Source: Alphaproteobacteria bacterium
Lineage (GTDB): Bacteria; Pseudomonadota; Alphaproteobacteria; Micropepsales; Micropepsaceae
Reading direction: 5' to 3'
Length of the DNA stretch: 33,172 nucleotides
NCBI GenBank assembly: GCA_028865545.1
Contig: JAGWJY010000036.1
Span: 1 to 33,172 of the forward strand
In this document: piece by piece, positions 1-33,172 of the stretch
Numbering within the stretch: the first letter of the stretch is position 1
Layout: every line of letters begins with the position of its first letter
Notes under the pieces: generated by a model
Told to the model about the DNA's origin: nothing
The model's input: only the letters and a program-made list of their open reading frames with translations
Databases searched by the model: none
Made by a program: the position numbers and the translations under genes

Positions 1-24
1 GACGCCAACGCCGAATTTGCTCAT
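1..24 (-). CDS. 5' end of a minus-strand gene, cut by the window edge
   Basis: Only the first eight codons are present, reading MSKFGVGV from an ATG at 24-22. A textbook Shine-Dalgarno AAGGAGG lies a few bases before the ATG, and a promoter-like region follows further upstream (67-95). The reading is therefore a gene start rather than chance. The product cannot be named from eight residues. Alphaproteobacteria have short conserved proteins that begin in a similar way, but I cannot assign one. Confidence 0.6.
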
Positions 25-66
25 CAAAACCTCCTTATGGCCCAAATCAGCCATCATCTCGAAGAG

Positions 67-108
67 ATAATCATCATAATATCATCAATAGTCAAGTTAT
101 ATCATCAA
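67..108 (-). promoter_or_regulatory. Promoter with two direct repeats, for the gene leaving the left edge
   Basis: Read on the minus strand, TTGACT (95-90) and GATTAT (72-67) are separated by 17 bases, which fits a sigma-70 promoter. The 10-base direct repeat ATATCATCAA (plus-strand sense) occurs at 79-88 and 99-108. Its copies are 20 bases apart, two helical turns, one in the spacer and one just upstream of the -35. That placement suits a repressor site. The promoter and the regulator are inferred; the repeats are directly visible. Confidence 0.45.
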
Positions 109-377
109 AAAACACTCAAATACCAATAATTGAACCCGAAGTCTGGGATATTCATAGGGAGGGGGAGAGCTGCCGGCGACGCCAGCGGCCAAAAGGCCGT
201 ACAACCGATGTGGGTATGTGTGGGAGAAATTCAAGGGGCCCGGCAGCGGCGCAAAGGACGCAGCGGAATCTGTCTGCCACGAAGCGCTCACCATAAAAAT
301 GCCACCCGTGACGACATAAGAGTTTGCACGTGCAGCGAATTGCTATAGCTCAAAGCTGAATTGCCCGATCCACACCC
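109..377. other. Non-coding stretch before the ClC gene
   Basis: No convincing gene is present; short open frames here lack ribosome binding sites and have no recognisable content. Visible elements are a small hairpin CGGCC-aaaa-GGCCG near 188-201, a perfect palindrome TGCACGTGCA (325-334) and a TATAGC hexamer (344-349) that could be the -10 of the ClC gene with a weak -35 (321-326). Confidence 0.4.
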
Positions 378-1682
378 ATGAACCTCACCCTCGCTTTCCG
401 GCACGTCCGGCTGTTGCGCGTGCTTTCGCGGCGCTGGCAGCGGCATTTCATCTTCATGGTCGGCGGACTGGTCGTAGGTCTGGCCGGCGTCGGCATGGCG
501 TTCGCCGCCGACTCCGCCCAAAGCGCCTTCCGCTCGGTGCTGCACGTCGCACCCTATGCGGGCTTCATCGTCACGCCGCTTGGCTTCGGGCTCGCGATAT
601 GGCTGGGCAACCGCTTCTTCCCGAACACCCAAGGCTCGGGCATTCCCCAGGTGATCGCCGCCCGGCAACTGAAATCGACGGGCGCGCGCGGCAAGCTGGT
701 TGGGCTGCGCGCCGCCGTCGGCAAAATCCTGCTGACGATGCTGGGTTTGGCGGTTGGCGCGTCGACGGGCCGCGAAGGCCCGACCGTACAAGTCGGCGCC
801 TCGGTGATGTTCATGATCGGCCGGCTGTCGCCGCGCCGCCAACCTGGTCTGATCCTGGCGGGCGCCGCAGGCGGCATCGCCGCCGCGTTCAATACGCCAC
901 TGGCCGGCATCGTTTTCGCCATCGAAGAGATGAGCCGCTCTTTCGAGGTACGCACCAGCGGATTGATCATCAGCGCGGTGATCTTGGCTGGTCTGACCTC
1001 GCTCGCCGCATTCGGCAACTACACCTATTTCGGATCAACAGCGGATACGCTGACCTGGGGGGCGAACTGGGTGGCCGTGCCGGTCTGCGGCGCCATCGGC
1101 GGACTGTGCGGCGGGTTGTTCAGCCGCATCCTCATCGCCGTTCCAACTGACATCCCCGGCAAGGTCGGCGCCTGGATCAAGCAAAGGCCGATCGCCTTCG
1201 CCATCGCCTGCGGATTCCTGGTGGCGATCTGCGGCTATCTCTCCGGCGGCGCGGCCAATGGCACCGGCTATGCGCAGGCCCGCGAAGTGCTGCACGGTGT
1301 CCGCAACCTGCCCTTTATCTATGCGCCGCTGAAGTTCGTCGCCACGACCGTATCCTCGATCAGCGGTCTGCCGGGCGGCATCTTCTCGCCCTCGCTATCT
1401 GTGGGCGCGGGACTGGGTTCCGACTTGTCCAGCTTCTTCCCCGGGGCGCCGATCGGCGCCATCGTACTCCTCGGCATGGTGTCGTATTTCACCGGCGTGG
1501 TGCAGGCCCCGATCACCAGCTTCGTCATCGTTTCCGAGATGACCAACAACAACGCCATGCTCGTGCCGCTGATGACAGCGGCGCTGATCGCCAATGCGTG
1601 CTCCCGGCTGATCTGCAAAGAAGGCGTCTATCACGCGCTCTCGCACCGCTTCCTGCACGGAAAACACACCGAAGAAGCCTGA
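378..1682 (+). CDS. ClC-family chloride channel / H+-Cl- antiporter
   Basis: An integral membrane protein of 434 residues that moves chloride, probably in exchange for protons, across the inner membrane. All ClC signature motifs are visible: GSGIPQ (residues 86-91), GREGP (131-135) with the gating glutamate E133, and GGIFSPSL (333-340). A late segment, TGVVQAPITSFVIVSEMT, matches the C-terminal ClC helix region. The EE pair at 183-184 matches the position of the proton-pathway glutamate of exchanger-type ClC proteins, so an antiporter is more likely than a passive channel. No C-terminal CBS domains are present; the length is that of a bare membrane core. The ATG lacks a good Shine-Dalgarno sequence, so the start is less certain than the family. 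It converges with djlA, 24 bases apart. Confidence 0.93.
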   Translation: MNLTLAFRHVRLLRVLSRRWQRHFIFMVGGLVVGLAGVGMAFAADSAQSAFRSVLHVAPYAGFIVTPLGFGLAIWLGNRFFPNTQGSGIPQVIAARQLKSTGARGKLVGLRAAVGKILLTMLGLAVGASTGREGPTVQVGASVMFMIGRLSPRRQPGLILAGAAGGIAAAFNTPLAGIVFAIEEMSRSFEVRTSGLIISAVILAGLTSLAAFGNYTYFGSTADTLTWGANWVAVPVCGAIGGLCGGLFSRILIAVPTDIPGKVGAWIKQRPIAFAIACGFLVAICGYLSGGAANGTGYAQAREVLHGVRNLPFIYAPLKFVATTVSSISGLPGGIFSPSLSVGAGLGSDLSSFFPGAPIGAIVLLGMVSYFTGVVQAPITSFVIVSEMTNNNAMLVPLMTAALIANACSRLICKEGVYHALSHRFLHGKHTEEA

Positions 1683-1706
1683 TGGGCGTGCGCCGCGTTG
1701 TAATCC

Positions 1707-2411
1707 TCAGTGCCTCTCGGCCTGGATCTTCTCATAAGCGCCGTTGATGGCGGCGAGCTTGTCGCTGGCGAGCTTTACGAACTCCGGCGGCACGCCGCGG
1801 GCGATCAAACTGTCGGGATGGTTCTCGCGCACCAGACGGTAATAGGTGCGTTTGATCTCGTCGTCGCCGGCATCAAAGGCAACACCCAGAACGACATAGG
1901 GATCCGCTGCGTCCGGCGGAAAGTGCGAGGCGCGGATGCGGCGGAACTCACCCGGCGCGAAACCAAAGATCTCCGCGACCCGCTCGAGGAATACGCTTTC
2001 GCCCGGATGCAGCACGCCGTCCGCCGCCGCGATCTCGAATAGTCCGTCCATAATGTCTTCGAGCACGGCGGGCTTCCCCGCGAATATGCGGGCGACCTGC
2101 GTCGCATAAGCCTCGTAACCGGCGGTATCCTGGCGCGCCAGATTGAAGAAGCGGCGCACGCTTGCCCGTTCGTCCGGCGGCACGCGGAAAATGCGGTCGA
2201 AGGCTTCGACCTCGTCATCGGTCACCACGCCGTCGGCTTTGGCCATTTTGGCGGACAAGGCGATGACGGCGATGGTGAAAACGACACCGGGGTCGCTGTC
2301 TTCACCGCGATCGATCAGGAAATGACCAGCCAGGGCACCCAACGCCGCGCCAACCGGACCACCGACCAACATGCCGGCGGCCGCACCGCCGATTTTTCCC
2401 CAAATGGACAT
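1707..2411 (-). CDS. djlA: DjlA-like co-chaperone: membrane anchor, TerB domain, J domain
   Basis: A 234-residue membrane-anchored DnaJ-type co-chaperone that should stimulate DnaK. The start MSIWGKIGG was chosen because the DjlA family begins in this way; the open frame runs 30 codons further upstream without family-like sequence. Residues 5-32 are a glycine- and alanine-rich hydrophobic segment (GGAAAGMLVGGPVGAALGAL) like the DjlA anchor. Residues about 40-150 form an acidic TerB-like helical domain. Residues about 171-234 are a J domain with the invariant HPD at 198-200. The gene is divergent from the short-chain dehydrogenase, with about 50 bases between their starts. DjlA identity rests on the domain order and is firm. 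Confidence 0.9.
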   Translation of the reverse strand: MSIWGKIGGAAAGMLVGGPVGAALGALAGHFLIDRGEDSDPGVVFTIAVIALSAKMAKADGVVTDDEVEAFDRIFRVPPDERASVRRFFNLARQDTAGYEAYATQVARIFAGKPAVLEDIMDGLFEIAAADGVLHPGESVFLERVAEIFGFAPGEFRRIRASHFPPDAADPYVVLGVAFDAGDDEIKRTYYRLVRENHPDSLIARGVPPEFVKLASDKLAAINGAYEKIQAERH

Positions 2412-2463
2412 GACCAAACCTAAACTGCAAACTTGGCAGAAATACAACCGACGGAGAGAGCGG

Positions 2464-3147
2464 ATGACAACGATTTTGGTTACCGGTGCCAACCGCGGCA
2501 TAGGCCTGGAATTCGTCCGTCAATACGCCGACGGCGCGAGTGTCATTGCCTGCTGCCGCAAGCCAGCCGAAGCCAAAGACTTAAATGCGCTCGTTAAATC
2601 CAAGGACGTGCGCGTGATGGAGCTGGACGTCGGCGATGCGTCCTCGGCGGCTCGCCTGGCGCGCGCGCTGAAAGGCGAAGCCGTCGATATCCTGATCAAC
2701 AATGCCGGCGTCTTCGGCCCCGGCAAACAGAGCGCTGCGCATAGCGACTATGAAGGCTTCGCGCAGACATTCCGCATCAACAGCATCGGCCCGTTGATCG
2801 TCAGCCAGGCGCTGCGCGACAATCTGATGGCCGGACGCGACAAGAAGCTCGTCACCATCACGAGCAAAATGGGCTCGATCGCCGACAGCAGCGGCGGTTC
2901 GCTCGCCTATCGCGCCTCCAAAGCGGCCGTAAATATGCTCATGCACGTGCTGTCGCATGACTGGGCAGGCGACGGCATCCTCGTCGGCATCTTTCACCCG
3001 GGCTGGGTTCAGACCGACATGGGCGGCCGAGGTGCCTTGATCACACCTCAAGAAAGCGTCCGCGGGTTGCGCGACCGCATTGCCGAGCTGAGCGCGAAGA
3101 CCTCCGGGCACTATCTCGACTACCTGGGAAAGGAAATTGCGTGGTGA
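2464..3147 (+). CDS. Short-chain dehydrogenase/reductase (SDR)
   Basis: A 227-residue NAD(P)-dependent oxidoreductase of the classical SDR family, substrate unknown. The cofactor motif TGANRGIG is at residues 7-14 and NNAG at 79-82. The catalytic residues are Ser134, Tyr149 and Lys153 (YRASK). The ATG at 2464 follows a GGAGAGAG ribosome binding site; a longer open frame upstream overlaps the djlA start and is not used. The short length and the late residues VQTDMGG resemble the C-factor/YciK-like branch, but function cannot be set by sequence alone. It is transcribed alone, divergent from djlA. Confidence 0.9.
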   Translation: MTTILVTGANRGIGLEFVRQYADGASVIACCRKPAEAKDLNALVKSKDVRVMELDVGDASSAARLARALKGEAVDILINNAGVFGPGKQSAAHSDYEGFAQTFRINSIGPLIVSQALRDNLMAGRDKKLVTITSKMGSIADSSGGSLAYRASKAAVNMLMHVLSHDWAGDGILVGIFHPGWVQTDMGGRGALITPQESVRGLRDRIAELSAKTSGHYLDYLGKEIAW

Positions 3148-3320
3148 GTCAAAACGGCCCGTCGGCGAACGGAAATTTCGTCTCCAGGGCAGGACCGCCA
3201 CAAGAGCAGTTTAGCTAATGCTTTGTTAAATATAAGAAATACCGTGGTCTGTCGAGGTCGGGCTTGACGGCGGATCAGCCTCGGCAAAGACTTCCCGGGT
3301 TCTCAGACAGGGAGGTGGCC

Positions 3321-3398
3321 TTGGCACGAGAGATTCAGCTTATGACCATCACTCTCGTATTCTTGTTCTTGGGAGCCGTGGTCGTTGGCGTGTTCTGA
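3321..3398 (+). CDS. Tiny single-pass membrane peptide, 25 residues
   Basis: A short open frame starting with TTG at 3321 is preceded by GGGAGGTGGCC, a strong Shine-Dalgarno with 5-base spacing. It encodes MAREIQL followed by MTITLVFLFLGAVVVGVF and a TGA stop. The second half is an uninterrupted hydrophobic helix. An internal ATG (3342) would give the 18-residue helix alone. A rho-independent terminator follows 22 bases after the stop. Small membrane peptides often act as subunits or regulators of larger membrane proteins, but no partner is evident. It could instead be a small RNA that happens to contain this frame. Confidence 0.45.
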   Translation: MAREIQLMTITLVFLFLGAVVVGVF

Positions 3399-3420
3399 AG
3401 GTGGCGTCGGTGAGTTTTAG

Positions 3421-3452
3421 AAAGGCCGGGAGCCGCGCTTCCGGCCTTTTTC
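3421..3452 (+). terminator. Strong rho-independent terminator, probably bidirectional
   Basis: A perfect 9-base stem AAAGGCCGG / CCGGCCTTT (3421-3429 with 3441-3449) encloses an 11-base loop and is followed by a T-run on the plus strand. It lies between the tiny ORF and the convergent YwaF-like gene, whose stop codon is at 3451-3453, so it can end transcription from both sides. Confidence 0.85.
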
Positions 3453-4173
3453 ACGACCGGCGCGCGCGAAAGCCACGCACCCGATCGATCAGGAAGAACG
3501 GCGCGTAATAGATCGCCATCGAAAGCACCCCCAGAACCACAAGCACCGGCAGGTAGTAGGGCCAAGCCGGCATCAGATCGAACAGGCTCGGATAGATCGG
3601 CTTGGACCGCAGAAAGCCGTAATCGACGCCCAGTGCCCAATCGACTGCGCCGGCCGCGGCCATATAGAAAAGCGTCCAGGCGATGACCCGCGGAAACGAA
3701 GACGGGTAAGGGCGCATTTTCATGCCGACCGTCAGGAACAACACCGAGGCGATGATGCCGCCGTGGAAGACCGAGAACTCGACGAAGCGGGGATCGGGGA
3801 AGTCAAAGGGAATGCCGGGTCTCAGTATGCCCTGCACCGTGCCGGCCAAGGCCCAGAAATAAGCGAGCTCGTAGCTCTTCTGGTTGGGCCAGATCAGGGT
3901 CACCACCGTGGCGATGCAGGCCCAACTGCACAGATCCATCGGCAAGGCATTGCCGATATCCAGCCAGCCATTCTGTGTGGCTATCATGTACCAGTAGGCC
4001 CAGGCGCCGAGGATCGCGGCGGCAAACACCCAACAGATGCTGCGCTCCAGCGTCCGGCTATCGGCTAGGCGCGCGAGGACAGACAGCAGCAACGGCACGG
4101 CCACCGTAAGAGCCAGCACGATCTGATGCGATCGGCCGAACAGCACGAAGGGCTGGAAAGTTTCATGGGACAT
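3451..4173 (-). CDS. YwaF/TIGR02206-type integral membrane protein
   Basis: A 240-residue protein made almost wholly of hydrophobic helices (six or more). Early residues FGRSHQIVLALTVAVPLLL, the conserved GNALPMDLCSW and the PDPRF/FHGGIIASV region match the TIGR02206 (YwaF-like) membrane protein family. The function of that family is unknown. It is a single gene with no partner on its strand. The 3' end abuts the shared terminator at 3421-3452. Confidence 0.8.
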   Translation of the reverse strand: MSHETFQPFVLFGRSHQIVLALTVAVPLLLSVLARLADSRTLERSICWVFAAAILGAWAYWYMIATQNGWLDIGNALPMDLCSWACIATVVTLIWPNQKSYELAYFWALAGTVQGILRPGIPFDFPDPRFVEFSVFHGGIIASVLFLTVGMKMRPYPSSFPRVIAWTLFYMAAAGAVDWALGVDYGFLRSKPIYPSLFDLMPAWPYYLPVLVVLGVLSMAIYYAPFFLIDRVRGFRARRS

Positions 4174-4213
4174 GGCCGGCGGGCAGACTTGATTGGCGCC
4201 GACAGTCTAACCG

Positions 4214-4251
4214 AAAAAAAGCGGGGCGTGAGCCTGGTTCACGCCCCGCTT
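4214..4251 (-). terminator. Rho-independent terminator of the pectate-lyase-like gene
   Basis: A perfect 13-base stem (4219-4231 with 4239-4251) has a 7-base loop. Read on the minus strand it is followed by seven T residues. It lies directly downstream of the gene ending at 4274. Confidence 0.88.
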
Positions 4252-4273
4252 CTGGAAAGGAACCTCGGGGATC

Positions 4274-5656
4274 TCAGGTCCCTTCCGCCTTGTGACTGCT
4301 ATCCAGGACAGCCGGCGATTTCGGCGTCATGTCGATCAGGTTCCAGTCGGCCGGGTTGAAGGGCCGCTCCGTCGGTTTTTGCACCGGATAGCCGTGGATG
4401 TCGTTTTCGCTGTTGATGATGTAGCCGCGGCCTTCGGCGACGTCGGCAGCCAGCCGCACGTCGTCATAGTCGCGATCCCAGATGCGCGCGCCGGCATTGT
4501 GCAGGACATATTGCTGCACGGCGGACGCCGGCATCACCGTCACATAAGGCGGCCAGATCGGCGGCTTCTTCTCCATGACGATCTTGGCCGGCGACGTCGT
4601 ATAGCGGCCGAGCATCGGAATCGGCTCGCCGATCTGATTCACCGCGATGTTGTCCTTGCCGTAATAGCGAAGATCGCCATAGCCGCCGATCTCCAAAAAG
4701 GCGAGATGCGGCACGGTCGATTCACCCTCGCGCAGGACGGTGCCGACCACCGAGAGCTGACCGACCTGCCAAGGATGATCGCCCCATTCCTGGGCCATCA
4801 GATTGTAATGAATCGCGCGCTGGCCCGGATCGTAGATCAGATCATTGACGATCACGGCCTCCGTGCCTCCCTTGAGCAACGGATTGCGCTCGTAATTGTG
4901 GGCGTACAGGTTGTCGGCCAGGAGGATGTCCGTCGCGTTGTCGTGGATCAGCGATCCCTTCGAATGCTCGATCTTATAGTGCGTGGCGAAAGCGAGACCT
5001 TCGGCGATGATGTTGTTGCTGAAGGTGATGCGATGCGAGGTATGCTCGCGCCACTGCGCAGGGTCGTTGCCCACGAACCGCTGGCCCGACATGGACATAT
5101 TCTCGTCCGTCGCCCAGGTCACCGAATTGTGGTCGAAGATCACGTCATGCGCGCCCTCGCCGGTGGAGAGACCGTCCTGTTCCCAGCCGCTTTTCTTCGG
5201 GAAGCCCGCTTCGCCCACGCGAACGCGGATGTTCTGGACAACGACGTCATGCGTATCGACCTCGAATCCGCCGCGGATGAAGGTGATGCCGGGCGACGGC
5301 GCCGTCTGTCCGGCGACCGTGAGATAAGGCTCGGTGACCTTGATGTTGCGCCGGCCGAGATCGATGACGCCGCCAACTTCGAACACCACGATGCGCGGTC
5401 CCTTGGCATCGATGGCCGCAAGGAAGGAACCGGGCCCGTCGGCGTTCAGGGTGGTGACTTTGATGATCTGTCCGCCGCGCCCACCCGGCGTTGTGGCCGC
5501 CCAGCCCATCGCGCCGGGAAAGGCCAGCAGCGCAGAAGGGCCGCCGGCCTTCGGCATGGCGGCCGGCTTGGCGTGTCTCGTCGCCGCAGTGCCGGCGGGC
5601 ACGGACAGCAGAATGGCGCCTAGGGCCACGTTTAAGAACAGTGCGAATCTGCGCAA
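4274..5656 (-). CDS. Secreted pectate-lyase-like right-handed beta-helix protein
   Basis: A 460-residue exported protein, probably a calcium-dependent polysaccharide lyase or a close relative (PL1-like). The start is taken as TTG at 5656, because AGGAGG sits 7 bases upstream and the resulting N-terminus MRRFALFLNVALGAILL is a clean Sec signal peptide ending near PAGTAA; the ATGs further upstream have no ribosome binding site. The mature protein begins with the lyase signature FPGAMGWAATTPGGRGG. It continues with LNADGPGSFLAAI, VGGVIDLG and DHNSVTWATDE, the last matching the conserved substrate/calcium region of these lyases. The substrate is inferred. The divergent hydratase and hexuronate-type transporters support a role in degrading a uronic-acid polymer such as pectin. 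Confidence 0.82.
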   Translation of the reverse strand: MRRFALFLNVALGAILLSVPAGTAATRHAKPAAMPKAGGPSALLAFPGAMGWAATTPGGRGGQIIKVTTLNADGPGSFLAAIDAKGPRIVVFEVGGVIDLGRRNIKVTEPYLTVAGQTAPSPGITFIRGGFEVDTHDVVVQNIRVRVGEAGFPKKSGWEQDGLSTGEGAHDVIFDHNSVTWATDENMSMSGQRFVGNDPAQWREHTSHRITFSNNIIAEGLAFATHYKIEHSKGSLIHDNATDILLADNLYAHNYERNPLLKGGTEAVIVNDLIYDPGQRAIHYNLMAQEWGDHPWQVGQLSVVGTVLREGESTVPHLAFLEIGGYGDLRYYGKDNIAVNQIGEPIPMLGRYTTSPAKIVMEKKPPIWPPYVTVMPASAVQQYVLHNAGARIWDRDYDDVRLAADVAEGRGYIINSENDIHGYPVQKPTERPFNPADWNLIDMTPKSPAVLDSSHKAEGT

Positions 5657-5679
5657 TTTGGTTTCCTCCTGTTTCTTGC

Positions 5680-5693
5680 GTCGATCGTTCGAC
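5680..5693. promoter_or_regulatory. Inverted repeat in the pectate-lyase leader
   Basis: The inverted repeat GTCGA-TCGT-TCGAC lies 24-37 bases upstream of the TTG start of the pectate-lyase-like gene. It may be an operator or a leader hairpin. Only the symmetry is seen. Confidence 0.25.
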
Positions 5694-5739
5694 CGCAGGA
5701 TTTCGCCCCAAATCGAAGTTCCATGCATGTTACGATGGA

Positions 5740-5767
5740 TTGAAAATGACACCGGTTTCCTTTAGAC
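5740..5767 (+). promoter_or_regulatory. Candidate promoter with LacI-type operator, hydratase-MFS operon
   Basis: TTGAAA (5740-5745) and TAGACA (17-base spacer) form a weak promoter pointing to the hydratase gene. In the spacer lies GACACCGGTTTC (5748-5759), symmetric at ten of twelve positions about a central CG. Even palindromes with a central CG are typical of LacI-family repressor sites, which commonly control sugar and sugar-acid genes. No LacI regulator gene lies in the window. Confidence 0.4.
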
Positions 5768-5819
5768 ACAAGGTCCCCCAGAGGAAGTGGGGCATCGCAG
5801 ATAAGGTCCGGGGGTTTTT

Positions 5820-6647
5820 ATGGAAGCCGTACAGTCCGTTCATTTTGCATCTGCGAACAGAATCGCGCAGCGCTTTGTCGCCGCGCGGCTGAACGCTGCT
5901 GCCCTGAACGATTATCCCGGATCGATCCCGCCGGATCTTGCCAGCGCATACGAATGTCAGGACGCAGCCATCACCTTGTGGTCGGACGCAGTCGCGGGCT
6001 GGAAGATCGGCCGCATCCCTCCGGCGTTCGAAGCGCAACTTGGTGTGAACCGATTGGCCGGTCCAATCTTCCGCCGCGACGTTCAAAAGGTGCACGGCGA
6101 CACGCCCGTCGAATTCGGCATCTTCGTCGGTGGCTTTGCCGCCGTCGAAGCGGAATACATTTTCGAAATCGGCCAGGATGCGCCTGTCGGCCAGGAACGC
6201 TGGTCGCTGCAGGACGCCGCGGCGATCGTCGGGCGTCTGTTTGTCGGAATCGAAACGGCGGGAAGCCCGCTGGCGACGATCAACGCGCTGGGCCCGACCG
6301 TCGTCGTGTCCGATTTCGGCAACAATGCAGGATTGATCCTTGGGCCCGAGGTCCCTGGCTGGCGCGACATCCCGCTAGCCGAGCTGACCTGCGAAGCCTT
6401 CGTCGAGGGCAAGTCCGTCGGTCGCGGCGGCGCCACGAGCATTCCCGGAGGTCCTCTGGAATCGTTGCAGTTCGTCGCCGAGTGCTGCGCCAAGCGGGGG
6501 CGCCCGCTGAAAGCGGGAATGCTGATCTCCACAGGGGCCGCAACCGGCATTCACGACGTCGTCGTCGGCCAGAGGGCGCGTGCCGAGTTCAAGGGAATTG
6601 GAACCATCCACTGTGTGGCGAAGGCGCGCGCACCGATGACGCAATAA
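5820..6647 (+). CDS. 2-keto-4-pentenoate hydratase / FAH-family enzyme
   Basis: A 275-residue cytoplasmic protein of the MhpD-like hydratase/decarboxylase family (fumarylacetoacetate-hydrolase fold). These enzymes add water to, or decarboxylate, short 2-oxo acids using a divalent metal. Family features include GWKIGRIPP near residue 60, an acidic run EAEYIFEIG, a middle segment VGIETAGSP, GNNAGLILGPE, and a C-terminal stretch GIGTIHCVAKA. The ATG at 5820 follows a GGGGG ribosome binding site. The gene leads an operon with the hexuronate-type transporter, so the true substrate may be a sugar-acid-derived 2-keto acid rather than an aromatic meta-cleavage product. That is an inference from the neighbours. 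A remnant of a second copy lies at 8209-8350. Confidence 0.82.
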   Translation: MEAVQSVHFASANRIAQRFVAARLNAAALNDYPGSIPPDLASAYECQDAAITLWSDAVAGWKIGRIPPAFEAQLGVNRLAGPIFRRDVQKVHGDTPVEFGIFVGGFAAVEAEYIFEIGQDAPVGQERWSLQDAAAIVGRLFVGIETAGSPLATINALGPTVVVSDFGNNAGLILGPEVPGWRDIPLAELTCEAFVEGKSVGRGGATSIPGGPLESLQFVAECCAKRGRPLKAGMLISTGAATGIHDVVVGQRARAEFKGIGTIHCVAKARAPMTQ

Positions 6648-6751
6648 GGCGGTCAGCAGCGCGGCCTTTTGCGGCAGCGCGGGCACCGTCGTGCAGATCA
6701 GAAGCGGCTAGTACAGTTCGTACATAAGGCGGCTCACACAGGGAGAAGACG

Positions 6752-8101
6752 ATGACGCAGACCGTAGGCGGGCCGGGCGCAACCGCATCCAAGGCGACCG
6801 TCGCCGCCCCACGCATCGGCCGTTATCGTTGGGTGATCTGCGCGCTCTTGTTCGCGGCCACCGGCCTCAACTACGTCGACCGGCAGACCATCGGTTTTCT
6901 CAAGCCCGCGCTTTCGGCCGAATATGGCTGGGGTCAAGCCGATTATGCCCACATCGTGCAGTGGTTCATGATCGCCTACGCGTTCGGTTATGTGCTGTTC
7001 GGACGATTGATCGACAAGATCGGCGCGAAGCTAGGCTACAGCATCGCCGTCGTGATCTGGACCGGCGCGCATCTGGCGTGCGCCTTCCTGGGCTTTCTTC
7101 CTCCCGCCCTGATGCTGACGAGCTTCATGATCACGCAGGCTCTGCTCGGCCTCGGTCAGTCGGGCAACTTCCCCGCGGCCCTCAAAGCCGTTGCGGAATG
7201 GTTCCCCCAACGCGAACGGGCGCTGGCCAACGGCATCTTCAACGCCGGCTCCAATGTCGGCGCGATCATCACGCCGCTGATCGTTCCCATCGTCATGCTG
7301 AACTTCGGATGGCAATGGGCATTCGTCGCCACCGGCAGCCTCAGCCTGATCTGGCTGGTGATATGGGTGTGGATCTATCGCAAGCCGTCCGAGAACAAGA
7401 ACCTATCGAAGGCGGAGCGCGACTATATCGAGGAAGGCAAGCCCGAGCCGGTGAAGCAGCTTCCCTGGCTCAAGGTGATGCGGATCAAGGAAACCTGGGC
7501 CTTCGCACTCGGCAAGCTCCTCACCGATCCGGTATGGTTTTTCTACCTGTTCTGGCTACCGGGCTATTTCATAGAAACTTACAAGCATCAGGTCGGCAAC
7601 ATCGCCGGCGTCGCCGCCCCTGTCATCGTGATTTACGTGATCTCCGATTTCGGCTCGATCGCCGGCGGCTGGATGTCCTCGGCGATGATCAAGGCCGGCT
7701 TCACCGTTAACATGTCCCGCAAGCTCACCATGCTGTTCTGCGCGCTGTGCGTGCTACCGGTCGGCTTCGCGACGATGTTCATCCACGATTTGTGGACCGT
7801 AACCTTCGTCATTGGCATCGCGGCCGCGGCGCATCAGGCTTTCTCGGCAAACCTCTACACCATTCCGTCGGACACCTTCCCGAAGGCGGCGGTCGGTTCC
7901 GTGACCGGCATCGGCGGCACCGCCGGAGCAGTCGGCGGCATCATCATGACCTTGGGTGTTGCCCAAGCGCTCGCGGGGCTGGGCGGCTACTCGGCCGTCT
8001 TCTTCGTCGCCGGATTGATCTATTTCCTCGCCGTCCTTGTCATTCACGTGCTGACGCCACGGCTTGCGCCGGCCAAGATCGGTGTGGAAATCCCGGCCTA
8101 G
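6752..8101 (+). CDS. MFS transporter, hexuronate/anion symporter type (copy 1)
   Basis: A 449-residue inner-membrane transporter with the 12-helix MFS pattern, of the anion:cation symporter branch that includes ExuT-like hexuronate carriers. Visible signatures are GLNYVDRQTIGFL in helix 1, FGRLIDKIGAKLGYS (the helix 2-3 loop motif), GQSGNFPAALKAVAEWFP, and GIFNAGSNVGAIITPL. The ATG follows AGGGAGAAG. It lies 104 bases after the hydratase stop on the same strand. A paralogue follows at 8451 with the same order of motifs. The uronate substrate is inferred from the family and the adjacent pectate-lyase-like gene. Confidence 0.9.
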   Translation: MTQTVGGPGATASKATVAAPRIGRYRWVICALLFAATGLNYVDRQTIGFLKPALSAEYGWGQADYAHIVQWFMIAYAFGYVLFGRLIDKIGAKLGYSIAVVIWTGAHLACAFLGFLPPALMLTSFMITQALLGLGQSGNFPAALKAVAEWFPQRERALANGIFNAGSNVGAIITPLIVPIVMLNFGWQWAFVATGSLSLIWLVIWVWIYRKPSENKNLSKAERDYIEEGKPEPVKQLPWLKVMRIKETWAFALGKLLTDPVWFFYLFWLPGYFIETYKHQVGNIAGVAAPVIVIYVISDFGSIAGGWMSSAMIKAGFTVNMSRKLTMLFCALCVLPVGFATMFIHDLWTVTFVIGIAAAAHQAFSANLYTIPSDTFPKAAVGSVTGIGGTAGAVGGIIMTLGVAQALAGLGGYSAVFFVAGLIYFLAVLVIHVLTPRLAPAKIGVEIPA

Positions 8102-8208
8102 CCGGGTTTTCCCGTATCGCAGGAATTGAAAAAACCGTTGTGAAAGACTGGAGGAGATTCCATTCGGCCTTTCGGCTTTCTTCGTCTAGAAATTTGGGTC
8201 GGTGGGCC

Positions 8209-8350
8209 TCTATTGGGGCTACATCCGCCGTTCGCGGCGGTGTCACCGACGTTCGTGACGTGGCTAACTGTCAAAAAAACGCGAGTTGACTTCCAGGGGA
8301 TCGGTACCATTCACTGCCTAGTCGAGGGGCGCATAGCCACGGCGCAGTAA
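8209..8350 (+). pseudogene. Frameshifted C-terminal remnant of a second hydratase gene
   Basis: The segment encodes the last ~45 codons of a hydratase related to the gene at 5820-6647. The ending reads VDFQGIGTIHCLVEGRIATAQ and a TAA, against AEFKGIGTIHCVAKARAPMTQ in the intact gene. The upstream part is SIGATSA, then a short insertion, then RDVANCQ. The two parts lie in different frames. Dropping one A from the run of seven A at 8273-8279 restores a single frame. No start or N-terminal two-thirds remain. The spacer after it is also homologous to that after the intact gene, including the stop-to-ATG distance to the next transporter (100 versus 104 bases). Confidence 0.78.
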
Positions 8351-8450
8351 ACCAAAGCGGCGGCGCGGCTTTTTTTTTGCGACAGAACAGACGGCGTCGT
8401 ACAAACCAGAAGCGGCCGATACGAATGGCGGCTCACGCAGGGAGAAAACA

Positions 8451-9761
8451 ATGACCCAGACAGCTAATGGGCCAGGTGCAGTCACACCCGGATCTGCGGC
8501 GGCTGCCGCCACGGCGCATGTCGGCCGTTATCGTTGGGTAATATTGGCGTTCATTTTTTTCGCCACCACCCTGAATTACGTCGACCGTTTCACCATGTCG
8601 TTCCTCAGACCGACTCTGGGCGCCCAATTCCACTGGAACGAACTGGACTATTCCCACATCGTCTTCGCGTTTTCCGCCGCCTATGCCCTTGGCTATTTCA
8701 TTTTCGGGCGCGTCATCGACAAGCTCGGCGCAAAATTGGGTTACACGATCGCGGTGGTCATCTGGACATGCGCCCACCTCGCTTGCGCGCTTGTCACCTC
8801 GGCCACGGGTTTTGTCTTCACCCAATTCGCGCTGGGTCTCGGCCAGTCCGGCAACTTTCCGGCAGCCTTGAAATCTGTGACCGAGTGGTTCCCGCAGCGC
8901 GAACGCGCCTTCGCAACCGGCATCTTCAATGCCGGAACGAATATCGGCGCCATCATCACGCCGCTGATCATCCCGATCATCGTCTTAACGTTCAACTGGC
9001 AAACCGCCTTCGTCATCACCGGCAGCTTGAGCGCGCTCTGGCTCGTCGTCTGGCTCAAAATTTACCGCGAGCCGAGACAACACCCCAAGGTGACGCCGGC
9101 GGAATTGGCCTATATCGAGAGCGACAAGCAGCCGCCGATAAAGGCATTGCCCTGGCTCAAGCTATTCCCGGTTAAGGAGACCTGGGCCTTCGCCATTGCC
9201 AAGTTCCTTACCGATCCGATCTGGTGGTTCTACCTATTCTGGCTGCCTTCGTTCTTCCATGAGAAATATGGCTTGAACCTCACCAATTTCGGCCCGCCGA
9301 TCATTGCCATCTACGTCCTCTCCGACATCGGCAGCGTTGCCGGCGGTTGGATGTCGTCTACGATGATCAAGCATGGCGCCAGCGTGAACCTGGCCCGCAA
9401 GCTGACGATGCTGATAGCGGCCGTCTGCGTCCTGCCGGTCGTGTTCTGTATGTACATTAGCGACGAGTGGGTGGCGGTCGGCATCATCGGCCTCGCCACC
9501 GCCGCGCACCAAGCCTTCTCCGCCAATCTTTTTACCATTCCTTCGGACACGATGCCGAAGGCGGCCGTTGCCTCGGTGGTGGGTATCGGCGGTACGGCGG
9601 GCGGCATCGGCGGCATGCTTATCGCATGGGTGGCCGGACTGGTGCTGCAATACACCGGCACCTATACCCCGCTCTTCATCATTGCCGGGTCGATGTACCT
9701 GGTGGCGCTCCTGATCATTCACCTGCTGTCGCCGAGGTTGGCGCCGGCAGACGTTTCCTGA
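8451..9761 (+). CDS. MFS transporter, hexuronate/anion symporter type (copy 2)
   Basis: A 436-residue MFS carrier paralogous to the gene at 6752. Shared landmarks are the start MTQT, GRYRWVI, LNYVDRFTMSFL, FGRVIDKLGAKLGYTIAVVIWT, GQSGNFPAALKSVTEWFPQRERA and GIFNAGTNIGAIITPLIIP. The two differ throughout helix 1-2 loops and in the substrate-facing stretches, so they are old duplicates and may have different substrates. The ATG follows GGGAGAAAAC. It is the last gene before a strong terminator (9828-9876). Confidence 0.9.
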   Translation: MTQTANGPGAVTPGSAAAAATAHVGRYRWVILAFIFFATTLNYVDRFTMSFLRPTLGAQFHWNELDYSHIVFAFSAAYALGYFIFGRVIDKLGAKLGYTIAVVIWTCAHLACALVTSATGFVFTQFALGLGQSGNFPAALKSVTEWFPQRERAFATGIFNAGTNIGAIITPLIIPIIVLTFNWQTAFVITGSLSALWLVVWLKIYREPRQHPKVTPAELAYIESDKQPPIKALPWLKLFPVKETWAFAIAKFLTDPIWWFYLFWLPSFFHEKYGLNLTNFGPPIIAIYVLSDIGSVAGGWMSSTMIKHGASVNLARKLTMLIAAVCVLPVVFCMYISDEWVAVGIIGLATAAHQAFSANLFTIPSDTMPKAAVASVVGIGGTAGGIGGMLIAWVAGLVLQYTGTYTPLFIIAGSMYLVALLIIHLLSPRLAPADVS

Positions 9762-9827
9762 TCCTCCAAAAAGCGTGATCCGATCCCCTCCGGTCGGGTC
9801 ACGTTCCAATTTGCCGCAATTTCGTCA

Positions 9828-9876
9828 AAATTGAAGGGTCGATCTGCCGTCGGCCCTTCAATTTGACTCTTTTTTG
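9828..9876 (+). terminator. Rho-independent terminator after the transporter operon
   Basis: A 15-base stem with one G-T wobble (9828-9842 with 9850-9864) has a 7-base loop and is followed by GACTCTTTTTT. It closes the hydratase-MFS-MFS operon and separates it from zwf. Confidence 0.88.
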
Positions 9877-9970
9877 ACGGTCATCGTCCTTTCTCTACCA
9901 ATGCACTTTCGCGTAGTTTGGTTCGCGCGCTCGGCCTGCCGCCGGCGCCGCGTACCCGACAGGATGATAG

Positions 9971-11416
9971 ATGGCCGGCAAAAAAGCAGTTGTGATCTTC
10001 GGTGCCACGGGCGACCTCGCCCAAAAAATGCTTTACCCCTCCCTTTATTTTCTCGACGCCGAGGGACACCTCCCCGAAGGGCTGACTGTGACCGGGTTCG
10101 CCCGCACCGATATCGGCGAAGCGGATTTCATCGCCCATACACACGCGGCCGTTGTGGAGCGCGCCGGCAAAGCCTTCACCGAGGAGGCTTGGAAAAAATT
10201 CTCTGCTCGGCTCCATTACTGCAAAGGCGATCTGGATTCCGAAAAAGACTTTCGCGCACTCGCCAAGACGCTCGATGGCGCAGACGACTGCCTCTACTAC
10301 CTTTCGACGTCGCCGAACTTCTTCGGCAAGATCGCACGCAACCTGAAAGCCACTGGCCTGGCCCATCCCGGTGCACGCGTCGCCGTCGAGAAGCCGATCG
10401 GCCATGACCTTGCCTCCTGCCGACGAATCGAAGAAGACCTGAGCGAAGCGTTCAGCGAAGACCGTATCTTCAGGGTCGACCACTATCTCGGCAAAGAGAC
10501 AGTGCAGAATTTGATCGCATTGCGCTTCGCCAACGCCTTCTTCGAGCCCTTGTGGAACAAAGAGTCCATCGAACACGTGCAGATCACGGTCGCCGAGACC
10601 ATCGGCGTCGAGCGACGCTGGTCCTACTACGATTCCTACGGTGCGTTGCGCGACGTGGTGCAAAACCATCTGCTGCAGCTTCTTTGCCTGGTGGCCATGG
10701 AGCCGCCGGCGAGTCTGGACCCGGATGTCGTGCGCGATGAGAAAGTAAAGGTCCTGCACTCATTGCGCCGGATCGGCAGCGACGAGGTCGAGCGAGAGAC
10801 TGTGCGCGGCCAGTATCGCAAGGGTTTCTCCGATGAAGGCACCGTGCCGGGTTACTGCGAAGAAACCGGCGGAGCAGCGAGTGAAACCGAAACCTTCGTC
10901 GCTGTTGCCGCACATATCGACAACTGGCGCTGGGCCGGCGTTCCCTTCTATCTACGCACCGGCAAGCGGATGCCGATACGCAGCACGGAAATTGTCGTGC
11001 AATTCCGCCAGGTGCCGCATTCGATTTTTCCGCATCACGATCTGATCGCCAACCGGTTGACCATCCGCTTGCAGCCCGAGGAGGAAATTTCGCTGCAGCT
11101 GATGAACAAGACACCGAGTCTGGACCGTGGCGGCATGCGGTTAAAACCGTTGTCGCTGGACCTGAGCCTGAGCGACGCTTTCAAGCGCCAGCGCCGGCGC
11201 ATCGCCTATGAGCGGCTCTTCCTGGAAGCCCTCGAAGGCAATCGCATCCTGTTCGTGCGCCGCGACGAAGTGGAAGCCGCATGGAAATGGATCGACGCCA
11301 TCATCGGCGGTTGGAAAGAGCGTGACATGAAGCCCCTGCCCTACACCGCGGGCACCTGGGGGCCGTCAAGTGCCTTCGCCTTGACCGAGCGCAACGGTCA
11401 TAGCTGGTACGAATAG
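9971..11416 (+). CDS. zwf: Glucose-6-phosphate 1-dehydrogenase
   Basis: A 481-residue cytoplasmic enzyme that oxidises glucose-6-phosphate to 6-phosphogluconolactone, making NADPH at the head of the pentose-phosphate and Entner-Doudoroff routes. The nucleotide motif GATGDLAQ is at residues 11-18, EKP at 140-142, and the active-site signature RVDHYLGKE at 168-176, with its catalytic histidine and substrate lysine. The length is normal for the family. The ribosome binding site is weak (AGGATG). No devB or edd follows; the 3' end converges with msrA, 7 bases apart. Its place next to a sugar-acid locus fits Entner-Doudoroff carbon use. Confidence 0.96.
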   Translation: MAGKKAVVIFGATGDLAQKMLYPSLYFLDAEGHLPEGLTVTGFARTDIGEADFIAHTHAAVVERAGKAFTEEAWKKFSARLHYCKGDLDSEKDFRALAKTLDGADDCLYYLSTSPNFFGKIARNLKATGLAHPGARVAVEKPIGHDLASCRRIEEDLSEAFSEDRIFRVDHYLGKETVQNLIALRFANAFFEPLWNKESIEHVQITVAETIGVERRWSYYDSYGALRDVVQNHLLQLLCLVAMEPPASLDPDVVRDEKVKVLHSLRRIGSDEVERETVRGQYRKGFSDEGTVPGYCEETGGAASETETFVAVAAHIDNWRWAGVPFYLRTGKRMPIRSTEIVVQFRQVPHSIFPHHDLIANRLTIRLQPEEEISLQLMNKTPSLDRGGMRLKPLSLDLSLSDAFKRQRRRIAYERLFLEALEGNRILFVRRDEVEAAWKWIDAIIGGWKERDMKPLPYTAGTWGPSSAFALTERNGHSWYE

Positions 11417-11423
11417 GCCGCCC

Positions 11424-12116
11424 TTAGTTCTGCGTCACCCGCACCGGCTTCTCCGCATAGAACTGCGGATAGAGGTGCTTCAACTTGGCGATCTTGGGCA
11501 AATCGTTGATCACAATATAAGGCTGGTAGGGATGGAGGATCAGGTAGTCCTGATGATAGGCCTCCGCCGGATAGAAGCCATGTAACGCACCGATCTGGGT
11601 GACGATGGGCGCCGAGAACACTTGCGCCTTGCTTAGTTGCGCGACATAGGCCTTGGCAATACGCAGCTGATCCGGGTTCGCGTAGAATATCTCCGAACGA
11701 TACTGGGTACCTTCGTCCGGGCCTTGATAGTCGAGCGTCGTGGGATCCATCACCGAAAAGTAGATGCGCAAAATCTGTCCGTAGGAAACGATCTTAGGAT
11801 CGAACACGATCTGCACGGATTCGGCGTTACCGGTTGTTCCGCTGCCGACCTCTTCATAATGTGCCGTATCGCGCGCGCCGCCGGAATAGCCGGCCAACAC
11901 CTGCTTGACGCCCTTCACATGCTGGAAAACGCCTTGCATGCCCCAAAAGCAACCGCCGGCCAGTACGGCCGTTTCGCTGGGCTGTGCCGGCTCATTGTCG
12001 ACCATCGGTGACGGCAAGACATTCGCGGTCTCGTCGGCAACGGATGGGCTAGCGCACATGGCCAATAACGCTGCGACTGCAAGCGGTCGGATAATCCCGG
12101 TCATCATTTTCTCCAT
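11424..12116 (-). CDS. msrA: Exported peptide methionine-(S)-sulfoxide reductase MsrA
   Basis: A 230-residue enzyme that reduces methionine-S-sulfoxide in proteins. The catalytic motif GCFWGM places the active cysteine at residue 56, followed by GYSGG and the family's EEVGSGTTGNAESV segment. The N-terminus (GIIRPLAVAALLAMCASPSVA) is a Sec signal peptide, so the enzyme acts in the periplasm. The chosen ATG overlaps the msrB stop by one base (TGATG), a translational-coupling arrangement. A second ATG four codons later (12104) sits at better spacing from GGAG and may be the real start. The gene is the second of an msrB-msrA operon. Confidence 0.93.
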   Translation of the reverse strand: MEKMMTGIIRPLAVAALLAMCASPSVADETANVLPSPMVDNEPAQPSETAVLAGGCFWGMQGVFQHVKGVKQVLAGYSGGARDTAHYEEVGSGTTGNAESVQIVFDPKIVSYGQILRIYFSVMDPTTLDYQGPDEGTQYRSEIFYANPDQLRIAKAYVAQLSKAQVFSAPIVTQIGALHGFYPAEAYHQDYLILHPYQPYIVINDLPKIAKLKHLYPQFYAEKPVRVTQN

Positions 12117-12664
12117 CAAGATGCCGCACGCGGCACGAATTTGAGCGCCGCGGAGTTCATGCAGTAGCGAAGCCCGGTGGGTCTGGGCCCATCGTCGAAG
12201 ACATGCCCCAGATGCGCATCGCAGCGCACGCAGGACACCGCCGTGCGGTCCATGAAAAAGCTGGTGTCGTGCATTTCCCCGACGTTTATCTTGGCGATCG
12301 GCTGCCAGAAGCTAGGCCAGCCCGTTCCAGACTCGAATTTCGTTTTCGAGTCGAACAACGCCGTGTCGCAGCAGATGCAACGGTAGAGCCCATCGGCGTG
12401 ATTGTTCCAGTAGATACCGGTGAACGCCTGCTCGGTCCCGGCGCGACGCGTGACGTCAAATTGCTCGGGCGACAGCAATTGGCGCCATTCCGCATCGGTT
12501 TTGACGATTTTCGGCACGCGCTGCGTTCCCAGGCTTTTACCCGATGGCGCAAAAAGCGCGATCAGGACCAGTTGCGATGCGACGGCGGGGAAAGACCACG
12601 TACCAAGTGTGGCTAAAGACGCGGCGGTCAGAAAATGGCGGCGCGTCGGCGATGGTGCGAGCAT
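12116..12664 (-). CDS. msrB: Exported peptide methionine-(R)-sulfoxide reductase MsrB
   Basis: A 182-residue enzyme reducing methionine-R-sulfoxide. Zinc-site pairs CICC (96-99) and CVRC (145-148) and the catalytic Cys168 in [11 protein letters not shown] are all present, with GWPSFW between. The ATG at 12664 follows AGAGGA; the open frame extends further up without support. The N-terminus has [10 protein letters not shown] at residues 7-16, a twin-arginine motif followed by a hydrophobic stretch, so export by the Tat route is likely. With the Sec-exported MsrA it forms a periplasmic repair pair. Cytoplasmic MsrA/MsrB normally lack such leaders. Confidence 0.93.
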
Positions 12665-12752
12665 GGCATCCTCTGCGAACGAACTTCCGAATGGCGATAC
12701 TGATAAGTTCGCGGCGGGATGCAAGCCGGTTACAGCCGACGCGACGGAATCT

Positions 12753-13832
12753 TCAGTCCAGGACCGTGGTCAATTTTGCGGGAGGGATCGGACCGTTCAC
12801 GACCACGAATTCCGTGCGCCCGATCAGCCGGCCGTCTACGGTATCAATATCGACGCGCCAAAGGCCGGCCTCCGGATCCGTCTTCTTCGTGTACCAGCGA
12901 TAGCCCTTACCGCGCCCACCGCTTATCCGATACGATACCGATTGCACGTTGGTCCAACGCCCGCTGTCCGCGTCGTAATGCTGCCAGCGGTGCACAATCG
13001 TCGTTGCCAGATCGATCGGCGCAAAAATCGCGCAGAACACAAAAACCGGTTGCTTGCCGTCGATATGGATGACGGTTGGAAAGCCGAGATAGGTCAACCA
13101 GGACTGATCTTCCGTCATCCCGTAATAGACCGATCCCAGACGCTTTACGGTGTGAAAGATGCCGACCTTTTGCAGGGCCAGCGGCAACGGCGGCAAAAGG
13201 TTGAGAAAATAAAGGCCGAACACGGCGACGAAGACTGCCAGGCCGCTGAACCGGATCTGCCATCTCACCGGGCCAAGCCGTTCGGCACTGATCCAGTTCA
13301 ACAGACGCACGAACAAGAGGAAAACGCCGACGGCGGCCACACCACTCAGGATGAACGTCAGCGTGCCGATCGTGTGCGTGAAGACCGGGACCATGAAGAT
13401 CGCGTAAGACAGCAGCGCAAAAAAGAAGAGACCGGACGTGAAGAGCAAGCGCGAATGATAATCGCGAAACAGCTCGTTGCCGACGAAGATCGCCGCAAGC
13501 ACGATCAGGAAAGGCCAGGAACCCGCCAGCACGCCGCTTCGCGCGTAGAAGACGAGAAACGCACTCCACAGGCTGCCGAAGGCGAATTGCGTGACTGCCG
13601 GCAAATAGCCGCGGAGCTTGGCGCGGAAGCCATCAATTTCCGGAAAAGCGTGCAAGTAATGCAGCAGCAAGATCGAGACTGCTGCGACTACTAGGTAGAC
13701 CAGCAGCAGGGTCTGCGTGACAGGGTGGTCCACGCGTCCGTAGGTGACGTTGTCGAAAGCAAAGCCACCCGCCATGGCCGCCGCAGAGAGGTGACGCTGG
13801 TAAGGTTTCAGGGCTTGGAACCAGGCAATCAT
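12753..13832 (-). CDS. Multi-pass membrane protein with C-terminal DUF2914-like domain
   Basis: A 359-residue protein from the chosen ATG. The first two-thirds contain about seven to eight hydrophobic helices. The last ~90 residues look soluble, with a FCAIFAP...VHRWQHYD...YRWYTKKTD...[21 protein letters not shown] pattern that resembles DUF2914, a domain of unknown function found after membrane segments or in secreted proteins. The start is uncertain. No ribosome binding site is clear, and the frame stays open for 48 more codons upstream to a TTG, but that extension is hydrophilic and not membrane-like. An AT-rich promoter-like stretch lies further up (13999-14020). It is 88 bases ahead of msrB on the same strand. 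Confidence 0.7.
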
Positions 13833-13996
13833 CGATGTGTCGATTTGAAAGCAGCCGCCAGAAGAGCCGGCGGATAAGACAGGGCTTTTTCGACTTTTGG
13901 AAGGCGGCACGCGGTAACTACAGGGAGTATCTGTGTGCCGATTAGAACAGCCACCGTCTGCCACACCGACCGACAACCAAGTTGCGGCAGGGACAT

Positions 13997-14020
13997 GTAT
14001 TATATAATGAAATCAATTAG
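13997..14020 (-). promoter_or_regulatory. AT-rich promoter region
   Basis: In otherwise GC-rich DNA, this stretch holds overlapping TATAAT hexamers on both strands (14003-14008 plus; 14004-13999 minus). The minus-strand copy could serve the membrane-protein gene starting near 13832, leaving a leader of about 160 bases. A small hairpin GATTC-gtca-GAATC (14026-14039) lies next to it, after the aminotransferase gene. Confidence 0.35.
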
Positions 14021-14054
14021 ATAACGATTCGTCAGAATCCCTCACACAACACGT

Positions 14055-15146
14055 TCATCGTCGCGCCATGAATTCGGCGAGGACCGCGGCGACTCTGCGG
14101 TTGGCCGCTTCGGGACCTATGGTGAGCCGCAGGCAGTCGGATAGGCCGTAATTGGCGACGCCGCGCAGGATCAATCCACGCTCGCAAAGGAAGCGGTCTG
14201 CGTCCGCGGCTGTCTTGCCGGGCGTGCGCGGAAAGCGGATGAGGACGAAATTGCCGACACTGTCGCCCACCGTGAGACCCGCCGCGCGAACAGCGTCAGT
14301 TATCCAGCTGCGCCAGCGGTCATTGTGTTCGACGGAGCGGCGGACATGGTCCTGGTCCTCGAGAGCGGCGACAGCCGCGCACTGCGCCGGAACCGAAACA
14401 TTGAACGGGTCGCGGACACGATGAAGAACGTCAGCAATCGGCGCCGGACAATAGGCCCAGCCGACGCGCAGCCCCGCCAGCGCATAGACCTTCGAGAAAG
14501 TGCGCGTCATCACCACATTCGGGAAGCGCGCCACCATTGCCACGCCGTTCTCGTAATCGTTCTGCCGGACATACTCGGCGTAGGCCGCGTCAATCACCAA
14601 CAGCGTGTCTTCCGACAAGCCGGCGTGCAGCCGACCTACCTCGTCAGGAGTAAGATAGGTGCCCGTCGGGTTGTTCGGGTTTGCAAGATAGACGAGGCGC
14701 GTTCTTGGCGTCACGCGTGCCAGCATGGCGTCGACGTCGGCGCGATAGTTCGCTTCCGGTGCTGCGACCGGCACACAACTGTTGGACAGTGTCGCCAAGC
14801 GATAGACGATAAAGGCATATTCAGTGAACAACACCTCGTCACCGGGACGCAAATAGGCGTTCGCCAGCAGCGAGAGGATCTCGTTGGAGCCATTGCCGCA
14901 GACGATACGCGCCGGTTCCAGGCCGTGGGTCTCGCCGATTGTCTCGCGCAGCATCTGCGCCGAGCCCTCGGGATAGATCGCCATCAAACCGACCGCCTCC
15001 TCAAAAGCTTGCCGCGCCTTGGGACTGGGACCCAATGCGGACTCGTTGGAAGAAAGCTTGATCGAATCGGAAACGCCGGAAACGGCCGCACGTCCTCCAA
15101 CATAGGGCGCGATGTCGAGCACGCCCGGCTTGGGCGAGAGCGTCAT
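14055..15146 (-). CDS. HisC-like class I/II aminotransferase, probably aromatic
   Basis: A 363-residue PLP-dependent aminotransferase of the histidinol-phosphate family. Landmarks are LSSNES (31-36), the NPNNPTG motif (156-162), DAAY (186-189) and the PLP lysine K219 in TFSKVYALAGLRVGW. In many alphaproteobacteria HisC-like enzymes also act on phenylalanine, tyrosine or tryptophan. Here it is the last gene of an operon with iorA and iorB, starting 3 bases after the iorB end, and not with his genes. Making arylpyruvates for IorAB is therefore the likely job. That reading comes from context; the sequence alone cannot exclude histidinol-phosphate. Confidence 0.88.
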   Translation of the reverse strand: MTLSPKPGVLDIAPYVGGRAAVSGVSDSIKLSSNESALGPSPKARQAFEEAVGLMAIYPEGSAQMLRETIGETHGLEPARIVCGNGSNEILSLLANAYLRPGDEVLFTEYAFIVYRLATLSNSCVPVAAPEANYRADVDAMLARVTPRTRLVYLANPNNPTGTYLTPDEVGRLHAGLSEDTLLVIDAAYAEYVRQNDYENGVAMVARFPNVVMTRTFSKVYALAGLRVGWAYCPAPIADVLHRVRDPFNVSVPAQCAAVAALEDQDHVRRSVEHNDRWRSWITDAVRAAGLTVGDSVGNFVLIRFPRTPGKTAADADRFLCERGLILRGVANYGLSDCLRLTIGPEAANRRVAAVLAEFMARR

Positions 15147-15149
15147 CTT

Positions 15150-15746
15150 TTAATTCTCCCTTTCATGGTACGCCATGGCATTGCGGCCGGCACGATAGGC
15201 AGCGAGATTAAGGTCGATGAAACCTTCCTTGACCGTCGACGAGATCACCGTTTCCCAGTCGATGTGGCTCAGGTCAATCGCTTGCACCAGAGCGCCGAAC
15301 AGCACGACGTTCATGACGCGCGGATCGCCGATTTCGCCGGCGATGTCGACAGCCTTAATCGCCGTCGTGTCGACTTTTGATTTTAGCGTCTCGATGACGC
15401 CCTCGGGATAGGGCTGCTGGCCCGTCAGAATCGGCGCGGACGGGATATGATAATCGTTGACGATGACCTTGCCCTCAGGCTTGACAAATTCGAGCCAACG
15501 CAACGCTTCCATCGCTTCAAAGGAGACGAGCACGTCAACGCCGCCCTTACCGACAATCGGGGAATGGACAACATCGCCGTAGCGAACTTGAGTGCTGACG
15601 CTGCCGCCGCGCTGAGCCATGCCATGGACTTCGGCCATCTTCACATCGTGCCCGGCAGCGACGAGGCCCTTGGCAAGGATCGTAGTGACCAGAACCGTCC
15701 CCTGGCCGCCGACGCCGACAAGCATGAGGCTGGTCGTCTCAAGCAT
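15150..15746 (-). CDS. iorB: Indolepyruvate oxidoreductase subunit beta (IorB)
   Basis: A 198-residue gamma-type subunit of the 2-oxoacid:ferredoxin oxidoreductase superfamily. With IorA it converts arylpyruvates plus CoA to aryl-acetyl-CoA, CO2 and reduced ferredoxin. The N-terminus GVGGQGTVLVTTILAKGL and the segment VHGMAQRGGSVSTQVRYG are diagnostic. The ATG at 15746 lies inside the iorA end (8-base overlap), so the two subunits are translationally coupled. The aminotransferase gene follows at once. Confidence 0.92.
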   Translation of the reverse strand: MLETTSLMLVGVGGQGTVLVTTILAKGLVAAGHDVKMAEVHGMAQRGGSVSTQVRYGDVVHSPIVGKGGVDVLVSFEAMEALRWLEFVKPEGKVIVNDYHIPSAPILTGQQPYPEGVIETLKSKVDTTAIKAVDIAGEIGDPRVMNVVLFGALVQAIDLSHIDWETVISSTVKEGFIDLNLAAYRAGRNAMAYHEREN

Positions 15747-17535
15747 GCTGCAGTTCTCCGTTCACGACTGCGCTCCATTTGCAGACCTGCGCGCAGAGCC
15801 CGCAGCCGTTGCAAGTACTTGCATCAATGCTGGCCTTGTTGGTCAGGTGGTCGAAGGACAAGGCGGGGCAGCCCAGATTCAGGCAGCGCTCGCAGCCAGT
15901 GCAGTCTTCGGCTGCGACTGCCATATATTTGAATTTGTGAGCGTATTCGTCGCGTTCCTGGCGATCGAACGGTTTCAGAGTGCAGGGCCATTTGGTGACG
16001 ATCACCGACGGTTCGTCCAGACCGAAGGCCCAGGCGAGCGTATCCTGCAACTTGGGAAGATCCATCGGATTGACGACACGAACGTGATCGATGCCGATGG
16101 CACGCACCACGGCTTCAATATCTATTTCCTTTGTCGGCGCGCCCTGCAGTGTCGTGCCGCTGCCCGGGTTGTCCTGCTGACCGGTCATGCCGGTCGTCCG
16201 ATTGTCGAGAATGCAGGTGACCGTGTTCGAGCGGTTGTAGACGGTGTTGATCAGGGCTGGGATGCCGGTGTGGAAGAAGGTCGAGTCGCCGATGGTCGCC
16301 ACCACTCGCGTGCGCTCACCGAACTTGTTGAACACCTTCTGCGCACCGTGTGCCATGCTCGGCGCGGCACCCATGCAAATGCACAGGTCCAGGGCATCGA
16401 GCGGGTCGTTGCCGCCCAACGCATAACAGCCGATGTCGCCCGAGATGATGACATCATGCCGGCGCGCGATCTTGCCGAGTTCGTAGAAAAAGCCGCGATG
16501 CGGGCAGCCAGCGCAGAGCACCGGCGGTCGCGGCGGCACTGCACTGGCGGCGCATCGAATCACTGGAGCCTCGATGCCGAGCAGTGATTTTGCGACAACC
16601 GCCGGATCCAGCTCGTACATGTCAGGAATTTTGTCTTTGCCGATGCAAGAAATGCCAAGTTGCCGGACTTGGCTTTCAAGATAGGGGTCAAGTTCCTCGA
16701 TGACGTAGAGCATGTCGACACGCGAAGCAAAATCGCGGATTTTCTGTTTGGGCAACGGATGGGTGAAGCCGAGCTTAAGATACGACGCGGTGTCGCCGAA
16801 CACCTCGCGGGCATATTGGTAGCTGATGCCCGAGGTTATGACGCCGATTCTCTGACCGTTCCATTCGACGCGGTTGAATTCGCAGGTTTCGGAAAATTCG
16901 GCGAGCTTCTGCAGCTTCGTTTCAAGCCTGGCGCGCTGCCGCCGCGCGAGCGCTGGGACCAAGTTGAACTTTGTCATATCCAAGGGATAGAGACGGCGCG
17001 GCGCAATTGCTCTCTCGCCGAGTGTCACCAAGCTCTTGGAATGACAGATGCGCGTCGTTACGCGAAGCAGAACGGGCGCGTCGAAAGCCTCACTGATCTC
17101 GAATGCGGCCTTGACCATATCCTTCGCTTCCTGGCTGTCGCTGGGCTCCAGCATCGGGAGTTTCGCGAACGGCGCGTAGTGGCGATTGTCCTGTTCATTT
17201 TGCGAAGAATGAAGTCCCGGATCATCTGCGGAAACGAGCACCAAACCACCGTTGACACCCGAATAAGACGCGCTGAACAACGGATCCGCGGCAACATTGA
17301 CACCGACCATTTTCATTGCGGCAAGTGCGCGTGCACCGGCGATCGACGCGCCGATAGCGCTTTCGAGCGCGACCTTTTCGTTGGGCGACCATTCGGCGAT
17401 AACGTCGCCCTTGAAGATGGCCAAGTTCTCGAGGATTTCCGTGCTTGGCGTTCCTGGGTATCCGGCAGCATAGCACGCCCCGGCCTCATAGGCGCCGCGG
17501 GCGACCGCTTCGTTGCCCGACATCAAGCTACGCAT
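15739..17535 (-). CDS. iorA: Indolepyruvate oxidoreductase subunit alpha (IorA)
   Basis: A 598-residue catalytic subunit. The N-terminal pyrimidine-binding domain begins MSGNEAVARGAYEAG and AAGYPGTPSTEI. The thiamine-diphosphate domain shows GDIGCYALGG, CMGAAPSMAHG and GDSTFFHTGIPAL. The last ~55 residues carry two [4Fe-4S] sites: CTGCERCLNLGCP and CNGCGLCAQVCK. The length is normal for the family. The ATG at 17535 follows TGGAG at 7 bases; a second ATG four codons later is also possible. Ferredoxin-linked enzymes of this type are often oxygen-sensitive, so low-oxygen expression is plausible. It heads iorA-iorB-aminotransferase, with ptb- and buk-type genes upstream on the same strand. Confidence 0.95.
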   Translation of the reverse strand: MRSLMSGNEAVARGAYEAGACYAAGYPGTPSTEILENLAIFKGDVIAEWSPNEKVALESAIGASIAGARALAAMKMVGVNVAADPLFSASYSGVNGGLVLVSADDPGLHSSQNEQDNRHYAPFAKLPMLEPSDSQEAKDMVKAAFEISEAFDAPVLLRVTTRICHSKSLVTLGERAIAPRRLYPLDMTKFNLVPALARRQRARLETKLQKLAEFSETCEFNRVEWNGQRIGVITSGISYQYAREVFGDTASYLKLGFTHPLPKQKIRDFASRVDMLYVIEELDPYLESQVRQLGISCIGKDKIPDMYELDPAVVAKSLLGIEAPVIRCAASAVPPRPPVLCAGCPHRGFFYELGKIARRHDVIISGDIGCYALGGNDPLDALDLCICMGAAPSMAHGAQKVFNKFGERTRVVATIGDSTFFHTGIPALINTVYNRSNTVTCILDNRTTGMTGQQDNPGSGTTLQGAPTKEIDIEAVVRAIGIDHVRVVNPMDLPKLQDTLAWAFGLDEPSVIVTKWPCTLKPFDRQERDEYAHKFKYMAVAAEDCTGCERCLNLGCPALSFDHLTNKASIDASTCNGCGLCAQVCKWSAVVNGELQHA

Positions 17536-17834
17536 CTATACACTCCATCGGTACTAACGAGATCCAATCTAAAGACGGGTCGGTCGGTCTCGAATGCGAC
17601 GCAAGCATTCGCGGACTACGCACTCCCTGGCACCTCCCCGCAGAGGCTCGTTGCTTTTCTTGAGGCGAGGTCAGTGCGTAGAACATCGCCCGGCCGCCAT
17701 CTTGTCCGACTGAGCACTGGACCGCTTCGGAGTCGCCCAGCCTTTGTTTGCCGTTATCATCGCTCTCTGGCACAGGCCTTCCCAGCCTTTTTCATGCCCT
17801 TGCGGCGTTTGGTCCGAATTCCTCAACGGCAATA
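17536..17834. other. Gap between the kinase gene and iorA
   Basis: About 300 bases without a convincing gene. It may hold a separate promoter for iorA, so ptb-buk and iorA-iorB-aminotransferase could be two adjacent transcription units. I see no strong terminator and no clear -35/-10 pair. Confidence 0.4.
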
Positions 17835-18938
17835 TTATGCAGCGCATGTCGGTATTGTTGACAATTCGCAAACCGCCTCCTCGCCGCGCAGGACCCGCAA
17901 GACCCCTTCCGCCATGGCTTGGAGTTCGTCTTCGCCCGGATAGAGCACGACCGGCGCAATCCATCCGACGAATTCGCGCAGGCGCCCTACGAGCTTTTCT
18001 GAATGGGCCATACCGCCGGTAATGAGCAGGACGTCGAGCTTGCCGCCGAGCACGGCGGCCATCGCGCCGATTTCCTTGGCAATCTGATAGATCATGGCGT
18101 CGAAGACAGCAGCGGCCTTCGCATCTCCGGCCGTGATGCGGCGCTCAACCTCCGTAAGGTCTCTTGTACGCAGATAGGAGAACAGCCCGCCTTCGCCAAA
18201 GAGCCGGGTTTCGATCTCCTTTGCAGTGTACCGTCCTGAGAAGCAAAGGTTCACAAGCTGCATAGCCGGCACGCCACCGGCGCGATCCGGCGAAAAGGCG
18301 CCCTCTTCGCGCGAATTCGTCACGTCGATCATCCGGCCTGCTTCATGTGCGGAAACCGAAATCCCGCTCCCGAGATGCGCAACAATCAGGCGCAAAGACG
18401 CGTAGGATCGCCCTGTCTCCTTGGCGTACCGCTTGGCTACCGCTTTGGTATTGAGCGCGTGGGACAAGCATTGTCGCTCAAACAAACTGGTTCCAGAAAG
18501 ACGTGCCCTATCGGGCCATTCATCGACGGAGACCGGATCCACCACATAGGCCTGCGTGCCGGCAGCCATGGCTATGTTGTTCGCGAGAAACGCACCGATA
18601 TTGGAGGCGTGCTCGCCCCGCTCTGCCCGACCCAGTTCGTCGAGCATCACGCGGTTGACTCGGTAGGTGCCGCTTGGCAGCGGACGCAGCAGCCCTCCTC
18701 TGCCGACAACTCCCGCCAGTGACTTCAGGCTATGTCCCCGATCCTTTAGGTCACGCTCAATCAATGCCCTTCTGATCTCCTGCTGATCGAGGATGGGCCT
18801 CCCCTGGAATCTGTTCATCTCATCATCGTGGTGATGCAACGTTGCGACGTAGATCGCACGTTCATTGCAAAACAGGCCGATCTTGGTCGACGTGGAACCC
18901 GGATTGATCGCCAAAATTCTGCACTCAGCGGCTTCCAT
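17835..18938 (-). CDS. buk: Butyrate kinase family acyl kinase
   Basis: A 367-residue cytoplasmic enzyme of the acetate/butyrate kinase family, transferring phosphate from an acyl-phosphate to ADP. Landmarks are LAINPGSTSTKIG near the start, VVGRGGLL, PVSVDEWPDRARLSGTSLFERQCLSHALN, LIVAHLGSGISV, and LLITGGMAHS. Butyrate kinases, unlike acetate kinases, have the SxPDRARLSG-type region and this length. The ATG at 18938 overlaps the end of the upstream acyltransferase gene by 14 bases; an ATG eight codons earlier is possible. It is coupled to the Ptb-type gene and near iorAB, so the real acyl group may be an aryl-acetyl or branched-chain one. Confidence 0.9.
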   Translation of the reverse strand: MEAAECRILAINPGSTSTKIGLFCNERAIYVATLHHHDDEMNRFQGRPILDQQEIRRALIERDLKDRGHSLKSLAGVVGRGGLLRPLPSGTYRVNRVMLDELGRAERGEHASNIGAFLANNIAMAAGTQAYVVDPVSVDEWPDRARLSGTSLFERQCLSHALNTKAVAKRYAKETGRSYASLRLIVAHLGSGISVSAHEAGRMIDVTNSREEGAFSPDRAGGVPAMQLVNLCFSGRYTAKEIETRLFGEGGLFSYLRTRDLTEVERRITAGDAKAAAVFDAMIYQIAKEIGAMAAVLGGKLDVLLITGGMAHSEKLVGRLREFVGWIAPVVLYPGEDELQAMAEGVLRVLRGEEAVCELSTIPTCAA

Positions 18939-19842
18939 AGATGACCCCGAGCGCAATGGCATTGATCTTATCGTCCACGCTCTCGACGCGGGACGGAATG
19001 AGAATTGGCACCTTCGCGCCCACTACAACATGGGCGCACTGAGAGCCCGCAAAGTATTTCACGGCCTTGCCCAACAAGTTCCCAGCCTCGACAGTCGGGA
19101 CAACCATGCAATCCGCCTGACCCGCAACCGGGTTACGGATTCCCTTGGCCTCGGCCGCACTCGTCAGAAGGGCGTTGTCGAGCGCAAGTGGCCCAAAAAC
19201 ATCGGCCTCACCGAACCCTCCCCGCCGACCGAATTCGGTCAATGCCGCTGCCTCCGCCGTGGACGGAAGAGCTTCGGAAATGGATTCCGTGGCGCTCATC
19301 AAAGCAATCTTAGGTCTAGCAAACCCAAGGCAATGGAGTACTTCAATGGCGTTGTGAATGATTTTCTTCTTTTGATCTAAGTTCGGAGCGACGTTCAGAC
19401 CGCCGTCTGTAATGCCGATCAGCCGCTTTGTTCCCGAGAGGATGTCCTCGTAAAAGAGGATGTCGCTGAGCAGGCGACCACTTCGCAGACCTGCTTCCTC
19501 ATTTAGCAATGCGTGCAGCAGTGCATCCGTCCGGATGTGACCTTTCAAGATCAAGTCGGCACGCCCGCCACCTGCCATTTCTGCGGCGGCGACGGCTGGC
19601 TGATCCGTCGCGACAATCTCTGATCGGCGAATTAATTCATCCAACCCGCCTGCAGACGCCACACGCCGGATATTGGCATCGTCTCCAATCAACACGGGAT
19701 GGGCAAACCCAAGCTGCAATGCTTCCCAAACTGCTGCCAACGCAATGTCGTCGTCCGCCATTACGACGGCGACACGCTTCGGACCAAGTTTCCGCGCCCG
19801 CCGCCTTAATTCAGAGAAGGAGTGAATGGAGCGTGCTGACAT
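18925..19842 (-). CDS. ptb: Phosphate butyryltransferase family enzyme (Ptb-like)
   Basis: A 305-residue phosphate acyltransferase that swaps CoA for phosphate on an acyl-CoA. The PTA_PTB fold is seen in the features GRADLILKGHIRTDALLHALLN, ITDGGLNVAPNLDQKKKIIHNAIEV, PKIALMSATES, ADVFGPLALDNAL and the C-terminal VPTVEAGNLLGKAVKYFAG. The short length fits Ptb rather than the long Pta. The ATG at 19842 is preferred over a longer open frame that shows no family sequence. Overlap with the kinase gene indicates a coupled acyl-CoA to acyl-phosphate to acid pathway with ATP gain. Confidence 0.9.
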   Translation of the reverse strand: MSARSIHSFSELRRRARKLGPKRVAVVMADDDIALAAVWEALQLGFAHPVLIGDDANIRRVASAGGLDELIRRSEIVATDQPAVAAAEMAGGGRADLILKGHIRTDALLHALLNEEAGLRSGRLLSDILFYEDILSGTKRLIGITDGGLNVAPNLDQKKKIIHNAIEVLHCLGFARPKIALMSATESISEALPSTAEAAALTEFGRRGGFGEADVFGPLALDNALLTSAAEAKGIRNPVAGQADCMVVPTVEAGNLLGKAVKYFAGSQCAHVVVGAKVPILIPSRVESVDDKINAIALGVIYGSR

Positions 19843-20194
19843 AGATGCATGCCGCCATTTTTCTGGGTTGCCAGAAAGCATGCCACAGGTCGCGCAATAT
19901 CGACATAACCTCGCCAACCTACGATGCCCGCTGTGCGTCGCACGCAGACCCAGGCTTCCGCTGGTGCATATTTTTTTTCTTCAATCGACTCAATGGCAGC
20001 TTCCCGTTCGTTCCGCGACGCCGGCCGACAACGCATCTTTGTTTCCTCGACGAGGGCGTACGCACATGATCCATGGGGCCGCCTCCCATACCCCGTGCGA
20101 CAGTTTAGCCCGATGAAATTTCTCCTTGTGGCAAAGGAGTAAGCTCGTCCTCACGCAAAGAGCTTTTCCGTTTGGAAAGCCGAAGGGAGGAAAC
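19843..20194. other. Divergent regulatory region, ptb-type operon and gdhA
   Basis: About 350 bases with no supported gene. It must hold promoters for both directions. A perfect palindrome GTGCG-T-CGCAC is at 19933-19943 and a T8-run follows at about 19971. Near gdhA there are three successive small hairpins: CTCCTT/AAGGAG (20122-20139), AAGCTC/GAGCTT (20141-20165) and TTCC/GGAA just after. The last ends next to the gdhA ribosome binding site. This may be a structured leader; no known riboswitch class was recognised. Confidence 0.4.
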
Positions 20195-21598
20195 ATGACT
20201 GGTACGACTGTCACGCCACGCGGGGCCAAAGTTCCGCCAGGCGGCTATATCGACGACGTCATCAACCAAGTGAAGGCGAAAAATCCCGCGGAGCCTGAAT
20301 TCCATCAAGCGGTGCAGGAAGTACTGGATTCTCTGCGGCTCGTGCTGAAGAGACATCCCGAATATCAATCGGCACGTCTCCTCGAGCGGATCGTGGAACC
20401 AGAACGCGTCATCATGTTCCGCGTGCCATGGTTTGACGACCAAGGGAATATGCAGGTTAATCGCGGCTATCGCATCGAGATGAACAGCGCCATCGGTCCC
20501 TACAAGGGCGGTTTGCGCTTCCATCCCTCGGTCAATCTCGGCATCCTGAAATTCCTGGCATTCGAGCAGGTATTCAAAAACTCACTGACCACGCTGATGA
20601 TGGGCGGCGGCAAAGGAGGCTCGGATTTCGATCCCAAAGGTAAGAGCGATAATGAGGTGATGCGATTCTGCCAGAGTTTTATGAGCGAGCTGTGCCGACA
20701 TATCGGGCCGGATACCGATGTCCCCGCCGGCGATATCGGCGTCGGTGGCCGGGAGGTCGGCTTCCTGTTTGGACAATACAAACGCCTGAGGAACGAGTTC
20801 ACCGGCGTTCTGACCGGCAAGGGTCTGAACTGGGGCGGTTCCCTGATCCGTCCGGAAGCAACAGGATATGGCTGCGTGTATTTCGCGGCCGAGATGTTGA
20901 AGACCCGGAAGGACTCGCTTGACGGCAAACGTTGTCTCGTTTCCGGCAGCGGTAACGTCTCTCAGTACACGGTGCAGAAGTTGCTGGATCTGGGCGCGAA
21001 GCCGATCACGCTATCCGACTCCGGTGGCGGAATTTTCGATCCGGATGGCATCGACCGTGAGAAACTGGCGTGGGTCATGGAGCTCAAGAACACGCGTCGC
21101 GGCCGCATTCGTGAATACGCCGAGCATTTCAAGAGCGCCAGTTTTATGCCGAGCGACGCCGGGCTCGATCACAACCCGTTGTGGAGTATCAAGGCCGATT
21201 GCGCATTCCCGAGCGCCACGCAGAACGAAATCAACGAGAAGGACGCGGCCAACCTTATCAAGAACGGGATCAAGGTTGTTGCCGAGGGCGCAAACATGCC
21301 GAGTACGGCCGACGCCACGAAGATGTTCCTGGATGCGGGAATACTCTATGGGCCAGCCAAAGCCGCGAACGCAGGCGGCGTGGCGACATCCGGCCTCGAG
21401 ATGGCGCAAAACAGCATGCGGCTGAGCTGGACCCGAGAAGAAGTGGATAAGCGTCTGCAAGGCATCATGTCGTCCATCCACAACACGTGCTTCGAGACGG
21501 CAGAGACCTACGGCACTCCCGGAAATCTTGTGAACGGCGCCAATATCGGGGGCTTCCTCAAAGTCGCCAATGCCATGTTGGATCAGGGGCTGGTTTAG
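20195..21598 (+). CDS. gdhA: NADP-type glutamate dehydrogenase
   Basis: A 467-residue cytoplasmic hexameric-type glutamate dehydrogenase, interconverting 2-oxoglutarate plus ammonia and glutamate. Landmarks are PYKGGLRFHPSVN (102-114), the catalytic-lysine motif MMGGGKGGSDFDPKGK (Lys140), PAGDIGVGGREVGF, and the dinucleotide-binding GSGNVSQYTVQKLL. The length and the KGGSDFDPKG signature are those of the small NADP-dependent class. The ATG follows AAGGGAGGAAAC. It is transcribed away from the aromatic-amino-acid operon and could regenerate 2-oxoglutarate for, or supply glutamate to, that aminotransferase. A hairpin terminator (21640-21674) follows. Confidence 0.95.
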   Translation: MTGTTVTPRGAKVPPGGYIDDVINQVKAKNPAEPEFHQAVQEVLDSLRLVLKRHPEYQSARLLERIVEPERVIMFRVPWFDDQGNMQVNRGYRIEMNSAIGPYKGGLRFHPSVNLGILKFLAFEQVFKNSLTTLMMGGGKGGSDFDPKGKSDNEVMRFCQSFMSELCRHIGPDTDVPAGDIGVGGREVGFLFGQYKRLRNEFTGVLTGKGLNWGGSLIRPEATGYGCVYFAAEMLKTRKDSLDGKRCLVSGSGNVSQYTVQKLLDLGAKPITLSDSGGGIFDPDGIDREKLAWVMELKNTRRGRIREYAEHFKSASFMPSDAGLDHNPLWSIKADCAFPSATQNEINEKDAANLIKNGIKVVAEGANMPSTADATKMFLDAGILYGPAKAANAGGVATSGLEMAQNSMRLSWTREEVDKRLQGIMSSIHNTCFETAETYGTPGNLVNGANIGGFLKVANAMLDQGLV

Positions 21599-21639
21599 GT
21601 TCCCTATCCAATTTAGAGTCGCCATTCGAAGGTCAACAC

Positions 21640-21674
21640 GTGCGGAGCGGAGAAATTCCGCTCCGCACATTTTC
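21640..21674 (+). terminator. Hairpin between gdhA and the REC/ATP-grasp gene
   Basis: A perfect 12-base stem (21640-21651 with 21657-21668), loop GAAAT, then ATTTTC. It lies 42 bases after the gdhA stop and only about 15 bases before the next ATG. It probably terminates or attenuates gdhA transcripts while letting some pass to the next gene. Confidence 0.75.
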
Positions 21675-21689
21675 CCGACGGGCTCGCTC

Positions 21690-24665
21690 ATGGGCGCAGG
21701 GAAGCAGGCCGCGGAAACAGCAATCGATGCCGAGAGGCTTTTCGAGGGCTTCGAAGAGCTGGAGACGTTCAGGGTCCAGAACATCCTCCTGGTATCCAGC
21801 CTCTACGATTCCTTCATCCTGCGCGAAGACGGGCGGCTCAACGAACTGCTGATCGGCGAATCTCTGGAACTCAATATCCGCCACGTGCCAGGCGTCACCC
21901 ATGTCTCGAGCGGCGCAGAGGCATTGGCCCTCGCGACGTCACAGCCCCGATTCAACCTGATCGTCACGAATCTTCACTTGGGGGACATGGACGCGGCGGC
22001 GTTGGCGCATGAGGTCAAAAACGCCGGGCTCGACGTCCCTGTCGTCGTCCTTGCCTACGATTACCGCGAGGTCAAAGCCTTCGTCGCCCGCCACCCGGAC
22101 ACGGACATCGACCGGATATTTTTGTGGCAGGGCACGCCACGTATTCTGATCGCCATCGTCAAATACATAGAAGACAAGCGCAACGTCCTTCACGACACCG
22201 AGACCATGGGGGTGCCCGTCATCCTCGTGGTGGAGGACAACATCCGTTACTACTCTTCGTTCCTGCCGGTGATTTATACCGAGCTGATCACGCAGTCGCG
22301 CCGCGTCATCAGCGAAGGAATCAATATGGCTCACAAGCTATTGCGATTCCGCGCCCGCCCTAAGCTTTTGCTTTGCTCCGATTACGAAGAGGCGGTGCAG
22401 CAAGTGGAGACGTATCAGGGTTATTTGCTTGGGATCATGTCCGATGTGGAATTCCTGCGCGCCGGCGAGCTGCGCCCCAATGCCGGCTTCGAGCTGGCAC
22501 AGATGGTTCGCCAATTGGTACCTGACGTTCCGATCGTCCTGCAATCAAGCCAAGCGCAACACCGGGCACAGGCGCAGGCGGCAGGCTTCTCCTTTCTTCG
22601 CAAGGGTTCACCGACGCTGCTGGAAGACCTGCGGCGCATCCTCACGGAACAGTTCTCGCTCGGCGATTTCGTATTTCGCCTGCCGGACGGCACGGAAGTG
22701 GCACGGGCACGCGACCTGAACACGCTGGTAACGCTGCTGCACGAAGTACCGGCGGCGAGCCTTGCCTATCATGCCGAACGCAACCACTTTTCCCATTGGC
22801 TGATGGCAAGAACCGAGGCGGCGTTGGCGGAAAAGCTCAGGCCGCGAAAAGTGTCCGACTATGCCAACCTCGAGGATCTGCGTCGCAACATTCTGGATTC
22901 CATTGCCGAATATCGCCGTGAGCAGAGCGAAGTCCTTATCGGCGATTTCGCCCGTACGACGTTCAAGTCGACGGATGCCTTCTTCCTGCGGCTTGGCGGC
23001 GGTTCGCTGGGCGGCAAAGCACGCGGCTTGGCGTTTGTGCGTCATCTGTTGCACAAACAGAAAATTGCGCACAGATTTCCCGACATCAGAATCGCTGTGC
23101 CGCCATCACTGGTTTTGGCCACCGATCTGTTTGACGATTTCCTGCGAGAAAACGATCTTCTGGATTTTGCCCTGAACGGCGATGACGAATCGAAAATAGA
23201 AGGGCGCTTTCTGGCGGCCTCATTGCCGGGAAATCTTCAAGACGATCTGCGTAAATTTCTGGAAGAAGTTCGATACCCGCTCGCCGTTCGCTCTTCGAGC
23301 CTGCTGGAAGACTCACAATACCAGCCCTTTACCGGCGTATACGAGACCTTCATGCTGGCAAACCGGGACTGCGACATTGATGCTCGAACAGAACAGCTTA
23401 TGGAGGCGATCAAACGCGTATACGCATCGACCTTCAGCCAGCATGCCAAACAATATGTACGCGCTACGCCCTACCGCCTCGAAGAAGAGAAGATGGCGGT
23501 GATCGTGCAGCAGATGGTGGGCGCGGTGCACGGTCCAAGATTTTATCCGGACTTCTCCGGCGTGGTTCGATCACACAATTTCTACCCCATTTTGCCGATG
23601 ACGGCCGAGGATGGCATCGCGGCTGTGGCCCTGGGCCTTGGTCGAACGGTCATCGAGGGCGGAAAATGTCTGATGTTTTGCCCCCGCTACCCTCGCCACT
23701 TGGTGCAGTTCTCGTCGGTAGAAGATATGTTGGCAAACTCGCAGACGGCGTTCTGGGCTCTCGACCTTGCCCCGCAAAATCCTTGTTCCATGGCGGAATT
23801 GAGGGAGACGTCGTTCGGATTGAACGTGGCAGAGAACGACGGCACGTTGCATGCGTTGGGATCTACCTACTCGGCTGATAATAATGCCGTCTATGACGGT
23901 CTTGGCAGGACGGGGAGCAGAATCGTGAGCTTCGCCCCAATCCTTAAACACGAGATATTCCCTCTTGCCCCGATTCTCGACGAACTCATGAGTGTTGGCG
24001 CGGCCGCACTCGGACGCCCGGTGGAAATTGAATTCGCCGGACGGCTATCCCATGCGTCCGATGAGGCAGCCGAATTTGCATTTCTGCAGATCCGACCGCT
24101 GGCGCTGTCGCGCGAAGCTGAGGACGTTCGCATGGAAGATGTGGACTCCCATCAGCTCGTTTGCCAAAGCTTGAAGGTACTCGGGAATGGCAGGTTGGAG
24201 AACCTACGCGATGTTGTGGTGGTCGACTTCCATCGTTTCGAGCGCGCGCAAAGCCAACTCGTGGCCAAAGAGGTCGCGCGCTTGAACGCCAAGCTCAACG
24301 ATAGTGGCACGCCTTATATACTGATTGGCGTCGGCCGTTGGGGATCGAATGATCCTTGGCTCGGCATTCCGGTTGCCTGGGACCAAGTGTCGGGTGCCCG
24401 CGTGATCGTAGAGGCCGGATTTCGCGATCTTCGCGTCACGCCCTCCCAAGGCAGTCATTTTTTCCAGAACCTTACGGCATTTCAGGTCGGCTATTTCACC
24501 GTCAACCCAGACATCGGGGAAGGATTTGTCGATTGGGACTGGCTAAGCGCACAACCGGCGGAGGAGGAACGAGACTGTGTGCGTCACCTATGTTTCGATG
24601 CGCCATTCCTTGTTGTCATGAACGGCAAGGTAGGTCGCGGCCTGATATTCAAGCCGGAAGCGTAA
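21690..24665 (+). CDS. REC-REC-PEP/pyruvate-binding ATP-grasp protein
   Basis: A 991-residue protein. Residues about 31-160 are a receiver-like domain in which the phospho-acceptor position is Asn94 (IVTNLHL), so it is probably not phosphorylated. Residues about 175-310 are a second receiver domain (VILVVEDN at the start, likely acceptor Asp252 in GIMSDVEF, Lys304 in FLRKG). Residues about 430 to 800 form the N-terminal ATP-binding module of PEP synthase / pyruvate phosphate dikinase: GGSLGGKARGL (438-448), VRSSSLLED (533-541), FTGVYETF, and FLQIRPLAL. A conserved C-terminal region contains GVGRWGSNDPWLGIP and PSQGSHFFQNL. There is no phosphohistidine swivel domain and no PEP-binding barrel, so it cannot be a normal PEP synthase. 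Its role is unknown. The start is chosen at 21690; the frame is open farther upstream into gdhA. Confidence 0.85.
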   Translation: MGAGKQAAETAIDAERLFEGFEELETFRVQNILLVSSLYDSFILREDGRLNELLIGESLELNIRHVPGVTHVSSGAEALALATSQPRFNLIVTNLHLGDMDAAALAHEVKNAGLDVPVVVLAYDYREVKAFVARHPDTDIDRIFLWQGTPRILIAIVKYIEDKRNVLHDTETMGVPVILVVEDNIRYYSSFLPVIYTELITQSRRVISEGINMAHKLLRFRARPKLLLCSDYEEAVQQVETYQGYLLGIMSDVEFLRAGELRPNAGFELAQMVRQLVPDVPIVLQSSQAQHRAQAQAAGFSFLRKGSPTLLEDLRRILTEQFSLGDFVFRLPDGTEVARARDLNTLVTLLHEVPAASLAYHAERNHFSHWLMARTEAALAEKLRPRKVSDYANLEDLRRNILDSIAEYRREQSEVLIGDFARTTFKSTDAFFLRLGGGSLGGKARGLAFVRHLLHKQKIAHRFPDIRIAVPPSLVLATDLFDDFLRENDLLDFALNGDDESKIEGRFLAASLPGNLQDDLRKFLEEVRYPLAVRSSSLLEDSQYQPFTGVYETFMLANRDCDIDARTEQLMEAIKRVYASTFSQHAKQYVRATPYRLEEEKMAVIVQQMVGAVHGPRFYPDFSGVVRSHNFYPILPMTAEDGIAAVALGLGRTVIEGGKCLMFCPRYPRHLVQFSSVEDMLANSQTAFWALDLAPQNPCSMAELRETSFGLNVAENDGTLHALGSTYSADNNAVYDGLGRTGSRIVSFAPILKHEIFPLAPILDELMSVGAAALGRPVEIEFAGRLSHASDEAAEFAFLQIRPLALSREAEDVRMEDVDSHQLVCQSLKVLGNGRLENLRDVVVVDFHRFERAQSQLVAKEVARLNAKLNDSGTPYILIGVGRWGSNDPWLGIPVAWDQVSGARVIVEAGFRDLRVTPSQGSHFFQNLTAFQVGYFTVNPDIGEGFVDWDWLSAQPAEEERDCVRHLCFDAPFLVVMNGKVGRGLIFKPEA

Positions 24666-24897
24666 TAACGTCGTCTTTCGATGCGCGGTTAGCTCTACCT
24701 TTTCCACCTGGTGTTCGAGATCGGTTTGGCGCAATCCACTCAAATTTCGCCAGTCCGGGAAGCCGGTAGAACCTCGGCCGCAACGGCACAATCTCACCAG
24801 CCTGGATAACACGTTTCGCGAGCATGGGCACTGACTTCACAACACAGCCTGTATTTTGTACGATTGTCGCGTCTTGCTGGCTTGGGCGGAGGGCATT

Positions 24898-25269
24898 ATG
24901 CGATCCAATTCGAACTGGGGTTGTGCAAGCCTAAAGTGGGCGATCTACGGAATCGCGCTTGCGGGTGCTGCAATCGTGGCGGCGCCGTCTTTTGCAGGGC
25001 CAACCTCGACGGTTCGCGAGGTCGCCATCGTCAACGGTACACACACCGCGATGGTCGAGTTGCAGGTAAAGGAGTCACTCGCCGAAACTTGGCAGGACGA
25101 CATGCTGCGCCATAAGTCGCTTGGCATACAGAAGCGGACCGTTTTGGCACTGCCCGCCAAGGGCGAATGCTTCTACGACATCAAGGCGATGTTTGAGGAT
25201 GGTCACCGCATCAACAAACGTCATATAAATCTCTGCAAGTCACCAATTTACTTGCTGACCGACTTCTAG
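24898..25269 (+). CDS. Small secreted protein, function unknown
   Basis: A 123-residue protein with a Sec signal peptide (hydrophobic stretch IYGIALAGAAIVAAPSFA, cleavage near residue 34). The mature part begins with VREVAIVNGTHTAMVELQV and ends with CFYDIKAMFEDG...NLCKS. This pattern recalls small periplasmic proteins with a beta-sandwich built of VxNxT...W..D.L and YDIRxxFxDG segments, but I cannot name a family with confidence. Two cysteines in the mature part could pair. The ATG follows GGAGGG. It is an independent unit between the REC/ATP-grasp gene and the convergent patatin-like gene. Confidence 0.7.
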   Translation: MRSNSNWGCASLKWAIYGIALAGAAIVAAPSFAGPTSTVREVAIVNGTHTAMVELQVKESLAETWQDDMLRHKSLGIQKRTVLALPAKGECFYDIKAMFEDGHRINKRHINLCKSPIYLLTDF

Positions 25270-25279
25270 GGACGCGGCG

Positions 25280-28200
25280 CTAAGGCGCGATCTTTGGCGA
25301 TGGCACACATCCTTGTTCGTCCGTTCGCGCGGCCAAGAGGCAGAGCACGCGCCGATAGGAGCCGAGCACGCGATTGAGATCCTTGGGATCGTCCAACGAC
25401 GTTACGCTGGCAGGCGGCGGGCCTGAGCGTACGTCGGCCGCCTCCATTCCATCAACCGCGTCGTCCATCGACTGACGCGCAGCGCTCGACAACACCCAAG
25501 ACAGCGGAATGTCAGTTCGCGTGTGGTTGCGAAAGCGAAGCGTCACCGCGCAGACCGGGTAATCACAACTTATATCACTGCCGCTGACCTGATTTTTTGT
25601 GCTCTTGTTGGAGAATTGTTCGATCAGTGCCGTTACAGCGCCAAGGCTGTCCGACGAATAATCGGCACGCTTGTCACGCGTCGATAACAGAGCCCGCAGC
25701 GGCGACAGCACCTCGTTCCAGCTGTTGTCGGCGGCCGTGGCATCCTCGTCGCAACCCGTCTCGATCGAGTTGCGCGTGCAAGGTTCCGACTGGATCACGA
25801 TGACGATGAAGACGGCATTGCGAGCCGCCTCGAGTTGAGGGCTCTGACCAACGGGGTAGGCCAACTGCTGGCCGATGAGATTCTGGACCAGACCGGAGAG
25901 CAACCAGGTTCCCGAATTCTCAAAATAGCCGCCGTCGACATAATGCCCGCCGCTGTAACCGATACTGCCGGCAGGTGTCAGATAGGGAAACCGCGCACTG
26001 ACAATTGCGGCGGTGCTCAGAGGGATGCGGTCGTCCGTCATGCGATCCTGCAGTGTCAGACGCTCAACCTGACTGGGCGACGGCCTGACGTCATCGATAT
26101 TGCTGTCGTCGACCTCGGCCTGACTGCGGAAGGGCGTGGCCAAGCCTGTCACCCGCACCGTTGCATAGGGAATGATCTGACCGGTACCGGCCTCCGTCGT
26201 GTTGAGGAAGAGGTTGGGAACGGCGTCTTGCGGCGCGGACTGGCCGTACATATCCATGGCGTCTTGCGACATTCGTTCGCCGTCGCAGCGGCCACAGTCG
26301 CCGATCGTCGCTTTCCGCCACGACGTCTCGACCGCATATTCTAACGCGCGCGAACGGTCGAATGCACCGATTGGATCCGGGATCACTCGTTGCAGAGCGT
26401 CGGGGAACAAGGTGGCACCAAGCAGCGGCGATAGAAGATCGGTTGACAGCACGGCCCGCGCCCTCTCGACGAGAGGGCCGTTCTTTTTCATACCGTCAAT
26501 ATTGCAGATTGAATCGGCAACGTTTCGGGCGTGGTCCGCAGCCAGCGCCGCGAAGATCGCCGCACCCAGACTGCCGCCCGACACGCCGCTGATCGCCAGG
26601 GTATGTTGGGCGAAGGCCGGGCAGCGCTCCTGCAGCGCCGCGAGCACAGTCGTTGTGAAATAGGCGGCGCGGATACCACCGCCCTCGGTGGCAACGAGGA
26701 ATACCGGATAATGCGCATACTGGTTCCAGTCGGCCCGGCTCGCTATCCAGCTGGCGAAATCGAGCACCTTCCGACGGTCGGTTTGCACGACCTGCTGCGA
26801 AGGTGTTGCGCCCGAGGCTGCGTTCGGGGAGTTGGGCACAACGCGCAATTCATGATTGTCGTTAAGATCGAAGCCGGCAAAAGTCGCGCCCGCGATGATC
26901 AAGATGGTCAGCATCGGCACCCGTGTCATATGTGACAGGTAAGCGAGCGGAAAGAACAGCGCCGACGCCGTGGCGCCCCAGAGCAGGAAGATGGCGACAG
27001 GTCCCAACCATTGCGGGATGTCAACGTGGCGCAGATCTGCGAAGAGCAGAAACAGCGCGAGACCAACAAGGATCACACCCCTGACAAACCATTGCCACCG
27101 GCGATCGAGCGCCGCCAGTCGACGCGCCGCCCCCATAAACCTGCGCCCGACGCTTTGCGATTCGCGCCAAGGACCATCACCAACATAGGCGCTGCCAGTC
27201 CCAAGGCTCGCCAAAAGACCGAGTGCCACGTAGACGGCAGCAATGGCCCAGAGCCAGATCAATTCACGCTCGGAAAGTGGTAGTGGAACTGCCGGGCGCA
27301 GATAGACACTGAGCACCTGCACTGCCAAAGCGACGCCCAGACCCGCCGATGCCAGAGGCGGCAGCCAGCGTCGCATGACGCGCGCCAGCAAACCACCGCG
27401 ACCAAGACCCGGAAGAATGAGATCGAGGAATATCGCCACCGACAGCCGTGCAGCGATGCAGCTCAGCAGAAGCGAAAGCAACTCGGCAAAGATGATGACC
27501 GGTGAAAGAGTCGATGCAGCAAACGGCGCCGCCTTTATGTAGGGTATATAACGCAGAATCGGCGCCCCTGAAGCGTCATAGACATAGCTTCCAAGCAGGC
27601 CGTTGGGCGAACTGCCATCGTCCACCGTGCCGACGAACGCGCTAACATAGCGCTCCAGCGCGTGATAAGCAGTGCCGCTCCCCTCGTGCCAGAGGCCAAG
27701 CACAGCGCCCGCGAAAGTGGCTGCCAGAACAAGCGGAAAGAGTGCAAAACCCCAGCGCACCAACAATGTTGGTTTGCGGGTGGCGAAAGAAGGGGTGTGT
27801 GGTCCTTTGGCCATCGCGCCAGTGACCAGGCCGATCAAAATGTAGGCTACGCCAGCGAGAATCGCGATAATACGCGCCATGGGCGACGCTAAAGCGTTGC
27901 TGTCGAAGGCGAGTTGAAGCAGCGGGATGCCCGTCGCCACGCCGATCGCCAACGCAAGGGCGCGTGGCAGCAGATGGGCAGTATGACCGACGCTGCCGGG
28001 ATCGTCATACAGTTCCGGGGACACCAGCTCGACGATTGCCTCAGCGGTGAAGCGGACCGCTGCGCACGCCAATACCAGCGCGACAGCGATCACCAAGAGC
28101 TGGTGCGGCCGATCGAGGATCGAATAGCGAAGTGCCTCGCGCATCGAGCCGGGTATCGCCAAATCGGACAAGATGGCAACGAGAACGATGCCAACCAGCA

Positions 28201-28294
28201 CCGGAACCCGCATCAGGAACGGCACATAAGACAACGGCCCAAGAATTCGCGGCGAAACAACGTCGCTCTGCTCTTCCATTGCCCCCAACCCCAT
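25280..28294 (-). CDS. Membrane-anchored patatin-like lipase
   Basis: A 1004-residue protein. The first ~475 residues contain about ten hydrophobic helices, the rest is a cytoplasm- or periplasm-facing patatin-like domain. Its three signatures are all intact: the oxyanion motif GGGIRAA (538-544), the nucleophile elbow GVSGGS (570-575, Ser572), and the catalytic Asp in DGGY (Asp787). Patatin-like enzymes hydrolyse acyl chains of phospholipids. The fusion to a large membrane domain is unusual for bacterial patatins, most of which are soluble. Start: ATG 28294 after GGAGAAG; an ATG five codons later is possible. It follows the chitosanase-like gene by 41 bases in the same direction, so they are likely co-transcribed. 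Confidence 0.85.
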   Translation of the reverse strand: MGLGAMEEQSDVVSPRILGPLSYVPFLMRVPVLVGIVLVAILSDLAIPGSMREALRYSILDRPHQLLVIAVALVLACAAVRFTAEAIVELVSPELYDDPGSVGHTAHLLPRALALAIGVATGIPLLQLAFDSNALASPMARIIAILAGVAYILIGLVTGAMAKGPHTPSFATRKPTLLVRWGFALFPLVLAATFAGAVLGLWHEGSGTAYHALERYVSAFVGTVDDGSSPNGLLGSYVYDASGAPILRYIPYIKAAPFAASTLSPVIIFAELLSLLLSCIAARLSVAIFLDLILPGLGRGGLLARVMRRWLPPLASAGLGVALAVQVLSVYLRPAVPLPLSERELIWLWAIAAVYVALGLLASLGTGSAYVGDGPWRESQSVGRRFMGAARRLAALDRRWQWFVRGVILVGLALFLLFADLRHVDIPQWLGPVAIFLLWGATASALFFPLAYLSHMTRVPMLTILIIAGATFAGFDLNDNHELRVVPNSPNAASGATPSQQVVQTDRRKVLDFASWIASRADWNQYAHYPVFLVATEGGGIRAAYFTTTVLAALQERCPAFAQHTLAISGVSGGSLGAAIFAALAADHARNVADSICNIDGMKKNGPLVERARAVLSTDLLSPLLGATLFPDALQRVIPDPIGAFDRSRALEYAVETSWRKATIGDCGRCDGERMSQDAMDMYGQSAPQDAVPNLFLNTTEAGTGQIIPYATVRVTGLATPFRSQAEVDDSNIDDVRPSPSQVERLTLQDRMTDDRIPLSTAAIVSARFPYLTPAGSIGYSGGHYVDGGYFENSGTWLLSGLVQNLIGQQLAYPVGQSPQLEAARNAVFIVIVIQSEPCTRNSIETGCDEDATAADNSWNEVLSPLRALLSTRDKRADYSSDSLGAVTALIEQFSNKSTKNQVSGSDISCDYPVCAVTLRFRNHTRTDIPLSWVLSSAARQSMDDAVDGMEAADVRSGPPPASVTSLDDPKDLNRVLGSYRRVLCLLAARTDEQGCVPSPKIAP

Positions 28295-28335
28295 CTTCTC
28301 CGCGGCGCCGCTATCTTAGGCGCCGGCCCCGCCGC

Positions 28336-30006
28336 TCATTTGACAACCGCCTTGACGTCGGTCGCGATCTGCCGTGCCTGGGCAGCTATCTGTTCGGCCT
28401 GCGCCAGTTGGCGCTGGAGCTTGCCGACATCAAAACGCCGCGACCACAGCCGGTAGAGGGCGTAGCAAATCAGCACGAAGGCAGCCATCCGTATACGGAA
28501 CAGCCATTCGTTAGGCAGCGATGCCGCCAGTGCCCGGAAATAGACATCAACCTGGGACAGGAAGCGCATGACATCCGATGTGGACTGCGGCAGCGGCGGA
28601 AAATTGCTCGGCATGAGTGGTTTCACAAAAGACGAAAACGGTCCGGCCTGCACCCAGGCAATGGCATCGCGTGTCTCGGTGAAGGCAAGCATCAAAGCAC
28701 TCGCGCCGGCGGCGAGCGCCGGATGGCCTTTCAAAACATAATCCTTCAGCGCACTGCTCGGCTTCTCGCCGCCGGACAGCACTTTCTGCACCAACGAGGG
28801 TGTCTCGCCTGAAACCGTCGACACGTGATCGGCCAGCTGTTTATGCTCATCGCGTATGGTGGCCTGGATTTTTTGCACGCCAGCTTGGACCTCGGCGCTG
28901 ATATGACTCTTGATGTCCGCCGTGGTGTCCCCGCCGGTTGGCACGGCAGGCGCGGTAGTCGCCGGAGCGGACACGTCCTTCGACGGCGTCATGACAGGCG
29001 CGGGTTTTGGCAGCGCCACGGCCGGCATAGGCTCGTTCGCCGATGCGGCCTTTGACGGCCTGGTCAACGGAACGTCCTCAAGCGACGTCCGTGTGACCGG
29101 ACCGACCACACCATCCGCCTTCAGGTCGTGCGCTTTTTGGAAGGCACGCACCGCAGCATCCGTGGCGGCATCAAATACGCCAGATGCTTCGACTTTGATG
29201 CCCGCGAGGCTCAAGCGTTGCTGCAGCCAAGTGACATCCGACCCCGACATCGGTGGCGTCTTCAACAACAGGAGACGGCGCGGCCCGGTCTCGGCGGCGA
29301 CCTTAACAGGAGCGGCATTAGCGAGCGCATCTGGGGTGATCGTCAAACCGCGGACCACGAGCGGCAGGCCAAGTTTCCAGTTTCCCGCCTGGATGATCGA
29401 TTTGAACGCGTCCATTCGATAGACGGTCTTGTGCAGCAGCGCATTGGGATAGGTGGCAAGCCAGTTGCGCCGCGTATCGACATAGTGGGACATCCAGATG
29501 TCCTCCCCTATGTCGCGCAGTTCACCGAATTGTTGACGCGTTAAATCGCGCACATGCGCCCATGAACCATGCACCGTGCTGTCGTAGACGATCGCACCGC
29601 CCAGCGCCGTCTGTGCGCCCAGGACATCGGCCGACCGTGCGGCAGGGTCCCAGTAGACCTTGTCGAAGAAGACATCTTGGACCTCCTGCATAACCGGATC
29701 ATCGCCGGCGTCGCGCAAGAGACCACGGAATGCCATATCGCTGTTCAGACCCGTGTCGCAGGCCTCGAGCTTGGGCAGGTAAGAGCGCATGAGGGCGCTG
29801 TAGGTACCGTCGTTACGTGCACAATAAGCTTGAATTAGGAGGAACAGGTTCCCGCTCGCGAGTGTCGTCTGCGAGCGTCCATAGGTGAGTTGCCCAGAAT
29901 CGCCGGGCAGCAGCGTGACATCGCCATAACTGCCCCGCACAGAGCCCGTTTCGAAGATGTTGACGATCGCCTGCGCGGTCGCCTTCTGCTGCGCGCTTAC
30001 CTGCAT
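28336..30006 (-). CDS. Chitosanase/lysozyme-like hydrolase with PG-binding domain and C-terminal TM
   Basis: A 556-residue protein. The N-terminal ~225 residues resemble GH46-type chitosanases: FETG with Glu19, and GDSGQLTYGRSQTTLASGNL with Asp36, placed like the GH46 acid/base pair. Residues about 253-310 are a peptidoglycan-binding type 1 domain (DVTWLQQRL...GVFDAATDAAVRAFQ...DGVVGPVT). A low-complexity Pro/Ala linker follows, then a transmembrane helix near 507-521 and a short coiled coil of about 30 residues. There is no signal peptide; the ATG at 30006 follows GGTGGGGG. TTG starts upstream are less likely. The membrane topology and substrate, chitosan or peptidoglycan, are unknown. It is co-oriented with the patatin-like gene. 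Confidence 0.75.
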   Translation of the reverse strand: MQVSAQQKATAQAIVNIFETGSVRGSYGDVTLLPGDSGQLTYGRSQTTLASGNLFLLIQAYCARNDGTYSALMRSYLPKLEACDTGLNSDMAFRGLLRDAGDDPVMQEVQDVFFDKVYWDPAARSADVLGAQTALGGAIVYDSTVHGSWAHVRDLTRQQFGELRDIGEDIWMSHYVDTRRNWLATYPNALLHKTVYRMDAFKSIIQAGNWKLGLPLVVRGLTITPDALANAAPVKVAAETGPRRLLLLKTPPMSGSDVTWLQQRLSLAGIKVEASGVFDAATDAAVRAFQKAHDLKADGVVGPVTRTSLEDVPLTRPSKAASANEPMPAVALPKPAPVMTPSKDVSAPATTAPAVPTGGDTTADIKSHISAEVQAGVQKIQATIRDEHKQLADHVSTVSGETPSLVQKVLSGGEKPSSALKDYVLKGHPALAAGASALMLAFTETRDAIAWVQAGPFSSFVKPLMPSNFPPLPQSTSDVMRFLSQVDVYFRALAASLPNEWLFRIRMAAFVLICYALYRLWSRRFDVGKLQRQLAQAEQIAAQARQIATDVKAVVK

Positions 30007-30283
30007 TGCAGCCCCCACCAAGCCCAATGGTTAAAAGGCAGTTTACGCCAAATAATGAGCAGGACCAAATCTGACATTCATATGACATAGGATGATAAGG
30101 CAAGACGTTCATCTTCCAACACACTATGGCGCAAGTGCCGAATTTTGTTCAATTAACGGATTTCACAGGGGCGCGATTTGAAGTCCATTTGCACAAAATC
30201 TTTGCAGCGACGGACCGACGACGCGAGCCTTGGTAAGTTGAAATAAAAATGCGGAAGGCCACTCTCAATCTCAAGTGTGGCAG

Positions 30284-30406
30284 ATGAAGTCCATAATCTT
30301 GCTATGGATTTTTGGGGCCACACAGCGTGCGACGCGCTTCTGCTTGGGTTCACCACCGCCAAATGAGCGCTTCGGATATCTTAAATCTGGCGTAACAGGC
30401 CAATAG
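30284..30406 (+). CDS. Possible small ORF, 40 residues
   Basis: An ATG at 30284 opens a 40-codon frame whose first residues MKSIILLWIFGAT are hydrophobic, then a polar tail follows. No good ribosome binding site (only GGCAG) precedes it. It is reported because the N-terminus is membrane-like, but chance is a fair explanation. Confidence 0.15.
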   Translation: MKSIILLWIFGATQRATRFCLGSPPPNERFGYLKSGVTGQ

Positions 30407-30419
30407 GGCTCAATAGGTG

Positions 30420-30975
30420 AGCTCGAATCTCGCATATCCACCGTGGGCACCGAAGCACCCAATTATGTCACTCGCGACAAGGCGATCAAAGCCATCGTCA
30501 TGGCGATGACGCCGTCGGTACGAGCCGTGATTTTCACAAACGGCAGAAGTTGCATCTGGTTGGCAACACTCGGAGTCGCGACATCCCTCGCCCCTGGCCA
30601 CTGCGACATGCGTTCGCGATGGCGAACAGCAATGAATAAGTCTCCGCTGTGCCAAAGAGGCGACGAACAATAGAAGCGCCTTGTGGAAGGAACGGCGAAA
30701 CGGCATGAGCGAGCTTCAGCAGCACCACGCAAACAACATGGTGACGGGAGTCGGCCAGTGCCATAGCCGTTGCGACAGCATGTCGATCAAACAGAGAGCG
30801 ACTGCCGTGATACCTTCTGCCGCAATGGTTGAACGGCAGCGGCCAGATACCCGTAAACCAATGGGACGAATATCTTCAGGAAGCCGGCAGCAAGGATGTG
30901 CCGATCCATGCCTAGGCTGCTGCCGATGATAATCGTACTTATCGCACGATTGTAGCTTCTAGTAGCGAGGTTCAA
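30420..30975 (-). pseudogene. Possible decayed membrane-protein gene
   Basis: Reading the minus strand, one frame from 30975 gives NLATRSYNRAISTIIIGSSL and further hydrophobic sequence to a stop at 30787. A neighbouring frame continues with SLFDRHAVATAMALADSRHH and VVCVVLLKLAHAVSPFLPQG to a stop near 30534, and a third frame carries on to about 30463. The hydrophobicity and composition look coding-like, and shifts between frames would join the parts. It faintly recalls a polysaccharide flippase, but no signature motif proves that. Confidence 0.3.
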
Positions 30976-31226
30976 CGTTGCGAAACTTCACGAGATATAA
31001 CGGGATCACCCGGGAAATACCGGGATTTGGTGGGATCATCGAAAATGGTGATGCGGCATACTGAACACTTGGATATGCAGAAATTGCACGCGGTGAAGGT
31101 GTAAGGGCCACGATCGAACGTATCGAGTCGACGGCGCGGATGAACTGCTACGCACTCAACTGCCAGGTACTGATCACTCGCTGCAAATGACGATAGCAGC
31201 AGAGCAATATTGAAAATTTGGTGGGT

Positions 31227-31499
31227 ACTTATTGCCGCAAAATCCGTCGTGGCGAATAACTTTCAGTAAAAGTAGCGACACTTCCGGCTCGCAAATTCCT
31301 ATTAATTTCAACGTGATGTTGTGGCACATGTGTCGACCCGCCTGCGAAATCAAACAAGATGAAGCCGGCAATAAGTGTATCAAATAGCTAAAGGTTCTGT
31401 TCCGAATTTACATGGCTTAAAAGCGTTTAGCCAAAATTTCCGACTGCAAAATCACGTGTCAAATTCCGGCAATAAGTCGAGCAAAGGGCGGCAGTAAGT
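31227..31499. repeat. GGCARTAAGT short repeats, likely mobile-element end
   Basis: The 10-base unit GGCARTAAGT occurs four times: inverted at 31227-31236, and direct at 31367-31376, 31468-31477 and 31490-31499. Each is preceded by a C or GC. Multiple terminal repeats of this type are typical of the ends of some insertion sequences, notably IS21-like elements. No transposase remains nearby. The element type is an inference. Confidence 0.55.
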
Positions 31500-31566
31500 C
31501 CCGACGAATTTCGGAAACGGCGCTACAAGGCTGCCGACCGGCGAATATGGTGTCGACCGTTCACGG

Positions 31567-31815
31567 CTAATGGCGTTTGGTGCCGCCTGCCAGCCTCACT
31601 CCCGGACTATCGTCAGGGGAACCCGTGAATTCGACGCCGGCTCCTTCAAAAGCGCGCTGAATTTCCTCAAGCGTCTGTGATCGGCTTGGCGGAACCGCAT
31701 CATACTGTTCAAGACGTTGGATGGTGAATCGGGTCACGCCGCTCCGTTTGGCCAGCTCCGCAGCCGACCAGTTGAGGAGCGCCCGGGCAGCGCGTATTTG
31801 CGCCCCGCCTATCAT
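31567..31815 (-). CDS. XRE-family helix-turn-helix regulator
   Basis: An 82-residue DNA-binding protein. Residues about 4-45 are a Cro/C1-type HTH: IRAARALLNWSAAELAKRSG with VTRFTIQRLEQ as recognition helix. The tail GVEFTGSPDDSPGVRL is common to small rhizobial XRE regulators. The ATG at 31815 has no Shine-Dalgarno, and a -10-like TATACA lies only about ten bases upstream, so the transcript may be leaderless. It is divergent from the tyrosine recombinase and the perfect palindrome between them is its probable operator. Confidence 0.85.
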   Translation of the reverse strand: MIGGAQIRAARALLNWSAAELAKRSGVTRFTIQRLEQYDAVPPSRSQTLEEIQRAFEGAGVEFTGSPDDSPGVRLAGGTKRH

Positions 31816-31827
31816 TTTATCACTTGT

Positions 31828-31848
31828 ATATCACATAATGTGTGATAT
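31828..31848. promoter_or_regulatory. Palindromic operator between XRE gene and integrase
   Basis: A perfect inverted repeat, ATATCACA-taatg-TGTGATAT, lies in the 54-base gap between two divergent genes, with one more matching base pair outside. It overlaps the -35 position of the plus-strand promoter whose -10 is TATAAT (31855-31860) and flanks the minus-strand TATACA (31830-31825). A bound dimer would block both. XRE binding is inferred from position. Confidence 0.7.
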
Positions 31849-31869
31849 AGTCTATATAATGTTGAATAC

Positions 31870-32913
31870 ATGCTACTGGTGGATAACATGTTGCAACAAA
31901 AGCAGTACAATGGCGCGGCGAGTAACACAACTAGGCTTTCCGGTGCGCGGCGGTCGCCTTCCACGAGTAAGGGCGGCGATTCGCGGGCAGCACTCGCAAG
32001 AATGGACGGCGCCTACTCCAAAAACACTATCCGCGCCTACCGGGCAGATTTTGCGATCTTTGAGGCTTGGTGCCGACAGCAGCGTCGGGCAGCCCTGCCC
32101 GCATCTCCAGAGACCGTGGCGGACTTTGTGCTAGCCCAAAGCGAAAGCGCGACGCCAGCTACTGTCAGCCGACGCCGCGCTTCGATCGCGAAAATTCACC
32201 GGCTATTGAAACTCGAAAATCCGGTGCGCACTGAGGAAGTCAATTTGGCCGCGCGAACGGTCTTCCGGCAGAAGGGCCGCCGGCAGGATCAAGCTCTCGG
32301 CCTCACCAGTGTGCTAAAGCAGAAGCTTATTTCCATCTGCGCCGACGACCTGTATGGGCTGCGGGACCGCGCCTTGATCGCCGTCGGCTATGACACGCTC
32401 TGCCGTCGTGCCGAACTCGTCCAGCTGCAAATCGACGACCTCACGATCAAGCCAGATGGTTCAGGCACCATTCTCGTACGTAAGTCGAAGGCTGATCAAT
32501 TTGGTGATGGACGGCTTGCATACGTATCGGGCGAAACACTTGGATATCTGCGGAATTGGCTTCGTGCCGCAGATCTGAGCAATGGACCGATCTTTCGCAA
32601 CATCCACAGCATGAGCGCGACACCTGGCGCCCTACATCACTACTCCGTCGTCCGCGTGCTCAAAGATCGTGCGAAAGCAGCCGGTCTTGACGGTTCCGTT
32701 GTGGCAAAACTTTCAGGGCATTCCATGCGCGTCGGCGCTGCTCAGGATCTGGCGGCGGCCGGTATCGACCTTGGGGCCATCATGCATGCCGGAGGCTGGA
32801 AAACACCCGACATGGTGATGCGGTACATCGAGCATATGGATGTTGGAAAATCGGGGATGGCGAGATTGTATGCCGTATTGCCATCGAAAGGTGATCGGCG
32901 CCAATCATTCTAA
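31870..32913 (+). CDS. Tyrosine site-specific recombinase (integrase)
   Basis: A 347-residue phage-type integrase/recombinase. An N-terminal SAM-like DNA-binding domain begins near SKNTIRAYRADFAIFEAWC. The catalytic set is present: Arg179 in CRRAEL, a lysine in the VRKSKAD hairpin (205 or 207), HSMR (His284, Arg287), Trp310 in HAGGWKT in place of the second histidine, and the nucleophile Tyr319 in MRYIEH. The ATG at 31870 lies only ten bases after TATAAT, so it may be leaderless; an ATG at 31888 after GGTGGAT is an alternative. Paired with the divergent XRE gene, it is probably the recombination module of an integrated element or a plasmid-type resolvase. No attachment site was found. Confidence 0.9.
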   Translation: MLLVDNMLQQKQYNGAASNTTRLSGARRSPSTSKGGDSRAALARMDGAYSKNTIRAYRADFAIFEAWCRQQRRAALPASPETVADFVLAQSESATPATVSRRRASIAKIHRLLKLENPVRTEEVNLAARTVFRQKGRRQDQALGLTSVLKQKLISICADDLYGLRDRALIAVGYDTLCRRAELVQLQIDDLTIKPDGSGTILVRKSKADQFGDGRLAYVSGETLGYLRNWLRAADLSNGPIFRNIHSMSATPGALHHYSVVRVLKDRAKAAGLDGSVVAKLSGHSMRVGAAQDLAAAGIDLGAIMHAGGWKTPDMVMRYIEHMDVGKSGMARLYAVLPSKGDRRQSF

Positions 32914-32981
32914 AAAGTATCAGGCGCTGTGGTCAACGACGCCACCCAACGCACAAGGCTCGTTTTGTGACAGATTCGTCC

Positions 32982-33172
32982 TCAGCTGCGCGGATCGAGC
33001 ACGAGTAGCTTCACGGTGCCAGGCCTAAACGCATATTCTGGCACTTCGCCCCGATGGTGCGCCGGCAGAGTGCTCACGACATCGGCCGTGACGACATAGA
33101 TGCGTCCGGTTCTCGGGTCTTCCGCCATCGTCGCGGCCCCTGGCGCCGTTGGAATCGGTGCGAGTGCGCGAT
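32982..33172 (-). CDS. C-terminus of a YncE/YVTN-type beta-propeller protein, cut by window edge
   Basis: The minus-strand frame ending at the TGA (32984-32982) encodes 63 codons with no start in the window. The text LAPIPTAPGAATMAEDPRTG, RIYVVTADVVSTLP and then FRPGTVKLLVLDPRS is the usual ending of YncE-like YVTN beta-propellers: a final blade with DP-TGRIYVVTAD and a GTxKLLVLD tail. These proteins are secreted and bind unknown ligands. The frame is intact to the right edge. Confidence 0.72.
   Translation of the reverse strand, partial: RALAPIPTAPGAATMAEDPRTGRIYVVTADVVSTLPAHHRGEVPEYAFRPGTVKLLVLDPRS

Follow-up and report, generated by a model that had tools for sequence, protein, structure and literature searches.

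What might an alphaproteobacterium do with genes for an indolepyruvate ferredoxin oxidoreductase (IOR), a phosphate acyl-transferase (Ptb), an acyl kinase (Buk) and an aminotransferase, and do these genes belong together? The question is raised by the window, by which we mean the whole 33,172-nucleotide stretch of DNA analyzed here, where such genes lie on the minus strand. On balance, we consider it somewhat probable that the five genes constitute one operon that turns aromatic amino acids into arylacetates with a gain of ATP, a Stickland-type oxidative branch that was horizontally founded and locally completed.

Gene layout and conservation of the locus

An earlier note on this DNA placed ptb, buk, iorA, iorB and a gene for a HisC-type aminotransferase on the minus strand, with gdhA divergent from them; family models and open reading frames confirmed these identities and positions (Table 1). 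IorA, IorB, Buk, HisC and GdhA all score above curated NCBIfam cut-offs, and Ptb and Buk are above the Pfam cut-offs as well (PF01515, cut-off 24; PF00871, 57.1 bits). IorA matches PF02775, PF01855 and Fer4 models (TPP domain), and its C-terminus, read directly, carries cysteine motifs for two 4Fe-4S clusters. Ptb reaches the cut-off of none of its 10 matching NCBIfam models (best NF006045, 266.6 of 282), scoring 248.6 against 410.5 for phosphate butyryltransferase (TIGR02706) and 122 against 475.2 for branched_ptb (TIGR02709), which we count against the proposed reading. Relatives in the PDB are 7vg9 (a phosphate butyryltransferase), 3tng and 1yco for Ptb and butyrate kinase 2 (1x9j/1saz) for Buk. 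The buk start is an ATG internal to the listed reading frame, the ptb frame is open as far as 19917, and gdhA probably starts at the ATG at 20195.

Table 1 Features of the operon and its divergent neighbor, in window positions
Feature	Position	Strand	Evidence
hisC-type PLP aminotransferase	14055..15146	-	TIGR01141 296.1 bits, cut-off 276.6
iorB, beta subunit	15150..15746	-	NF005325 250.4 bits, cut-off 230; PF01558
iorA, indolepyruvate (arylpyruvate) ferredoxin oxidoreductase alpha subunit	15739..17535	-	TIGR03336 706.8 bits, cut-off 650.9
spacer buk/iorA, 299 nt, apparently non-coding	17536..17834	-	no Rfam match; fold z-score 0.33
buk, butyrate-kinase-family acyl kinase	17835..18938	-	TIGR02707 454.9 bits, cut-off 289.1
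ptb, Ptb/Pta-family phosphate acyl-transferase, first gene of the operon	18925..19842	-	PF01515 118.4 bits
gdhA ORF, divergent	20126..21598	+	NF006929 754.2 bits, cut-off 536

Read from ptb to hisC, the junctions in the window measure -14, +299, -8 and +3 nt. The distances of 14, 8 and 3 nt reported earlier are exact; the overlaps claimed at three ends are not, since just two of the four junctions overlap. The 299-nt gap between the ptb-buk and iorAB-hisC halves had been omitted.

That the two halves nevertheless form a single operon is indicated by related loci. The order ptb-buk-iorA-iorB-hisC is repeated in loci L052 and L053, and in L051 and L055 as far as their contigs extend, so the view of the genes as one locus holds. 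Junctions are -14, -8, -8 and -4 nt in L053 and -14, +11, -8 and -1 nt in L052 (where buk and iorA would be 5 nt apart with an upstream ATG as the iorA start); it is this overlap or close spacing of buk and iorA that joins ptb-buk and iorAB-hisC into one operon. Including the window, six alphaproteobacterial loci combine ptb-buk with iorAB, two of which (L054 and L061) are arranged differently. An Lrp/AsnC-type regulator gene follows buk in L054, which we count in favor of the proposed reading. In L054 and L061 an MFS gene separates iorAB from ptb-buk; it was considered as a further link and rejected, the two MFS proteins of the window being just ~22-25% identical to it. Across the class, the cut-off of the IOR_alpha model was exceeded in 4 of 385 genomes including this one; in the other three (G464, G528 and G639) IorA is 45-46% identical, and no match to ptb, buk or hisC was found in the 10-20 kb fetched.

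The spacer has a shorter relative in L051 (168-204 nt, depending on start choice) and is absent from L052 and L053. It has no match in Rfam and a fold z-score of 0.33. A promoter scan returned one promoter-like site, at the buk end (shuffles 1.9). Terminator-like sites numbered 12, against 6.4 in shuffles (sd 3.2), and the spacer contains none; no weight was placed on either scan. The gap could mark a split of the operon in the window strain, and is counted against the proposed reading.

The divergent gene encodes, by its NCBIfam name, an NADP-specific glutamate dehydrogenase, and adjoins the operon in L052 and L053 also; no match was found in L051, in 6.8 kb upstream of ptb, nor in L054. Thus, gdhA is a divergent neighbor as described, yet not a constant companion, and at most a possible partner of the operon.

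The earlier note held that Ptb-Buk do not usually occur with iorAB. This proved wrong: in 27 of 80 IorA loci (22 Firmicutes, 5 alphaproteobacterial) both ptb and buk are found less than 6 kb from iorA and on its strand, the remainder having buk only (9), ptb only (2) or neither (42). A HisC-type aminotransferase gene lies within 6 kb of iorA in 16 of the 80 (12 Firmicutes, 3 alphaproteobacterial, 1 archaeal). Given this frequency, and the clusters published in PMC13285125, the description of the module as uncommon must be abandoned.

Ancestry of IorA and the aminotransferase

Alphaproteobacterial IorA sits with sequences from Sporomusa, Pelosinus and a Negativicutes MAG, both in a quick tree of 80 rows and in a careful tree of 34 of these rows (99/92 in the latter), although a clade of the eight Negativicutes IorA that excludes the alphaproteobacterial ones survives testing at the 5% level (p-AU 0.087). 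This grouping with Sporomusaceae-type Firmicutes suggests horizontal transfer.

The aminotransferase has a different history. The operon copy is not the only HisC of the genome: a second, on contig C48, is 73% identical. In the tree, the alphaproteobacterial operon copies form a clade (99/96) within the native HisC of the genus and far from Firmicutes enzymes, from which it follows that hisC was attached separately. By its sequence relationships, then, the operon aminotransferase arose by duplication of the HisC native to this lineage. The C48 gene adjoins a prephenate/arogenate dehydrogenase gene, an arrangement seen in 18 of 25 sampled HisC loci and, within the genus, in 13 of 15; this association fits aromatic substrates.

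Predicted chemistry and its alternatives

In the predicted route, the aminotransferase would convert phenylalanine, tyrosine or tryptophan to an arylpyruvate, which IorAB would decarboxylate oxidatively, releasing CO2, reducing ferredoxin and leaving arylacetyl-CoA. Ptb would then exchange CoA for phosphate, and Buk would pass the phosphate to ADP, yielding ATP and phenylacetate, 4-hydroxyphenylacetate or indoleacetate. Aryl specificity of Ptb and Buk, this direction of flux and a sink for the ferredoxin are presumed; expression and use of the operon would probably come when oxygen is limited. A chemically continuous route from amino acid to arylacetate and ATP, as first proposed, remains the best reading and has biochemical precedent: a 2026 paper reports IOR clusters of this sort and arylacetate activity for a kinase encoded next to the C. 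difficile IOR, as well as for HpdJ/HpdK (PMC13285125). The archaeal arrangement, in which IOR is accompanied by an ADP-forming acyl-CoA synthetase, is not seen here: a Pfam scan of 22 window proteins matched no Acd-type ligase (PF13607).

The wider genome (95.7% complete) speaks in both directions. We count in favor its single Buk-family match, the window's own (six of eight candidates scored, with a query that picks up acetate-kinase-like proteins in other genomes), together with the lack of any match to PaaA/PaaC. Counted against is the picture of a host that is no obvious fermenter, with three COX1-family genes and no RnfC above cut-off.

The main alternative is that the Ptb-Buk pair, co-transcribed with iorAB, handles short or branched acyl groups (acetyl, propionyl, isobutyryl) or acyl groups in general, drawing on other acyl-CoAs, for instance those made by a PorAB-type enzyme encoded elsewhere or by a promiscuous IorAB. 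We regard this as unlikely, but it draws on several observations. The single Buk-family match is accompanied by a single Ptb-type match, yet the genome encodes a PorA/PorB-like pair elsewhere, along with a GltD-like protein. In a quick tree Ptb clusters with Pta-like proteins of Proteobacteria (98; 80/92 after pruning); its recruitment from native stock was itself considered and set aside, the 80/92 being obtained without three of the 44 rows (L182, L061 and L105) and a Negativicutes placement not being rejected (p-AU 0.31). Buk is similarly equivocal. Its score above the butyrate kinase cut-off cannot separate kinase classes, because several IOR-linked kinases pass TIGR02707 too. Alphaproteobacterial Buk joins the IOR-linked Buk of Negativicutes and Desulfosporosinus at 65/51 in a 53-row tree that excludes the fragments L059 and L061, and tests reject neither the Clostridia IOR-linked nor the VOR-linked Buk as its partners (p-AU 0.23-0.27, for groups chosen after the tree was seen, one of which contains L197, a Pelosinus Buk whose 13 kb of sequence lacks an IOR). 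At all eight positions that separate IOR-linked from VOR-linked Buk at the 70% level, the commonest alphaproteobacterial residue is the VOR-linked type, shared with Negativicutes-type IOR-linked Buk at 91, 133 and 165 and not at 170 and 286. The window Buk has an average identity of 0.489 with the nine Negativicutes-type IOR-linked Buk and of 0.492 with the nine main VOR-linked ones. The group-specific residues thus lean toward the branched-chain-linked (VOR-linked) group, and together with the weak 65/51 placement are counted against the arylacetate reading. Against the general acyl role stands linkage that is specific to iorAB, present in six alphaproteobacterial loci, two of them differently arranged, and recurring in 27 of the 80 IorA loci.

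Rather less probable is reverse use, whereby Buk/Ptb would spend ATP to activate arylacetates taken up by the cell, IorAB would carboxylate them reductively, and transamination would give aromatic amino acids. NADP-type glutamate dehydrogenases are often anabolic, and the neighboring gdhA is of this type; the aminotransferase, moreover, descends from a probably biosynthetic HisC. According to PMC13285125, the related Hpd pathway can run backward at each step, and a biosynthetic IOR is argued for methanogens and Bacteroides, although the Bacteroides partner is an AMP-forming ligase and not Ptb-Buk. The genome also retains a prephenate dehydratase match and the prephenate dehydrogenase beside the second HisC, so that arylacetate salvage is not obviously needed. 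That the aminotransferase is a histidine-biosynthesis HisC lying after iorB by chance is very improbable, for although it passes the TIGR01141 hisC cut-off, its near-copy adjoins prephenate dehydrogenase and the operon copies, a clade of their own, overlap or closely trail iorB in the window, L052, L053 and L055.

Known counterparts and significance

The IOR/Ptb/Buk trio is already known in fermenting Firmicutes, and novelty here lies mainly in the host and the mode of assembly. The Peptostreptococcales IOR clusters (C. difficile Cd2; PMC13285125) likewise unite IOR with PF01515 and PF00871 enzymes and have the same predicted chemistry; the window differs in its alphaproteobacterial host with COX1-family genes, its duplicated native HisC, its order ptb-buk-iorAB-hisC and its divergent Ptb. 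The same source describes the tyrosine pathway of Clostridium scatologenes (HpdDEFG-HpdJ-HpdK), which shares an arylpyruvate:ferredoxin oxidoreductase, a phosphate arylacetyl transferase and an arylacetate kinase and also yields ATP and reduced ferredoxin; in place of IorAB, however, it has HpdDEFG, a VOR-like enzyme of four subunits, and it is associated with 4-hydroxyphenylacetate decarboxylase. The nearest IorA relatives outside the Alphaproteobacteria include that of Sporomusa, and the loci of Sporomusa malonica/Sporomusaceae (L057 and L119) place iorAB beside buk and ptb, but in the order buk-ptb-iorA-iorB, with no HisC-type match within 6 kb, and with Ptb and Buk far less similar to the alphaproteobacterial ones than IorA is. 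Clostridial Ptb-Buk, of the same enzyme families, are linked to butyryl-CoA formation; in the window they are linked to iorAB instead. Our literature search of open PMC papers found none on this gene combination in Alphaproteobacteria, none on phenylacetate kinase, and, by title, nothing on Alphaproteobacteria among three papers on iorA/iorB and amino acid fermentation.

For Proteobacteria, arylpyruvate decarboxylase routes are the ones named in PMC13285125. We propose, more tentatively than the pathway itself, that a lineage of Alphaproteobacteria with respiratory-type oxidase genes may have combined an iorAB transferred from Sporomusaceae-like Firmicutes and a duplicated aromatic HisC into an ATP-yielding, ferredoxin-linked arylacetate route. 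This route would be distinct from the decarboxylase ones and would contain the only acyl-kinase pair for substrate-level phosphorylation detected in the genome. What is new is the host, since operons of this kind were already known from Firmicutes. If the reading is correct, the oxidative arylpyruvate pathway of anaerobic Firmicutes would work in Alphaproteobacteria too, and the operon would exemplify assembly from imported and home-made parts. It would also be a source of phenylacetate and of the auxin indoleacetate, perhaps in wetland soils, as the isolate names of two relatives, fen_915 and bog_930, may hint.

Organization of the locus and its spacer

The genes under study are listed in the table below. 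Their junctions (ptb/buk, buk/iorA, iorA/iorB and iorB/hisC) measure -14, +299, -8 and +3 nt, so that the spacings of 14, 8 and 3 in the earlier note were exact; its description left out the 299-nt gap separating the two halves.

Genes of the candidate pathway and the opposing gdhA in the window
Gene	Coordinates	Strand	Family assignment
ptb	18925-19842	minus	in PF01515; under NCBIfam cut-offs
buk	17835-18938	minus	over curated family cut-off
iorA	15739-17535	minus	over curated family cut-off
iorB	15150-15746	minus	over curated family cut-off
HisC-type aminotransferase	14055-15146	minus	over curated family cut-off
gdhA	20126-21598	plus, opposite to ptb-buk-iorAB-hisC	over curated family cut-off

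Four relatives found via IorA (L051, L052, L053 and L055) are titled Alphaproteobacteria and point to an alphaproteobacterial host for the window. In L051, ptb-buk is followed by a 204-nt spacer (168 with an upstream ATG) and iorA, the contig stopping within iorB. The window spacer (17536-17834) and that of L051 (8849-9052) are 79.6% identical over 181 aligned positions, a degree of conservation like that of the flanking genes (75-81%). The buk-iorA spacer lacks a coding appearance, folds no better than shuffles and has no Rfam match. The junctions are -14, +11, -8 and -1 in L052 and -14, -8, -8 and -4 in L053, where the ptb-buk half overlaps the iorAB half. The contig of L055 begins within iorA and retains iorB-hisC; Buk was not found in that genome, perhaps because the contig ends there. 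Two further loci, L054 (Acetobacteraceae) and L061 (Breoghania), are arranged iorAB-MFS-ptb-buk and gave no hisC match. The adjacency of ptb-buk and iorAB is kept among relatives, with differing gene order and extra genes.

The intervening MFS transporter genes of these two MAGs (L054 14205-15521; L061 6426-7712) are 57% identical. Within L061 3902-9629, a single in-frame stop breaks each of iorA and the MFS gene, and the matches to buk and ptb are split over two frames, reflecting either decay or sequencing errors. A second ptb-buk pair (L196) occurs in the Acetobacteraceae genome, its products grouping on long branches with the Ptb and Buk of Clostridia encoded near IOR genes.

Elsewhere in the window, a 1031-aa protein with DUF5752 and PPDK_N domains and a weak, sub-cut-off response-regulator match is encoded downstream of gdhA (21570-24665, plus); a homologue adjoins gdhA in L052 and L053 too. 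The window also encodes a TMEM164-family protein (3451-4173, minus; 131 bits, cut-off 25), side-by-side msrA (PMSR) and msrB (SelR) for methionine sulfoxide repair (11424-12724, minus) and, close to its end, a phage-type integrase (31870-32913, plus).

Distribution and origin of the parts

Scanning 84,980 species genomes for IorA with exact peptide patterns, we kept the best 80 of 115 relatives, which is not a census. Among these 80 loci, 27 (22 Firmicutes, five alphaproteobacterial) have both ptb and buk within 6 kb of iorA and on its strand, and the earlier claim that such a locus is uncommon is wrong; buk alone occurs in nine, ptb alone in two and neither in 42. When only the 46 loci flanked on each side by 5 kb or more are counted, the figures become 20, 6, 1 and 19. 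The order iorAB-ptb-aminotransferase-buk recurs in many Firmicutes loci. Same-strand gdhA within 6 kb of iorA was found in nine of the best 80, all Firmicutes; where complete, their products reach 183-199 bits with the window GdhA, compared with 934 and 930 bits for those of L052 and L053.

Within the window's lineage, the module is rare. IorA of this type occurs in two of 37 genus genomes (the window's own and G031), and the IOR_alpha cut-off is passed by 4 of 385 class genomes. Buk was matched over most of its length in only two of 299 phylum genomes, its own and G301.

In IorA trees, the six alphaproteobacterial sequences form a single clade (100) whose neighbours are Sporomusa, Pelosinus and a Negativicutes MAG, a grouping supported at 99/92 in the 34-row tree; an alternative with Negativicutes as their own clade could not be rejected at the 5% level (p-AU 0.087). 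The Buk tree gave alphaproteobacterial Buk no firm position, and tests on the Ptb tree likewise settled no origin. The aminotransferase is native to the lineage: its four operon copies cluster together (99/96) inside the HisC native to the genus (98/93 fork), and contig C48 of the window's genome carries another copy with 73% identity. Downstream of hisC on C48 comes a gene for prephenate/arogenate dehydrogenase (526.7 bits, cut-off 409); 18 of the 25 HisC loci inspected, and 13 of the 15 from this genus, show the same arrangement. The GC3 values of the operon genes, 0.61-0.74 with the minimum in ptb, gave no clear sign of recent transfer.

Proposed pathway and its weakest link

The HisC-type aminotransferase would convert an aromatic amino acid to an arylpyruvate, from which IorAB would form arylacetyl-CoA, CO2 and reduced ferredoxin; Ptb would then yield arylacetyl-phosphate, and Buk arylacetate and ATP. 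We infer all of these reactions for the window's organism. The earlier note saw the genes correctly and, its judgement of rarity aside, its pathway reading is probable. One published study reports the same chemistry for HpdDEFG/HpdJ/HpdK of Clostridium scatologenes, places many IOR- and VOR-cluster sequences near PF01515 and PF00871 genes or else an ADP-forming ligase, and finds that the IOR-linked kinase of C. difficile acts best on phenylacetate and hydroxyphenylacetate and less on indoleacetate (March 2026, PMC13285125). Another describes two gut strains that make indoleacetate and whose OFOR loci include homologues of Ptb, Buk and aminotransferases (2026, PMC13290082).

The weakest link is Ptb/Buk specificity. 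IOR-linked and VOR-linked Buk differ at eight positions (70% level), and the commonest alphaproteobacterial residue is the VOR-linked one at all eight. Negativicutes-type IOR-linked Buk share the VOR-linked residue at three of these and clearly differ from it at 170 and 286.

The reactions could also run in reverse, as aryl acid salvage; however, normal Phe and Tyr biosynthesis genes are present, which speaks against a need for it. A prephenate dehydratase match is present in the window's own genome (3.4 Mb, 101 contigs), as are three COX1-family genes and one Buk-family match (6 of 8 candidates scored); PaaA/PaaC had no match there and RnfC none over cut-off. On its contig C27 (L203 6182-18065), genes for NiFe hydrogenase components similar to sulfhydrogenase subunits, under NCBIfam cut-offs, occur with hypF and adjoin genes for PorA/PorB-like proteins and for a GltD-like protein whose end is PorD-like. 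It is tempting to speculate that these hydrogenase and Por-like proteins handle reduced ferredoxin.

The locus is a member of a known Firmicutes-type module in an unusual host.
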